Both the position numbers and the translations under genes were made by a program. From Hyphomicrobiaceae bacterium (GTDB lineage Bacteria; Pseudomonadota; Alphaproteobacteria; Rhizobiales; Xanthobacteraceae), in assembly GCA_021324465.1 (NCBI GenBank), contig JAJPJB010000011.1, positions 1-64,000 on the forward strand: 64,000 nt of DNA, in the 5' to 3' direction. Positions 1-64,000 of this stretch are shown in pieces (the stretch's first letter is position 1; every line of letters begins with the position of its first letter). A model generated the notes under the pieces. That model was not told where the DNA came from. It saw nothing but the letters and a program-made list of their open reading frames with translations, and searched no databases.

Positions 1-767
1 ACCAGGGTCAGCACCTCGAACAATTCGTCAAACGTGCCGAATCCGCCCGGGAAGGCGACCAGCGCGCGCGCTCTCTCCAGAAAATGGAGCTTGCGCATCG
101 CGAAGTAATGAAACTGGAAGCAGAGATCAGTCGTGATGTAGGGATTGGGATATTGCTCGTGCGGCAGGCTGATATTGAGGCCGACGGACTTGGCGCCGAC
201 ATCGAATGCGCCGCGATTGGCCGCTTCCATGATGCCGGGGCCGCCGCCCGTCATGATCGCCATGTGCGCGGCAGGATCATTCTTGCCGGCGGCCCCGACG
301 AGACGGCCGAAGGCGCGGGCCACTTCGTAATATTTGCTCTTGGCCAGGACATTTTGGGCGACGCGAAGCTGACGCTGTAGCGCTGCATCGTCCGGTTGCT
401 CGTGCAGCTTGCGTTTGAGCCTCTCGACCGTTCGGCGAGCCGCCACCGGCTCGCAGATGCGCGTGCCGCCGAAGACGACGATGGTCCTTTGTATCCCGTG
501 CTGCTGCAGCAGCAATTCCGCTTTGAGATAATCCAGCATCAGGCGCACGCCGCGGACATCGTCGCGCGCGAGAAAGTCGGGGTCCCGTTCGGCGAGGCGA
601 TAATTCGCGCTGTTCAGAATAGCCTGGACCCGCTGCAGCGCTTGCGGATCCTCCTCGGGCGCTCTCGCGGTTTGCCAGGGCAACGGCTCGCGCCGCGCAT
701 GCCGGCGAGGCGGATCAGGCGCCTTGGCCGCAGCGCCAATGGTCGGTTGGTCATTCGGTGTTGTCAT
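1..767 (-). CDS. LOG family (TIGR00730-type) protein, 3' end cut by window edge
   Basis: The frame is open from an ATG at 767 down to base 1, giving about 255 residues without a stop; the C-terminus lies outside the window. The fold is the Rossmann type of lysine-decarboxylase-like (LOG) proteins. Both family signatures are visible: [17 protein letters not shown] in the middle and [12 protein letters not shown] near the cut end. LOG enzymes cleave cytokinin riboside 5'-monophosphates or related nucleotides to free base and ribose 5-phosphate; the true bacterial substrate is often unknown. The N-terminal 90 residues are a family-typical extension rich in Arg and Pro. It reads towards the window edge and away from the broken MFS gene, so no operon partner is visible. 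Confidence 0.9.
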
Positions 768-1323
768 GAGAGCACTTGGTCTATCTCGGTCGCGTGATGC
801 CGGCTCGGCCCAGCATGAGGCATGATAGAGGACGACGGGCCGATTTGGCTAAGCCAAGGCGGCGCGTCTTAACCATCGTTTAAAGATTCGAATGCGGCAG
901 CCCACGGATCTGATATAGTCCTTTTATTAGCGGCGGTTAGTGAGAATGCTTGAGGCCCATTCTCAACTGCTGATGCGCAAAGAGTCTCCACGAGCGCTCG
1001 CCGACGCCGCGCGGGCGCTCGACCAATTGCGGCCAAGCCCCGCATGCACCCACGCCTCCCGCGATTTCTTGCAGCGCGGCGTACGACCCGAGCATCTCCG
1101 GAGGAAAGCGGATAGCAGTGTCCGCGCCGTTCACACTATCAAACGCTCATTTTCGCATCGTGACCTCCGCATCCGGGCGTTGATCAATATCCTGTCCGGA
1201 CGGCACCGTGAAAGCAAAGGGAGTGCATTTGAGCGGCCGTGCCAAATGGCGCGGCGCGGTGCGAAGGAGCACGGGTTAGAGTCTTAGTTCAACGGCGCGG
1301 ATGTCGATCTCCGGAGAAGAGCC
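768..1323. other. Intergenic stretch without a supportable gene
   Basis: Between the LOG gene start and the MFS remnant there are about 550 bases. A plus-strand frame at 940-1287 and a minus-strand frame at 937-1134 are open, but neither has a convincing ribosome binding site, recognisable domain or conserved motif. Together with the pseudogene next door this looks like decayed coding DNA or leader sequence. Confidence 0.4.
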
Positions 1324-1550
1324 GTGTCAAAGTTGCAGCGGCCTGAGCGACGCATTGCGTTACGATTTATCATTCTCATTGGCATACTCAGTTTTTTGCC
1401 GATTTTACATACGAAGGATCAAGAAGCATCATCGGTCCTTATTTGGCGACGCTGCAGGCGAGCGGGACCATAGTCGGAATCGTCAGCGGATTTGGGGAGC
1501 TGTCAGGTTATGGACTGCGTCTGATGTCGTTTGGGGAGCTTGTTCGTCGC
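1324..1550 (+). pseudogene. N-terminal remnant of an MFS transporter, frameshifted and truncated
   Basis: A GGAGAAGAG ribosome binding site precedes a GTG at 1324. The frame reads VSKLQRPERRIALRFIIL and then IGILSF, the cytoplasmic start and first membrane helix of an MFS permease. At a run of six T (1392-1397) the frame breaks; restoring one T gives FADFTYEGSRSIIGPYLATL and later VSGFGELSGYGLRL, which match the first cytoplasmic loop and second helix of a widespread rhizobial MFS family. Similarity stops near 1535-1550, just before the 13-bp tandem repeat, so roughly 350 residues of the usual transporter are gone. Frame loss plus truncation make this a dead gene. The family call is from motif recognition, not a search. 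Confidence 0.7.
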
Positions 1551-1555
1551 GAAAT

Positions 1556-1646
1556 ACATGGCTCGCTTACATGGCTCGCTTACATGGCTCGCTTACATGG
1601 CTCGCTTACATGGCTCGCTGACATGGCTCGCTGACATGGCTCGCTG
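1556..1646. repeat. 13-bp direct tandem repeat, seven copies
   Basis: Seven head-to-tail copies of a 13-base unit, ACATGGCTCGCTT, occupy 1556-1646. Copies 1-4 end in T and copies 5-7 end in G, so the array splits into two homogeneous blocks. Thirteen is not a multiple of three, so it would cycle through all frames if translated and is unlikely to be coding. It starts where the MFS similarity ends. A CCAAAGC/GCTTTGG inverted repeat follows at 1648-1665. Confidence 0.95.
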
Positions 1647-1713
1647 CCCAAAGCTCGGGCTTTGGCGGGCGGCCAGAATGACCTCGCAGAAAAAGTAGCC
1701 ACATCGCCCCCAC

Positions 1714-1862
1714 GGCGTTTCTCTTGACGCCAGCCCGAGGTGGCTTATATCGAAATATCGGGCATGGAGTCGCCCGTGATCTGCCGAAGAGGCTAATGAC
1801 TCCTACCGCGGAATGGTCGCGGTGGGGGTGTGTATCGAACCCACCGCGAGGTGGGTTTTTTG
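1714..1862 (+). ncRNA. Candidate structured small RNA ending in an intrinsic terminator
   Basis: Successive stems can be drawn on the plus strand: GGCGT/ACGCC (1714-1731); CCCGA/TCGGG enclosing ATAT-CGAA-ATAT (1734-1762); GCC/GGC (1783-1793); a ten-pair stem with two G-U pairs at 1801-1827 around the loop GAATGGT; and a terminator at 1840-1862. No open frame of interest spans it. The 5' end is a guess, because no clear promoter was found. It could be a free small RNA or the terminated leader of the downstream MutS-like operon. I do not recognise it as a named family. Confidence 0.5.
1840..1862 (+). terminator. Rho-independent terminator
   Basis: CCCACC (1840-1845), loop GCGA, GGTGGG (1850-1855), then six T. 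This is one of the cleanest intrinsic terminators in the window. It ends about 190 bases before the first MutS-like start, so it closes an upstream transcript or attenuates that operon. Confidence 0.85.
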
Positions 1863-2048
1863 TTGCTCGGGATCGCTGTGCGATTGCTCCATCGCGGGTC
1901 ACCGTATGCCGTTGGGAATGACGAGAGCTGTGGCTCAGGCCACGTGGCCGTACAGATGACGAAACGAAGAGCGCCGACGAAAGCTGTGAACGTCAGGGGC
2001 CGAACTGGCTCATTGCGGTATTCTGCGGCAAAGGGAACCAAAGTGAAT

Positions 2049-3578
2049 ATGGCTTCCAGCATATTATTTGAATGTCCCGAGGATCAGGTCGACAAGGCCG
2101 AGGCGCCTGCATTCTTCAGCGATTTAAATTGCGATCAGATCGTTGCGGCGATCACTGCCGGCCGCGAGGAATACAATCTCGCGCCTTTTTTCCACGCTCC
2201 GCTGCGCCGCATCGGCACGATCGTCTACCGCCAGGAAGTGATGCAGGACCTCGAAACCTGCTCTCTTCGTGAAAAGGTGAATGCATTCGCCGAACGCATG
2301 CGCGACGTTCGCGCTTATCTGGCACGAGTTGAAAAGCTTTATTACCCGCTGCAGCGGCAGGCATGGTTCCTCGATGCAGTCGATATCTACTGTCAAGCCG
2401 TCAGATCGTTCGCGCAGGACCTCTCGGCAGTGAACATCAATTCACGGGCGCTGAAAGGTTTCCGGAACTATCTCTCGCGCTATGTCGGGTCCGCCGGCTT
2501 AAATTTGCTTGCGGTGGAGACTTCAAAAATAAGAGCCGGTCTGGCGTCCATCCAATATACGGTTCAGATAAAGCCGGGCACTTTTACCGTTCGCCGGTAT
2601 CAAGGCGAGGCTGACTACAGCGCGGAGGTCGAAGCCACATTTGCAAAATTCAAACAAGGCGCGGCGAGAAACTATCTGGTGAAATTCAAGGATCGCGACG
2701 AGGATATGAACCATATTGAAGCCAAGATATTGGAATTCGTCGCCAAGCTTCATCCGGACATCTTCCAAGCGCTCGACCACTTTTGTTCAACGCACGGCGA
2801 ATTTATTGACCCTGGCGTGGCGCTGTTCGAGCGCGAGGTTCAGTTCTATCTTGCTTATTTGGATTACATCAGGCCTCTGAAGGAGGCGGGGCTCCGATTC
2901 TGCTATCCGCGCCTCTCTGAAAGGTCAAAGGAGGTTTGCAGTCAACAAGGATTCGATATAGCGCTCGCGCACAAGCTGATTGCCGACAAGAAGAAGGTGG
3001 TCTGCAACGACTTCTATCTAGCGGGCGCCGAGCGAATCCTTGTGGTGTCGGGACCGAATCAAGGTGGCAAGACCACCTTTGCCCGGGCATTTGGGCAGCT
3101 TCACTACCTGGCAAATATTGGATGTCCGGTGCCGGGCAGCAGCGCACAGCTCCTGCATTTCGATCGCTTGTTCACCCACTTCGAAAGAGAAGAGAGGGTC
3201 GAGAATCTTCGCGGCAAGCTGGAGGATGACCTCATAAGAATCAGAAAAATTCTCGATCGGGCGACGCCGCGCTCTGTCATTGTTATGAATGAGATTTTTA
3301 CGTCGACGACAATTCAGGACGAGACGTTCCTCAGCAAAAAGGTGATGGAGCGGCTAATTGCACTTGATTGCTTGTGCGTCTGGGTCACCTTTGTTGACGA
3401 ATTAGCATCATTTGGCCCGCAGACCGTGTCGATGGTGAGTACGGTCGTGCCGGACAATCCGGCGTTGCGAACGTTCAAGATTGTACGACGGCCTGCCGAT
3501 GGGCTCGCCTACGCCATGGCGATCGCGCAGAAGCACGGGCTGACCTACGATTGCATCAGAGGACGCCTAAAGTCATGA
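2049..3578 (+). CDS. MutS-like ATPase, first of a tandem pair
   Basis: 509 residues from the ATG at 2049, preceded by AAAGGGA; the frame is open further upstream but that part overlaps the terminator and looks non-coding. The C-terminal half is a MutS domain V ATPase with Walker A GPNQGGKTT near residue 335 and Walker B VIVMNEIF near residue 410. The N-terminal half corresponds to the lever and clamp part of MutS; the mismatch-reading domain with its Phe-X-Glu motif is absent, as are nuclease and Smr domains. The H-loop usually reading TH is VTFVDEL here, so the switch histidine seems to be missing. The stop codon overlaps the start of the next gene, so the two products probably act together. 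Codon use is more A/T-rich than in the neighbouring housekeeping genes, which suggests transfer. A role in mismatch repair is not implied; the function is unknown. Confidence 0.85.
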   Translation: MASSILFECPEDQVDKAEAPAFFSDLNCDQIVAAITAGREEYNLAPFFHAPLRRIGTIVYRQEVMQDLETCSLREKVNAFAERMRDVRAYLARVEKLYYPLQRQAWFLDAVDIYCQAVRSFAQDLSAVNINSRALKGFRNYLSRYVGSAGLNLLAVETSKIRAGLASIQYTVQIKPGTFTVRRYQGEADYSAEVEATFAKFKQGAARNYLVKFKDRDEDMNHIEAKILEFVAKLHPDIFQALDHFCSTHGEFIDPGVALFEREVQFYLAYLDYIRPLKEAGLRFCYPRLSERSKEVCSQQGFDIALAHKLIADKKKVVCNDFYLAGAERILVVSGPNQGGKTTFARAFGQLHYLANIGCPVPGSSAQLLHFDRLFTHFEREERVENLRGKLEDDLIRIRKILDRATPRSVIVMNEIFTSTTIQDETFLSKKVMERLIALDCLCVWVTFVDELASFGPQTVSMVSTVVPDNPALRTFKIVRRPADGLAYAMAIAQKHGLTYDCIRGRLKS

Positions 3579-5194
3579 AAGCGCACCTCATGTATCCCGA
3601 TCGCGATTTCGACCCTGCGCGCCTGTTGGTGAGAAGGGATCGCGAGCTGCGGTATCGAAGAGACACAACCGATCAGACGTTAAGCTTGAAGCAAGTACTG
3701 CCTTGGAACGAGCAGGCCCTACGGCAGGACCTCGGCCTTGACATCCTATTCAATGAGATGTGTCGCGGCGATACCTTCTTGTTAGAAGCCGCTATGTCGG
3801 TCCTGCTCGCGAGCCTGACCGATCCAGACGTAATCAGGTATCGTCAGCACATACTTGACGACGCCATCAAGAACGAAGTCATTGTCCGAGACATTTATCA
3901 GATTGGCATTGATGCGATCGAGGGCGAGAGAAAGAACTATTGGAGCACGTTGGCCCGCTACCCTGCTGGCACGCTGCACCGGGCCGTGGAGGTGGTGCAG
4001 ATGTTTGTCGGCTGTTTGAAGCGGCTCAGACGCATTGCCGACAAATACGCCGATGGTTTCGCGTCGGAAGGCTTCTCGACACTGTTTTCGATGCTACGAA
4101 GGGAACTCGACGACGAGTACTTTGCGGAAATCGAGGAGCACCTGGGTCGGCTGAAGTTTGGACAAGGTACGCTGATTAGCGCTCAGCTGGGCAAGGGCAA
4201 CAAGGGCTGGAATTACGTCTTGCGCCGGCCGCACGTCGATCAGCGCAATTGGCTCGCCCGATTGCTGTCCGAGCAACAACCAGGTTTCACATTTAGCCTC
4301 CATCCTCGCGATGACAATGGAGCAAGAGCCTTGTCTGAACTGAACGATCGCGGCGTCAATCTCGTCGGCAATGCGCTGGCGCAATCGGCGGACCACATTC
4401 TCAGTTTTTTTCAGATGCTACGGACGGAATTGGCCTTTTACATCGGCTGCCTGAACTTACGTGAAGCGCTTAATGACATCGGCGAGCCGGTCTGCATGCC
4501 GTCGCCGACTTCTGCCGGCCGCAGAAACCTGTCGTTTTCTGGTCTGTATGATCCGTCACTTGCTTTGAGCATGAAGCGCAAGGTCGTGGCGAACGATCTC
4601 GACTTAAAACAAACAGATATTTTTATCATCACAGGTGCCAATAGCGGTGGAAAATCCACCTTTTTGCGCAGCATCGGCATTGCCCAACTGATGATGCAGG
4701 CCGGCATGTTTGTGCCGGCCGAGAGCTTTTCGGCTGAAATATGCGAGGGGCTTTTTACTCACTACAAGCGCGAAGAAGACACCGGCATGGAGAGTGGCAA
4801 ATGGGATGAAGAGCTTGGCAGGATGAGCGAACTCGTCGATCGTATCGGCTCCAATTCACTGCTCCTCTTCAATGAATCGTTTGCGTCAACAAACGAAAGG
4901 GAGGGCTCTGAAATTGCAAGCCAGGTTGTTCGGGCCCTCTTGGACAGTGGCGTTAAGGTGTTTTTCGTAACCCATTTGTACCATTTTGCGCATTCGATAT
5001 TTGTCCGATGGCCTCACCGCGCCACCTTCTTGCGGGCTGAACGGCGTGTCGATGGCACGAGACCGTTCAAATTGATTGAGGCGGCTCCGCTGCAGACAAG
5101 CTATGGCGAAGACTTGTACAAGTCTGTGTTCTCCGCCGCTCAGCATAATGAGCCGGGATCAGTCGACGCTAAGGAGATGGCGCGGGCACAGTGA
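3575..5194 (+). CDS. MutS-like ATPase, second of a tandem pair
   Basis: 539 residues; the ATG at 3575 overlaps the previous stop as ATGA, the usual sign of translational coupling. The C-terminal ATPase has Walker A GANSGGKSTF near residue 354, Walker B LLLFNESFAS near 430, and an H-loop VTHLYHFA that keeps the histidine its partner lacks. Like the partner it has only core, lever and ATPase regions, with no mismatch-binding, Smr or nuclease domain. The most economical reading is a heterodimer in which this subunit carries the complete ATP site. Base composition again differs from the flanking rpmG-topA block. Which MutS subfamily this is, and whether it handles DNA at all, cannot be decided from sequence alone. 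Confidence 0.88.
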   Translation: MKAHLMYPDRDFDPARLLVRRDRELRYRRDTTDQTLSLKQVLPWNEQALRQDLGLDILFNEMCRGDTFLLEAAMSVLLASLTDPDVIRYRQHILDDAIKNEVIVRDIYQIGIDAIEGERKNYWSTLARYPAGTLHRAVEVVQMFVGCLKRLRRIADKYADGFASEGFSTLFSMLRRELDDEYFAEIEEHLGRLKFGQGTLISAQLGKGNKGWNYVLRRPHVDQRNWLARLLSEQQPGFTFSLHPRDDNGARALSELNDRGVNLVGNALAQSADHILSFFQMLRTELAFYIGCLNLREALNDIGEPVCMPSPTSAGRRNLSFSGLYDPSLALSMKRKVVANDLDLKQTDIFIITGANSGGKSTFLRSIGIAQLMMQAGMFVPAESFSAEICEGLFTHYKREEDTGMESGKWDEELGRMSELVDRIGSNSLLLFNESFASTNEREGSEIASQVVRALLDSGVKVFFVTHLYHFAHSIFVRWPHRATFLRAERRVDGTRPFKLIEAAPLQTSYGEDLYKSVFSAAQHNEPGSVDAKEMARAQ

Positions 5195-5334
5195 TCGCCC
5201 GCACCCATCATCTGCGCAATGCAAACACAAAAGCAAGCGACGGCCCCAACGGCCGTGGCCTAAGCCCCGTGGTCCACTGGACCCGTTACGGCTACCCCCA
5301 TGACGCAAAAGTGCGCGAAAAACCCAAACTTGCC

Positions 5335-5502
5335 TTACTTAATTTTTGCCTCGCGGAACTCGACGTGCTTCTTGGCGATCGGATCGTATTTCTTCTTCAC
5401 CAATTTATCGGTCATGGTGCGCGAATTCTTGCGCGTCACGTAGTAAAACCCGGTGTCGGCTGAGGAAACCAGCTTCACTTTGATGGTGGTGGTCTTGGCC
5501 AT
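5335..5502 (-). CDS. rpmG: 50S ribosomal protein L33
   Basis: 55 residues starting [21 protein letters not shown] and ending FREAKIK, the standard alphaproteobacterial L33. It binds 23S rRNA at the E site of the large subunit. The form lacks the two CxxC pairs, so it is the zinc-independent type. The start is the ATG at 5502, with AAAGG eight bases upstream; the frame continues upstream but the extra residues are not L33. It is the last gene of the minus-strand block topA-rnr-NUDIX-rpmG. The convergent MutS-like pair ends 140 bases away. Confidence 0.97.
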
Positions 5503-5574
5503 GTTCAGGCACCTTTCAATTTCGCTTGCGGTGCAACCTAGTCGGCGAGGGCTGAAAGTCAAGAAAAGGCGGAT

Positions 5575-6348
5575 TCAAAGGATTTCCCGCACGAATTTCC
5601 GGTTGAGCATCCGGTAGAGTGGCACCGGATGATCGAGGCTCATGCCGGACGCGATGCGGTCGGCCAGCTCTTCGAGCGCCACCGCAGTGATGCCGGGCAT
5701 GTCGAGGCGCGAGGCCTCGGTGATCGGCATCCAGATAAGTTCCACGAGCTCTTTGTCCGGCCCGACAAAGCCGTCATCGCGGCGCGCTACGGCGGTGATA
5801 TCGGCGGCGAAAAAGCGGCTGTCGAAGCGCAGCGGCCGGCCCGGCGGGGTGATGGCGCGAGCGACGAAGTGAATCTGGCTCAGGTCCGGGACAATGCCGG
5901 CTTTGGCAAAGGGCTCCCAGGCGCCGCCGGGCGTGCGGAGCGGCTCGTGCGCAGGCACGCCGAGCATCAGCCCGGTCTCCTCGTGCGTTTCGCGGATGGC
6001 GGCGAGCGCAAAGGCTGCGGCGCGCGCGAGGCTCGGCCGTTTGACCTTGCGCATCAGCCGCCGCAGATGCGCGTCGTGCAGCGCGGCGGCCACCGCCATC
6101 AGCCGGTCGGTCGGCTCGACACGCCCGCCCGGAAAGACGAATTTGCCGGGCATGAAACGGTGGCGCTCGTGCCGCCGGCCGAGCAACACTTTGGGCACGG
6201 CTGCCGTGCGATCGACCAGGATCAGCGTTGCGGAATCGCGCGGCCGCACCGTCGGCGCGGATAAATCGCGGATCACGCGCGAGAGGCGCTCGGCGCGGTC
6301 GACCGCACTGCCGCCGCCCCGCACGCTGGAAATATCGTCATCGACCAA
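5575..6348 (-). CDS. NUDIX hydrolase
   Basis: 257 residues. The NUDIX box is spread out: FVFPGGRVEP is followed by an insertion of about 35 residues and then AIRETHEETGLMLG, giving the REXXEEXG catalytic helix that binds divalent metal. Members of this group hydrolyse nucleoside diphosphate linked substrates; the substrate here is unknown. The first start in frame is a TTG at 6348, 18 bases after the rnr stop; a GTG at 6324 is an alternative, and the conserved domain begins near PRDSATLILVDR. The gene sits in its usual Hyphomicrobiales position between rnr and rpmG. Confidence 0.9.
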   Translation of the reverse strand: MVDDDISSVRGGGSAVDRAERLSRVIRDLSAPTVRPRDSATLILVDRTAAVPKVLLGRRHERHRFMPGKFVFPGGRVEPTDRLMAVAAALHDAHLRRLMRKVKRPSLARAAAFALAAIRETHEETGLMLGVPAHEPLRTPGGAWEPFAKAGIVPDLSQIHFVARAITPPGRPLRFDSRFFAADITAVARRDDGFVGPDKELVELIWMPITEASRLDMPGITAVALEELADRIASGMSLDHPVPLYRMLNRKFVREIL

Positions 6349-6365
6349 GGCAAATCTCGTTGGTG

Positions 6366-8618
6366 CTAGTAGCCGCCGCTGCGGCCGGCCTTCTTCTGCT
6401 TGTTCGGCCAGCGCGATTTCGGCTCTGAACGCGCCGCATGTCCAGCCCTCAGCGTCGCCGACCTTTCATGGCCCACAAGCGCAAAACGCAGGGCGCCAGC
6501 GACCGGCGCCGCTTCAACGAGCTCGACCGTGACCGGATCACCCAGCCGATGCGTGTGCGACGAGCCGACAAAGGCGCGGCCGGCTTCGTGGAAGCGGAAA
6601 TATTCGTCGCCGATCAAACGTGCCGGGATGAAGCCGTCAGCGCCGGTGTCGTCGAGCTCGACAAAGAGACCGGCGCGGGTGACGCCGGAAATATGGCCGT
6701 CGAAGATCGCGCCGACCCGATCGGCAAGGAAATGTGCGATCAGCCGGTCCGCCGTCTCGCGTTCGGCCTTCATGGCGCGGCGCTCGGTGGCGGAAATATT
6801 CGCCGCGATTTCGGCCAAGCCGCGCGCGTCGGTCCCCTGCGGCAGCCCGTCGGGTCCGAGCCTCATCGCCCGGATCAGGGCGCGATGCACCACGAGATCG
6901 GCATAGCGGCGGATCGGCGAGGTGAAATGCGCATAGCGGCGCAGATTGAGGCCGAAATGGCCAAAATTTTCCGACGAATATTCCGCCTGCGCCTGGGTGC
7001 GCAACACGACTTCGTTGACCAGCCGTTCAATGTCGCGACCTTTGACGCGGTCGAGAATGCGATTGAAGCCTTCCGGGCGCAGCGCGCCGCTTTTCGGCAG
7101 CTTGATATCGAGCGTGGCCAAGAATTCGCGCAAAGCATTGAGCTTTTCCGGCGACGGCTCGTCATGCACGCGATAGATCAGTGGCACCCGCGCCTTCTCA
7201 CAGGTCTCGGCCGCCGCAACATTGGCGAGGATCATGAATTCTTCGATCAGCCGATGCGACTCGAGGCGCTGCGGCATGATCACGCGATCGACCATACCGT
7301 CGGACTTGAGCACGATCTTACGTTCGGGAATGTCGAGATCGAGCGGGTTGCGCTCATTGCGCGCGCGCACCACGGCACGATAAGCGGCATAGAGCGGCCG
7401 GAGAATCGTATCCGCGATCGGCTCGGTATCCTCGTCGGGCCGGCCTGAGACCGCCAGCTGTGCCTGCTCGTAATGCAGCTTTGCTGCCGAACGGATCAGC
7501 ACGCGATGAAATGTATGCGCGCGCTTTCTGCCGTCGGCGCCGATGATCATGCGCACCTCGAGCGCCGGTCGATCTTGGCCGGGCCGCAGCGAGCACAGAT
7601 CGTTGGAAATGCGCTCCGGCAGCATGGGCACGACGCGATCGGGAAAATAAACAGAATTGCCGCGCTTTAGCGCCTCGCGATCGAGCGCCGAGCCGGGCCG
7701 CACATAATAGGCGACATCGGCAATGGCGACGGTCACGATGTGACCGCCCGGATTTTTTGGATCGGGATCAGGCGCCGCGTGGACGGCGTCGTCGTGATCC
7801 TTGGCATCGGGCGGATCGATAGTGACGAAAGGAATCGCGCGCCAGTCCTCGTGCTCCGCCATTGTGGTCGGCCGCGCCGCCGCTGCTTCATCGAGCACGG
7901 CGCGGGGAAAGACATGCGGAATGTCGTGCGCATGAATCGCGATCAGGCTGACTGCGCGCTCGCTTTTGATCGACCCGAGCCGCTCGACCACCGTGCCGGC
8001 CGGCAGGCCAAAGCGACCTTGCCGCGTCACTTCAACGGCAACGAGGTCGCCGTCAGCGGCGCCCAAGGTCGCAGCCGGGCCGATATTGAGCTCACGCCCC
8101 ATCTGCTTCTTGTCGATCGGCACCAGCCGGCCGCCGCCCGCCGGCAGGGCACGAAAAATGCCGAGGCTGCGATGCTTGGCGCGATCGATCAGCTTTATGA
8201 TTCGGCCGGAAAAATCCCCGCCGCGGCGCTCGATGCGAATAAGCGCGCGATCGCCAATGCCGGCGACTTCCCCCGGCCGCGCGCGGCGCGGCCTCGCGAT
8301 GTGGATGACGGGCGGTTCACCGTGCGCTTCCTCGTCCCATTCGGTCGGCCGGGCCAAAAACTCGCCATCGCTGTCGCGGCTGGTGACGTCGGCCAGCACG
8401 ACCGGAGGCAGGGTGCCGGAATGATGCAGCCGCTTGCGCCGGCGGTCGATCGCGCCGTCTTCGGCAAGATTGCGCAGCATGCGGTTGAGCGCGGCGCGGT
8501 CGGCATTCTTGGCGCCAAAGGCGCGTGCGATTTCGCGCGTGCCGATCCTGCCGCTGCGCTCGCGGATGAAGGCGATCAGCTCGTCGCGGGAAGGAAGGCG
8601 GCTCTCAGAGCGTTTCAT
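6366..8618 (-). CDS. rnr: Ribonuclease R
   Basis: About 750 residues. The order is an N-terminal winged helix (SRDELIAFIRERSGRIGTRE), cold-shock-like OB domains, the RNB catalytic domain with TIDPPDAKDHDDAV carrying the metal-binding aspartates, and a C-terminal S1 domain with a basic tail ending in NKQKKAGRSGGY. RNase R is a processive 3'-5' exoribonuclease that degrades structured RNA and helps in rRNA quality control. The start is the ATG at 8618 (MKRSES); a GTG at 8627 is the other candidate. It lies 50 bases after topA and is probably cotranscribed with it. Confidence 0.96.
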   Translation of the reverse strand: MKRSESRLPSRDELIAFIRERSGRIGTREIARAFGAKNADRAALNRMLRNLAEDGAIDRRRKRLHHSGTLPPVVLADVTSRDSDGEFLARPTEWDEEAHGEPPVIHIARPRRARPGEVAGIGDRALIRIERRGGDFSGRIIKLIDRAKHRSLGIFRALPAGGGRLVPIDKKQMGRELNIGPAATLGAADGDLVAVEVTRQGRFGLPAGTVVERLGSIKSERAVSLIAIHAHDIPHVFPRAVLDEAAAARPTTMAEHEDWRAIPFVTIDPPDAKDHDDAVHAAPDPDPKNPGGHIVTVAIADVAYYVRPGSALDREALKRGNSVYFPDRVVPMLPERISNDLCSLRPGQDRPALEVRMIIGADGRKRAHTFHRVLIRSAAKLHYEQAQLAVSGRPDEDTEPIADTILRPLYAAYRAVVRARNERNPLDLDIPERKIVLKSDGMVDRVIMPQRLESHRLIEEFMILANVAAAETCEKARVPLIYRVHDEPSPEKLNALREFLATLDIKLPKSGALRPEGFNRILDRVKGRDIERLVNEVVLRTQAQAEYSSENFGHFGLNLRRYAHFTSPIRRYADLVVHRALIRAMRLGPDGLPQGTDARGLAEIAANISATERRAMKAERETADRLIAHFLADRVGAIFDGHISGVTRAGLFVELDDTGADGFIPARLIGDEYFRFHEAGRAFVGSSHTHRLGDPVTVELVEAAPVAGALRFALVGHERSATLRAGHAARSEPKSRWPNKQKKAGRSGGY

Positions 8619-8669
8619 GGGGCGCACATTATTACGTGGCCCCTCCGATGGGCCTTCTAAAGCCCCGTC

Positions 8670-11336
8670 CTATTCGGCCGCCTGAGTCTTCTTCCGCGCC
8701 TTGGCGGTCGAGGCGGCCGCCTTGGGCTTGGCCGCCGCCGGCTTGCCGGCCGCGCGCTGGCGGGTCCCGCCGCTTGTGGTGCGCTTGCCGGCCGGCGCCT
8801 TGCGCGGCCGCGCATGCGGCGCGGGCGAGGCACGGCCGGCGCGCGCGTCGATCAGAGCCACGGCCTCCTCCAGTGTCACTGTCTCCGGCGTCTTGTCGGC
8901 CGGCAGCGTGGCATTGAGACCGTCGTGACTGACATAGGGGCCGTAGCGGCCCTTCTTGGCCACGATCGGCCCGCCCTTGGTCGGATGATCGCCGAGCATA
9001 CGGCCCGGATCGGCGCCAAAGCGCTTGCGCGGCCCTTTGGCCTTTTTTTCGGCGATCAGCGTCACTGCGCGATTGAGCCCGAGAGTGAAGACCTCCTCGG
9101 GCGATTCCAAATTCGCATAGGTTTTGCCGTGCTGCACGTAGGGCCCGTACCGGCCGATACCGGCTACGATCGGCTCACCGTCCTCGGGGTGCCTGCCGAT
9201 CTCGCGCGGCAGCGAGAGCAGCTGCAATGCACGCTTGAGATCGATCTCATCGGGCGCCACACCTTTCGGCAGGCCGGCGCGCTTGGGCTTCTCGCCGTCC
9301 TTGCCTTCACCGAGTTGCAGGTAGGGGCCGAACCGGCCGCTGCGCACTGAAACATCGAGGCCGGTCTCCGGATCCTGGCCCAAAATCTTGGTGCCTATAT
9401 CAGCGCCTTCGCCCGAGCTCGACAGCGAGCGGATGTAGCGGCATTCCGGATAGTTCGAGCAGCCGATGAAGGCGCCGAATTTTGACAGTTTGAGCGACAG
9501 CCGACCGTCGCGGCATTGCGGGCAGACGCGCGGATCGGAGCCATCCTCGCGCGGCGGGAACAGATGCGGCGACAACAGCGCGTCGAGCGCATCGATCACC
9601 TCGGAGATTTTCAGATCCTTGGTCTCGTCGATCGCGCCGATGAAATCGCGCCAGAAATCACGCAGCACATCGCGCCAAGCTACCTCGTTGTTCGAGATCT
9701 GATCGAGCTGATCCTCGAGATTGGCGGTGAAATCATATTCGACATAGCGCTGAAAGAAGCTTTCCAGGAACGCCACGACAATGCGCCCGCGGTCCTCGGG
9801 CACCAGACGCCGCTTGTCGAGCCGCACATATTTGCGATCCTTCAGCACTTGCAGGATCGAGGCATAGGTCGAGGGTCGGCCGATGCCGAGTTCTTCCAGC
9901 CGCTTGACCAGGGAGGCTTCCGAATAGCGCGGTGGCGGTTCGGTAAAGTGCTGGTTGGCGGTGATCGCACGTTTGGTCAACCGCTCGCCGTCCGCCATTG
10001 GCGGCAGGCGGCGGGACTCTTCGTCGTCGGGATCCTCGTCGCGGCCCTCCTGGTAGAGCACCAAAAAGCCGTCGAATTTCACGACCGTGCCGGTCGCGCG
10101 CAGCTCAAGGAGGCGGCTCGCCACTCTCGCGTCGATGTCGACCGTGGTGCGCTCAAGCTCGGCAGATTCCATCTGGCTTGCCACCGTGCGTAGCCAGATC
10201 AGTTCGTAGAGCTTGGCCTGGTCGGCATCGAGATAGGGCTTGGCATCGCGCGGGCGACGATTGAGATCGGTCGGGCGGATCGCCTCATGCGCCTCCTGTG
10301 CGTTCTTGGCCTTTGTCTCATAGCGGCGCGGCGCATTGGGCACATAATCGCGGCCGTAATCGCTTTCGATCACGCGGCGCACGGCGCCGATCGCCTCCTC
10401 GGCGATCTGCACGCCGTCGGTACGCATATACGTGATCAGGCCGAAGGTCTCGCCGCCGATGTCGACGCCCTCATAGAGTCGCTGCGCCACCCGCATCGTA
10501 TGCGCCGGCGCGAAGCCAAGCTTGCGGCTCGCCTCCTGCTGCAGGGTCGAGGTGGTGAACGGCGGATAGGGATTGCGGCGAACCGGCTTCGCCTCCACCG
10601 ACTTTACCGTGAAGGTCGCGGTGTCCAGCGCCCGCTTGAACGCTTCGGCCTCGGCACCCGAGCCGATATCCAGCTTCTGCAGTTTCTTGCCATCGGCGCC
10701 AATGAGCCGCGCTTCAAACGTTTCGGCGCGCGGCGTCGCCAGCGTCGCCACCAGCGACCAATATTCCTGCCGCACGAATTTTTCGATTTCGAGCTCGCGG
10801 TCCGCGACGAGGCGGAGCGCCACCGATTGCACACGGCCGGCCGAACGCGCGCCCGGCAGCTTGCGCCACAGCACCGGCGAGAGCGTAAAGCCGACGAGGT
10901 AATCCAGCGCGCGGCGCGCGAGATAGGCATCGACCAGCGCCTGATCGATGGCGCGCGGATGCGCCATGGCTTCCGTCACCGCCTGCTTGGTGATGGCATT
11001 GAAGACGACGCGCTCGATCGCCTGCGATTTGAGCGCCTTCTTTTCCTTCAGAATCTGCAGCACATGCCAGGAAATCGCTTCACCCTCGCGATCCGGGTCG
11101 GTGGCGAGGATGAGCTTGTCGGCATCCTTGACGGCGCGAGCGATGTCATTGAGCCGCTTCTGCGCCTTGGGATCGACCTCCCAGAGCATGCGGAAATCGT
11201 GGTCTGGATCGACCGAGCCGCTTTTCGCCGGCAGATCGCGCACATGGCCGAACGAGGCCATGACCGCGTAGCCCTTGCCCAGATACTTGTTGATTGTCTT
11301 CGCCTTGGCCGGCGATTCCACGAGTACCAGATTCAT
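8670..11336 (-). CDS. topA: DNA topoisomerase I (type IA)
   Basis: 888 residues from MNLVLVESPAKAKTINKYLG. The TOPRIM domain occupies the first 140 residues, the active-site region reads GLITYMRTDGVQ with the catalytic tyrosine, and a zinc ribbon (CPQCRDGRL, then CSNYPECRY) lies near residue 600. Several repeats of RYGPYV type follow, and the tail is Lys/Ala/Pro-rich. The enzyme relaxes negative supercoils by single-strand passage. The length and repeat-rich end are normal for Hyphomicrobiales. It leads the minus-strand set rnr, NUDIX and rpmG. Confidence 0.98.
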   Translation of the reverse strand: MNLVLVESPAKAKTINKYLGKGYAVMASFGHVRDLPAKSGSVDPDHDFRMLWEVDPKAQKRLNDIARAVKDADKLILATDPDREGEAISWHVLQILKEKKALKSQAIERVVFNAITKQAVTEAMAHPRAIDQALVDAYLARRALDYLVGFTLSPVLWRKLPGARSAGRVQSVALRLVADRELEIEKFVRQEYWSLVATLATPRAETFEARLIGADGKKLQKLDIGSGAEAEAFKRALDTATFTVKSVEAKPVRRNPYPPFTTSTLQQEASRKLGFAPAHTMRVAQRLYEGVDIGGETFGLITYMRTDGVQIAEEAIGAVRRVIESDYGRDYVPNAPRRYETKAKNAQEAHEAIRPTDLNRRPRDAKPYLDADQAKLYELIWLRTVASQMESAELERTTVDIDARVASRLLELRATGTVVKFDGFLVLYQEGRDEDPDDEESRRLPPMADGERLTKRAITANQHFTEPPPRYSEASLVKRLEELGIGRPSTYASILQVLKDRKYVRLDKRRLVPEDRGRIVVAFLESFFQRYVEYDFTANLEDQLDQISNNEVAWRDVLRDFWRDFIGAIDETKDLKISEVIDALDALLSPHLFPPREDGSDPRVCPQCRDGRLSLKLSKFGAFIGCSNYPECRYIRSLSSSGEGADIGTKILGQDPETGLDVSVRSGRFGPYLQLGEGKDGEKPKRAGLPKGVAPDEIDLKRALQLLSLPREIGRHPEDGEPIVAGIGRYGPYVQHGKTYANLESPEEVFTLGLNRAVTLIAEKKAKGPRKRFGADPGRMLGDHPTKGGPIVAKKGRYGPYVSHDGLNATLPADKTPETVTLEEAVALIDARAGRASPAPHARPRKAPAGKRTTSGGTRQRAAGKPAAAKPKAAASTAKARKKTQAAE

Positions 11337-11646
11337 ATATAACCCGATGATTTTGCAGCCGTTTTGCCCGCCGAGCGGAAGATTGGGGCGCGCCGGCCGC
11401 GGGGAACATGGGTAATGACGGTCCCGCTGTCAAATCGTCTCTGGTAAAAACCGCAGCAGGGCTGACGCGATTAGCATGCAACATCTTTGTAAAACCAGGA
11501 TTATTTCTTGCCGCAAGCAAAGATTGTATAATCCGATTGATGATCGCATAAGTTAGCAAAGGTCGGAAGCCTGACTCAAAGCGCGTCTTTCCCTGCGCCA
11601 AGGTGAATCCGAACCTCATAGAACTTTTGTCATCGGTCCGGCCGCG
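11337..11646. other. topA upstream region
   Basis: About 310 bases between the topA start and the SDR remnant. It is A/T-rich around 11480-11560 and probably holds the topA promoter on the minus strand, but I could not fix -35 and -10 boxes. No RNA gene or frame with recognisable similarity was found. Confidence 0.4.
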
Positions 11647-11943
11647 GTGATTACGGCGATCTGGGACAAGGCCGAGCGGGTGGATATCACGCCGTATCGA
11701 GATGCTCCCTATGGCGCCCCGATGCAGCGGCTGCGCGACTATATGCGCCTGCTTGGCAGGAATGGACCGGCGCCGGAGCGCCTCGGTGAAATCATTGCAC
11801 ATGCGCTGACCACGCCGCGTCCGAACACGCGCTGCACCGTGTCGCCGCAGCCGCAAAAGGATTTTCTAGGCCGCATTCTGCCCAAGCGCTGGGTTGATCG
11901 CCTCATCGGCCGCCGGCTCGGCCTGCTGCCGGTGCTGCGCTAG
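11647..11943 (+). pseudogene. C-terminal remnant of a short-chain dehydrogenase (SDR)
   Basis: The frame gives 98 residues starting ITAIWDKAERVDITPY and ending PKRWVDRLIGRRLGLLPVLR. This resembles the last third of an SDR family common in Bradyrhizobium, where the substrate-loop region is followed by MQRLRDYM and PERLGEII and the protein ends in PKRWVDRLIG. The Rossmann half with the glycine motif and the YxxxK active site is absent, and nothing upstream supplies it. There is no good ribosome binding site. I read it as a deletion remnant; a small independent protein is less likely. Confidence 0.65.
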
Positions 11944-12050
11944 CCGCGCAAGCGGCTATCGGCAATCCACGATCAAGGCCAGTCAAGATTGAGCCCCGCA
12001 TCCGGCAACGTGCGTTTCGGGCACCGCTTCGCGGCGCTCCGGAATGACAG

Positions 12051-13193
12051 TCAGATCAACGACATCAATCCGCCGCCGTGACGCGCGATGCGCCCCGCAA
12101 TTTCGAGCTCCAGCAATACCATGCGCACGACGCGCGGCGAGCATTGCGACAGCCGCACCAGATCGTCGAGCAAGACAGGCGTCGGCGACAACAGCGAGAC
12201 AATGCGTGTGCGCTCGTCGTCAGCTGGCTCGGCGCCGCGAGCCGGCTCGTCATGCAATTCGCCCTCCGGCAGCGCCGGCGCTCGGCCGACAGGGGTTTTG
12301 CGCGCCACCATCGGCTGCAGCACGGCGATAATGTCGGCGGCCTCGGTCACCGGCGTCGCGCCTTGTTTGAGCAGCCCATTGGTGCCCTCCGCGCGTGGGT
12401 CGAGCGGCGAGCCCGGGACGGCGAAGACTTCGCGGCCCTGTTCGAGCGCAAGCCGCGCCGTGATCAGCGAGCCCGAGCGCTTCGCCGCTTCCACAATGAC
12501 AACGCCGAGCGATAAGCCCGAGATCAGCCGATTGCGCCGCGGAAAATCGCGCGCCCGCGGCTCCCAGCCGAGCGGCATTTCGGACAGCGCGATGCCCGCC
12601 GGCAGGATCTCCATGAGCAGGCTTTCATGCCCGGGCGGATAGACGCGGTCCTGTCCGCCGGCCAGCACGGCGATTGTGCCGCTTTCGAGCGAGGCCCGGT
12701 GCGCCGCCGCGTCGATGCCGCGCGCCAGCCCCGAAACGACCGCGAAGCCCGCTTGGCTCAAACCCTGCGCCAGAATCTGCGTGATCTTCACGCCGGCCGC
12801 CGAAGCATTGCGCGAGCCGACAATCGCGACCTGTGGCAGCTTAAGCGCGTCAATTTGCCCGCGCACAGCCAGCAACGGCGGCGCGTCATCGATCGCGGCA
12901 AGCCTTCGCGGATAGTCGGCTTCGCCGATCGCAACGAAGGTCACGCCGAGCTTGTGCGCCGCTTCGATCTCACGCTCGGCTTCCGCACGCGAACAAATTT
13001 TTGCGGCCGCTGCACCGCCCCGGCGCGCAAGGGCCGGGAGCGCCTCAAGCGCCGCCCGCGCGCCGCCAAAATGATTGATCAGCGCCCGAAATGTGCGCGG
13101 CCCCACATTCTGGCTGCGAATGAGCCGCAGCCAATCGATCCGCTGCTCGTCGCTGAGGCGGATGGCTTGCTTTGCTTGCGCGGTGTCGGGCAC
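12051..13193 (-). CDS. dprA: DNA-processing protein DprA
   Basis: About 380 residues. A helical N-terminal domain ([20 protein letters not shown]) precedes the Rossmann-like DprA core, with [27 protein letters not shown] and [12 protein letters not shown], and a C-terminal winged helix follows ([20 protein letters not shown]). DprA binds incoming single-stranded DNA and loads RecA during transformation; it is also kept in many species not known to be competent. The GTG at 13193 is chosen because family similarity starts there; an in-frame GTG at 13244 would add 17 residues. It follows its usual neighbour topA after the SDR remnant. Confidence 0.95.
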
Positions 13194-13426
13194 GGGAACC
13201 CATTCTAGCCTGGGTTGAGCTCGGCGAAACCCAGGAATGAGCACCTATGTTTTTTCCGTGCCCGAGGGCGAGGAACGGTGTGCAAACCTAAAGGGGCCGC
13301 GCGAAAGTGATTGCAAAGGTCCGGACAAAGCCGCACACTTGGCTGACTTGGTCTGCGAATGTGACCCCCAATTTGCCGGTGTGAGCGTTGAGGGTTTGGG
13401 GTGCCCTTAGCGGGGAGGGGAGTACC

Positions 13427-15199
13427 TTGGACGCCAAGGCCAAGCGTGTTTTCCGCGTCGTTCTGATCAAACCGTCGCATTACGACCAGGATGGCTATGT
13501 CATCCAGTGGTGGCGCTCGACCTTGCCGTCCAACAGCCTCGCCAGCGTCCACGGCTTGATGGAGGAATGCGCGCGCAATCGCGTGCTCGGCGCCGAAGTC
13601 GACATCGAGATCGAGGCCTGCGACGAATGCAACACGATCGTTGACGTCGATGGCGTGACGAAACGCATTCGCGCCGCCGGCGCAGGTTTTGTCGGGCTCG
13701 TCGGCGTGCAATCGAATCAATTTCCGCGCGCGCTCGATCTCGGCCGCCAATTCCGCGCGCGCGGGCTCACCGTCATGATGGGCGGCTTCCATGTCTCGGG
13801 CTGCATTTCCATGCTGCCGAAACTGCCGCCCGATCTGCAGGAGGCGCTCGATCTCGGCATTCATCTGTTCGCCGGCGAGGCCGAAGGCCGCATGGCCGAT
13901 GTGCTGCGCGATCTCGCTTCCGGACAGGCGAAGCCGATCTACAATTATCTCGACGACATGCCGGAAATGGCGGCGGCGGTCTTTCCGATCCTGCCGCGTT
14001 CCGTCGTCACTCGCGTCGCCGGCCATTATTCGAGTTTCGACGCCGGCCGCGGCTGTCCGTTCCAATGCTCGTTCTGCACCATCATCAATGTGCAGGGTCG
14101 CAAGTCGCGCTACCGTACGCCGGACGATATCGAGGCGATCGTGCGGGCGAATGCGGCACAGGGCATCACCCGCTTCTTCATCACCGACGACAATTTCGCT
14201 CGCAACCGCAATTGGGAGCCGATCCTCGATCGACTGATCGAATTGCGCGAGCGCGACAAGTTCAACATAAAATTGCTGATCCAAGTCGACACGCTCTGTC
14301 ACCGCATTCCGAATTTCATCGAGAAGTGCGCGCGCGCCGGCTGCACCGCGATCTTCTTAGGGCTGGAAAACATCAATCCGGAATCGCTGATGGGCGCCAA
14401 GAAGCGCCAGAACAAGATCTGGGAATACCGCGAAATGCTGCTCGCCTGGCGCAAGCAGCACGTGATGACCTATGCCGGCTACATTCTCGGCTTCCCGACC
14501 GACACACCGGACTCGATCGCGCGCGACATCGAGATCATCAAAAAGGAACTGCCGGTCGATATCCTCGAATTTTTCTATCTGACGCCGCTGCCCGGTTCCG
14601 AAGATCACAAGAACCTTTATGTGCGCGGGGTACCGATGGATCCCGATATGAACAAATACGACCTCGAGCACGCCTGCACGACGCATCCCTTGATGTCGAA
14701 AGAGACCTGGACGCAGGTTTATAAGGACGCCTGGAAGCGCTATTACAGCGACGAGCATGTCGAGACCATTATGCGGCGCGCCATCGCCTCCGGTATCAAC
14801 AGGACCAAGGTGCTCGATTCGCTGACGATCTTCTCCGGCTCGGCGCGGATCGAGGGCGTGCATCCGCTGCAATTCGGCTTCTTCCGGCGCAAGCTGCGCA
14901 AGCAGCGGCGCTACGGCATGCCGCTGCTCGGTCCGTTCGTGTTCTATCCGTGGCGCGCGTGGGACTTTCTGAAAGTGACTTCACAATGGGCGCGGCTGAT
15001 TTGGCGCTATCGCCGCATCATGCGCAAGGTGATGAAAGATCCGGCCTCACGCACCCATTTTGACGAAGCGCTGCGCCCGCATACCGGCGCCGGCGCGACG
15101 GATCATTTCGTGGAAATGTTCGCCGACAAGATCCCGCACACGCACGGTGCACCCGTCGTTGCAGCGCCAGTGCCGGCGGCCGTGCAAGCGGCGGGGTAG
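13427..15199 (+). CDS. Radical SAM protein with N-terminal B12-binding-like domain
   Basis: 590 residues from a TTG at 13427 that follows a very strong GGGGAGGGGAG ribosome binding site; the frame is open 39 bases further up without a better start. Residues about 10-170 look like the cobalamin-binding domain of class B radical SAM enzymes, but no DXHXXG motif is visible, so any cobalamin would be base-off without that ligand. The radical SAM motif GCPFQCSFC gives Cys210, Cys214 and Cys217 for the 4Fe-4S cluster. Motifs of the BchE-like group follow (ITRFFITDDNF, GYILGFPTDTP). The C-terminal 150 residues are basic and rich in Trp and Arg. The substrate is unknown. The gene is alone with a cupin gene between dprA and plsY. 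Confidence 0.9.
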   Translation: MDAKAKRVFRVVLIKPSHYDQDGYVIQWWRSTLPSNSLASVHGLMEECARNRVLGAEVDIEIEACDECNTIVDVDGVTKRIRAAGAGFVGLVGVQSNQFPRALDLGRQFRARGLTVMMGGFHVSGCISMLPKLPPDLQEALDLGIHLFAGEAEGRMADVLRDLASGQAKPIYNYLDDMPEMAAAVFPILPRSVVTRVAGHYSSFDAGRGCPFQCSFCTIINVQGRKSRYRTPDDIEAIVRANAAQGITRFFITDDNFARNRNWEPILDRLIELRERDKFNIKLLIQVDTLCHRIPNFIEKCARAGCTAIFLGLENINPESLMGAKKRQNKIWEYREMLLAWRKQHVMTYAGYILGFPTDTPDSIARDIEIIKKELPVDILEFFYLTPLPGSEDHKNLYVRGVPMDPDMNKYDLEHACTTHPLMSKETWTQVYKDAWKRYYSDEHVETIMRRAIASGINRTKVLDSLTIFSGSARIEGVHPLQFGFFRRKLRKQRRYGMPLLGPFVFYPWRAWDFLKVTSQWARLIWRYRRIMRKVMKDPASRTHFDEALRPHTGAGATDHFVEMFADKIPHTHGAPVVAAPVPAAVQAAG

Positions 15200-15319
15200 G
15201 CGCTATTCTGCGCTCGTGCTCGCGCAAGCGAGAATTCAGTTGCTTGCTCGAGTCTTCATTGGCGTCTCTGGATCCCCATTTTCGCCGGATGCGCAAGAGC
15301 CGAGCCAGCGAGAGCGAGC

Positions 15320-15685
15320 ATGAAATATCGGGCAATCAACTTCAGTCAAAAATTCAGTCTGTTCAAGGAGCAGTGGCAGCCGAAAGTCATCGCCGAGATG
15401 AACGACTACCAATTCAAGGTCGTCAAGCTGCAGGGCGATTTTATCTGGCACGATCACAAAGATACCGACGAGACGTTCATTGTCTTGGACGGCATTTTGC
15501 GCATCGATTTTCGTGACGGCGCTGTTCAGATTTGTGCCGGTGAAATGTTCGTCGTGCCAAAGGGGGTCGAACACAAGCCTTACGCCGAACGCGAGGTCAA
15601 ACTTCTTCTCATCGAGCCACGCGGCGTTCTCAATACGGGTGACGGAGGCAGCGAGCGAACGGCGCCGAACGATGTTTGGATTTGA
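15320..15685 (+). CDS. Small single-domain cupin protein
   Basis: 121 residues beginning MKYRAINFSQKFSLF. It is one cupin barrel. Motif 1 supplies His44, His46 and Glu51 (WHDHKDTDETF) and motif 2 supplies His85 (FVVPKGVEHKPYA), a complete metal-binding set. Proteins of this type are common near stress or metabolic genes and their substrates are mostly unknown. It ends three bases before the convergent plsY stop. The 120-base gap behind the radical SAM gene means cotranscription is possible but not shown. Confidence 0.93.
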   Translation: MKYRAINFSQKFSLFKEQWQPKVIAEMNDYQFKVVKLQGDFIWHDHKDTDETFIVLDGILRIDFRDGAVQICAGEMFVVPKGVEHKPYAEREVKLLLIEPRGVLNTGDGGSERTAPNDVWI

Positions 15686-15688
15686 ATG

Positions 15689-16324
15689 CTAGCCGCTTTC
15701 CGCAGCTTCCAAGCGCCGTCCGATCTTGCTCTCCGTGCCGTTGAGCAGCCGCGCGATATTGCCGCGGTGCATGATCCAGAGCAGGGCGGCGAGCGCCACA
15801 AAGAGCGCGGTCAGCCGCGCATCACCCTGCCAGTAGAGAATTGCAGGCGTGGCTGCGCTCGCGATCAAGGCGGCAAGCGAAGAGTAGCGCGAGACGAAGG
15901 CAACGCTGAGCCAGATCACACAAAACGCAACGAGCGCAATCCAGACGCCGAAGCCGAGCAGCAGGCCGATGAAAGTCGCAACTCCTTTGCCGCCTTTGAA
16001 GCCGAGCCAGAGCGGAAACAAATGGCCCAAAAAGGCGCCGCAGGCGGCGGCAAGCGCCGCGTCCGGACCGAGCACCCAGTGCGCTAGCGCAACGGCAAAG
16101 GTGCCTTTGAGCATGTCGCCCAGAAGCGTCGCCGCGGCGAGCTTTTTGTTGCCGGTGCGCAACACATTGGTGGCGCCGATATTGCCGGAGCCGATGCTGC
16201 GAATGTCGGGTCCGCCGGATAGCCGCGTGAAGATGACGCCGAATGGTATCGAGCCGCACAGATAGCCGAAAGTCAGGCCGAGCAAGTAGGAAAGGAGAGG
16301 CGAAATGTCGAGCGGTAGATTCAT
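15689..16324 (-). CDS. plsY: Acyl-phosphate:glycerol-3-phosphate acyltransferase
   Basis: 211 residues with about five membrane helices. The PlsY motifs are present: [20 protein letters not shown] and FKGGKGVAT. The enzyme moves the acyl group from acyl-phosphate (made by PlsX) to glycerol 3-phosphate in the inner membrane, the first acylation step of phospholipid synthesis. In related genomes plsY lies between dprA and the pyr genes; here it is next to pyrB, and no pyrC lies between them. Confidence 0.97.
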
Positions 16325-16340
16325 CGTAGGTCAGCATCTC

Positions 16341-16445
16341 ACGGTCATCCCGAGGTGGCCGCGGCGGCCCGCGAGGATACGGCCGACGCGCCTCGGCTGT
16401 CACCCATAGTAGAGGCTCGCTTCGCTCGCGCCTCAGGGTGACGGG
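16341..16445. repeat. REP-like imperfect inverted repeat
   Basis: ACGGTCATCCCGAGG at 16341-16355 is mirrored by CCTCAGGGTGACGG at 16431-16444, with a smaller CTCGCTTCGCTCGCG palindrome between. Elements of this kind, ending in a TCAYCC-GAGG core, are scattered through Hyphomicrobiales intergenic spaces. It fills the plsY-pyrB gap. Confidence 0.6.
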
Positions 16446-16457
16446 AGCAAGGCGCCG

Positions 16458-17894
16458 CTAGCCCGCACGCACTTTCCCGGCGCCGCTCTCGCGCGGCGCA
16501 AAGCCGGCTGCCGCGGCCTCGGCTTCGCTGCGATGAATCACGAAATGGCGCAGACGCTCGGCCGGCGCGCGGGTAAGTGCGGACAGTCCGGGTAAAAACG
16601 TCTTGCGCACCGTGTCACCGACAGCAAACCGCGCAGTGACAACTTCGTCGATGTCGCTTTCGCAATAGACGCAGCGCAGCCGCTGACCCGCCTGGCCGTC
16701 GATCACATAAAATTTGTGCGCGGCATATTGGCTTTCGGCCGGATCGCAGGTGATGCAGTTCGGATTGGTGCAGGCAATGCCGGTGCCGATCGGCTGCGCA
16801 TAGAGGGGGTAATTGGGCTTGGCGAAGCCGCCGGCGAATTTGTGCAGCGAATTATTCTTGTGCAGATGCAGCAGCAGCGAGATCAGCGCCATGCGCACCG
16901 GCACGCCATAGGACGCCTGCTGGAAGTAGATGGCGCGGCGATCGCTATCGAGCGACGCATCGAGCTCGTTGACGCGCGGCAAGGGATGCATGACGCTCGC
17001 CTCGGCATATTTCGGCTCGCCCAAAAATTTTGCGTCGATCTTCGGATACGGCCGATCTTTTTCGGTCCAGCGTTCCTTCTGGAAACGCGTCACATAGACG
17101 GCATCGATCTTCTTCTGCAGCACGCCGTAATCGATCTCCGGCTCGGCATAAAGCGAGAGCTGATGCGGCTGATCGGCGGTGACATAGAGCGCGTCGATCC
17201 GCCCGCTTTCCGACGGCGCGGAATCCTTCGACACCATGCGGCTGTGAAATTCCTCGCGCAGCCGCCGATCGACATGCGCCGGCAGTTCCATGCCGGGCGC
17301 GGGCAGGGGATCGATGGTTGCGCCGAACCGGGCCAGCGCATAGACGAACGAATGGATGGTGCGACTGCCTTTGAGATCGCCGGAAATCGCCACTTTCATG
17401 TTGCGCAAGTTTTTGTTCTTTGAGCGCAGCGTGAACAGGTCGCACAAGGTCTGGGTCGGGTGCTCATGCGCGCCGTCGCCGCCGTTGATCACCGGGACCT
17501 GCGCATATTCGGCCGCAAGCCGCGCCGCGCCGTCGCGCGGATGGCGGATCACCACAATGTCGGCATAGTTGGAAATGACCCGGATCGTATCGGCGAGGCT
17601 TTCGCCTTTGGCTGCCGAGCTCACCGCCGGGTCGGCGCTGGTGATAGTGGCGCCGCCGAGCCGGAGCATGGCGCTTTCGAAGGACAGCCGCGTCCGCGTC
17701 GAAGGCTCATAGAACAGGCTGGCGAGGATGGATTTCGAGGCGAGGCCGCTCGAGCGCGCGATGCGGTAGGGGATATGTTCGTCGGCGAGTTCCTTCAAAA
17801 AGCCCTGGGCGACCTCGAAGATCGTTTCGATCTCCTTATTGGTCAGGTCGTTGATCGAAATAATATGGCGCGTCAGCGGCTGGGCTTTGGTCAT
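16458..17894 (-). CDS. pyrB: Aspartate carbamoyltransferase with fused PyrI-like zinc module
   Basis: 478 residues from the ATG at 17894. The catalytic chain (about 1-355) has the carbamoyl-phosphate loop FYEPSTRTRLSFESA, then PVINGGDGAHEHPTQ, ISGDLKGSRTIHS and MHPLPRVNE. It condenses carbamoyl phosphate with aspartate in pyrimidine synthesis. Beyond residue 370 a segment matches the zinc domain of the regulatory subunit PyrI: Cys375-x4-Cys380 in CTNPNC and Cys408-x2-Cys411 in RCVYCES. The nucleotide-binding allosteric half of PyrI is not present. This is therefore not the ordinary 310-residue bacterial PyrB. Whether the module only stabilises the trimer or allows regulation is unknown. No pyrC or pyrI gene is nearby. 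Confidence 0.93.
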   Translation of the reverse strand: MTKAQPLTRHIISINDLTNKEIETIFEVAQGFLKELADEHIPYRIARSSGLASKSILASLFYEPSTRTRLSFESAMLRLGGATITSADPAVSSAAKGESLADTIRVISNYADIVVIRHPRDGAARLAAEYAQVPVINGGDGAHEHPTQTLCDLFTLRSKNKNLRNMKVAISGDLKGSRTIHSFVYALARFGATIDPLPAPGMELPAHVDRRLREEFHSRMVSKDSAPSESGRIDALYVTADQPHQLSLYAEPEIDYGVLQKKIDAVYVTRFQKERWTEKDRPYPKIDAKFLGEPKYAEASVMHPLPRVNELDASLDSDRRAIYFQQASYGVPVRMALISLLLHLHKNNSLHKFAGGFAKPNYPLYAQPIGTGIACTNPNCITCDPAESQYAAHKFYVIDGQAGQRLRCVYCESDIDEVVTARFAVGDTVRKTFLPGLSALTRAPAERLRHFVIHRSEAEAAAAGFAPRESGAGKVRAG

Positions 17895-18045
17895 TAAAGC
17901 GCTGCTATAGGCCGAATGGGCGCTATCCGGCAAGCCTCGTTTGGCGCCGCATGTAAGCGATGCACACAAAACCGCAATGCGGCGTCCGTGCTACGATCGG
18001 ATGCGCAGGACAGCGAGTCGCAGGCTTTTAAGAGATCTTGACACC

Positions 18046-19674
18046 ATGGCCATCCGCTCGCGTTTCGAGACGCATGAGGTGTTCAATCAGGCGCCGCCTT
18101 ACGAGGACGTCGACCTGTTCACAAGCGATGTGCCGCTTGTGGACGCGGTCAAGGCCAATGCCGGCGCGCAGGAACTGCCGGCCCTGGCCGCCTTCGGCCG
18201 ACAATGGGGCACGGGCAGAATGTTTGCGCGGGGCCGCCAGGCCAATGAAAATCCGCCCAAGCTCCATGCCTTTGATGCCAAAGGCTTTCGCCGCGACACG
18301 GTCGAATATCACCCGGCCTATCATTCCCTGATGCGGGAGAGCATCGCGGCCGGCCTGCATGCCTCCACCTGGTCCGACAGGGGCAAGCGCGCGCCGCCGC
18401 CCGCCGAAGTCGCCCGCACTGCTCGCTTCTATATGGCCGCGCAGGTCGAGACCGGACATCTATGCCCGATCACCATGACGCGGGCGGCCCTTGCCGCGCT
18501 CGCTGCCGCGCCCGATCTTGCCACCGAGATCGCGCCAAAAGTGCTGTCGCGCAGCTACGAGGCCGCATTCCGACCGTGGTGGGAAAAACCCGGCGTCACG
18601 CTCGGCATGGGCATGACGGAGAAGCAGGGCGGCACCGATGTACGTGCCAATACTACGACGGCGGCCCCGGACAGCGACGGTTATGCGATCACCGGCCACA
18701 AATGGTTCATGTCCGCGCCGATGAGCGACATGTTTTTGGTGCTGGCGCAAGCGCCGGGCGGGCTGACCTGTTTCCTGCTGCCGCGCTTTCGTCCCGACGG
18801 CTCCGTCAACGGGCTGCGCTTGCAGCGGCTCAAGGACAAGCTCGGCAACCGCTCCAATGCCTCGAGCGAAGTCGAATTCGTCGATGCCTTCGCCTGGCGT
18901 GTCGGCGACGAAGGCAAGGGCATCCGCACCATCCTGCAGATGGTGCAATTGACGCGGCTCGATTGCGCGATCGCATCCGCCGCCCTGATACGCATGGCGC
19001 TGGCGCAGGCCGTGCACCATTGCCGCCATCGTTCGGTATTCGGCAGGCGCCTCTACGACCAACCGATGATGCGTGCTGTCCTCGCCGACATGGCGCTCGA
19101 CGTCGAAGCCGCTGTGGCCTTGATATTTCGCTTAGCGCGGGCATTCGATCACGCCGCCGCCGACGTGCACGCCGCGGCCTATGCGCGACTTCTGACACCG
19201 GCGGCCAAATTTTGGGTCTGCAAGCTCGCGCCCGGCCTTGTGTTCGAAGCGATGGAATGCCTGGGCGGCAACGCTTATGTCGAGGAAAGTCTGTTGCCGC
19301 GGCTTTATCGCGAGGCGCCGGTCAATGCGATCTGGGAAGGCTCAGGCAATGTCATGTGCCTTGATGTATTGCGTGCGCTCAAAGGCAAAGAGGAGGCCGC
19401 ACTCTTTGCGACGCTGATGCGCGAGGCTGAGATCAAGAGTGTTGCAGACGCCGCGCAGCCCGACGCCCTCGACGAGCGGCGCGCTCGCCTTGCTGTCGAA
19501 CAGCTTGCACTTGCGGCAGCCGCCGCGGCACTAAGGGAAAGCGCGCCGCCGCTGGTCGCCGACGCATTCATGCGCACGCGCGTCGCCAGCATGGGTGATG
19601 CATTTCATGGCACCGTGGCAATCGAAGATACGACCTGCACATCATTACTGCAGCGTGTCCTGCCGGAGCGATGA
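18046..19674 (+). CDS. aidB: AidB-type acyl-CoA dehydrogenase family protein
   Basis: 542 residues from the ATG at 18046 (MAIRSRFETHEVFNQ). The length and order fit AidB: an N-terminal tetramer segment with PPYEDVDLF, the acyl-CoA dehydrogenase fold with MTEKQGGTDVRANTT and GHKWFMSAPMSD at the FAD site, and the AidB-specific NAIWEGSGNVMCLDVLRA near the end. AidB belongs to the adaptive response to DNA alkylation in E. coli, binds DNA, and has weak isovaleryl-CoA dehydrogenase activity. No ada or alkB is nearby. The gene is divergent from pyrB. Confidence 0.88.
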   Translation: MAIRSRFETHEVFNQAPPYEDVDLFTSDVPLVDAVKANAGAQELPALAAFGRQWGTGRMFARGRQANENPPKLHAFDAKGFRRDTVEYHPAYHSLMRESIAAGLHASTWSDRGKRAPPPAEVARTARFYMAAQVETGHLCPITMTRAALAALAAAPDLATEIAPKVLSRSYEAAFRPWWEKPGVTLGMGMTEKQGGTDVRANTTTAAPDSDGYAITGHKWFMSAPMSDMFLVLAQAPGGLTCFLLPRFRPDGSVNGLRLQRLKDKLGNRSNASSEVEFVDAFAWRVGDEGKGIRTILQMVQLTRLDCAIASAALIRMALAQAVHHCRHRSVFGRRLYDQPMMRAVLADMALDVEAAVALIFRLARAFDHAAADVHAAAYARLLTPAAKFWVCKLAPGLVFEAMECLGGNAYVEESLLPRLYREAPVNAIWEGSGNVMCLDVLRALKGKEEAALFATLMREAEIKSVADAAQPDALDERRARLAVEQLALAAAAAALRESAPPLVADAFMRTRVASMGDAFHGTVAIEDTTCTSLLQRVLPER

Positions 19675-20046
19675 GGCCTGCCGCAGGGCACGCTGTTCCA
19701 GGAACCGCCGCAAGCTCCCTTCGTTTTCACCTAACATGTTGCATGGCGCGCGAATGTCGCGGGCTGCAAGGGAGAGATCGCGCTTATTCGCCCGGTTGCC
19801 CGACGAGCAGCCCGCACTGCTGAATGCGATTGTGTCTGAAACGGGGCAGGCGCCGCGTGTGCGCCGCGTTTCTTTGATTTGTGATCGCCATCACAAAAAG
19901 GAGGAAAGAGCGGAATAACGTGGTTCAATTTCGATCCTTGCAGATGTGCCATGCGCACGCACACCTCGCGGTGCATCATTTATGATTTATCTGGTGCCGC
20001 GGGACAAAAGGGCGCTTCGGTGTTTTTGCAGAAGGACACGTGAACC
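19675..20046. other. Intergenic region with a CRP-like palindrome and a His-rich micro-ORF
   Basis: It contains the palindrome listed separately (19878-19897), an AGGAGG at 19899-19904, and a 21-codon frame from GTG 19920 to TGA 19985 whose last 13 codons read MCHAHAHLAVHHL. The SD-to-GTG spacing of 15 is too long for confident translation. It probably forms the leader of the small exported protein gene at 20047. Confidence 0.4.
19878..19897. promoter_or_regulatory. CRP/FNR-type palindromic operator
   Basis: TTTGTGAT-CGCC-ATCACAAA is a perfect inverted repeat with eight-base arms and includes TGTGA-N6-TCACA, the consensus half-sites of the CRP family. It lies 150-170 bases upstream of the exported-protein gene at 20047 and about 200 bases past aidB. 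The binding factor is not identified; FixK/FNR sites normally read TTGAT instead. Confidence 0.55.
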
Positions 20047-20331
20047 ATGTCTAACACTCCCGCAGGCCGAATCTTGAAAGGCCGCTCGCTTGCGACCCAC
20101 GCCGCGGTCGTTGTGCTTGCAGCGTCGGTCGCCGCGGCTACACCAAGCTCAGCGGCGACGCATCGCGGCGCCAAAGCGGCTCACGCGCACACTTACAACT
20201 ATTTTGCGCCCAGCCAAGCCGATCCGCCGGCACTGACGCCAGGGCAGCTCGGCTACCGCGTCAATCCGGTGCTGCCGAGCAACGGCTTCGGTCCGCCCGA
20301 TCCGGCAAGCTGCGGCGGCTTTCACTGCTAA
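20047..20331 (+). CDS. Small exported protein of unknown function
   Basis: 94 residues with AAGGA nine bases before the ATG. Residues 1-37 form a signal peptide: a basic start (RILKGRSLATH), a hydrophobic stretch (AAVVVLAASVAAA) and an SSA-ATH cleavage region. The mature part of about 58 residues is rich in His, Pro and Gly and ends CGGFHC, giving two closely spaced cysteines. No family is recognised. The upstream CRP-like palindrome suggests regulated expression. It is convergent with ruvX. Confidence 0.75.
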   Translation: MSNTPAGRILKGRSLATHAAVVVLAASVAAATPSSAATHRGAKAAHAHTYNYFAPSQADPPALTPGQLGYRVNPVLPSNGFGPPDPASCGGFHC

Positions 20332-20418
20332 TGCTTGAACGATCGCGAGCGAGTAGTTGCGAGCGGGATGACAGATCGAACCATGATCCCGCTCGCAACG
20401 TCGAGGCACCGTTCCCGC

Positions 20419-20898
20419 TCACAGCGCCTCGAGCGTTCCGCCTGCCAGCCGGTCGAGCGCACCTTGCAAAATGTAGCTGGCGGCGTGTTGATCGATCACC
20501 GCTTTACGTCTGGCGCGGCTCGCATCCGCCGCTATCAGCGCGCGTTCGACGGCGGCCGTCGAAAGCCGCTCGTCCCATAATGCAATAGGCAGCTCTGTGA
20601 GCCGCGCAAGATTGCGCGCGAACGCGCGGGTCGCCTGTGCGCGCGGCCCTTCGGATCCGTCCATATTGATCGGCAGACCGAGAACGAGCGCGACCGCGCG
20701 GCGCTCGCCCGCCAGGGCAAGGATGCGCCGGGCATCGATCTGAAAGCGTTGCCGCGCGATGGTTTCGACTGGCGCGGCAATGCGCCGCTCCGGATCGCTC
20801 ACCGCGACGCCAATCGTTCTGGTGCCGAGGTCAAGCCCGATCAGCGCGCCGCGCTTGGGCAATAGTGCAGCGGTTTCGGTGAGCGTCATGACCGGCAT
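20419..20898 (-). CDS. ruvX: Putative pre-16S rRNA nuclease / Holliday junction resolvase-like YqgF
   Basis: 159 residues. The RNase H-like core begins LIGLDLGTRTIGVAVSD with the first catalytic Asp, followed by VLGLPINMDGSEGPRA with the family LPxNMDG motif, DERLSTAA with the Glu, and DQHAASYILQ near the end with the last Asp. YqgF proteins trim the 5' end of 16S rRNA precursors and were also proposed as Holliday junction resolvases. An alternative start at codon 4 (20889) is possible. Confidence 0.95.
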   Translation of the reverse strand: MPVMTLTETAALLPKRGALIGLDLGTRTIGVAVSDPERRIAAPVETIARQRFQIDARRILALAGERRAVALVLGLPINMDGSEGPRAQATRAFARNLARLTELPIALWDERLSTAAVERALIAADASRARRKAVIDQHAASYILQGALDRLAGGTLEAL

Positions 20899-21002
20899 AA
20901 GCCAACTTTCTCGTCCTTGTGTCTGCGGGCGGGCTTTTCGCCTTGCGCGGCCGCGACTATCTTGTCCGCATTTTCAAGGTTCCAGCCGCGCATAGGTCCA
21001 CC

Positions 21003-21701
21003 ATGAAGATCACCTGGTATGGCCATTCCGCTTTTCGTCTCGACTTTGCCGGGCAGGCAGTTCTGATCGATCCGTTCTTCACCGGCAATCCGGCCTTCGT
21101 TTCCGATAAGGCGGCCGCAATCCAGGGCGTATCGCACATCGTCCTCACCCACGGCCACAGCGATCATGTCGGTGATACGCTCGACATCGCCAGATCGAAC
21201 GGCGCGACCGTGACGACGTCCTACGATCTTGGCATGTGGCTTGTCTCGAAGGGACTGGAAAAACTCAACCCAATGAATACCGGCGGCACCACCGATCTCG
21301 GCGCTTTCACGGTCACTTTGGTGCGTGCCGATCATTCCTCCGGCGATATCGTTAATGGCGTGTCGGTCTATCTCGGCAATCCGAACGGTGCGATCATCAA
21401 AGCGAAGGGGGAGCCGACCGTCTATCACCTGGGCGATACCGACATTTTCTCCGACATGGCGCTGATTGCCGAAATTCACCAGCCGAAAATCGCCTTTGTG
21501 CCGATCGGCGACCGCTTCACGATGAGCCCGGTGACGGCGGCAATGGCGGTTAAGCGCTTTCTCAACGTGGAAACCGTTGTCCCATGCCACTACGGCTCGT
21601 TCCCAATCATCGAACCCAATGCCGACAAATTCATCGCGGCGATGCGTGGCGAAAAGGCCAGGGTGATCGTGCCGGACAAGGGCAAGGCGTTCGATGTGTA
21701 A
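21003..21701 (+). CDS. Metal-dependent hydrolase, UPF0173 / YtkL-like metallo-beta-lactamase fold
   Basis: 232 residues starting [15 protein letters not shown], the standard start of UPF0173 proteins; the longer open frame upstream is not similar. The metal motif [10 protein letters not shown] gives His50, His52, Asp54 and His55. [11 protein letters not shown] and [13 protein letters not shown] supply the remaining ligands. The cellular substrate is unknown for the family. It is divergent from ruvX, and the next gene starts 24 bases after its stop, so those two may share a transcript. Confidence 0.95.
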
Positions 21702-21724
21702 GGTGTTCGCACCGGGGGACGCGC

Positions 21725-22504
21725 ATGCCGCCCGTCGCTAAAGTCGTTGTCGCCGCGTTGGCTTTGGCAGCTTCGGTTTCCGGCATGGCTGTCGCGGCAG
21801 CGGCGGAGATAAAGGTGGTCAGCGGCGGCGCCTTCAAGCAGGTGCTGAGCGCGCTTGCCGCCCAATATGAAAAAGAGAGCGGCAACAAGATTGACGTCAT
21901 CTACCAAACCGTCGGGCAGCATCTGGCTTTGATCCGCAGCGGCAGGGAGGATTTTGACGTCGCCGTTTTGACGCCCGATGCCATCGACAGTCTCGCCAAC
22001 GACGGCAAGATCGTCGCCGGCAGCCGCGCCGATCTCGCCAAAACCGGTGTTGGCGTCGCGGTGAAGGCGTCCGCGCCGGTGCCTGACATCAGCACGGTCG
22101 ACGCATTCAAGCAGGCGCTCCTGGCCGCCAAGTCGGTCGCCTATATCGATCCCAAGGCCGGCGGTTCGAGCGGCATCTATGTCGAGCGCTTGTTGGAGCG
22201 ACTCGGCATTGCCGATCGGATCAAGGCCAAGGCGGTATTGGTGCAGGGCGGGGCCGTCGCCGATCACGTCGCCAACGGCGAGGCCGAGATCGGCGTCCAT
22301 CAGATCAGTGAGATTCTTCCGGTTGCCGGCGTAAAATTGGTGGGACCGCTGCCGGCGGAGATTCAGAACTACACGATCTATGCGGCTGGGCTTGGCACGC
22401 GCGCCAGGGACGCGATGGCCGCCGGAGCGTTTCTGCACTTTCTCGCGAGCTCGCGGGCTCTGCCGGTCATCAGGGCCAAGGGCATGGAAGCCGCTTCGCC
22501 GTAA
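21725..22504 (+). CDS. ModA-like periplasmic substrate-binding protein
   Basis: 259 residues from the ATG at 21725. The signal peptide is MPPVAKVVVAALALAASVSG ending near AAAAE. The mature chain has the extracellular solute-binding fold of molybdate/sulfate receptors (IKVVSGGAFKQVLSALAAQYEKESG, then DFDVAVLTPDAIDSLANDGKI). No ModB or ModC permease genes follow, so it is an orphan receptor; many orphan ModA-like proteins in Hyphomicrobiales have no proven ligand. It ends 125 bases before a convergent DUF1127 gene. Confidence 0.88.
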   Translation: MPPVAKVVVAALALAASVSGMAVAAAAEIKVVSGGAFKQVLSALAAQYEKESGNKIDVIYQTVGQHLALIRSGREDFDVAVLTPDAIDSLANDGKIVAGSRADLAKTGVGVAVKASAPVPDISTVDAFKQALLAAKSVAYIDPKAGGSSGIYVERLLERLGIADRIKAKAVLVQGGAVADHVANGEAEIGVHQISEILPVAGVKLVGPLPAEIQNYTIYAAGLGTRARDAMAAGAFLHFLASSRALPVIRAKGMEAASP

Positions 22505-22550
22505 AACCGCCTCGGTCGTTGTGCGCTTCCCGGCTCGCCTGCACAACGTC

Positions 22551-22580
22551 GCAAAAGAGAACGCCCGACCGAAGCCGGGC
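22551..22580 (-). terminator. Intrinsic terminator of the DUF1127 gene
   Basis: On the minus strand GCCCGGC-TTCG-GTCGGGC (22580-22563) forms a seven-pair stem with a TTCG loop, followed by GTTCTCTTTT. It lies 50 bases past the DUF1127 stop. The plus-strand hairpin may also stop the convergent ModA-like gene. Confidence 0.7.
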
Positions 22581-22628
22581 GCTAATTGCCGACCGCGCAG
22601 CGCGGCCGGATATCATCATTTTGCAATT

Positions 22629-22781
22629 TTAGTGACGGGCCTGTTCCCAGGCAATCCGCGGGATATCGCTCCGCGTAATGCCGATATCGGCAAGTTCCCG
22701 GTCGCTGAGGTGCGAGAGCTCGTCCACGGCGACCCCATATCGCTTCCAAGCCTGGAAGAATCGGATGATGGACAACAGCAT
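22629..22781 (-). CDS. DUF1127 domain small protein
   Basis: 50 residues: MLLSIIRFFQAWKRYGVAVD, then ELSHLSDRELADIGITRSDI. The second half is the DUF1127 signature. GGAGAAAGGAAC lies just upstream of the ATG at 22781, which fixes the start although the frame runs further up. Small DUF1127 proteins of alphaproteobacteria are Arg-rich; some bind RNA or affect phosphate and stress responses. A terminator follows. Confidence 0.92.
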   Translation of the reverse strand: MLLSIIRFFQAWKRYGVAVDELSHLSDRELADIGITRSDIPRIAWEQARH

Positions 22782-23160
22782 GGTTCTTGTTCCTTTCTCC
22801 GGCACAGGTACCGGAATCGAGAGGGAATATAGGTATCGATGGTGCGTCGCAAAATGGGATTGCTGCAGCGCAGCTACGCACTTTTCGCATGACACGACGC
22901 AATGATTTTTAAGAGTTTTCTGCCGCGAACTGGAATACCTGGCGACATTAGAGGTCGTCGCCATTGACCTGTCATGTGATTGGCGCATTGCTGTAAACGT
23001 CGCTCGCCGCACTCAGACCCCGCACCTCTTGCCGGCACAAAGTTCCCTTCGCCTGGTTTGTTGCGCCACTTGCCCGAGTTCCGCCCGCGGATGATCGTTC
23101 ATGTGCCGCAGTTGCGCACTGGTATTGCCGCGTCCATTGCGTTGTGTCGGGGAGTTTCCG

Positions 23161-23364
23161 ATGGGGACCACTTTGGATCACCGCCGTTGCGCCGAAGAGT
23201 GCATTGCAATGGCGCGACAGGCCGAGGACAACAACGATAAGGCGCTGTGGCTCGCGCTCGCCCAATCTTGGGTGAAACTGGCGGAGCATGTTTCCCGGCT
23301 TGAAAGCAATGCCGATCTCGCGGACGAGCCGGCACTCGCGTCCGAGGCGGCGCAGCCCTCCTGA
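23161..23364 (+). CDS. Conserved hypothetical 67-residue helical protein
   Basis: The frame from ATG 23161 reads MGTTLDHRRCAEECIAMARQ and continues LWLALAQSWVKLAEHVSRLE. This matches a short two-helix family found in many copies in Bradyrhizobium and relatives, where the pattern is ECxxxAxxA...LxxAxxWxxLA. No function is assigned in the family. There are no membrane or signal segments. It stands alone between the DUF1127 gene and the Cys-rich exported protein. The longer frame upstream is not similar to the family. Confidence 0.8.
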   Translation: MGTTLDHRRCAEECIAMARQAEDNNDKALWLALAQSWVKLAEHVSRLESNADLADEPALASEAAQPS

Positions 23365-23457
23365 GCGCCGCCGGACTGGTCAGACGAATGGCTTCATGTC
23401 GCTTCGGCGCGGTGGCGGCAGCGCGCCAGGCACTCCATGCGCAATGCGAATGCGGCG

Positions 23458-23739
23458 TTACTGGCCGTGACTGGCCAGCACTTTCTGGCATGCCGCGCTG
23501 ATCTTGGTGCGGTTGGCCTGCAGACAGCCAAGAATCCCCAGAACATCATTTGGATTAACCTGCAGCTGGGTCTGACAGTACTTGGTCACGTCCGGATGAC
23601 AGGCGGCGCGTTCCTGCGGATTGCCCTGGTCTACGCCCATGCCTTTGACGGGCGGCGGTTGCGGCGGCAATGTCTGAGCGTGGCTCGCGGCTGCAACGAC
23701 AAGTGAGAAGGCGACGATCAAGACCGGTCTGCGGATCAT
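23458..23739 (-). CDS. Exported Cys-rich-repeat small protein
   Basis: 93 residues. The signal peptide MIRRPVLIVAFSLVVAAASHA is cleaved before QTLPPQPPP. The mature protein carries one Cys-rich repeat: ACHPDVTKYCQTQLQVNPND followed by GILGCLQANRTKISAACQKV, with four cysteines spaced as in Golgi-apparatus-protein-like (GLG1) repeats, which are frequent in periplasmic proteins of Hyphomicrobiales. The four cysteines probably form two disulfides. No function is known. Confidence 0.88.
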   Translation of the reverse strand: MIRRPVLIVAFSLVVAAASHAQTLPPQPPPVKGMGVDQGNPQERAACHPDVTKYCQTQLQVNPNDVLGILGCLQANRTKISAACQKVLASHGQ

Positions 23740-24110
23740 GGTCCTTTCTTCCGGGCCCTCGGCCCGCCCCCTGTGGTCTGCTCCAAACCGTAAGCGACAA
23801 GGTCCCGAGATTGGCGGTGTCCCGATGCCTCATCAGCGCAAGCGCTTGCCGATGATCGGCCCGCGAATTTTAGGACAAAAAGCACCCCCGAAACCCTGTA
23901 AGTCGCAAGTACGTTGCCGACATTTCGCGGAAACTGCAAACGCCCGAAGCGAGTTTTACAGTCCTAAGCGGCGGCAACCGCAATTTAAATCTTTGCTGAG
24001 ACATGAACGGCACAGTTGCGTTTTCGGCAGGTCTGTGCACTTGCGCCCCTGCCGGCTGCGGCGATAGATGTCGCCGCTCAATGCCTATATTCGTGGCACC
24101 ACAATAGCAG
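23740..24110. other. Intergenic region upstream of tRNA-Val
   Basis: About 370 bases containing the leader of the minus-strand Cys-rich gene and the tRNA-Val promoter region. CTATAT at 24085-24090 could be the tRNA -10 box, but no matching -35 box was seen. No frame with recognisable similarity was found on either strand. Confidence 0.4.
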
Positions 24111-24186
24111 GGGCGGTTAGCTCAGTTGGTAGAGCGTCTGCTTTACACGCAGAATGTCGGCGGTTCGAGTCCGTCACCGCCCACCA
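24111..24186 (+). tRNA. tRNA-Val (anticodon TAC)
   Basis: 76 bases including an encoded CCA. The acceptor GGGCGGT (24111-24117) pairs with ACCGCCC (24176-24182). The D arm is AGCTCAGTTGGTAGAGC, the anticodon loop TTTACAC has TAC at 34-36, and the T loop reads GGTTCGAGTCC. All stems close. Confidence 0.98.
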
Positions 24187-24189
24187 TGC

Positions 24190-24550
24190 TCAGCGGGTGT
24201 CCGGTCCGGAGACATGGGTGACACATGGGCGACAACCTGTGTCGAACGGGTTGTCGATGCTCTGCAAGGTCCTCTGCTCCAGGTCGATATAGCCGAGACG
24301 ATAGTGCATGAAGCTGACGAGCCAAATCCGGTCGTCGGTTTGTTTGATGCCTACGGTCCGGCCAGCGAACACTTGGCTCAGATCAATTGAGCCCTTCCAG
24401 ACCCGTCGCATTGTAACGCGTGAGCATTTGGCAGCCGGTCTTGCGGAAAATGCCGAACTCCCGGCACACCTCGCTCATGCCCTCGCCCTCGAGAAGACGG
24501 GCGACAATGGGAGGACGCTCCTCCGTCACCGAACACTCCTTCCACGGCAT
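24190..24550 (-). pseudogene. Internally deleted IS481-type transposase remnant
   Basis: From ATG 24550 the frame reads MPWKECSVTEERPPIVARLL, then MSEVCREFGIFRKTG, the helix-turn-helix start of an IS481-family transposase, and stops after YNATGLEGLN. A shifted frame at 24411-24190 continues with VKGIKQ-like residues (FAGRTVGIKQTDDRIWLVSF, then YIDLEQRTLQSIDNPF), the extreme C-terminus of the same family. The whole DDE catalytic core, roughly 250 residues, is missing between the two ends and the junction is out of frame. It abuts the 3' end of tRNA-Val. No matching terminal inverted repeats or target duplication could be defined. Confidence 0.75.
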
Positions 24551-24706
24551 CGACACCTCCCGCCAAATGGCGAAAAGTGCTACCCATGTGGCCGGTACGT
24601 TTTGTCACCTTTCTCTCAGGCCGGAGAGCGCTGTGGGAACCGCGTGGCGGGTGACGCCGTGGGGAACGTGCGCCTGGCATGATTGCTGCTCGCTCAAAAG
24701 AAATCT

Positions 24707-24753
24707 CGCCCGCGGCCTCGCAGACAAAAAAACACTGCGATGGCGCGCGGGCG
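24707..24753. repeat. Nested inverted repeat downstream of hupB
   Basis: Outer arms CGCCCGCG (24707-24714) and CGCGGGCG (24746-24753); inner arms CGCAG (24719-24723) and CTGCG (24735-24739), with a run of seven A (T on the minus strand) in the loop. It lies 44 bases past the hupB stop. The T-run is in the loop, so this is not a classical terminator. Confidence 0.55.
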
Positions 24754-24796
24754 GTGAGTGGCGCGCGGCTCCGCTAACCGCGTTCCTGGCGGAAGA

Positions 24797-25090
24797 TCAG
24801 ATCGCTTCTTTGAGTTCCTTGGAGGCGCGGAAGGCCACTTTCTTGCTGGCCTTGATCTGGATCGGCTGGCCGGTCGCGGGATTGCGTCCCATGCGCGCGG
24901 GACGCTTGCGAACCTGGAGAATGCCCAGGCCGCCGATGCGGATGCGTTCGCCCTTCTTCAGGTGCTTGACGATATTTCCCACCAAACCGCCGAGGATCGC
25001 TTCTGCCTGCTTCTTGGAAATTTCGTTGTCCTCCGCAAGGCTCGCGGCGAGATGCTTCAATGTAACCGTGGTAGCGGTTTTACTTGCCAT
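24797..25090 (-). CDS. HU family DNA-binding protein
   Basis: 97 residues from ATG 25090, with GAGGAGGG just upstream. The HU fold is clear: an N-terminal helix pair (LKHLAASLAEDNEISKKQAE), the beta arm with RKRPARMGRNPATGQPI carrying the RNP tip that inserts into the minor groove, and the final helix AFRASKELKEA. It is the small nucleoid protein that bends DNA. Relative to E. coli HU it has a few extra residues at the start. It is monocistronic, between the transposase remnant and tRNA-Asp. Confidence 0.96.
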   Translation of the reverse strand: MASKTATTVTLKHLAASLAEDNEISKKQAEAILGGLVGNIVKHLKKGERIRIGGLGILQVRKRPARMGRNPATGQPIQIKASKKVAFRASKELKEAI

Positions 25091-25301
25091 TAGACCCTCC
25101 TCAATGAAGCGGTAGCGTGAAAAAGCGCCGCTCACGGCGAAGCAGTTAAACGATTCGGGTGCGGCTGACCACGCTTGTTTTGCCGATTCCACCGATGTTT
25201 TCGGCACTCGTGGGCTGTCTGAGGTCGCTTCATGGCAAGGATATGGCGCGTGTTCAGGTCTGATGAAAAGGTGAAGAAGCGCCGATGAAAAGCCAAATTC
25301 C

Positions 25302-25329
25302 TTGACTTGGGGGCGGGTGCGCCTTAACT
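25302..25329 (+). promoter_or_regulatory. Probable sigma-70 promoter of tRNA-Asp
   Basis: TTGACT (25302-25307), 16-base spacer, TTAACT (25324-25329). Transcription would begin near 25336, nine bases before the tRNA. The GC-rich spacer and discriminator fit a stable-RNA promoter. Confidence 0.55.
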
Positions 25330-25344
25330 CCCGACCGCGCCCGC

Positions 25345-25421
25345 GGGGGCGTAGCTCAGTTGGTCAGAGCGTCGGCCTGTCACGCCGAAGGTCGCGGGTT
25401 CGAGCCCCGTCGCTCCCGCCA
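25345..25421 (+). tRNA. tRNA-Asp (anticodon GTC)
   Basis: 77 bases with encoded CCA. The acceptor GGGGGCG (25345-25351) pairs with CGCTCCC (25411-25417) with one G-T pair. The anticodon loop CTGTCAC lies within stem TCGGC/GCCGA and has GTC at 34-36. The T arm is GCGGGTTCGAGCCCCGT. Confidence 0.98.
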
Positions 25422-25510
25422 TTTCAATGGCTTAGCTCCAATTCCACACAGAAATCGTGAGCTTTCACGCCGGCTTGGCCTAGTGCTGGACGCTGAGAGG
25501 CCGTGCGCGT

Positions 25511-26443
25511 TCAGCCCGTATAGATTGGCGCCGGCTGGGTGAAGAAGCTCCACAAGATGTGATAGACCAGCGCGTAATTTTTTTGCTGGAAGCTCGCATG
25601 CGAGATGCCTGGCATCACGGCAAAGTGCTTATCCGGGTTGGGCAGGCGGGTGAAGAAGGCGACCAGATCGGCAAAGCTGGCAATGCCGTCCCACTGCCCG
25701 CGCATGATCAGGGTCGGTACGGTAATCTTCTCCGGTTCAACCACCGGTAGCTTTGAGCACATATCGACATAGGTGCCCGTCGGCACGGAATCGTCGAGCG
25801 CGGTGACCGCATCGGCAAACGCGTCGATGACGTTTTCGTCCGCCGTACCCGGGTGATCGCGATCGAAGATCGAATGAATGAAGGCCTTGTCGATCGGCCT
25901 CCGGTTCCTGGCCTTGAACTCCGACAGCTTCTTCTTGCGTTCGGCAAGGGTTGGCGAGCCCTCACCGGTCCAGACCATGGCATCGAGCGCCAAGCGCCCG
26001 ACCATTTCCGGATGGCGCTGCGCGAACATGGCGGCGCGCAGCGCGCCTGACGAAATGCCATAGACCAAGAGCGGACGCCGCCCGCGCAGCTTCCAGATGT
26101 AAGTCGCGGCGGCGTGGCAATCGTCGGCACCTTGCGCGATCGGCGCATTGTTGTCGCGGCTCTTGTCGGAGCGGCCATAGCCCTCCATGTCGACGCACCA
26201 GCAATCGAAGCCGCGGCGGGCAAACCAGTCCATGACGGACGAATCCGGCCGGCCTTTGACGTGAAGATCGAACGTCGGCTGCGAGGCCATCGATGAGCCG
26301 TGCACGAACAGAATCGTGCCGGCGGTGTCCTTTGGATCGCCCGCATATTTCTCGAACATGAACAGCTTTACGCTGCCCTCTTTGGCGGTCCAGTGCTCTT
26401 CGCCTTTGATTTGGCCGGAAGAAATCGCGGTCACGTCATTCAT
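25511..26443 (-). CDS. Alpha/beta hydrolase
   Basis: 310 residues without a signal peptide. The alpha/beta hydrolase core shows FVHGSSM at the oxyanion position (residues 46-52), the nucleophile elbow YGISSGA with Ser131, an Asp in RGQWDGIA and a His in GISHASF close to the C-terminus, so the triad is complete. An acidic lid-like section lies around 150-200. The substrate is unknown; esterases and dienelactone-hydrolase relatives share these motifs. It ends before, and runs in the same direction as, the TctC-type receptor gene 100 bases upstream, so both may be one transcript. Confidence 0.9.
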   Translation of the reverse strand: MNDVTAISSGQIKGEEHWTAKEGSVKLFMFEKYAGDPKDTAGTILFVHGSSMASQPTFDLHVKGRPDSSVMDWFARRGFDCWCVDMEGYGRSDKSRDNNAPIAQGADDCHAAATYIWKLRGRRPLLVYGISSGALRAAMFAQRHPEMVGRLALDAMVWTGEGSPTLAERKKKLSEFKARNRRPIDKAFIHSIFDRDHPGTADENVIDAFADAVTALDDSVPTGTYVDMCSKLPVVEPEKITVPTLIMRGQWDGIASFADLVAFFTRLPNPDKHFAVMPGISHASFQQKNYALVYHILWSFFTQPAPIYTG

Positions 26444-26544
26444 GCTGCACCTACAGAGCTTGGTTGAGGAGCGAAGCGACGAAACAAACCAGTTTGGCGC
26501 CGCGCCCGGACTGCTTCATTTGCTCGCAATGGCGCGCAATTTCC

Positions 26545-27555
26545 CTAGTTGATCAGCGCGATGTGATTGTCCTTGATTACTTTGGCCCATTTGACGATCT
26601 CGGCCTGCATGAAGCCCGTGAATTGCGCCTGCGTCATGATCACCGGAGTCGCGCCCTGTTTCTCCCAAGCCTCCTTGATCTCCGGTCGCTGCAGGATGGC
26701 GGTGATGTTGCGGTTGAGCAGATCAATGATCGGCTGCGGCGTGCCCTTGGGGGCCATGAAGCCGACCCAGAGCGTCGCCTGAAAGCCGCGTACGCCGGCT
26801 TCGTCAAGCGTGGGCACATCGGGCAGAATAGGGGAGCGCGTCTTGCCCGAGGTGCCGAGCGCGCGCACCATGCCGGATTGAATCATCGGCGCCATGGTCG
26901 GAATCGAATCGAACAGCACCTGGATCTGTCCGCTCAAAATGTCGGTGCGCATGCCGCTCGAGCCTTTATAGGGCACATGCACGATGTTGATGCCGGTAAG
27001 ATTTTTCAAAAGCTCGGCGGCCATGTGGTAGTTCGATCCGGGCCCGGAAGAGCCGTAGTTGAGCGTTCCCGGCTTGGCCCGCGCCAGCGCCAGAAACTCG
27101 GCAAGATTTTTCGCCGGCACTGAAGGGTGCACGACCAGGACCAGATCGCTGTCGATCAGTGGTGCGATCGGCACCAGATCGCGCATCAGCTGATAAGGCT
27201 TGTTGGGGTAGAGGGTCTCGTTGACCGTCTGGGTGCCGGAGACCATGAGCAGGGTGTAGCCATCCGCCGGCGCATGAGCGACGAACTCGGTGCCAATGGT
27301 CGTGCCGGCGCCGGGCCGGTTCTCCATGACAAAGGCCTGATGCAGCACCTGCTGCAATTCGGCGGCGATGTCACGCGTATAAACGTCGGTGGGGCCGCCG
27401 GCGCCAAACGGCACGATGATCTTGACCGGCCGCGACGGATAGTCGCCGGCTTGCGCCGGCAAAACCGCGACCGCGGCCACGAACGCGCTTGCCAAGGGCG
27501 CCGCCACCGGCGCGGCGAGCGTGAACAAAGCGGTGCGGCGCAAACAGCCTGACAT
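26545..27555 (-). CDS. Tripartite tricarboxylate transporter receptor (TctC/Bug family)
   Basis: 336 residues from ATG 27555, preceded by AGGGAGTG. The signal peptide is MSGCLRRTALFTLAAPVAAP and extends to PAQAGDYPSRPV. The mature protein has the Bug motifs: PVKIIVPFGAGGPTDVYTRD, VMENRPGAGTTIGT, GPGSNYHMAAELLK and VPYKGSSGMRTDILSGQIQ. These periplasmic receptors bind carboxylates for TctAB-type transporters or for sensing. No tctA or tctB is adjacent, as is usual for orphan Bug proteins. The nearby hydrolase could act on a related ligand, but this is only a guess. Confidence 0.92.
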   Translation of the reverse strand: MSGCLRRTALFTLAAPVAAPLASAFVAAVAVLPAQAGDYPSRPVKIIVPFGAGGPTDVYTRDIAAELQQVLHQAFVMENRPGAGTTIGTEFVAHAPADGYTLLMVSGTQTVNETLYPNKPYQLMRDLVPIAPLIDSDLVLVVHPSVPAKNLAEFLALARAKPGTLNYGSSGPGSNYHMAAELLKNLTGINIVHVPYKGSSGMRTDILSGQIQVLFDSIPTMAPMIQSGMVRALGTSGKTRSPILPDVPTLDEAGVRGFQATLWVGFMAPKGTPQPIIDLLNRNITAILQRPEIKEAWEKQGATPVIMTQAQFTGFMQAEIVKWAKVIKDNHIALIN

Positions 27556-27981
27556 GGTCGTTTTCACTCCCTGTGACGCGCCGATCGGCTCACCGGGCGG
27601 GCGCGGCCTGATCACGTGCCAGGAATCCGCCGCTGCGCCAAGTGGGCGTACAAGAACGTCGTCGTTCGGTCACAGTAGCGAAGCCGTGAAGCGGGCGGCG
27701 CGCCGCAAACGCCGCGCTCTGGGCGAGATTGCAAGGCCGACGCGACACGGCCCCGCCGATGGGCACAGCCCGGGCGGGCGGCGCAGATGCAGCCGCGCAC
27801 AGCTTGTCTTGCACCTTTTTGTGCACTGCGCTAAGGGTCCCGAAGTTCCGCCCGCGATTGCGAATCCGCTTGATTTTGGGGCAAATCAGCGCACACGCCT
27901 AGCCTTCGGAACCGCGCCGCTTAGGGGCCTGTTCCCGCCTCAGGGGAGGACGGTTCCGCTCGCCGGTCAGGAGGACATGTC
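27556..27981. other. Divergent control region of the Bug receptor gene and the nuo operon
   Basis: About 425 bases between divergent starts. No coding frame is convincing. TTGCACC and GTGCAC around 27808-27826 form a loose dyad, and GGAGGAC precedes nuoA. I could not place promoter boxes with confidence. Confidence 0.4.
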
Positions 27982-28359
27982 ATGAGTCAATCCTTGACTC
28001 AGCTGCTGCTCACTTATCTGCCGCTCATCGTCTTCATTGGCGTGGCAGCGGTGATCGGTCTTGCGCTTCTGGTTGTCGCCTTCGTCGTCGCCTACCGGCA
28101 GCCCGACCCGGAAAAACTCTCCGCCTACGAGTGCGGCTTCAATGCCTTTGACGATGCCCGGATGAAGTTTGATATCCGCTACTATCTGGTCGCGATCCTG
28201 TTCATCATTTTCGACCTCGAAGTCAGCTTCCTGTTCCCCTGGGCTACCGCGTTGGGCCGGCTCGGCCAATTTGGCTTCTGGTCGATGATGGTTTTCCTTG
28301 CAGTCCTGACTGTAGGTTTTATCTACGAGTGGAAAAAGGGAGCGCTCGAATGGGATTGA
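27982..28359 (+). CDS. nuoA: NADH-quinone oxidoreductase subunit A
   Basis: 125 residues with three membrane helices. [20 protein letters not shown] followed by [20 protein letters not shown] is the conserved NuoA loop with the Cys and acidic cluster next to the quinone site, between helices 1 and 2. It is the first gene of the complex I operon; GGAGGACATGTC precedes the ATG. nuoB begins ten bases before its stop. Confidence 0.98.
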
Positions 28360-28925
28360 GCGAACCCGCAATTGCCGCGCAACGGCAGCAGATCCTCGAT
28401 CCGGCCGGCAAGCCGATCACCGGCAGCGGAGTGGATCCGTTCTTTGCGGATGTGAACAGTGAGCTCGCCGACAAGGGCTTCCTTGTCACCGCGGCCGAGG
28501 ACCTCATCGCCTGGGCGCGCACCGGCTCGTTGATGTGGATGACCTTCGGGCTTGCTTGCTGCGCCGTCGAGATGATGCAGGTCTCGATGCCGCGCTACGA
28601 CGTCGAGCGTTTCGGCTTTGCACCGCGCGCCTCGCCGCGCCAATCCGACGTGATGATTGTTGCTGGCACGCTGACCAACAAGATGGCGCCGGCTTTGCGC
28701 AAGGTCTACGACCAGATGCCGGAGCCGCGCTACGTGATTTCCATGGGCTCCTGCGCCAATGGCGGGGGCTATTACCATTATTCCTATTCGGTGGAGCGGG
28801 GCTGCGACCGCATCGTGCCCATCGATATCTACGTACCCGGCTGCCCGCCCACCGCGGAAGCCCTGTTGTATGGCGTGCTATTGCTGCAAAAAAAGATCCG
28901 TCGCACAGCTACGATCGAGCGCTGA
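28350..28925 (+). CDS. nuoB: NADH-quinone oxidoreductase subunit B
   Basis: 191 residues from ATG 28350, inside the end of nuoA. It carries cluster N2, the last 4Fe-4S centre before quinone: LACCAVEMM supplies two adjacent cysteines, and [12 protein letters not shown] and [14 protein letters not shown] supply the others. The about 40 N-terminal residues before the core are typical of alphaproteobacteria. It is a peripheral-arm subunit at the junction with the membrane arm. Confidence 0.98.
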
Positions 28926-28927
28926 AC

Positions 28928-29536
28928 ATGGATGAAACGCTCGACACGCTCGGCAAAGCAATTGCTGCCGCGCTGCCGGCTGCAGTGACCGGATATACGG
29001 TCGCCCATCGTGAACTGACCGTGACCGCGCGGGCGAACGATATCGTCGCGGTGCTCCGCTTCCTGCGCGACGATCCGCGGTGTCAGTTCGTGAATCTCAT
29101 CGACATCACCGCGGTCGATTGGCCGAGCCGCGCCCAACGTTTCGATGTCGTCTATCACCTGTTGTCGCCGAAACAGAACTTGCGCATCCGGGTAAAGGCA
29201 GCGGTCGACGAAGACACAGCGGTGCCCTCGGCAATCGAAGTGTTTCCCGGCGCCGATTGGTACGAGCGCGAGACTTATGATCTCTACGGCATCGTCTTCG
29301 CCAATCACCCGGACCTGCGGCGCATTCTCACCGATTACGGCTTTGACGGCCATCCGCTGCGCAAGGATTTTCCGCTGACCGGATTCGTGGAGGTGCGCTA
29401 CGACGACGAGCTTAAGCGTGTGGTCTATGAGCCGGTGCGGCTTACGCAGGAGTTCCGCAATTTCGATTTTCTCTCGCCCTGGGAAGGCACCGAATACGTG
29501 CTACCCGGCGACGAGAAAGCCGGCAAAAGCTCGTGA
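28928..29536 (+). CDS. nuoC: NADH-quinone oxidoreductase subunit C
   Basis: 202 residues from ATG 28928 ([14 protein letters not shown]), two bases after the nuoB stop; the much longer frame upstream overlaps nuoB and is ignored. The 30-kDa subunit signature [20 protein letters not shown] is present, followed by [20 protein letters not shown]. It is a separate subunit here, not fused to NuoD as in E. coli. It is followed by the thioesterase gene instead of nuoD. Confidence 0.97.
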
Positions 29537-29548
29537 TGAGGCCGTGAC

Positions 29549-29986
29549 GTGAAGGACACGCTCAAGCCCGGCCTCAGGCATCGCTTCAGCTATACGGTGC
29601 CGGAAAACAAGACCGTGCCGTATACCTATCCGGAATCGCCGGAGATTGCGGCGATGCCTAAAGTCTTCGCCACCGGCTTCATGATCGTGCTGATGGAATG
29701 GGTGTGCACGCAGCTGTTGGCGCCGCATCTCGATCCAGGCGAAGGCAGCCTCGGCGTCCATGTCGATGTGAGCCATTTGGCGGCGACGCTGCCGGGCATG
29801 ACTGTCACGGTCGAGGTCGAATGCACGGCGGTGATCGGTCAGCGCGTGACCTTTGCGGTCAAGGCGCACGACGGCCTCGATCTGATCGGTGAGGGCCGCC
29901 ATGAGCGCTTTGTGGTCGTGTGGGACAAGTTCAAAGCGCGCCTGGCGGCAAAAGCGGCGAAGGTCGGCAAAGCGGAGGTTGCGTGA
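29549..29986 (+). CDS. FlK-like hotdog thioesterase inside the nuo operon
   Basis: 145 residues from a GTG at 29549, 12 bases after nuoC; its stop overlaps the nuoD start (ATGA). It aligns without gaps to the fluoroacetyl-CoA thioesterase FlK of Streptomyces cattleya as I remember it: [45 protein letters not shown] and GRHERF. FlK active-site positions fall in the same register: Thr42, Glu50, Gly69, His76 and Arg120. Position 36, the Phe lid of FlK that favours the fluorinated substrate, is Met here. An acyl-CoA thioesterase activity is therefore likely; fluoroacetate resistance is not implied. Its placement between nuoC and nuoD, fully coupled, is unexpected. Confidence 0.9.
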
Positions 29987-31185
29987 TGACGGATGTCGCT
30001 GCGCCTGTTCCGCGAAATTTTACGATCAATTTCGGACCGCAGCATCCGGCGGCGCATGGCGTGCTGCGTCTAGTGCTGGAGCTTGACGGGGAGATCGTCG
30101 AGCGCGTCGATCCGCATATCGGGCTTCTGCATCGCGGTACCGAGAAGCTGATCGAGCACAAGACCTATCTGCAGGCGATCCCTTATTTCGATCGGCTCGA
30201 TTATGTGGCGCCGATCAACCAGGAGCACGCCTTCTGCCTGGCGGCGGAAAAGCTGCTCGGTATCGAAGTGCCACGGCGCGCCCAACTGATCCGTGTGCTG
30301 TACTGCGAGATCGGGCGCCTATTGTCGCATTTGCTCAATGTCACGACCCAGGCCATGGACGTCGGCGCGCTCACGCCGCCACTCTGGGGCTTTGAGGAAC
30401 GCGAGAAGCTCATGGGCTTCTACGAGCGGGCCTCCGGTTCGCGCATGCACGCGGCCTATTTTCGCGTCGGCGGCGTGCATCAGGATCTGCCGCAGCAACT
30501 GATCGATGACATCGCCGCCTTCTGTGATCCGTGTCTCAAGGTTGTTGACGATCTCGAAGTGCTGCTGACCGACAACCGCATCTTCAAGCAGCGCAATGTC
30601 AATATCGGTGTGGTCGAGCTTAATGATGCCTGGGCGCGCGGCTTTTCCGGCGTGATGGTGCGCGGCTCCGGCGCCGCATGGGACCTGCGCAAGGCACAGC
30701 CCTATGAATGCTATGCCGAGCTCGATTTCGACATTCCCGTCGGCAAGAACGGCGACTGCTACGATCGCTATTGCATCCGCATGGAAGAGATGCGGCAGTC
30801 GGTCCGCATCATGAAGCAGTGCATTGCCAAGCTGAATGCGGCGGACGGCAAGGGGCGCGTCACTGTCGACGACCACAAGATCGTGCCGCCGCGGCGCAGA
30901 GAGATGAAGCGCTCGATGGAGTCGCTCATCCATCACTTCAAGCTGTATACCGAAGGCTTCAAAGTGCCGCCCGGCGAAGTCTATGCGGCGGTCGAGGCGC
31001 CCAAGGGCGAGTTCGGTGTTTATCTGATCGCCGACGGCACCAACAAGCCGTACAAGTGCAAGATCCGCGCACCTGGCTTCGCCCATCTGCAGGCGATGGA
31101 TTTTCTCTGCCGCGGCCACATGCTGGCCGACGTCTCGGCGGTTCTGGGCAGTATCGACATCGTGTTTGGCGAGGTGGACCGATGA
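29986..31185 (+). CDS. nuoD: NADH-quinone oxidoreductase subunit D
   Basis: 399 residues from ATG 29986. The 49-kDa signatures are clear: [20 protein letters not shown] with the quinone-site His, [20 protein letters not shown], and [20 protein letters not shown] near the end. It forms the quinone-binding cavity with NuoB. Its start overlaps the thioesterase stop, and its own stop overlaps the nuoE start. Confidence 0.98.
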
Positions 31186-31924
31186 GTGTTCGCCGTCTCG
31201 CCGAAAAGCAGCCTGCAAGCTTCGCATTTACGCCGGAGAATCTCGAATGGGCGAAAGCGAAGATCGCGCAATATCCGGAGGGCCGGCAGCAATCGGCCGT
31301 GATTCCGATCCTATGGCGGGCGCAGGAGCAGTGCGGCGGCTGGTTGCCGCAGAAGGCGATTGAGGCGACTGCCGAGCTTCTGGGCATGGCGAATATCCGC
31401 GTGCTCGAAATCGCGACCTTCTATACCATGTTCAATCTGGCGCCGGTCGGACGCTATCACGTGCAGCTCTGCGGCACGACGCCTTGCATGCTGCGCGGCG
31501 CCGAAGATCTGAAAAAGGTCTGCGAGCGCATGATCGGCCGCGAAGGCGAAGTGACCGCCGACGGCGCCTTCTCCTGGATCGAGGTCGAATGCCTCGGTGC
31601 GTGTGTCAATGCGCCGATGGTGCAGATCAACGCCGATTACTATGAGGACCTGACGCCGGAGAGCTTCACGCAGATCATCAACGATCTTTCCGCCGGCCGC
31701 ACACCCAAGCCCGGTCCGCAAGTCGACCGCGTCAATTCGGCGCCGATCGGCGGGCCAACGACCCTCACCGACCCAGCCATCTACGCCAAGGTGATTCCTG
31801 ATGGCGAGTTGCCGCCGGCTGTGACGGATGAGGACGGCAAGAAGCCGGGCGCCGCCGCCAATGTGCACCAATCGCCAACCCCGAGGTCGCCGATTGGCGA
31901 CGCAACCGACCGGAGGCGAGACTG

Positions 31925-31925
<1 letters not shown>
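31182..31925 (+). CDS. nuoE: NADH-quinone oxidoreductase subunit E
   Basis: 247 residues from ATG 31182. The thioredoxin-like 24-kDa domain binds 2Fe-2S cluster N1a through CGTTPC and CLGAC. After residue 170 there is a low-complexity tail of about 75 residues rich in Pro, Ala and Asp (up to [20 protein letters not shown]), a common alphaproteobacterial extension not present in E. coli. Its stop TGA shares a base with the nuoF ATG. Confidence 0.97.
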
Positions 31926-33228
<1,303 letters not shown>

Positions 33229-33229
<1 letters not shown>

Positions 33230-33420
33230 TGGCGATGAGTGAAAACCGACATCTCGCGCAATTGAATATCGGCCGCTTTCGCTATCCGCGCTTCTACAGC
33301 CGCCGGCCCGAATGGTTCGAGAAAATCAAGAGCCCGCATTACGCTTTCGGCTGGGAGAGCGTGCCGGCGGCGCAATTGTGGCAAACCGCGCGTTGCGCGC
33401 CAGACGAACAAGCGGCGTGA
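33229..33420 (+). CDS. 63-residue ORF between nuoF and nuoG, DUF3291-like remnant
   Basis: It starts at ATG 33229, overlapping the nuoF stop by one base, and ends seven bases before nuoG, so it is surely translated or recently was. The sequence HLAQLNIGRFRYP resembles the start of DUF3291 proteins, and RRPEWFEKIKSPHYAFGW resembles their end; the intervening 80-90 residues of a full DUF3291 protein are absent, and the tail SVPAAQLWQTARCAPDEQAA is unlike the family. It may be an in-frame deletion product kept for operon coupling, or a genuine small protein. The DUF3291 link rests on motif memory and is tentative. Confidence 0.65.
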
Positions 33421-33427
33421 GACAGAG

Positions 33428-35503
33428 ATGACCAAGCTCGTCGTCGACGGCAGGGAGATCGACGTTCCACCGGAATACACGCTGCTGCAGGCCTGTGAGG
33501 CGGCGGGCGCGGAGATTCCGCGCTTCTGCTACCACGAGCGGCTGTCGATCGCCGGCAACTGTCGTATGTGCCTGGTGGAGCTGGTCGGCTCACCCAAGCC
33601 GGTCGCAAGCTGCGCGTGGGCCGCACGCGACTGCCGGCCGGGGCCCAAGGGCGAGCCGCCGGAAGTGAAAACCCGCTCGCCCATGGTGCGCAAGGCACGC
33701 GAAGGCGTGATGGAATTTCTGCTGATCAATCATCCGCTCGACTGCCCGATCTGCGATCAGGGCGGCGAGTGCGATCTGCAAGACCAATCCATGGCCTATG
33801 GCATCGACTCCAGCCGCTTCGTCGAGAACAAGCGTGCGGTCGAGGACAAATATCTCGGCGCGCTGGTCAAGACCTCGATGAACCGCTGCATCCAGTGCAC
33901 GCGCTGTGTGCGCTTCATCACCGAGGTCGCGGGCGTGCCCGAGCTCGGTGCCATCGGCCGCGGCGAGGACATGGAAATCACGAGCTATCTCGAGACCGCG
34001 CTGCATTCCGAGCTGCAGGGCAATATCGTGGACATCTGTCCGGTCGGCGCGCTCACCTCGAAGCCCTACGCCTTCACGGCGCGGCCCTGGGAGCTCAACA
34101 AGACCGAGTCGATCGATGTAATGGACGCGCTCGGCTCGGCGATCCGTATCGACACGCGCGGCAGCGAAGTGATGCGCATCCTGCCGCGCACCAATGACGA
34201 CATCAACGAAGAGTGGATTTCCGACAAGACGCGCCATGTCGTCGACGGCTTGCGCACGCAGCGGCTCGATCAGCCCTATGTGCGCGAGCATGGCAAGTTG
34301 CGGCCGGCAACCTGGACCGAAGCGTTCAAGGCGGTCGCGGCCAAATTGGCGCAGACCAATCCCAAGCGCATGGGTGCGATGGTCGGCGATCTGGCGGCGG
34401 TCGAAGAGATTTTCGCACTGAAGGATCTTTTGACCCGGCTTGGCGTGAGCAATCTCGACTGTCGGCAGGATGGCTCGGCGCTCGACCCGGCGTGGGGGCG
34501 GGCGACCTATCTGTTCAACGCGACCATTGCCGGCATCGATGCCGCAGACGCGCTGCTGATCGTCGGCTCCAACCCGCGCAAGGAAGCCGCCATCCTCAAT
34601 GCGCGCATTCGCAAGCGCTGGCGTACCGGCAGGTTCCCGATCGGGCTGATCGGCGCGAAAGCGGACCTCACTTATCCCTATGACTATCTCGGCGCCGGCC
34701 CCGAGACGCTGGCCGACATCACGAGGCATTCCTTCGCCGACAACCTGCGCAAGGCCGAGCGGCCGATGGTGCTCGTCGGCGCTGGCGCTTTTGCGCGCGC
34801 CGATGGCGGGGCGCTTGCCTCGCTCGCCGCAAAGGCCGCGATCGATCTCGGCGCCGTCAAGGGCGGCTGGAACGGCTACTGCGTGCTGCACAACGCGGCG
34901 TCGCGAGTCGGCGCGCTGGACCTTGGCTTTGTGCCGGGGCGGGGCGCTCTGAGCGCGCGGCAGATGGCAGCTTACGGCACGCTAGACCTTCTGTTCCTGC
35001 TTGGCGTCGATGAGATTGAAATTCCGCGAGGCGCCTTCGTCGTCTATATCGGTACCCATGGCGATCGCGGCGCATCCCGCGCTGATGTGGTCCTGCCGGG
35101 CGCGGCCTATCCGGAAAAATCGGCGATCTATGTGAACACGGAAGGCCGCGTGCAGATGGCGACGCGCGCTTCGTTCCCGCCAGGCGACGCGCGCGAGGAT
35201 TGGGCGATCCTGCGCGCGCTCTCCGACATCCTCAAGCACCGGCTGCCTTATGACTCGCTCTCCGAGCTGCGGCAGGCGCTGTTCAAGGCGCATCCACATA
35301 TGATGCGCATCGGTCAAATCGCGCCCGGCGATCCGGCCGATATTGAAAAACTCGCAGAGCGCGGCGGCACGGTGGAGAAGGCGCCCTTCGGGGCGGGCAT
35401 CGTCGACTATTATCTCACCAATGCCATCGCGCGCTGCTCGGCGGTGATGGCGGAATGTTCGGCGATCGCAGGCGGGCGCACGAACATGACGGCTGCGGAA
35501 TAG
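33428..35503 (+). CDS. nuoG: NADH-quinone oxidoreductase subunit G
   Basis: 691 residues. In order: the N-terminal 2Fe-2S domain (FCYHERLSIAGNCRMCLVEL), the His-plus-Cys cluster HPLDCPICDQGGECDLQD, the 4Fe-4S CIQCTRCVRF, then a molybdopterin-oxidoreductase-like domain without a cofactor role (DLLFLLGVDEIEIPRGAFV). The size is normal for the alphaproteobacterial and mitochondrial type, shorter than E. coli NuoG. nuoH follows after 33 bases. Confidence 0.98.
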   Translation: MTKLVVDGREIDVPPEYTLLQACEAAGAEIPRFCYHERLSIAGNCRMCLVELVGSPKPVASCAWAARDCRPGPKGEPPEVKTRSPMVRKAREGVMEFLLINHPLDCPICDQGGECDLQDQSMAYGIDSSRFVENKRAVEDKYLGALVKTSMNRCIQCTRCVRFITEVAGVPELGAIGRGEDMEITSYLETALHSELQGNIVDICPVGALTSKPYAFTARPWELNKTESIDVMDALGSAIRIDTRGSEVMRILPRTNDDINEEWISDKTRHVVDGLRTQRLDQPYVREHGKLRPATWTEAFKAVAAKLAQTNPKRMGAMVGDLAAVEEIFALKDLLTRLGVSNLDCRQDGSALDPAWGRATYLFNATIAGIDAADALLIVGSNPRKEAAILNARIRKRWRTGRFPIGLIGAKADLTYPYDYLGAGPETLADITRHSFADNLRKAERPMVLVGAGAFARADGGALASLAAKAAIDLGAVKGGWNGYCVLHNAASRVGALDLGFVPGRGALSARQMAAYGTLDLLFLLGVDEIEIPRGAFVVYIGTHGDRGASRADVVLPGAAYPEKSAIYVNTEGRVQMATRASFPPGDAREDWAILRALSDILKHRLPYDSLSELRQALFKAHPHMMRIGQIAPGDPADIEKLAERGGTVEKAPFGAGIVDYYLTNAIARCSAVMAECSAIAGGRTNMTAAE

Positions 35504-35536
35504 GACTGGCCATAAGGGAATCATGAGGGACATGGC

Positions 35537-36595
35537 ATGAGCCTGGCCGACGTCTGGTGGAGTTATCTCCTGCCGCTGCTGATCATGATCGGCGAGAGCT
35601 TGTTGCTGCTTGTCGTTCTTCTGATTGGCGTGGCCTACATTCTGCTCGCTGACCGCAAGATCTGGGCAGCGGTGCAGATCCGGCGCGGTCCCAACGTCGT
35701 CGGCCCGTGGGGTCTGCTCCAGTCTTTCGCAGATCTGTTGAAATTTGTTCTCAAGGAGCCGGTGATTCCGGCCGGCGCCAACAAGGGCGTGTTCCTGCTG
35801 GCGCCGCTGGTGACTTGCACGCTCGCGCTCGCCGCCTGGGCGGTGATTCCGGTCGACGCCGGCTGGGTCATTTCCAACATCAATGTCGGCATTCTCTACA
35901 TCTTCGCGATTTCTTCGCTCGCCGTGTACGGCGTGATCATGGCCGGATGGGCGTCGAATTCGAAATATCCGTTTCTCGCCGCGCTGCGCTCGGCGGCTCA
36001 GATGGCGTCTTACGAAGTCTCGATCGGCTTTGTGATCATTACCGTGCTGCTCTGCGTCGGCTCGCTCAACCTCACCGCCATCGTTGAAGCACAGAATCGT
36101 GGCCTGGCCACTTTGATCGGTCTGCCGTGGTTGTCGATCCTGAACTGGTACTGGCTGCCGCTGCTGCCGATGCTGGTGATCTTCTTTGTCTCGGCGCTGG
36201 CGGAAACCAATAGGCCGCCGTTCGATCTGATCGAGGCGGAATCGGAATTGGTCGCCGGCTTCATGGTCGAATACGGCTCGACGCCCTATATGATGTTTAT
36301 GCTGGGCGAGTACGTGGCCGTGTGCACGATGTGCGCCATGGCCACGATCTTGTTCTTCGGCGGCTGGCTGCCGCCGATCGCGGTGCCGCCGTTTACCTGG
36401 GTCCCGGGCATCATCTGGTTCGTGCTCAAGGCCTTACTCGTCTTCTTCATGTTTGCCATGGTGAAGGCCTTCGTGCCGCGCTATCGCTACGACCAGCTGA
36501 TGCGGCTGGGCTGGAAGGTGTTTCTGCCGATCTCGCTCGCCATGGTGGCGATTGTCGCGGGCGTCCTGCAGGTCACTGGCTGGGTGCCGAAATGA
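35537..36595 (+). CDS. nuoH: NADH-quinone oxidoreductase subunit H
   Basis: 352 residues with eight membrane helices. [20 protein letters not shown] and [20 protein letters not shown] are the two diagnostic loops; the second contributes acidic residues to the quinone tunnel. NuoH anchors the peripheral arm to the membrane arm. GAGGGACATGGC precedes the ATG. Confidence 0.98.
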
Positions 36596-36607
36596 GCGGA
36601 GGACGGC

Positions 36608-36883
36608 ATGGACTATTCGCTGCCGGCCTGGATCGGTGCGTTGATCGGAATGATCATTGCGGTGGCGCTCTATGTGCCGGGCATCCATGTGCTGGAGCGG
36701 CACCTGCGCGCCTACCGCGGACCCGAAGGCGCATCCAACCACGGGTCAATGCCGCTCGATCAGCGCATGGCCTTCGAGGACAAACTTTCGGTGCTGCGGC
36801 GGCTGGTGCTCGGCATCGATATCGGAATTTTTGCCGTGCTGGGCTATTGGCTCGGCACCGCAATCGGCGGCATAAGAGGTTGA
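36608..36883 (+). CDS. Small membrane protein between nuoH and nuoI
   Basis: 91 residues, 12 bases after nuoH and one base before nuoI, with GGAGGACGGC before the ATG, so clearly part of the operon. Two hydrophobic helices are visible: [20 protein letters not shown] (about 9-28) and [20 protein letters not shown] (about 69-88). A basic and acidic loop between them contains [15 protein letters not shown]. It is not one of the 14 core Nuo subunits. Related genomes carry a similar gene at this site as far as I recall. A role in assembly or as an accessory subunit is only an inference. Confidence 0.85.
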
Positions 36884-36884
36884 T

Positions 36885-37373
36885 ATGAAACTGGATCAAG
36901 CCGCCCGTTCGCTGTTCTTGAAGGAATTCGTGCAGGCCTTCCTCCTGTCGATGCGCTATTTCTTCAAGCCGAAGGCGACGTTGAATTATCCTTTCGAGAA
37001 GGGCAGGCTGTCGCCGCGCTTTCGCGGCGAACATGCGCTGCGCCGCTATCCCAATGGTGAAGAGCGTTGCATCGCTTGCAAATTGTGCGAGGCGATCTGC
37101 CCGGCGCAGGCGATCACCATCGAGGCCGGCCCGCGGCGCAACGACGGCACGCGCCGCACGACGCGCTATGACATCGACATGGTGAAGTGCATTTATTGCG
37201 GGCTGTGCCAGGAGGCCTGTCCGGTCGACGCCATCGTCGAAGGACCGAATTTCGAATTCGCCACCGAGACCCGCGAAGAGCTCTATTACGACAAGGAACG
37301 CCTTTTGGCGAACGGCGATCGCTGGGAGCGCGAGATCGCAAAAAGCATCGCGCTCGACGCACCTTACCGCTGA
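36885..37373 (+). CDS. nuoI: NADH-quinone oxidoreductase subunit I
   Basis: 162 residues with two 4Fe-4S ferredoxin motifs, [15 protein letters not shown] and [15 protein letters not shown], holding clusters N6a and N6b that pass electrons to N2 in NuoB. The amphipathic N-terminal helix ([20 protein letters not shown]) lies on the membrane surface. It is the 23-kDa (TYKY) subunit. Confidence 0.98.
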
Positions 37374-37385
37374 GATCGGCTTGTC

Positions 37386-38006
37386 ATGATCATTCACGCG
37401 ATCTTCTTCTGGCTTTTTGCCACGGTTTGCGTCGGCTCCGCCGTCATGGTGATCGCCTCGCGCAATCCGGTACATTCGGTGCTGTTTCTCATTCTTGCCT
37501 TCATTAATGCGGCGGGACTGTTCGTGCTGATCGGCGCCGAATTCCTGGCTTGGATCCTGGTCATCGTCTATGTCGGTGCGGTTGCGGTGCTGTTTCTGTT
37601 CGTCGTGATGATGCTCGATGTGGACTTCGCCCAATTGCGCCAGGGCTTTCTCAACTATTTGCCGGTCGGCGTGATCATCGGCGGCATTCTTCTCGCCGAG
37701 TTGCTGACCGTGTTGTTCGGCTGGGCCATTTCGCCGGAAATCGGCAAGGTGATTACCGCGCCGATTCCGCCGTCGAGCGAGATCAGCAACACGCAGGCGC
37801 TCGGGCTCGTTCTCTATACCCGCTACATCTACTTCTTCCAGGCGGCCGGCGTCATTCTGCTCGTCGCCATGATCGGCGCCATCGTACTCACGCTGCACCA
37901 TAAGCCGAATGTGAAGCGGCAGAATATTTCCGAGCAGATCGCTCGTACCAAATCGAGCGCAATCGAGATCGTGCAGGTGAAGTCGGGGCAGGGACTGTCG
38001 TCATGA
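37386..38006 (+). CDS. nuoJ: NADH-quinone oxidoreductase subunit J
   Basis: 206 residues with five membrane helices. [20 protein letters not shown] and [20 protein letters not shown] are the conserved stretches; the second is the helix with the pi-bulge that gates proton movement. The C-terminal 35 residues are polar and extend past the E. coli subunit. The stop overlaps the nuoK start by four bases (ATGA). Confidence 0.97.
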
Positions 38007-38308
38007 TCGGGCTTGGTCATTATCTGTCGGTCGGCGCCGTGCTGTTCACGCTCGGCATTTTCGGCATCTTCTTGAACCGCAAGAATGTCATCATCATCTT
38101 GATGTCGATCGAGCTCATCCTGCTCTCGGTCAATATCAATCTGGTAGCGTTCTCAGTTTTCATGGGCGACATCGTCGGTCAGGTCTATGCGCTGATCGTG
38201 CTCACGGTCGCCGCCGCCGAGGCCGCAATCGGGCTTGCGATCCTGGTCGCATTTTATCGCAACCGCGGCTCGATCGCGGTCGAAGACATCAATTTGATGA
38301 AGGGCTGA
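38003..38308 (+). CDS. nuoK: NADH-quinone oxidoreductase subunit K
   Basis: 101 residues with three membrane helices. [14 protein letters not shown] and [18 protein letters not shown] carry the two conserved membrane glutamates of the proton path. The length is exactly that of the family. It overlaps nuoJ, and nuoL starts seven bases downstream. Confidence 0.98.
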
Positions 38309-38315
38309 CGCGGCG

Positions 38316-40409
38316 ATGTACGAAGCCATTGTTCTGTTGCCGCTGCTCGGCGCGGTCATCGCGGGCGTTATTTCGCTCGTCGGCGCCCACAATCGCTTTC
38401 CGGGCGCCGAGCCGGGCGCGCCGCATGACGACCATGCCGCGCCTTTGGCCGCAGAAGACCGTGCGCATGGCGCGCCGTCGGCGGACATGGCGGGAAGCAC
38501 GTTGCCGCATACCGGCGTGGAAGAGCCCGAACATGCGCCCTCAGCCGCCGGCTCGCTCGGCGCCGAGCTGATCACGTCGACCTTCCTGGCGATCGCCTGC
38601 CTGCTCTCGTGGTACGCGTTTTACGACGTTGGCTTCCTCCGCAACGAAGCGCGCGAGACGCTGTTCTCCTTCATCGGCTCTGCCGACCTGCACTCGGCCT
38701 GGCTGCTGCGCATAGATCCGCTCACCGCGGTGATGCTGGTCGTGGTGACGACGGTGTCGTCGCTCGTCCATATCTACTCGATCGGCTATATGGAGGAGGA
38801 TCCCTACAAGCCGCGTTTCTTCTCCTATCTGTCGTTCTTTACCTTCGCCATGCTGATGTTGGTGACGGCCGACAATCTGTTGCAGCTGTTCTTCGGCTGG
38901 GAGGGCGTGGGGCTCGCGAGCTATCTGTTGATCGGATTTTGGTATCACAAGCCGGAAGCGAATGCGGCCGCGATCAAGGCCTTCATTGTCAACCGCGTCG
39001 GCGATTTCGGCTTTTCACTCGGCATTTTCGCCGCGTTCTATCTGACCGGCGCGATCGATTTCGACACAGTCTTCGATCAGGCGGCCGGGCTCGTCGGCAA
39101 AAACATCCATTTTCTGAGCTGGAATTTTGACGCCCTCACCGTGGTGTGCCTGCTCTTGTTCATGGGCGCCATGGGCAAGTCGGCGCAATTCCTGCTGCAC
39201 ACCTGGTTGCCCGACGCCATGGAGGGCCCGACGCCAGTCTCCGCGCTGATTCATGCCGCTACCATGGTCACGGCCGGCGTGTTCATGGTGGCCCGGCTGT
39301 CGCCGCTGTTCGAGCTCGCGCCGAACGCCAAGGCCGTTGTCACCGTTATCGGCGCAACCACCGCGATGTTCGCCGCCACGGTCGGGCTGGTGCAGAACGA
39401 CATCAAGCGCATCATCGCCTATTCGACGTGTTCGCAGCTCGGTTACATGTTCGCCGCCATGGGTGCGGGCGCCTATTCGGTCGGCATGTTCCATCTGTTC
39501 ACGCATGCCTTCTTCAAGGCGCTGTTGTTTCTTGGGTCGGGCTGCGTGATCCTGGCGATGCACCACGAACAGGACATCCGCAAGATGGGCGGCTTGCGGC
39601 ACAAGATTCCCTTCACCCATTGGATGATGGTGATCGGCACGCTGGCGCTGACCGGTTTTCCGCTGACCGCCGGCTTTTTCTCCAAAGACGCCATCATCTC
39701 GGCCGACGACGTTGTGCAAGGCGGCGCCGCGGCCTACGGCTTCATCATGACCACTCTGGCCGCCGCCCTCACCTCGTTCTATTCGTGGCGGCTGATCTTC
39801 AAGACGTTCTGGGGCGAGCCGTACGACCGACATCATTATGAGGCGGCGCACGAGAGCCCCAAAGTGATGCTCGTTCCTCTGGCGATTCTGGCGGTCGGTT
39901 GCTTTGCCGCAGGCTGGCCGTTCGTGTCGATCTTCACCGGCCATGGCGCGGACGTGTTCTTCGGCACCTCGCTCAAGCTTGGGACCGCCGATACCATCTT
40001 CGAAGAGGTCGAAAGGCTTCCGATCTATGTCGAGCTCCTGCCGACGGCGATGATGGCCATAGGCTTCCTGATCGCGCTGTGGTTCTACATACTCAGGCCC
40101 GACGTGCCGGTCGCGCTGGCGCGCGATCAGCGCATCCTCTACGAATTTCTGCTCAACAAATGGTATTTCGACGAAATCTACGATTTCCTGTTTGTGCGTC
40201 CGGTGCTGTGGCTCGGCCGCCTGCTGTGGAAGGGCGGCGACGGTTTTCTCATCGACGGCTTTGGGCCCGACGGCGTCTCGGCGCGCGTCCTTGACGTCAC
40301 CAAGAACGTCATTCGGCTGCAGACCGGATATCTCTATCACTATGCCTTCGCCATGCTGATCGGCGTAGCGGCGCTCGTCACCTGGTTCATGTTCGCGGGG
40401 CCGCACTGA
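38316..40409 (+). CDS. nuoL: NADH-quinone oxidoreductase subunit L
   Basis: 697 residues, the distal antiporter-like subunit with the long lateral helix at the C-terminus. [20 protein letters not shown] supplies the key Glu, and [20 protein letters not shown] the key Lys of the half-channels. An extra hydrophilic loop of about 45 residues ([20 protein letters not shown] and following) sits between the first and second helices and is absent from E. coli NuoL. The stop shares its last base with the nuoM start. Confidence 0.98.
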
Positions 40410-41926
40410 TGACCAGTTGGCCGATTCTTTCCGTGGTCACCTTCCTGCCGCTCGCCGGCGCGGTGTTCATCGCCTTTCTCAGCGAGGACCCGGCGGGCGT
40501 GCGCAATGCGCGCTGGGTGGCGCTGTGGACCACCCTTATCGTCTTCGCCATCTCGCTGATCTTGGTCTGGCGTTTCGATCCATCCAACGGCGACTTCCAG
40601 TTTTTAGAGAAACATCCGTGGCTTGGCGGCACGATCAATTATGAAATGGGTGTCGACGGCATTTCGCTGCCCTTTGTGATCCTCACCACGGGATTGATGC
40701 CGATCTGCATCTTGGCGAGCTGGACCGCGATTGAGAGCCGGGTGCGCGAATATATGGTGGCGTTTCTGGTGCTCGAGACGCTGATGGTCGGCACTTTCTG
40801 CGCGCTCGATCTTGTGCTGTTCTATCTGTTCTTCGAGGGCGGCCTCATTCCGATGTTCCTGATCATCGGGGTGTGGGGCGGGCCGCGCCGCGTCTATGCG
40901 AGCTTCAAGTTCTTCCTCTATACCCTGCTTGGCTCGGTGCTGATGCTGCTCGCCATCATGGCGATGTACTGGAATGCCGGCACGACTGACATCCCGACCC
41001 TGCTGCATCATGCCTTCCCGCGCAGCCTGCAGACCTGGGCATGGTTGGCATTCCTCGCCTCGTTTGCAGTAAAGATGCCGATGTGGCCGGTGCACACTTG
41101 GCTTCCTGACGCGCATGTCGAGGCGCCGACCGCGGGTTCGGTGATCCTCGCCGCGATTCTGTTGAAGATGGGCGGTTACGGCTTCTTGCGCTTTTCGCTG
41201 CCGATGTTTCCGGAAGCCTCGCAGCAGCTGGCGCCGCTGATCTATGCGCTCTCGGTGGTCGCGATAGTTTACACCTCGCTGGTCGCGCTGGTTCAGGAGG
41301 ACATGAAGAAGCTCATCGCCTATTCGTCGGTAGCGCATATGGGCTTTGTCACAATGGGGATTTTCGCCGTCACCGCGCAGGGCGTCGCCGGCGGCATTTT
41401 CCAGATGATTTCCCACGGCATCGTCTCTGCCGCGCTCTTCCTCTGCGTCGGCGTCGTCTACGACCGGATGCATACGCGCGAGATCGCCGCCTATGGCGGG
41501 CTGGTCAATCGCATGCCACTTTATGCCTTCACCTTCATGATGTTCACCTTGGCCAATGTCGGCCTGCCGGGCACCTCGGGCTTCGTCGGCGAATTCCTCA
41601 CCCTGATCGGCACGTTCCGCGTCAATACCTGGGTTGCCACGCTGGCAACGCTTGGCACCATCCTGTCCGCCGCCTATGCGCTGTGGCTCTATCGCAAGAT
41701 CGTCTTCGGCAGGCTTGAAAAGCCGAGTCTGTTCAGCATCAGGGACATGGGTTGGCGAGAACTGGCGATCTTTGTGCCGCTGATCGTCTTGACCCTCATT
41801 CTCGGCGTTTATCCAAAGCCGGTGCTGGATTTCTCCTCCGCTTCGGTGACGCAATTGATCGACAATTATCGGCACGCGCTTGCCGCCGCGCAGACCGCGG
41901 GGCAAACCGCTTCCCTCGGACGTTAG
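40409..41926 (+). CDS. nuoM: NADH-quinone oxidoreductase subunit M
   Basis: 505 residues with about 14 membrane helices of the Mrp-antiporter fold. [20 protein letters not shown] has the conserved Glu of helix 5, and [20 protein letters not shown] has the Lys. It is the second proton pump of the membrane arm. nuoN begins 11 bases after its stop. Confidence 0.98.
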
Positions 41927-41937
41927 GACCAGTTGAG

Positions 41938-43383
41938 ATGTACGGCGCGCAACTTCCCAGTCTTGTTCCGCTGTTGCCGGGACTCGTGCTCGGCATCGGT
42001 GCCATGGCGCTGTTGATGCTTGGCGTATTCCGTGGCCAGTCCTTTGGACGCGTCGTCGATTTCATCGCCATTGTCCTCCTGGTGGTCGCCGGCGCGGTCC
42101 TCGTCGCGCTGCCGCCCGGCAAGCTGACGACTTTCGGCGGCAGCTTTGTGGTCGACGATTTCGCTCGCTTCCTCAAAGTCCTGGCGCTGATCGGCTCGGC
42201 GGCGGCGATCCTGATGTCGCTCGACTATGCCGAGCGCGAGCGGCAGCAGCGCTTCGAATTTTCGGTTCTGGTGCTGCTCTCGACGCTGGGCATGCTGATG
42301 CTGATCTCGGCGGCCGACTTGATCGCGCTTTATCTCGGCCTCGAACTGATGAGTCTGCCCCTCTATGTGGTGGCGGCGAGCCATCGCGATTCCTTGCGCG
42401 CGACCGAAGCCGGGCTGAAATATTTCGTGCTCGGCGCTTTGTCGTCGGGCATGCTGCTGTACGGCGCCTCGCTGGTCTACGGCTTTACCGGCACGGTGAG
42501 TTTTTCCGGCATCGCGCATGCGGCGGGGCAGGAGACTGGAGCTGGCGGTACCGGGCTGATTTTCGGCATTGTCTTTCTGTTTGCCGGCTTCTGCTTCAAG
42601 GTTTCGGTCGTGCCGTTCCATATGTGGACGCCCGATGTCTACGAAGGCGCGCCGACGCCGGTCACTGCTTTCTTTGCCGCCGCGCCGAAGGTTGCCGGTA
42701 TCGCCATGTTCGTGCGCACTGCGGTCATGGCCTTTCCCGGCATTACCGGCCAGTGGCAGCAGATTCTGGTCTTCGTCTCTATCGCCTCAATGGCGCTCGG
42801 CTCGTTCGCCGCCATCGGCCAGCGCAACATCAAGCGGCTGATGGCCTATTCCTCGATCGGTCATATGGGCTTTGCGCTGATCGGGCTCGCCGCCGGCACG
42901 TCCGAGGGCGTGCAAGGCGTGCTGATCTATGCCGCGATCTATGTGACCATGACGCTTGGCGTGTTTGCGGTGATCTTGGCGATGCGCCGGTCCGGCGGCA
43001 TGGTCGAGACGATCGATCAATTGGCAGGGCTGGCGCGTACCAACCCGACCATGGCCTTCTTCATGGCGATGCTGTTGTTCTCGCTGGCGGGCATTCCGCC
43101 GCTCGCCGGCTTCTTCGCGAAGTTCTACGTCTTCCTCGCCGCCATCAAGGCCGGGCTTTATGTGCTCGCCGTGATCGGTGTCGTTACCAGCGTCGTCGGC
43201 GCTTACTACTATTTGGCCATCGTCAAGATCATGTATTTTGACGAGCCTGCCGAAAGCTTTTACAGCATGCCTGCGGAATTGCGGCTGGTGCTGATTGTGT
43301 GCGGCTTGTTCAATATTCTTTTCTTTGTTTATCCCGGCCCTCTCGTTGGTGTGGCGAGTGCGGCCGCAAGTTCTCTGTTCTGA
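41938..43383 (+). CDS. nuoN: NADH-quinone oxidoreductase subunit N
   Basis: 481 residues from ATG 41938 ([20 protein letters not shown]) with GTTGAG upstream; the longer open frame overlaps nuoM and is not used. [20 protein letters not shown] and [20 protein letters not shown] are the NuoN antiporter motifs. It is the last of the 14 core genes. The stop codon overlaps the birA start. Confidence 0.98.
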
Positions 43384-44189
43384 TGCGGCTTGATCCAGCC
43401 GCCGCCGCGGCAGGTTTTCGCCTGCTCGACCAGGACGTTTTGCCATCGACCAATTTGGAGGCCTTGGCTCTCGCCCGGCACGGCGACGATGGGCGGGTTT
43501 GGGTGGTCGCACGCCGACAAACCGCAGGTCGCGGGCGCGGTGGGCGCGAATGGGTCTCCCCGCCGGGCAATCTCTATGCGACGCTTCTTTTGCTCGATCC
43601 GGCGCCGGCCGAAATCGCGCCGCAACTCGCTTTTGTTGCCGGCCTTGCTGTCTGCGATGCGATCGTCGACTGCGCGCGCAATTTTGCCAACAAGCTTGCG
43701 CTGAAATGGCCCAACGACGTGCTCCATGACGGTCGAAAGCTTGCCGGCATTCTGATCGAAAGCGAAGCGGCGGGGGCCAGGCTCGCGGTTGCGACAGGGA
43801 TCGGCATCAATTGCGAGCGCCATCCCGAGCGGACCGCATTTCCGGCTACCGATCTCGCGGAAGCTTGCAGGTCGGTTTCGCCTGAAACGCTGTTTTGCGC
43901 GTTGTCCCGTCGGATGATGCACCGGCTCGATCAGTGGAACCGCGGCAAGGGCTTCCCTCTGATTCGCGGCGAGTGGCTTGATCGTGCCGCCGGGCTCGGC
44001 AGCGAGGTCGCCGTGCGGCTTGCCGGCCGCGAGCTCCGTGGCGCGTTCGAGCGCCTCGATGAAGCCGGCCGGTTGCTGCTGCGTCTGCCTGAGGGCACGC
44101 TCAAGACCATCGCCGCCGGCGATGTATTTCCGGTCGCCCGAGGCGCGCCGCTGAATTCTTCGCTGGACCAGAAAGGCCAGGCGGACTGA
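43383..44189 (+). CDS. birA: Biotin--[acetyl-CoA-carboxylase] ligase
   Basis: 268 residues from ATG 43383. The biotin protein ligase motifs are present: GRGRGGREWVSPPGNLYATL for biotinyl-AMP binding, KWPNDVLHDGRKLAGILIES with the catalytic Lys, and GIGINCERHP. The C-terminal cap domain is present, but the N-terminal helix-turn-helix of E. coli BirA is not, so this is a class I enzyme without repressor function. It attaches biotin to AccB and other carboxylases. It is coupled to nuoN and rnj by overlapping codons. Confidence 0.96.
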   Translation: MRLDPAAAAAGFRLLDQDVLPSTNLEALALARHGDDGRVWVVARRQTAGRGRGGREWVSPPGNLYATLLLLDPAPAEIAPQLAFVAGLAVCDAIVDCARNFANKLALKWPNDVLHDGRKLAGILIESEAAGARLAVATGIGINCERHPERTAFPATDLAEACRSVSPETLFCALSRRMMHRLDQWNRGKGFPLIRGEWLDRAAGLGSEVAVRLAGRELRGAFERLDEAGRLLLRLPEGTLKTIAAGDVFPVARGAPLNSSLDQKGQAD

Positions 44190-45856
44190 TGGCGCCCAAC
44201 GACCTTGTCTTCGCACCGCTTGGCGGCATCGGCGAGATCGGGATGAACCTCTCGATCTATGGTTTTGGCGATGAGCGGCGCCGGCAATGGATCATCGTCG
44301 ATTGCGGCGTGTCCTTTGCATCTGAGGAGCAATTGCCCGGCATCGATCTCGTCCTGCCGGACATCCGCTATTTGATCGAGGAGCGCAAAAACATTCTGGG
44401 CCTCGTGCTCACGCATGGCCACGAGGACCATATGGGCGCATTGCTCGACCTGTGGCCGCAGCTCAAAGTGCCGCTTTACGCGACCCCGTTCACGGCCGCG
44501 CTGTTCGAGGCGCGGCGCGTCTCGGAGCCCGGAGCGCCGCAGATTCCAATCGCTGTGGTGCCGCTCGGCGGGCACCTGACGCTCGGCCCGTTCGAAATCG
44601 ATTTCATCAACGTAGCGCATTCGATCCCGGAATCGAATGCGCTTGCAATCCGCACGCCGGCCGGCACCGTGATCCATACCGGTGATTGGAAAATCGATCC
44701 GACGCCGACGCTGGGGACGCCAACCGATGCGGCACGGCTCACCGCATTCGGAGATGATGGCGTGCTCGCGCTCATCGGCGACTCGACCAACGCCGTGCGT
44801 GACGGCCGCTCGCCGTCCGAAGCCGACGTCGCCAAGACGCTCGCTGACCTGATCAAGACCGCGCCGCGGCGTGTGGCGGTGACCACGTTTGCCTCCCATG
44901 TCGGCCGCTTGCGCGCGGTGGCGGAAGCCGCCCGTGCCGCTGACCGCGAAGTCGTCGTTGTCGGCCGCGCCATGGAGCGGGTGATCCAAGTCGCGCGCGA
45001 GACCGGTTATCTGGGCGGCGTGCAGGAATTTCGTGGTGTTGAAAGCTACGGTTATCTGCCGCCCGACAAGGTCCTGGCGCTTCTTACCGGCAGCCAGGGC
45101 GAGCCCCGCGCCGCGCTTGCGCGCATCGCACAGGACGAACACCCCGACGTCGCCCTCTCACGCGGCGACCGCGTGATTTTTTCGGCTCGTCCGATCCCAG
45201 GCAATGAAAAGGCGATTGCCAAGGTCATCAATGGCCTGGTGCTGCAAGGCGTCGAGGTCATTACCGACCGAACGCATCTGGTGCATGTCTCCGGCCATCC
45301 ACGGCGCGACGAATTGCGCGAGATGATCGGTTGGGTGCGGCCGAAAATTGTGATTCCGGCGCACGGCGAGGCGCTGCATCTTGCCGAACATGCCGAACTC
45401 GCCCGCCGCGCCGGCGTGCCGCACGTGCTCGTGTGCCGCAACGGCGATCTGGTGCGGCTGTCAGCCGATGGACCGCAGATCGTCGATGAGATTCCCTGCG
45501 GCCGCCTTTACAAGGACGGCAAGCTCATGGTCAGCGCAGAATCGCGTACCGTCGCGGCGCGCCGTCGCCTGAGCTTCTCCGGCATGGTTTCGGTGGCGCT
45601 GGCGCTGGACGATAACGGCGCGCTGGTCGCCGATCCCGAAGTCGAGCTCATCGGCCTGCCGGAGACCGACGCCAATGGCGCCTCGATGACCGAGATTGCG
45701 CGCGACGCGGTCGAGATCGCCTTCGATGCACTGCCCAAGCCGCGCCAGCGCGACCCGGAGGCGGTGACGGAGGCGGTGCGGCGCGGCGTCCGCTCGGCGA
45801 TCGCCGAGCGCTGGGATAAGAAGCCGATCTGTCATGTGCATGTGCTTACGGTATAG
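44189..45856 (+). CDS. rnj: Ribonuclease J
   Basis: 555 residues. The metallo-beta-lactamase domain shows LTHGHEDHMGALLDLW with the zinc-binding residues and IHTGDWKIDPTP; the beta-CASP domain carries LIGDSTNAVRDGRSPSEADV and the final HVSGHPRRDELREMIG and PAHGEALHL motifs. RNase J is a 5'-3' exo- and endoribonuclease for rRNA maturation and mRNA decay in alphaproteobacteria. Coupling to birA is by shared bases; this order is usual in Hyphomicrobiales. Confidence 0.97.
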   Translation: MAPNDLVFAPLGGIGEIGMNLSIYGFGDERRRQWIIVDCGVSFASEEQLPGIDLVLPDIRYLIEERKNILGLVLTHGHEDHMGALLDLWPQLKVPLYATPFTAALFEARRVSEPGAPQIPIAVVPLGGHLTLGPFEIDFINVAHSIPESNALAIRTPAGTVIHTGDWKIDPTPTLGTPTDAARLTAFGDDGVLALIGDSTNAVRDGRSPSEADVAKTLADLIKTAPRRVAVTTFASHVGRLRAVAEAARAADREVVVVGRAMERVIQVARETGYLGGVQEFRGVESYGYLPPDKVLALLTGSQGEPRAALARIAQDEHPDVALSRGDRVIFSARPIPGNEKAIAKVINGLVLQGVEVITDRTHLVHVSGHPRRDELREMIGWVRPKIVIPAHGEALHLAEHAELARRAGVPHVLVCRNGDLVRLSADGPQIVDEIPCGRLYKDGKLMVSAESRTVAARRRLSFSGMVSVALALDDNGALVADPEVELIGLPETDANGASMTEIARDAVEIAFDALPKPRQRDPEAVTEAVRRGVRSAIAERWDKKPICHVHVLTV

Positions 45857-45899
45857 TCGCGAAGGAGCGCATTCTGCCGGGCTTGAGGAGATGAAAACA

Positions 45900-46304
45900 A
45901 TGATCGGCAGGCTCAATCACGTCGCAATTGCGGTGCGCGACCTTGGCAAGGCGGTGGCGGTCTATCGCGATGTCCTTGGCGCGGAGGTCTCAGCCGCAGT
46001 GCCGCAGCCGGACCACGGCGTGACCACGGTCTTCGTCACGCTGCCCAACACCAAGATCGAGTTGCTGGAGCCCCTCGGCGAGGGCTCGCCGATTGCCAAG
46101 TTCCTCGAGCGCAATCCGGACGGCGGCATGCATCATATCTGTTACGAAGTGGACGACATCCGCGCCGCCCGCGATAGGCTGAAAGCCTCAGGCGCGCGGG
46201 TGCTGGGCGACGGCGAGCCGAAGATTGGCGCCCACGGCAAGGCGGTGCTGTTCCTCCATCCGAAGGATTTTTCCGGCACTCTGGTGGAACTCGAGCAAGG
46301 ATGA
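45900..46304 (+). CDS. mce: Methylmalonyl-CoA epimerase
   Basis: 134 residues of VOC fold. LNHVAIAVRDLGKAVAVYRD and GGMHHICYEVDDI supply metal-binding His residues, and TLVELEQG at the end supplies the Glu. It interconverts the R and S forms of methylmalonyl-CoA in propionyl-CoA use. The ATG at 45900 is preferred because the GAGGAG at 45885-45890 is properly spaced; ATG 45891 is too close to it. The stop overlaps the DUF1467 start. Confidence 0.95.
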   Translation: MIGRLNHVAIAVRDLGKAVAVYRDVLGAEVSAAVPQPDHGVTTVFVTLPNTKIELLEPLGEGSPIAKFLERNPDGGMHHICYEVDDIRAARDRLKASGARVLGDGEPKIGAHGKAVLFLHPKDFSGTLVELEQG

Positions 46305-46588
46305 CCATCGCCACTGCGCTTGCGATCTATTTCTTGATCTGGTGGGTGGCGCTGTTTGCGGTCCTGCCGTGGGGCGTGCGCAGCCAACATGAGGGGGGCG
46401 AAGAGGCCGGCCAGATGGCGCCGGGTACCGACCCGGGCGCCCCCATGGTCTTTCGGCTCGGCCGGAAGCTGTTATGGACGACGGTGGTGGCCGCGGCGGT
46501 GTATGCGGTGGGCGCCCTTATCTATGTCGAGCACTTGGTCTCGCTGGATGGCCTGATGGCGCCGTTTGTCGGACGCGATATTCATTAA
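46301..46588 (+). CDS. DUF1467 family small membrane protein
   Basis: 95 residues. Two membrane helices are visible: TALAIYFLIWWVALFAVLPW (5-24) and LWTTVVAAAVYAVGALIYVE (58-77). Between them lies GVRSQHEGGEEAGQMAPGTD, the DUF1467 signature with WGVRSQ. It overlaps mce by four bases and is the last gene of the nuo-birA-rnj-mce series, a typical Hyphomicrobiales arrangement. The function is unknown. Confidence 0.94.
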   Translation: MTIATALAIYFLIWWVALFAVLPWGVRSQHEGGEEAGQMAPGTDPGAPMVFRLGRKLLWTTVVAAAVYAVGALIYVEHLVSLDGLMAPFVGRDIH

Positions 46589-46715
46589 ACTTGGGAACTC
46601 ATAAAGGCGGGACAACACGGACCGTGAGGATCGACCGATCATGTCTGGCTGCGGCCAGGACCGACGCCGCGAAGCGATGAGAGGCTGTCATTTATGGATT
46701 ATGACCCTAACCAAC

Positions 46716-47009
46716 TTAGTTGCACAATTCGTTGGCAGGCGTGTCGGACGTGCATGCGGGTAGCGACGGAGCATTGGCAGAGGTACCGGCGTTCACCGTT
46801 CCATAGCCCTGGCCGCTCGATCGGCCTGACGTGCAGAATGTACCGGCAATCAACTCGTTGCAGATTACGTCCATGGCGGAACTCGCGGGGCTACGCTGCG
46901 CAGAGGGATTTGCTGTCGGGCCGATCTGCCGCTGACCGTTCGGCGCTACGAATTGCGCTGCAGCCGGCGTAGCGGCGAGCAGGACAGCCGTTATTGCGAG
47001 AGCCTTCAT
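46716..47009 (-). CDS. Small exported protein of unknown function
   Basis: 97 residues. The signal peptide is MKALAITAVLLAATPAAAQF. The mature part of about 78 residues has four cysteines (DVICNELIAGTFC, PACTSDTPANELCN), enough for two disulfides, and a Gly/Ser/Ala-rich middle. The C-terminus is NELCN. No named family is recognised, though short exported proteins like this are frequent in the order. It is convergent with the DUF1467 gene. Confidence 0.75.
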   Translation of the reverse strand: MKALAITAVLLAATPAAAQFVAPNGQRQIGPTANPSAQRSPASSAMDVICNELIAGTFCTSGRSSGQGYGTVNAGTSANAPSLPACTSDTPANELCN

Positions 47010-47176
47010 AACTACCCTTATGCGTGCAGCCTAAGCCCCCGAGCTGCGCTCTGCCGCTCAACACCATCGCTGCGGCGTGGTTCCGCGCTTGCCGCGGCGC
47101 GCAGGCAAAAGAGGACAGACGCCAGACGACAAACGACGCAGACAACAGAGGTAAGAGCTCTTTGCTCCGTCGTCTG

Positions 47177-47395
47177 TCATCTCTCGTCCAGCATCCCTTT
47201 GCGTCCCATCCAGGCGACGATTGGCATGGCCGGCACAACCCAGCCAAGGCCTGCGATCACATAGTAGGCGACCGACAGCACGGAACTGTCGCGAATGGCC
47301 GGCGCTTGCGCCAAAGCCATCGCCAGCAGCGCCCACACCGCGACCAGCGCGAACAGCGCAATGGCACCAATGAATTTGCGCAAACGGATTGACAT
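47177..47395 (-). CDS. DUF2842 domain small membrane protein
   Basis: 72 residues with two hydrophobic helices ([20 protein letters not shown] and [20 protein letters not shown]) and the DUF2842 ending [16 protein letters not shown]. The start ATG at 47395 lies 90 bases from the divergent ctaA start. Several genomes of the order keep this gene near ctaA, which fits an inner-membrane role, but no function is proven. Confidence 0.92.
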
Positions 47396-47484
47396 GGCGG
47401 GCGGGGTTGTGCAGCGGCATCAGTTCGGTTGCGAGAGCAGGGCGCAGCACTATATGGTCCGCCCGCTTGCGACAAGTGATCAGC

Positions 47485-48573
47485 ATGCCGGCTAAGAAAC
47501 CTTCGCTGCAACAGACGCGCGCGATCCGGCTGTGGCTTTGTGCCATGGCGGCGCTGGTGCTCGCCATGGTGCTGGTCGGCGGCGCGACGCGGCTGACCGA
47601 ATCCGGCCTCTCGATCACCGAATGGAGGCCGGTGACGGGGGTTGTGCCGCCGCTAAGCGAGGCGCAATGGCAGAGCGAATTCGAAAAATACCAGGTGATC
47701 CCGCAATATCGGGCGCTCAACGAGGGCATGAGTCTCGACGCGTTCAAGTCCATTTATTGGTGGGAATGGACGCATCGGCTGATCGGCCGCACCATTGGTA
47801 TCGTGTTCCTTTTGCCGTTCCTGTGGTTTCTCTGGCGCGGCTGGATTGGGCCGGGATTGCGCAGGCGGCTATGGCTGATCTTCGGCTTGGGTGCGCTGCA
47901 AGGCGCGGTCGGCTGGTGGATGGTCGCGTCCGGTCTCGCCGAGCGCATCGAAGTCTCGCAATATCGGCTCGCGACCCATCTTCTGCTCGCCTGTCTGATC
48001 TATGTGGCGCTGCTGTGGACGGCACAGCGCTTCGAGGATGAGCCATCGGCGCCAGTGCCGCCGCGCATTCGCATCGGTGCGATTGCGCTTCTGCTCCTTG
48101 TTCTCGGACAGATCTATCTCGGCGCGCTGGTCGCCGGGCTGCGCGCCGGCCGCATCTACAATACCTGGCCGCTGATCGACGGGTCGCTGCTGCCGGATCC
48201 ATCGCGCCTGTTCTTCAATGCGCCACTGTGGCGGAATTTCTTTGAAAATGCTCTCACCGTGCAATTCGACCACCGCATGCTGGCTTACACGATCTTTGTT
48301 GTCGCGCTCGCCCATGCTTTCGCCGTTGCGCGCGGCTTGAGAAAAGGGTCGGTAGTCGCCGGCGCCGCACTGCTGGCTGCCGCGGTGACCTTGCAGGCAG
48401 CGCTCGGCGTCTGGACCCTGCTCCTGGTCGCGCCGCTGCCGCTGGCGCTCGCGCATCAGGCGGTGGCGATGCTGGTGCTGACGATTGCGACCCTACATGC
48501 AGCCACCGTCGCCGAACGCAACCCGCGACGTCAGCCGGCCAGCGCGCGCACCTTCTGGAAAACCGCCGAATAG
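47485..48573 (+). CDS. ctaA: Heme A synthase (COX15/CtaA family)
   Basis: 362 residues from ATG 47485 with eight membrane helices. [16 protein letters not shown] is the family signature after helix 1. Heme-ligand histidines lie in [29 protein letters not shown] and [10 protein letters not shown]. The enzyme oxidises the C8 methyl of heme O to the formyl group of heme A for aa3-type cytochrome oxidases. Its last 43 bases overlap the convergent methyltransferase gene. Confidence 0.96.
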
Positions 48574-49148
48574 TGATAGGGCGGAATTTCGACGAGGCGC
48601 GCGAATTTTAGGCCCGATTGTTCGACCGCAGCCTTCACCTCGTCGGGCCTCATCCTCAATTCGGTCTTCGGACCACGCGGCTGTCCGAGGACCGTCGTCT
48701 CTTCTCTTGGCCTCTGATGCCAGTTCACGACGGCAAATTGACCGTCGGGCGCGAGACTGTCGGCAACCGACTTGCTCAGCCGCACCTTGTCCGGAACGCC
48801 ATGGAAGGCGTTGGCCAAAAAGACATAGTCGACCGGCTCGACAACGACTTTGGCGAGATCATAGGCGTCGGCAATGATGAATTCGCAGTTGCTCAGCTGC
48901 GCTTCGCAGGCGCGACGGCGTGCGATGTCCAAAAGCGCGCCATCGATGTCGACGGCAATGACGCGGCGGGCGACCCTCGCCATCGGCAGCGTGAACCAGC
49001 CGTTGCCGGCGCACAAATCGACCGCGGTCGTCCCGGCTGCCAATCCCGATTTGGTGAGGACGCCTGCCGGATCCGGCCACAGCGCTTGCCACCAATCAGC
49101 ATCCGGCATTTCGGTGCCTTGGAAGAAACCGGCAATCATCGAGCGCAC
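48531..49148 (-). CDS. Class I SAM-dependent methyltransferase
   Basis: 205 residues (an ATG at 49139 would remove three). The SAM-binding motif I is [20 protein letters not shown], motif [13 protein letters not shown], then the acidic loop [10 protein letters not shown] and [15 protein letters not shown]. No target-recognition domain is evident; the family resembles UbiE-like methyltransferases. The C-terminus [15 protein letters not shown] overlaps the 3' end of ctaA on the opposite strand by 43 bases, a tail-to-tail overlap. Confidence 0.9.
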
Positions 49149-49314
49149 CTGTCTCGTGCTCAGAGCGTAATCATCTGGTGTAGAGTCGGTCTCATACTGC
49201 GCCCGTCCCGCAGCGCGGACCCCTGCCTGCCCAAGGAAGAGTCAAATCTCCGCTTACGCGTCGCTTACGTGGGAATGAGCGGAGAATACTTCAATGTAAA
49301 ATAACGCACGCTAT

Positions 49315-50595
49315 CTAGTCGGCCAGCGCTTGCTCGAGGTCGGCAATGATGTCGTCCTTGTCCTCGATGCCGATGGACAGGCGCACAACATCGGGCCCGG
49401 CGCCGGCTTGAATCTTCTGTGCGTCGGTGAGTTGACGATGGGTGGTCGAAGCCGGATGGATGATCAGCGAGCGGGTATCGCCGATATTGGCAAGGTGGGA
49501 GAACAGCTGCACGTTCGAGACGAGCTTCACGCCGGCTTCGTAGCCGCCCTTCAGCCCAAAGGTGAAGACTGCGCCAGCGCCGTTTGGGCAATATTTTTTG
49601 GCGAGGCTGTGATAGCGATCGCCGGGCAGGCCTGGATAGCTGACCCAGGCGATTTTGGGATGCTGCGCGATCCATTGCGCGACCGCGAGCGCATTATCGC
49701 AATGCTTCTGCATGCGCAGCGGCAGCGTCTCGATGCCGGTGAGAATGAGGAACGCATTGAACGGCGACAGGGCCGCGCCGATGTCGCGCAGCGCCAGCAT
49801 CCGGCACGCCATGGCGAAGCCGAAATTGCCGAACGTTTCGTGCATCACCACGCCGTGATATTCGGGACGCGGCTCGCTCAGCATCGGATAACGTTTCTCG
49901 CGCGACCAATTGAACGTGCCGGCATCGACGATGGCGCCGCCCATCGAATTGCCGTGCCCGCCCAAAAATTTGGTCAGCGAGTGCACGACGATATCGGCGC
50001 CGTGGTCGATCGGCTTGCAGAGGTAGGGCGTGGCGAGCGTGTTGTCGACGATATAGGGTACACCGGCGCGCCGTGCGATCTGCGCGACCGCCTCCATGTC
50101 GGTGATGACGCCGCCCGGATTGGCGATCGATTCGGTGAAGATCGCCTTGGTCTTCGGGCTGATGGCGCGCTCGAAAGAGGAAATGTCCTCGGGGTCCGCC
50201 CATACGACATTCCAATTGAAGTTCTTGAAGGCGTGATTGAACTGGTTGATCGAGCCGCCATAAAGCTTTTTCGATGCGACCAATTCATCACCCGGCTGCA
50301 TCAGACAGTGAAAGACGATGACTTGCGCTGCATGGCCGGTGGCAACCACAAGGCCCGCGGTGCCGCCTTCGAGCGCGGCGATGCGCTCCTCGAGCACGGC
50401 ATTGGTCGGATTGCCGATCCGCGTATAGATATTGCCGAAGGTCTGCAGGCCGAACAGCGAGGCGGCGTGGTCGACGCTTTCGAATACGAAGGACGTGGTC
50501 TGATAGATCGGCGTCGCGCGCGCGCCGGTGGTCGGATCGGGCTGCGCGCCGGCATGAATGGCAAGCGTGGAGAATCCCGGGATACGTTCGGTCAT
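49315..50595 (-). CDS. metY: O-acetylhomoserine aminocarboxypropyltransferase (sulfhydrylase)
   Basis: 426 residues from ATG 50595, preceded by GATGAGGG; the longer frame upstream is not similar. It is a Cys/Met metabolism PLP enzyme. LATPYLCKPIDHGADIVVHS is followed by LTKFLGGHGNSMGG, with the Lys that binds PLP. SVDHAASLFGLQTFGNIYTR near the N-terminus and the 426-residue length fit MetY, not the shorter MetB/MetZ. It makes homocysteine from O-acetylhomoserine and sulfide. I looked for a SAM-II riboswitch upstream and did not find one. The CoA-binding gene lies upstream in the same direction. Confidence 0.93.
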   Translation of the reverse strand: MTERIPGFSTLAIHAGAQPDPTTGARATPIYQTTSFVFESVDHAASLFGLQTFGNIYTRIGNPTNAVLEERIAALEGGTAGLVVATGHAAQVIVFHCLMQPGDELVASKKLYGGSINQFNHAFKNFNWNVVWADPEDISSFERAISPKTKAIFTESIANPGGVITDMEAVAQIARRAGVPYIVDNTLATPYLCKPIDHGADIVVHSLTKFLGGHGNSMGGAIVDAGTFNWSREKRYPMLSEPRPEYHGVVMHETFGNFGFAMACRMLALRDIGAALSPFNAFLILTGIETLPLRMQKHCDNALAVAQWIAQHPKIAWVSYPGLPGDRYHSLAKKYCPNGAGAVFTFGLKGGYEAGVKLVSNVQLFSHLANIGDTRSLIIHPASTTHRQLTDAQKIQAGAGPDVVRLSIGIEDKDDIIADLEQALAD

Positions 50596-50768
50596 ACCCT
50601 CATCCTTTGGCGCCGAAGCTCGAAAGCCGTGATGATGCCGGTTTATAGGACCGGTCAGAGCCGTCAAGGCGCGCAAAGGCTGACGTGTTAACAGGCAAAG
50701 GCGCCGCTTGAGGGCGCCGTCCCGGCGCGCAGCGCCACCATCGCAGGACTCTCGCCTAGGTAGTACTT

Positions 50769-50817
50769 GCTGAGCAGGCCGGCGTCGCTCGCTCAAGCGA
50801 GCCTAAAACTGCTCAGC
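50769..50817 (-). repeat. Two-level stem-loop at the end of the CoA-binding gene
   Basis: Outer arms GCTGAGCAG (50769-50777) and CTGCTCAGC (50809-50817); inner arms GCTCGCT (50787-50793) and AGCGAGC (50796-50802). It begins within the stop region of the CoA-binding gene. No T-run follows, so it is more likely an mRNA-protecting structure than an intrinsic terminator. Confidence 0.55.
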
Positions 50818-51391
50818 GGTCGCGTTCTTCGCGCTGCACGCGGTCGGCGGCCGCGGTTACGCCGCCGGGCGCGCTGGTCCGGTTAAGCGACATGCGTTGC
50901 ACGCCGCCGATCGGGGCGCGCTTGGAGCTCAGCGTGCGCGTATTGACACCGAGCCAGGCGATCTCCGACGACAGCCGGCCATATTCGATCTTGGGGCAGC
51001 GGTTCATCACGACCTTCAAGCCATTCGCTTCCGCCAGTGCCGCCGCTTCGTTGCTGCGCACGCCAAGCTGCATCCAGATGACTTGCGGCCGCGGCTTGAG
51101 CGTGAGCGCTTCCTGCACGATCGGCAGCGCGTATTTCGAGGCGCGGAAGATGTCGACCATATCCACCGGTTCGGCAATATCGGCAAGCCGCGCATAGATG
51201 CGCTGGCCGAGCATGGTATGGCCGGCTTGGCCAGGATTGACCGGGATCATTTTGTAGCCGCGCTCGAGCAGATATTTGAAGGCAAAATAGCTCGGCCGGT
51301 TTTCCTTCTCGGAGGCGCCGACCATCGCGATGGTTTTCACGGTGTTGAGAATGCCGCGAATGTAGCTGTCGGAATAGGAGTTGTGATCCAT
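50813..51391 (-). CDS. CoA-binding protein
   Basis: 192 residues from ATG 51391 (MDHNSYSDSYIRGILNTVKT); ATG 51436 would add 15. The Rossmann CoA-binding domain is AMVGASEKENRPSYFAFKYL, then GYKMIPVNPGQAG, VDMVDIFRASKYAL and VIWMQLGVRSNEAAALAEA. Related domains occur in succinyl-CoA synthetase alpha, but here the domain is alone. A tail of 45 residues ends REERDR. In this order the gene often sits upstream of metY, as here. The function is unproven. Confidence 0.92.
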   Translation of the reverse strand: MDHNSYSDSYIRGILNTVKTIAMVGASEKENRPSYFAFKYLLERGYKMIPVNPGQAGHTMLGQRIYARLADIAEPVDMVDIFRASKYALPIVQEALTLKPRPQVIWMQLGVRSNEAAALAEANGLKVVMNRCPKIEYGRLSSEIAWLGVNTRTLSSKRAPIGGVQRMSLNRTSAPGGVTAAADRVQREERDR

Positions 51392-51476
51392 GTTGTTTGC
51401 TCGCGGTGCCCGTTTGCAGCCGACCGAATCAGTCATGACGGGCCCCCGGTCACAGACAGCGGTCGATCGCAACGGC

Positions 51477-51507
51477 TACAAAGGTTGCGAACAGACCGGG
51501 CTGTCAA
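51477..51507 (-). promoter_or_regulatory. Possible sigma-70 promoter for the CoA-binding gene and metY
   Basis: On the minus strand TTGACA (51507-51502) is followed after 18 bases by CTTTGT (51483-51478), with TTTGTA one base further on. Transcription would begin about 80 bases before ATG 51391. The -35 box overlaps one arm of the long inverted repeat. Confidence 0.4.
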
Positions 51508-51581
51508 GAGCGCCCTGGGCGCCCGCCTACCAGCTTTGCCACTAACAGCCCGATCTGTCCGGGTACCGATTAGTTCGGTAC
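51491..51581. repeat. Complex of inverted repeats between echA-type gene and CoA-binding gene
   Basis: ACAGACCGGGCTGT (51491-51504) pairs with ACAGCCCGATCTGT (51545-51558) at 13 of 14 positions; on the minus strand the odd position is a G-U pair. Inside is GCGCCC-T-GGGCGC, and next to it GTACCGA/TCGGTAC (51563-51581). No poly-T follows. Possible roles are regulator binding or a folded mRNA leader. Confidence 0.6.
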
Positions 51582-51600
51582 AAGGCCGCGCGCGGACCTA

Positions 51601-52485
51601 TTACCGATCCTCCCATTTCGGTTCGCGCTTCTCGATAAACGCGCCGATGCCTTCCTCGGCATCGCGCGCCAGCATGTTTTGCACCATGACTTCGGAAGCA
51701 TAAGCGTAGGCCTCGGAGAGCGGCATCTCGGCCTGGCGATAGAACGCTTCCTTGCCGATCTTGACCGTCAGGGTCGACTTTCCCGCGATCTTTTGGGCGA
51801 GCGCCAGCGCCTCAGCGCGTTCGCGCCCAGGCGCGACGACGCGATTGACAAGACCGATGCGGGCGGCGTCCGCGGCGGAAATCAATTCGCCGGTGAGCAG
51901 CATTTCCATTGCGTGCTTGCGGGAAACATTGCGCGACAGCGCCACCATCGGCGTCGAACAAAACAGCCCGATATCCACGCCAGGCGTTGCGAATTTGGCG
52001 CTTTCAGAGGCAACAGCGAGATCGCAGCTTGCGACCAGCTGACAACCTGCTGCGGTTGCAGTCGCGTGAACGGAAGCGATGACCGGCTGCGGCAGCGCCA
52101 CGATCTGCTGCATCACCGTGCTGCACAGATGCATAATGCGCTTGAAATAGACACGGCCGCGATCGGCGTCTGAGCGACGCGCACTGAGCTCTTTCAGATC
52201 ATGGCCGGCGCAGAAGGCCGGCCCGTTCGCGGCGAGTACGACGGCGCGGACCCTGCGTTCACCCGCGATCGCGCTCAGTGCCTCGCCGAGCGCTTTGAGC
52301 ATCGCTTCCGACAAGCTGTTGCGCGCCTGCGGCCGGTTGAGCGTCAGGATCGCAATCCCGCCTTGATCCTCACGCAGCAGGATCGGCGCGGCAGCATCAT
52401 CTGCCGTCTTGGTCGCTGGCTTGGCGGTTACGGGGGCAGCGGCAGGGTTCATCGGCGTCTCCGGTGTCGCGGACTTTGCGATCAT
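51601..52485 (-). CDS. Enoyl-CoA hydratase/isomerase family protein
   Basis: 294 residues. After a low-complexity N-terminal segment of about 35 residues (Ala/Thr/Pro/Lys), the crotonase fold begins ILTLNRPQARNSLSEAML. The oxyanion-hole regions are GPAFCAGHDLKEL and TATAAGCQLVASCDLAVAS. The C-terminal helices end EGIGAFIEKREPKWEDR. The exact acyl-CoA substrate is not predictable. It diverges from the PaaI-like thioesterase gene with only 43 bases between starts, suggesting a shared control region. Confidence 0.92.
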   Translation of the reverse strand: MIAKSATPETPMNPAAAPVTAKPATKTADDAAAPILLREDQGGIAILTLNRPQARNSLSEAMLKALGEALSAIAGERRVRAVVLAANGPAFCAGHDLKELSARRSDADRGRVYFKRIMHLCSTVMQQIVALPQPVIASVHATATAAGCQLVASCDLAVASESAKFATPGVDIGLFCSTPMVALSRNVSRKHAMEMLLTGELISAADAARIGLVNRVVAPGRERAEALALAQKIAGKSTLTVKIGKEAFYRQAEMPLSEAYAYASEVMVQNMLARDAEEGIGAFIEKREPKWEDR

Positions 52486-52528
52486 GTCGCGACTATTCTA
52501 TTCCCTATGCATTGCGGGGGAAAATTCA

Positions 52529-52978
52529 ATGAGCGGCAAGGACGGCGCAGCTCCCAGATTGACGCGCGAAGAGCTGATCGGGCGGCTAGAGGCCGAATTC
52601 CCGGAAGCGAGCCACGCGGTCGGCGATTACGACATCGAAGAGATTTGGTACGGCGGCTGCCGGGTGCGCCGGCGACATCATGGGCAATCACTGCGGCCGG
52701 GAGGGACAGTGTCGGGCCCGGTCATGATGGCGCTTGCGGATTTTACCATGTATCTGGCGGTGCTGTCCGCGATCGGCTGGGTGCCGCTTGCGGTGACCAC
52801 CAATCTGACCATCAACTTTCTCAAGCGTCCCGGCGCCCGCGATCTGCTGGCCGAGGCTCGGCTGATGAAGCTCGGGAAAAGACTTGCGGTGGGGGAGGTC
52901 GGTCTACGCTCTGATGGCGACGATGCGCTTGTAGCGCATGTCACCTCGACCTATTCAATCCCCGAACCAAACACTTAG
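52529..52978 (+). CDS. PaaI-type hotdog thioesterase
   Basis: 149 residues from ATG 52529 (MSGKDGAAPRLT); the longer frame upstream overlaps the divergent hydratase gene. The hotdog motif is PGGTVSGPVMMALADFTMYL, with Gly and Asp in the positions used by PaaI thioesterases, followed by VTTNLTINFLKRPGARDLLA. Such enzymes cleave aryl or acyl-CoA thioesters. Pairing with an enoyl-CoA hydratase gene suggests fatty or aromatic acid metabolism; no direct evidence of the substrate. Confidence 0.9.
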   Translation: MSGKDGAAPRLTREELIGRLEAEFPEASHAVGDYDIEEIWYGGCRVRRRHHGQSLRPGGTVSGPVMMALADFTMYLAVLSAIGWVPLAVTTNLTINFLKRPGARDLLAEARLMKLGKRLAVGEVGLRSDGDDALVAHVTSTYSIPEPNT

Positions 52979-53047
52979 CACTGCACGGTAATATGATACC
53001 TATATCTCAACCTTTTGAGAAATATCTCGAAATCAGTGCTGAGGTGG

Positions 53048-53076
53048 TTGACCGGGACACTCCGGGACGTTACAAG
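53048..53076 (+). promoter_or_regulatory. Probable sigma-70 promoter of rplM-rpsI
   Basis: TTGACC (53048-53053), 17-base spacer, TACAAG (53071-53076). Transcription would begin near 53083, 40 bases before the rplM start. The -35 box and spacing fit the alphaproteobacterial housekeeping consensus. Confidence 0.5.
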
Positions 53077-53122
53077 CCTGCGCGACGCGCTGCTTTTGGC
53101 GCAAAATCCAGCGGATCCAGCC

Positions 53123-53587
53123 ATGAAAACCTTTTCGGCCAAGTCAGCCGAAATCGAGAAGAAATGGGTCATGATCGACGCCGAAGGCCTGGTCGTCGGC
53201 CGGCTCGCCTCGATCGTGGCGTTACGGCTGCGCGGCAAGCACAAGCCGACCTTCACGCCCCATGTCGATTGCGGCGACAATGTCATCGTCGTCAATGCGG
53301 CCAAGGTAGTGCTGACCGGCCGCAAGGTGCAGCAAAAGATCTATCGCAAGCACACCGGCTTCATCGGCGGCATCAAGGAGCGCAGCGCCAAAGCGATTCT
53401 GGCCGGCCGCTTCCCCGAGCGCATTGTTGAAAAGGCGGTGGAGCGCATGCTGCCGCGCGGGCCGCTCGGCCGGCGGCAGCTCGCCAATTTGCGGGTCTAT
53501 CCAGGCCCAAGCCACCCGCACGACGCGCAGCAGCCGGAAAAGATCGACGTCGCGTCGATGAATCGCAAGAACAAGAGGGCCGCCTGA
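53123..53587 (+). CDS. rplM: 50S ribosomal protein L13
   Basis: 154 residues from ATG 53123 ([20 protein letters not shown]), the usual start. [40 protein letters not shown] and GMLPRGPLG-like residues ([20 protein letters not shown]) are the L13 signatures. It is an early assembly protein of the large subunit. The stop shares a base with rpsI, the usual pairing. Confidence 0.98.
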
Positions 53588-54066
53588 TGGCCGAGACCGT
53601 GCAAACGCTCAGTGATCTATCCACGTTGAAGCCTGCCGCGGCGCCCGAAGCGCCGAAATATGTGCAGAAGCTCGACAAGCAGGGACGCTCCTACGCCACG
53701 GGCAAGCGCAAGGACGCCGTCGCTCGGGTCTGGGTCAAGCTCGGCTCCGGCAAGATCACGGTCAATAATCGTCCGGTCGAAGCCTATTTTGCGCGGCCGG
53801 TGCTGCGCATGATGATCCAGCAGCCGCTCGCGGTGTCGAACCGGCAGGGCCAATATGATGTGGTGTGCACGGTCTCCGGCGGCGGCCTTTCCGGCCAAGC
53901 CGGAGCGGTGCGGCACGGCCTCTCGATCGCGCTGATGCGCCACGATCCGGAATTGCGCGGCGTGCTCAAGCGCGGCGGCTTCCTGACCCGCGACTCGCGC
54001 GTAGTCGAGCGCAAGAAATACGGCCGCGCCAAAGCCCGTCGCAGCTTCCAGTTCTCGAAGCGGTAA
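53587..54066 (+). CDS. rpsI: 30S ribosomal protein S9
   Basis: 159 residues. The N-terminal 30 residues ([20 protein letters not shown]) are an alphaproteobacterial extension. The S9 core starts [20 protein letters not shown] and ends with the basic tail [17 protein letters not shown], which reaches the P-site t[23 protein letters not shown] is the central signature. It overlaps the rplM stop by one base. Confidence 0.98.
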
Positions 54067-54266
54067 GGCGCGCTCCTGCAACGCCGGCTGGTCCGCGCGA
54101 AAGCTGGGCGCAGTCGTTCATGCGAACGCTTCCGGATTGTCGCTTGCGCGGGAATGAGCGGGTGAAAAGGCGCAGGCGAGCGATGGGTTGAACGTAAGCG
54201 AACCCATGACCAGCTGTGGCGGCGCGCGGGCGCCTTGCTTCGCTCAACCCACCCTATGCGACGCGC

Positions 54267-55100
54267 TCAGAAAAACGCCATCGTGCGGATTTCGATGCTC
54301 TCGCGCGGCCGTGCATTGGGCGGCGTGGTCGGATCCTCGAAGGCCGTATGAGCGGTCCAGCGCGCGCGGCCGTCTTTCTCCGAATCGAACACTTTGAAAA
54401 TGTAAGCCTCCTCGCGCCGCATGCGCGGGAACCAATACCATTTGTGCGCCGGATTGAATTTGATCGCATAGGTCTGGCCAATGCGACCGGGCGCCCGCCG
54501 CTCCGAGATGATCATATCGGACGGCGACAGCGTCTGGGCGTCCGCCATGGCGAGCGGATTGGTTTCGACCGGATGGCGGATCGGCCGCCACACCTGGATA
54601 ATCGCGAAGCGGCGCTTCAGCAGGTCGTCGGCCTCGTCGGGGAGAATGTCGCGCACGCGCTTGGGCGCCGACCATTCGGTGTAGTCGTTGTGCACGCGGC
54701 TGACCACTTCGCGGATTTTTTTGGCCTCGCGCATCTCCTTGTCTGCCGTCCGCAACGTGTGGTCGAACACGACGACGCGTCTGGCGCCGCTTTCCGCTTT
54801 GATCAGCGCCTCCATCTCTGGGTAGTAGATGCGCTTGATCTCCTCTTCGTCGTAGAAATCGGTGACCTTCGTGTCGTGCCGCACGAAGCGAAAGCCGTTG
54901 CGGTCCAACTTAAACTCGCCGGCGTGCGGGCGGCCGTTGTGGATGCGCACGCGCCGCGGATCGGGCTTGCCGCCGGAGCGCGCGTCGCTGCCGCCTGGAG
55001 CGGCAACAATGGTGAAGACCGGCGTGCCGTCGTCGACAATGTAATTGAGCGTCGCTTCGATGGTATCAGGGGCGGTATCGAGTTCTGCAGCCAAGGCCAT
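54267..55100 (-). CDS. CmcJ/NvfI-family oxidoreductase
   Basis: 277 residues from ATG 55100, with GGGAGACGGAAG just upstream. The sequence VVVFDHTLRTADK, SRVHNDYTEWSAPKRVRDIL, QVWRPIRHPVETNPLAMADA and FNPAHKWYWFPRMRREEAYI fits the CmcJ/NvfI family, which includes fungal enzymes of cephamycin and meroterpenoid pathways and many uncharacterised bacterial proteins. HND could hold Fe(II) as in 2-oxoglutarate oxygenases, but the catalytic role is not settled. It stands alone, without a biosynthetic cluster. The family call is by motif recognition. Confidence 0.85.
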   Translation of the reverse strand: MALAAELDTAPDTIEATLNYIVDDGTPVFTIVAAPGGSDARSGGKPDPRRVRIHNGRPHAGEFKLDRNGFRFVRHDTKVTDFYDEEEIKRIYYPEMEALIKAESGARRVVVFDHTLRTADKEMREAKKIREVVSRVHNDYTEWSAPKRVRDILPDEADDLLKRRFAIIQVWRPIRHPVETNPLAMADAQTLSPSDMIISERRAPGRIGQTYAIKFNPAHKWYWFPRMRREEAYIFKVFDSEKDGRARWTAHTAFEDPTTPPNARPRESIEIRTMAFF

Positions 55101-55490
55101 CTTCCGTCTCCCGTCGAGCCTGTCGTTCCCTAATCTAAGTGTCGCCTGCGCCAAGGTGAAGTGCCGAAAATCGCCGGCCATTTCATGCTTCGCCTCGTGC
55201 CGTACATGAAATCGCCTTGCACGGAATTACGCGGCGGCGACCGATCTTGATGCCATGCCGCTCCCGGACGGAATGGTGGGCGCCTGCGCAGAGGATGATC
55301 GGGCGGCCTTTGCGACAAATTTTGCGCAAACACGTTTGAAACTTGCGGCTGCCGATAATGTAATTTTCAAAGGCTTTTTTGCGAAAAGCTCCTCATCTAT
55401 GACACCGCGAGCAAAGCCTGATTGGCAAAGCTTCGGCGCGGGCCGGCAAAGCGTGTTATGAATGCTCACGAGTGAGGAGCTTCGCCGAAA
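55101..55490. other. Divergent intergenic region without a supportable gene
   Basis: About 390 bases between the divergent CmcJ-type gene and the diguanylate cyclase. Small frames are open on both strands at 55227-55469 but show no start signals or recognisable motifs. The A/T-rich part at 55310-55400 may contain the cyclase promoter. Confidence 0.4.
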
Positions 55491-56741
55491 ATGTTTGCGC
55501 GTCTTGCCGAGGCGTCGACAACACTGGATATCGGTACGCTGTTCGTCATTGCGACCTGCGTCGCGGCGCTGCTCGGGCTGTTCCTGTTGTTCGCCTGGCT
55601 GCAGGACCGTGTCGCGGCGCTGGCGTGGTGGGGCGCGGCCTACCTGATCGGGGGCTTCTCCGGCTTGTTATGGCGTCTTGACGGCGTCGTGCCGCTGCCA
55701 CTCTCCGACGACTTGGCCGACATTCTACTCTTCATCGCGCTCGGCATGATCTGGACTGCGGCCCGGGTCTTTCACGGCCGCAAGGTGCGCTTCGGCGCAA
55801 TGTGCTACGGCGCTGTTGTATGGTCCGCGGCGAATCTTTCGCCTGAGCTGGCGCAATGGCCAGCCGGGCGTACGGTGTTGAGCTCGCTGATTGTCGCCAA
55901 TTACACGTTCTGGATCGCCGCCGAGCTCTGGCGCGAGCGGCGCAAGACAGTGATCCGCCAGCGCTGGCCGGCGCTGCTCGTGCCGATGCTGCACGGCGCT
56001 ATTTTTCTGTTTCCGGTGGCGCTCGCCAATCTTGGCGTGCACAGCCTGGCCAGGGGCTGGATCGCGGTCTTCGCCATCGAGGTTGTGCTCTATATGGTCG
56101 GTGCCGCCTTCATCGTGCTGCTGCTGGCCAAAGATCGCACCGTCAATCGCTACAAGGCCGCGGCGCAGACCGACCCATTGACCGGGCTCTTCAACCGGCG
56201 CGGCTTATTTGAGGTCGCCGGCGCCCTGATGGCGCGCAACCTCAAGACGCTCGAGCCCGTTTGCGTGCTCGCCTTCGACCTCGATCGCTTCAAATCGATC
56301 AACGACCGCTTTGGCCACAAGATGGGCGACGCAGTGCTCGACATGTTTGCCAAGACCGTGAAGAAAACCATGCGGGGTGAAGACGTGGTCGGGCGGCTCG
56401 GCGGCGAGGAATTTATCGCGGTGATTTCCGGCGGCCTCGCCGACGCGTGCATTGCCGCCGAGCGCGTGCGCGTTGCCTTCGAGGCGGCGGCCCTTGCACC
56501 GGACAGCCCGGGAGTTCCGGTCACGGTGAGCATCGGCGTCGCCTGCGGACGGCCGAATGTCGCGCTCGACCGGCTGATCGAGCGCGCCGATGCCGCGCTC
56601 TATCGCGCCAAGGAAAACGGCCGCAACCAAGTGGCCGCGGCCGAAGACATGATCGTCGCTGGTGCGGCTGGAGTCCTTGGTGCCAAAGCAGCAGCGCCCG
56701 CACCCCGAGCCGCGAGCCAAGCGCCAATCCCACTTCGCTAG
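55491..56741 (+). CDS. Membrane-bound diguanylate cyclase (GGDEF)
   Basis: 416 residues. Residues 15-215 carry about six membrane helices (IGTLFVIATCVAALLGLFLL and following) with no periplasmic sensor domain apparent. The GGDEF domain begins AAAQTDPLTGLFNRRGLFEV; the active loop is GGEEF at 304-308 and metal-binding residues lie in FDLDRFKSINDRFGHKMGD. RGED five residues before the loop is an intact RxxD inhibitory site, so product feedback by cyclic di-GMP is expected. The C-terminal 30 residues are Ala/Pro-rich. GAGGAGCTTCGCC lies upstream of the ATG. Confidence 0.95.
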   Translation: MFARLAEASTTLDIGTLFVIATCVAALLGLFLLFAWLQDRVAALAWWGAAYLIGGFSGLLWRLDGVVPLPLSDDLADILLFIALGMIWTAARVFHGRKVRFGAMCYGAVVWSAANLSPELAQWPAGRTVLSSLIVANYTFWIAAELWRERRKTVIRQRWPALLVPMLHGAIFLFPVALANLGVHSLARGWIAVFAIEVVLYMVGAAFIVLLLAKDRTVNRYKAAAQTDPLTGLFNRRGLFEVAGALMARNLKTLEPVCVLAFDLDRFKSINDRFGHKMGDAVLDMFAKTVKKTMRGEDVVGRLGGEEFIAVISGGLADACIAAERVRVAFEAAALAPDSPGVPVTVSIGVACGRPNVALDRLIERADAALYRAKENGRNQVAAAEDMIVAGAAGVLGAKAAAPAPRAASQAPIPLR

Positions 56742-57033
56742 GGCCAGACGCCGTTCGGCGCCGCGCAGCAGCTTTGCCCTTGACAGCCTGATTTGATCGG
56801 AAAAGGACAGTGGCCGTTGTGCGCGACGGCCGGGCGTGGGCGCAGCCAAGCATGTTGGGTCCCGCACAACATACGTCACACGCCATCGATGCCGGTACGG
56901 GATGCGGCACGCGGGATTGCACCGCCGATTCGGGGTATTGGCCGGCGCGTGCCCCACGATGTCTGGGACTATGGACTTCCCGGATCCGCGCTCGGCGCGC
57001 CCGAGATAACGGCGTTGGAAAAATGACGACGCA
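56742..57033. other. Intergenic region between the cyclase gene and the glnA terminator
   Basis: About 290 bases. Long frames are open on both strands (plus 56793-57026 for example), and a GTG at 56810 follows AAAAGGAC, but none has recognisable similarity. It may include a degraded gene. TTGACA at 56776-56781 has no convincing -10 partner. Confidence 0.35.
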
Positions 57034-57058
57034 AAAAAAGAGCGCCTTGCGGCGCCCT
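57034..57058 (-). terminator. Rho-independent terminator of glnB-glnA
   Basis: On the minus strand GGGCGCC (57058-57052), loop GCAA, GGCGCTC (57047-57041), then seven T (57040-57034). It lies 80 bases past the natural glnA stop at 57140, which supports the longer reading of glnA as the ancestral one. Confidence 0.9.
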
Positions 57059-57139
57059 TTGAGTTCGCATTGTCGATGCAATGCAGGGAGGATGAGCAAC
57101 GCCACGCGCAGTAATAAACACTACGCGCTGCAGCAAACG

Positions 57140-57298
57140 CTATGCGGAGTAATACATATCGAACTCGACCGGATGCGGCGTGTGCTCGAAGCGGATCACC
57201 TCGGTCATCTTCAGATCCATGTAGCTGTCGATGAAATCATCGTCGAACACGCCGCCTGCCTTCAGGAACGCGCGGTCTTTGTCGAGCTCCTCGATCGC
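57140..57298 (-). pseudogene. Severed C-terminal segment of glnA, in frame behind an amber codon
   Basis: Directly after the TAG at 57301-57299 the same frame continues 52 codons: AIEELDKDRAFLKAGGVFDD and DSYMDLKMTEVIRFEHTPHP, ending VEFDMYYSA then TAG. This is the normal C-terminus of glutamine synthetase, including the hydrophobic thong. Read through, the protein would be 469 residues, the normal length. Codon quality is undamaged, so the amber change is either recent or not real. Confidence 0.85.
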
Positions 57299-58549
57299 CT
57301 AACGCAGTGAGCCGCACACCGTCGGGATCTTCTTCAGCTCCGCCGGCGGCAGATCGTAGAGATCCTTGTCGATCGCCTCGCCCGGATCGAGCTTGTTCTT
57401 GATGCCGTCGAGCCCGGCCATCAGCATCGCCGCGAAGGCGAGATACGGATTGGCAAGCGGGTCGGGGAAGCGCACCTCTACGCGCTTGGCCTTGGGATTG
57501 GTCGTATAAGGGATGCGGCAGGAGGCCGAGCGATTGCGCGCCGAATAGGCGAGCAGCACCGGCGCCTCGAAGCCCGGGACCAGCCGCTTATACGAATTGG
57601 TCGTCGGATTCGAGAATGCGTTGATCGCCTTGGCGTGCTTGATGATGCCGGCGATATAGGACAGGCAGGTCTCCGACAGGTCGGAATATTTATTGCCGGC
57701 GAAGACCGGCTTGCCATCCTTCCAGATCGACTGGTGGCAGTGCATGCCCGAGCCATTGTCGCCATAGACGGGCTTGGGCATGAAGGTTGCGGTCTTGCCG
57801 TAGACCTGCGCCACCTGCTGGATGCAGTATTTGTAGATCATCAGCTGGTCGGCCATCACCGTGAGCGGCGAGAACTTCATGCCGAGCTCGTGCTGCGCGG
57901 ACGCCACTTCGTGGTGATGCTTCTCGACCTTGACGCCCATCTTGGCCATGGCCGCGAGCATTTCCGAACGCATGTCCTGCGCGGAATCCTGCGGCGGCAC
58001 CGGGAAATAGCCTTTCTTGGTGCCGACGTGATGGCCGAGATTGCCGCCTTCGTAGTCGGCATCCGAACTGGTCGGGAATTCGGTCGAGTCGAGCTTGAAG
58101 CCGGTATTGTAGGGATCGGCCCTGTATTTGACGTCGTCGAACACAAAAAACTCGGCCTCCGGGCCGAAATAGACCGTGTCGCCGACGCCGAGCGACTTGA
58201 CCATGCCCTCGGCCCGCTTGGCGATGCCGCGCGGATCGCGGTTATAGGGCTCACCGGTGGTCGGCTCGAGCACGTCGCAAATCAGCGACAGCGTCGTCTC
58301 GGCAAAAAACGGATCAATGGCGGCCGTCGCCGGATCCGGCATCAGGCACATATCGGATTCATTGATCGCCTTCCAACCGGCAATCGACGAGCCGTCGAAC
58401 ATCATGCCTTCGGCAAAGGTCTCTTCCTCGATCTGACTGACGTCGAAAGTGACATGCTGCCACTTGCCGCGCGGATCGGTGAAACGGAAGTCGACGTATT
58501 TCACGTCGCTGTCCTTAATCGTCTTCATGACATTCTTTGGCGTCGTCAT
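57299..58549 (-). CDS. glnA: Glutamine synthetase type I, prematurely ended by TAG
   Basis: 416 residues from [20 protein letters not shown]. All catalytic parts are present: [16 protein letters not shown], the [11 protein letters not shown] glutamates, [15 protein letters not shown], and the adenylylation loop [12 protein letters not shown] with Tyr398. It forms glutamine from glutamate, ammonia and ATP. The family length is 468-469; here a TAG replaces what is normally GAG in GSLREA, removing 52 residues that hold the two rings of the dodecamer together. A stable enzyme from this frame is doubtful unless the codon is suppressed or the base is a sequencing error. glnB lies 90 bases upstream and is presumably cotranscribed from a sigma-54 promoter. 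Confidence 0.93.
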
Positions 58550-58640
58550 AGAATGCGTACCCTTTCGTGGTGCTGTTTAATGCCTCTTGCTGGCTCAATT
58601 CGGCTCACGACTGGCCGGCGTGAGTGGTCGGGCCAGTTAT

Positions 58641-58985
<345 letters not shown>

Positions 58986-59039
58986 TCATCTCCCGGCCCC
59001 AGATACGCAAAACGCATCCCCGGGAACCGTGCTTTTGTT

Positions 59040-59055
59040 AGCAGAACCCGTGCCA
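59040..59055 (-). promoter_or_regulatory. Sigma-54 promoter of glnB-glnA
   Basis: On the minus strand TGGCACGGGTTCTGCT has GG and GC separated by ten bases, the required -24/-12 layout, with TGGCAC exact. It ends 61 bases before the glnB ATG. TGCA-type half-sites upstream (59060-59095) could bind NtrC, but I could not define a full dyad. Confidence 0.7.
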
Positions 59056-59276
59056 AGGCCATGCACACCGGAAAAGCGACATTGCATCAAGGCTTTCGAC
59101 GTCATTTCAAGCGCGACTGCGAAGCCGCGCAGCAATGCCATGCCCCTAAATTGGGCTGACTGCCTATAAACTAGACACGGGCGCGGTGGCAATCGCCGCG
59201 CCCTGCATGACCGGCCGATAGAGCACAATACAGCGCGATATTTGAGCAACACGCGATTGGATATTCTGTCCGCGCC

Positions 59277-60767
59277 ATGAACGAAGTTCTGAGCAACACG
59301 GAAATGGCCGAGGCCGACCGGCTGACGATCGCCGCGGGCGTTCCGGGCATCGAGCTCATGGAGAACGCCGGGAGGGCGGTGGCCGAAGCGGTTGCGCGCC
59401 GCAAGTCCGCCGGCTGTCACGTGGCCGTCGTGGCGGGGCCGGGCAACAACGGTGGCGACGGCTTTGTCGCCGCGCGTGTCTTGGCTGCCCGCGGCTATGA
59501 GGCCAGGGTCTTGCTGGTGGGGGATGCGGCCGGGCTCAAGGGTGACGCGGCCCTTGCGGCGAAAAAGTGGACCGGGCCGGTCATCGCCGCCGAGCCAGCG
59601 CGCTTGGAGGGGGCCGAAATCATCATCGATGCGCTATTTGGCGCCGGCCTGGACCGGCCCGTGCAAGGACAGGCAGGCGCGATGATCGAGGCTATGAACG
59701 GGCGCTCCGAGACCTCGTCCATCATCGCGGTCGACCTGCCCAGCGGCGTCAACGGCACCTCGGGCGCGGTCATGGGCGCCGCGGTGAACGCCGCCGCAAC
59801 AGTGACTTTCTTTCGCAAGAAGCCGGGGCATCTGCTGCTGCCCGGCCGCCTTCACTGCGGATCGATTGCGGTTGCCGATATCGGGATTGGCGATGCGGTA
59901 CTGGGGCGAATTGCGCCAAAGACGTTCGAAAACCTGCCGCCGCTGTGGCGCAGGCAGTTTCCCGTCCCGCGCGAGGATGGCCACAAATATAGCCGCGGCC
60001 ACGCGGTGGTGGTGTCCGGGCCTTCGTGGTCGACCGGCGCGGCGCGGCTTGCGGCACGCGGCGCGCTGCGCGCCGGGGCAGGGCTTGTGACCATCGCTTC
60101 GCCGCGCGAAGCACTCGCCGTGAACGCCGCGTCGAACCTCGCCATTATGGTACGGCCGGTCGACGGCGCCGAAGCGCTCGGCGCCTTGCTTCAGGACCGC
60201 CGCTTCAATGCGGTGGCGCTGGGCCCGGGAATTGGCGTGAATGAGACCACCTGCGAGCTCGTTCTGGCGGCGCTGGCGGGCGAACGCGCCGTTGTGCTCG
60301 ATGCCGATGCAATGACCAGCTTCGCCAAACAACCGGACCGCCTGGCGCAGGCGCTCCGGCGGCGCTATCAGCCGACCGTCCTCACGCCGCACGAGGGTGA
60401 ATTCGCGCGCTATTTTGGCGCCCTCGACGCCCAGACCACTGTCGGGTCAAAGCTCGAAAGGGCGCGTCTTGCGGCGCAATCGACCGGCGCGACCGTCCTG
60501 CTCAAAGGGGCGGACACGGTCGTTGCCGCAGCCGACGGCCGCGCCTCGATCGCCGCTAACGCCCCGCCCTATCTCGCGACGGCGGGTGCCGGCGATGTGC
60601 TCACAGGCATGACGGCAGGGCTGTTGGCGCAAGGCATGGGCGGTTTCGAGGCCGCTTCTGCCGCGGTCTGGCTACATGGGGAAGCGGCCAACGCCTTCGG
60701 CCCGGGGCTCATTTCGGAAGATCTGCCGGAGGCATTGCCTCGCGTCTACAAGGCCTTGCTGGGCTGA
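59277..60767 (+). CDS. nnr: Bifunctional NAD(P)H-hydrate epimerase / ADP-dependent dehydratase
   Basis: 496 residues. The N-terminal YjeF epimerase domain (about 1-210) shows VAVVAGPGNNGGDGFVAARV and DLPSGVNGTSGA. The C-terminal kinase-like dehydratase domain (about 225-490) shows KYSRGHAVVVSGPSWSTGAA, ALGPGIGVNE, TVLTPHEGEFARYF and ATAGAGDVLTGMTAGLLAQG with the catalytic Asp. Together they repair hydrated NADH and NADPH. It is divergent from glnB with 300 bases between starts, next to glnBA as in many relatives. Confidence 0.96.
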   Translation: MNEVLSNTEMAEADRLTIAAGVPGIELMENAGRAVAEAVARRKSAGCHVAVVAGPGNNGGDGFVAARVLAARGYEARVLLVGDAAGLKGDAALAAKKWTGPVIAAEPARLEGAEIIIDALFGAGLDRPVQGQAGAMIEAMNGRSETSSIIAVDLPSGVNGTSGAVMGAAVNAAATVTFFRKKPGHLLLPGRLHCGSIAVADIGIGDAVLGRIAPKTFENLPPLWRRQFPVPREDGHKYSRGHAVVVSGPSWSTGAARLAARGALRAGAGLVTIASPREALAVNAASNLAIMVRPVDGAEALGALLQDRRFNAVALGPGIGVNETTCELVLAALAGERAVVLDADAMTSFAKQPDRLAQALRRRYQPTVLTPHEGEFARYFGALDAQTTVGSKLERARLAAQSTGATVLLKGADTVVAAADGRASIAANAPPYLATAGAGDVLTGMTAGLLAQGMGGFEAASAAVWLHGEAANAFGPGLISEDLPEALPRVYKALLG

Positions 60768-61081
60768 CTTCAAGTCACCTTCAACCCGCCCCGTCCGCGC
60801 CTTCGCTCAGACCTTTGATCAGCCATAGTGCCCGGATTGTCGGCGACAAAGGCGATCCGCACCCCTGCCTTGCGACGGGGCCGGAACGTATCGCGCCAGA
60901 ACGGCTCCCAACCGTCGTCCAGCGCTTTGAGCAGCCGAAAGCCGGCCTATGCAGATGGAAAGGTGGTCGATGCAGATGGACGGAGCTGATCTCTGAACTC
61001 GTCCAATTAACCGGCCTATTTTTGTGGTGGCACGGGGGCGGCAAATGATATAAGCCGCGCCACCGGACCGCCCAGCGTGTC
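60768..61081. other. Intergenic region before tRNA-Leu, possible degraded minus-strand frame
   Basis: A minus-strand frame from about 60944 to the TGA at 60772-60770 reads GFRLLKALDDGWEPFWRDTF and then RKAGVRIAFVADNPGT, which looks protein-like, but it has an in-frame TAG just upstream and no start. It may be a gene remnant. GATATAAG at 61047-61054 could be the tRNA-Leu -10 region. Confidence 0.35.
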
Positions 61082-61166
<85 letters not shown>

Positions 61167-61246
61167 GCGGTGCGGTTTTTCCAAAAATCGGCCAGCTATA
61201 TTTGGCCAACGCATGCTCGGTATTGAGCCGATAAAGAGTAGTGCCT

Positions 61247-62587
61247 ATGCAAGTGACTGAAACTGCCGCCGCCGGCTTGAAGCGGGAATACCGCGTGGTG
61301 GTGCCTGCGACCGATCTCGAAGCCAAAGTCAACCAGCGGCTCGACGACCTTAAGGGCAAGGTGCAGCTGCGCGGTTTCCGTCCCGGCAAGGTGCCGGTGG
61401 CCCATCTCAAGCGCCTCTACGGCAAGTCCGCCATGGCCGAGGTGATCGAAGCCGCCGTGCGCGAGGCCAATAGCAAGATCGTCACCGACAATGGTCTGAA
61501 GCTCGCGACCGAGCCGAAAGTCGTGCTGCCATCCGAGGACGGCGCGGTCGAGCGGGTGGTCGAAGGGAAGTCCGATCTCTCCTACACCGTCGAAATGGAG
61601 ATTGTGCCGCCGATCACGCTCACCGATTTCAAGAGTATCAAGCTCGAGCGGCTGACCGCACCTGTGCAAGACTCTGAGATCGACGAGGCTATCCAGGTCA
61701 TTGCCGATCAGAACAAGCCGTTCGCGCCGAAATCCGATGCTGCGGAGAAGGGCGATCGTGTCACCATCTCGTTCCAAGGCACCATCGATGGCCAGCCGTT
61801 CGAGGGCGGCGCCGGCAAGGATGTGCCGATCCAGCTCGGCGCCGGCGGATTCATTCCCGGCTTCGAGGATCAGCTCATCGGCATCAAGGCTGGCGACACG
61901 CGGACCGTCAATGTGAAATTTCCGGAGAACTACGAGGTGGCGACGCTGGCCGGCAAAGCTGCAAGCTTTGCGGTGACGGCCACGACGGTCGAAGCGCCCG
62001 GGCAGGTCGCGCTCGACGACGACTTCGCCAAGACGCTCGGTCTTGAGTCGATGGCCAAGCTGCGCGAAGTGGTGCGCGAGCGTGTTGAGCGCGAGCATGC
62101 GGCAGCCTCGCGGCAGAAGATCAAGCGCGCGCTGCTCGATCAGCTCGATGCGCGGCACAAATTCGAGCCGCCGCCGACCTTGGTCGAGGAGGAGTTCAAC
62201 AATGTGTGGTCGACGGTGGAGGACGACCTCAAGCAGCAGGGCCGGACCTTCGCCGACGAGGGAACCACCGAGGAGAAGGCGCGTGAGGAATACCGGGCGA
62301 TCGCCGAGCGACGGGTGCGGCTCGGTCTGGTCATTGCGGAGATCGGCGAAAAGAACAACATCAAAGTCAGCGAGGACCAACTCACCCAGGCGGTCGTCGC
62401 GCAGGCGCGCATGATGCCTGGGCAGGAACAGAAGGTGTGGGACTATTACCGTAACAATCCCGCGGCGCTGGCCGCGCTGCGCGCGCCGATTTTCGAGGAC
62501 AAAGTGGTCAATTTCCTGCTCGAACTGGCGGACGTTTCCGACAAGCAGGTCTCGCGCGAAGAGCTGTTCAAGGACGATGACGAATGA
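61247..62587 (+). CDS. tig: Trigger factor
   Basis: 446 residues from ATG 61247 (MQVTETAAAGLKREYRVVVP); a GTG two codons earlier is possible. The ribosome-binding domain has the signature LRGFRPGKVPVAHLKRLYGK, the FKBP-type prolyl isomerase domain lies near GDRVTISFQGTIDGQPFEGG and GGFIPGFEDQLIGIKAGDTR, and the C-terminal helical cradle follows. It is the ATP-independent chaperone at the ribosomal exit. The acidic end is DDDE. It stands upstream of clpP and clpX, the conserved order. Confidence 0.97.
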   Translation: MQVTETAAAGLKREYRVVVPATDLEAKVNQRLDDLKGKVQLRGFRPGKVPVAHLKRLYGKSAMAEVIEAAVREANSKIVTDNGLKLATEPKVVLPSEDGAVERVVEGKSDLSYTVEMEIVPPITLTDFKSIKLERLTAPVQDSEIDEAIQVIADQNKPFAPKSDAAEKGDRVTISFQGTIDGQPFEGGAGKDVPIQLGAGGFIPGFEDQLIGIKAGDTRTVNVKFPENYEVATLAGKAASFAVTATTVEAPGQVALDDDFAKTLGLESMAKLREVVRERVEREHAAASRQKIKRALLDQLDARHKFEPPPTLVEEEFNNVWSTVEDDLKQQGRTFADEGTTEEKAREEYRAIAERRVRLGLVIAEIGEKNNIKVSEDQLTQAVVAQARMMPGQEQKVWDYYRNNPAALAALRAPIFEDKVVNFLLELADVSDKQVSREELFKDDDE

Positions 62588-62588
62588 G

Positions 62589-62609
62589 AGCTAGTCCCGA
62601 GGACTAGCT
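62589..62609 (+). terminator. Hairpin after tig, weak intrinsic terminator or mRNA end structure
   Basis: AGCTAGTCC (62589-62597), loop CGA, GGACTAGCT (62601-62609) directly after the tig stop: nine perfect pairs. Only TT follows, so termination would be weak or partial, with clpP downstream. Confidence 0.55.
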
Positions 62610-62806
62610 TGCGATAACTGTTGGCGAAGCTTACCTATAGCTGCACGAATTCCCCACGCATATCTGCAACAGTTGCACAGACCAAGGCGTGGCGATTTCT
62701 TTCCGCGGCTTGTCGGCGAAACCGGCCAAACTGGGCTATGACAAGCCGGCCGACTCAAGCCAGATTGGGCCGAACAGGCGAGAGACGCGGGGCCCACGGA
62801 GTAACC

Positions 62807-62822
62807 CGGACGCAGGCGTCCG
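62807..62822 (+). other. Stem-loop in the clpP leader
   Basis: CGGACGC (62807-62813) and GCGTCCG (62816-62822) form a near-perfect hairpin with a very small loop, 50 bases before the clpP ATG, between tig and clpP. GGAGGAC appears shortly after but too far from the start to be its binding site. It could affect translation or mRNA stability of clpP; nothing in the sequence proves this. Confidence 0.4.
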
Positions 62823-62871
62823 GACTTGTCCCCGGGTAATCGGAGGACGAGCAGACTAGATCAGGTGAGCG

Positions 62872-63528
62872 ATGCGTGACCCTAAAGAAACCTATATGAA
62901 CTATCTCGTTCCCATGGTGGTCGAGCAGACCAATCGCGGCGAGCGAGCCTATGACATCTATTCGCGGCTCCTGAAAGAGCGGATCATCTTCATCACCGGC
63001 CCGGTGGAGGATGGCATGGCCTCGCTGGTGGTCGCGCAGCTTCTGTTCCTCGAGGCTGAGAATCCGAAAAAAGAAGTATCGATGTACATCAATTCGCCGG
63101 GCGGGGTGGTCACCTCCGGCTTGGCGATTTACGACACGATGCAGTTCATCCGTCCGGCGGTGTCGACGCTGTGCACCGGCCAGGCGGCCTCGATGGGCTC
63201 GCTTTTGCTCGCCGCGGGCGCAAAGGACCTGCGTTTTGCACTGCCGAATGCCCGGATCATGGTGCACCAGCCGTCGGGCGGCTTCCAGGGGCAGGCGACC
63301 GACATCATGCTCCACGCCCAAGAGATCCTGAACTTGAAGCGGCGACTGAACGAAATCTACGTCAAGCATACCGGGCAGCCGCTGAAGAAGATCGAAGATG
63401 CGCTGGAGCGCGATATGTTCCTGACGGCCGAGATGGCGAAGGATTTCGGTCTGATCGACAAGGTGATCGAGAAGCGGCCCGAGGAGCCGACCTTGAAGTC
63501 GGAACCGGTGCTGAAGGGGGTCAGCTAG
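62872..63528 (+). CDS. clpP: ATP-dependent Clp protease proteolytic subunit
   Basis: 218 residues. Catalytic Ser107 lies in [13 protein letters not shown], His132 in [12 protein letters not shown], and the Asp follows about 50 residues on. [20 protein letters not shown] is the substrate-channel signature. The N-terminal propeptide-like segment is [16 protein letters not shown]. It forms the tetradecameric chamber fed by ClpX or ClpA. GATCAGGTGAGCG precedes the start. clpX follows after 374 bases. Confidence 0.98.
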
Positions 63529-63902
63529 CCGGCCAGCAAATCGAATTGTGGCTGGTGCCTTGAAATGGGCCGATTCCTTCGGCCCTAAGCGGGCTTAGGG
63601 CGGGCCTGCGGGTCCGCCGCGGTCTGGTTGAGTGGTTCCTCCGAGTGTGATCCAGAAAACACACGTGAGCCGGAACCGGGTGGTGCTATGTCGCGGTATC
63701 GTTAATGGATTATTGATTGGCACGCCCCTAGCATGTCAGCTTGTGTGCAAATGCTTCGGATTGTTCAGTGAGGCCGCGGCTCTAAGAGTTAGGGTGCAAG
63801 CGGGACTTGAGCTACGAAATCTTAGCGCACTGGAACCTAGACTATACTGTTGCGGCGAAATGGTTGCGGTGAAAGGTTGCGCGCGCGAAGACGGAGAATG
63901 GA
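63529..63902. other. clpP-clpX intergenic region
   Basis: It holds two hairpins that share three bases: GGGCCGA/TCGGCCC (63567-63585) and CCCTAAGC/GCTTAGGG (63583-63600), which cannot form at the same time. No T-run follows. TATACT at 63843-63848 could be a -10 box of a separate clpX promoter, but no -35 box was found. No coding frame is convincing. Confidence 0.45.
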
Positions 63903-64000
63903 ATGAGCAAAGTTGGCGGCGGCGACTCTAAAAACACGCTTTACTGCTCGTTCTGCGGCAAGAGCCAGCACGAGGTGCGCAAGCTTATAGCCGGGCCGAC
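63903..64000 (+). CDS. clpX: ATP-dependent Clp protease ATP-binding subunit, 3' end cut by window edge
   Basis: Only the first 32 codons lie in the window: [20 protein letters not shown], then [12 protein letters not shown]. This is the N-terminal zinc-binding domain, whose first CxxC (CSFC) is visible. ClpX unfolds tagged substrates and passes them to ClpP. ACGGAGAATGGA precedes the ATG. The position after clpP confirms the identity. Confidence 0.95.

Follow-up and report, generated by a model that had tools for sequence, protein, structure and literature searches.

The glnA locus and its amber codon

The window analysed here is a stretch of 64,000 nucleotides, positions 1-64,000 on the forward strand of contig JAJPJB010000011.1, from assembly GCA_021324465.1 of a Hyphomicrobiaceae bacterium that GTDB places in the Alphaproteobacteria, Rhizobiales, Xanthobacteraceae. 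It carries a gene for type I glutamine synthetase (GSI) whose reading frame is interrupted by a single amber codon, and the features of this locus are as follows.

58641 to 58979, minus strand: glnB (PII protein, PF00543), directly upstream of glnA
57140 to 58549, minus strand: glnA, whole frame, type I glutamine synthetase, with its ATG at 58549
57299 to 58549, minus strand: first part of glnA, 416 codons to the in-frame TAG, 611.5 bits on TIGR00653
57299 to 57301, minus strand: in-frame amber codon TAG, codon 417, a position holding Gln or Glu in 52 of 52 compared relatives
57140 to 57298, minus strand: glnA remnant, 52 intact codons and the natural stop TAG, covering the C-terminal helices, among them the "helical thong" between the rings
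57037 to 57060, minus strand: hairpin like an intrinsic terminator, 10 pairs and a T-run, 3' of glnA, recognised by match to the consensus

The inner TAG follows the residues ...PTVCGSLR, and the initial annotation, which had placed a TAG at 57301-57299 after GSLR, is confirmed in that the codon is the 417th in frame with the ATG. Its statements that 52 further codons follow intact and in frame to a stop at 57140, and that readthrough would give 469 residues, are likewise borne out, the natural stop being itself a TAG (57142-57140) and the length being 469 positions when the inner TAG is counted as one; for the terminator that it had put at 57034-57058, a terminator-like hairpin of 10 pairs is matched at 57060-57037. 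On its own the first part of the gene passes the curated TIGR00653 cut-off of 429.15 bits and lies below that of the narrower NF007006 (643.6 against 845 bits). The remnant alone scores 62.5 bits on NF007006, over profile positions 418-468 of 469, and 33.7 bits on TIGR00653, values that lie under the whole-protein cut-offs of both families, as is expected of a fragment. Its per-codon coding score of 0.47 is the highest among the post-stop stretches of the 49 window genes, a set picked by the analysis script in which the next value is 0.35, and the remnant is thus not a product of chance.

The window GlnA is 61.8% identical to E. coli GlnA (TIGR00653) over 468 aligned positions and has in common with it the place behind glnB, the active-site positions and the adenylylation loop; the difference is that the window gene stops at E. 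coli residue 416 (mature numbering), with which the TAG aligns, so that the last 53 residues with the thong are off. The 17 positions checked for the active site and for regulation, the adenylylation tyrosine 397 among them, all lie upstream of the TAG, these being what we take to be the relevant positions in E. coli GlnA numbering. The complete C-terminal thong is not in the same open frame, its residues being found solely in the remnant.

The gene was compared with 52 relatives, made up of 29 loci from a first retrieval (L005-L033; glnA matches in 58 of 61 genomes, with loci taken for the best 30, the window's own included) and 23 of the 80 loci of a second retrieval (L035-L057), two of the 52 rows being identical sequences. 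The frame runs without a break through 469 codons in every one of them. At codon 417, 27 have GAG, 12 GAA, 12 CAG and one CAA, that is Glu in 39 and Gln in 13, and a stop at this codon occurs in none of the 52. The initial annotation was therefore mistaken in giving Glu as the following codon of all related GlnA genes, as those with Gln include the six nearest relatives by identity, all six of which have CAG. In a tree built without codon 417 the window gene falls in a weakly supported group of its own genus, adjoining the CAG members, whilst nine GAG members of the genus form a separate, well-supported clade. With CAG in the closest kin, a single change is more likely to have been a C-to-T transition, and CAG to TAG would be the simplest history rather than the GAG to TAG first proposed, although the weak branching leaves some doubt; the part of that proposal that stands is that one base change is enough.

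Neither the codons before the TAG nor those after it show decay. Against the eight nearest relatives dN/dS ranges from 0.066 to 0.148 over codons 1-416 and from 0.049 to 0.202 over codons 418-469; comparisons among those eight relatives themselves give means of 0.125 before and 0.139 after the TAG, with maxima of 0.220 and 0.324. Two residues of the window gene (161 and 164) depart from columns that are invariant in the other 52 rows, a kind of deviation that each of the 52 relatives shows between none and three times. As amino-acid changes are not in excess, a long-standing pseudogene is rejected. With the stop absent in relatives and the rest of the frame intact, the gene has the pattern of a recent nonsense pseudogene; a frame free of decay means either that the change is very recent or that it is a consensus error, absent from the organism.

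The second and third glutamine synthetase genes

Three PF00120 genes are present in this genome (G000), the two beyond glnA being the following.

G000:C6:106238-107665 (L162:11236-12666), minus strand: second GSI, full length, beside moaE
G000:C67:29089-30090 (L003:1054-2565): third PF00120 gene, divergent and glutamine-synthetase-like

It had been suggested that a second glutamine synthetase might be found elsewhere in the genome, and indeed the gene on C6 is intact and belongs to the GlnA family, with 647.6 bits over 2-462 of the 462 positions of TIGR00653 and all 17 checked positions kept, including those of the active site and of adenylylation. It is 53.8% identical to the window GlnA. It is probably maintained by purifying selection, with a dN/dS of 0.08 against the gene on a Microvirga ossetica plasmid (at a high dS of 1.6) and of 0.19 against the copy in another genome, G033 (at a dS of 1.1, also high). 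The third gene reaches 189.3 bits on TIGR00653, well under the GlnA cut-off, differs at five of the 17 checked positions and lacks the adenylylation tyrosine, and because of its low score and active-site changes it is rejected as a backup. It is possibly a gamma-glutamyl-amine ligase, and the frame beside it (L003:82-1026) looks like a putative aromatic-ring oxygenase. A search with a simple pattern for sigma-54 promoters gave no match upstream of glnB-glnA, of the second GSI gene or of the M. ossetica gene.

No counterpart of the second GSI gene was found in 19 same-genus genomes (60-97% complete), nor is one encoded at any of the 19 same-genus loci fetched for the moaE side. The gene begins 559 bases past moaE in this genome; moaE itself was matched in 15 of the 19 same-genus loci, with at least 980 bases beyond it in 13 of those 15, and in many genomes of the genus the match to C6 breaks off where moaE ends or close by. 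The idea that the 138 kb contig is a contaminant is rejected, since its moaE-side neighbourhood is common to the genus. The best plasmid matches are to Sinorhizobium terangae (82.0%), Microvirga sp. VF16 (81.2%) and M. ossetica (80.6%), each at 99-100% coverage, and after these three identity falls to 61.6% in a search that matched 107 plasmid records. Whilst the gene here is thus 80-82% identical to these three glutamine synthetases, theirs are plasmid-borne and this one lies beside moaE on a contig whose moaE side is shared by the genus. The second GSI gene is closer to the plasmid copies of other genera, which lie outside the sampled family, than to those of its own family and is absent from the rest of the sampled genus, from which we conclude that it was probably acquired horizontally.

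One second-GSI carrier was seen among 60 relatives, and the gene is peculiar to this genome within the sampled genus; that it might be peculiar to it altogether was rejected at the level of the family. At least two GlnA-type matches at E 1e-100 were counted by hand, among the matches listed, in 46 of 391 family genomes including this one, and 42 of the 46 have the second GSI, in eight of 47 genera with this genome counted. The remaining four (G010, G264, G266 and G322) have resident-type matches only, partial in three of them. The same-genus genome G010 has two overlapping partial glnA copies on separate contigs (C226 and C443), one of them with an in-frame TAA, possibly a sign of mixed strains. 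The copies in the 41 other carriers (of 390 other genomes) are 71-74% identical to the second GSI described here and, as here, co-reside with glnA; where they differ is that in all 41 the resident-type glnA is without an in-frame stop. The idea that carriers tend to lose glnA is not borne out by these genomes, and having a spare GSI does not usually make glnA dispensable over evolutionary time.

Mutation, consensus error or readthrough

If translation ends at the TAG, GlnA would lose its last 53 residues, among them the C-terminal helical thong, by which the two rings of the GSI dodecamer are held together. In Helicobacter pylori glutamine synthetase helices 13 and 14 (residues 461-481), which form the helical thong, are described as locking the two hexamer rings together (PMC6076278), and C-terminal helices are given the same ring-joining role in Gram-positive glutamine synthetases (PMC9249791). 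With this ring-joining element lost the truncated product would be expected to be unstable or inactive. It is highly improbable that the 416-residue protein instead has a function of its own, say as a regulatory subunit or in the form of single hexamer rings, and that the TAG is adaptive: such a protein would retain every checked active-site and regulatory position, all of which precede the stop, but none of the 52 relatives ends at codon 417, and in the solved structures, as far as these two sources describe them, the C-terminal helices join both rings.

A further explanation is that a genuine TAG is decoded, through amber suppression or a local recoding signal, so that full-length GlnA is made. 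The intact remnant, in which amino-acid changes are not in excess, would fit with this, and nothing else speaks for it. The genome gave 43 tRNA matches, of which 41 were typed by ARAGORN, one more is a Leu tRNA (anticodon TAG) and the last, cut by the start of its contig, has a CAT anticodon by eye; the suppressor tRNA with anticodon CTA that the initial annotation had offered as one option is not among the 43 tRNA genes found. The tRNAs for Ile-GAT, Ala-TGC, Glu-TTC and Pro-TGG were not found in the assembly either, so the tRNA set is incomplete and an unassembled suppressor is conceivable. However, loss of release factor 1 is rejected, as prfA is intact (491 bits against a cut-off of 423.25), and TAG is an everyday stop in this genome, terminating 16 of the 49 window genes (the glnA fragment counted) as well as the natural end of glnA. 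Furthermore none of 165 other domain matches across the whole genome (114 to ABC_tran, for which 150 of 183 candidates were scored, and 51 to adh_short) contains an in-frame stop, and together with the 16 TAG-ended genes this rejects a general reassignment of TAG. As no relative has a TAG at codon 417 either, we regard readthrough to full-length protein as very unlikely. Less likely still is a low level of readthrough in which a few full-length subunits would set the assembly of GSI and the acquired synthetase would do the bulk of ammonia assimilation. The case has the look of a recent gene break of the ordinary sort, or of an error in base calling, rather than of a novel reading of the code.

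Between these two the sequence itself is neutral, as the same letters are expected from a genuine nonsense mutation and from an error in the consensus. The error explanation holds that the TAG is a wrong base, or else a minority allele that became the consensus in an assembly probably derived from a metagenome, that glnA is intact and that the second GSI is an unrelated extra. An error would leave exactly such a frame, with no decay before or after the TAG, and one transition suffices. The assembly, of a 4.6 Mb genome, is in 107 contigs, and no 16S rRNA match was found in it by a search that was positive in nine of 14 control genomes, which suggests that the rRNA operon is unassembled; this and the four missing tRNAs point to a metagenome or short-read assembly, in which a single wrong base is plausible. 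In addition glnA is uninterrupted in all 41 other second-GSI carriers. Against an error stands the survey of 165 domain matches without an in-frame stop, according to which nonsense errors are uncommon in this assembly, although by our estimate that survey says little against error rates lower than some 1 in 10,000 bases. Also against it, the broken gene has a substitute here, which is not so in any of the 19 same-genus genomes.

It is this last point, a complete substitute for the broken gene in one genome alone of the sampled genus, that tips the balance slightly toward a real mutation. A spare GSI is found in 41 of 390 other family genomes, so chance is not a very likely cause of its pairing with a broken glnA, by a factor of about ten; equally, with a spare copy in roughly one of every nine or ten family genomes, coincidence is still possible. 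The retention of glnA by all 41 other carriers brought our estimate for a mutation down from a little better than even to even, and raised that for an error from clearly below even to just short of it. We therefore favour, at about an even chance, a recent nonsense mutation in the resident glnA that is tolerated through the acquired second GSI, and regard an error or minority allele as a close rival with only slightly lower probability. Of the options first put forward, that of a mutation backed by a second synthetase has gained from the finding of that gene, amber suppression has lost its CTA tRNA in the set of 43, and the GAG ancestor has become doubtful.

Under the recent nonsense mutation the resident glnA would carry an amber codon that arose most simply from CAG, and it is from the assembled sequence that we infer its presence in the cell; the loss would be tolerated by virtue of the complete second GSI on C6, which presumably compensates. 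Recent pseudogenes that have a single nonsense codon and have been made redundant by an acquired homologue are a known general type. This case resembles them in its one stop, in the want of any other decay and in the homologue elsewhere in the genome, and differs in that the stop is known from the consensus of one assembly. Loss of the main ammonia-assimilating gene has a parallel in another bacterium, the endosymbiont Blochmannia vafer, which has no glnA and is reported to be without other ammonia assimilation (PMC3017870); the gene is absent there, whereas the present genome, of 4.6 Mb, has one stop in the gene and a substitute for it. The literature searched gave no account of a nonsense allele of glnA in this group, although this does not prove that there is none.

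If the stop is real, this genome has been caught as an acquired GSI begins to replace the resident glnA, before any other decay, and it has the sole broken glnA among the 42 second-GSI carriers of the sampled family, a neat but ordinary instance of gene replacement by a homologue. If the stop is an error, it cautions that one assembly is not enough for a core gene to be called broken.

Other reading frames in the window

Two same-frame neighbours at 8670-11336 and 6366-8627 were considered as another broken gene and rejected, as they encode topoisomerase I and an RNB-domain exoribonuclease. These two genes (window 6366-11336) lie in one reading frame and are parted by a TAG and 14 codons. Finally, on the plus strand at 1830-5194 there are two adjacent frames, each of which matches MutS domain V (PF00488) and no other Pfam family at E 0.001.
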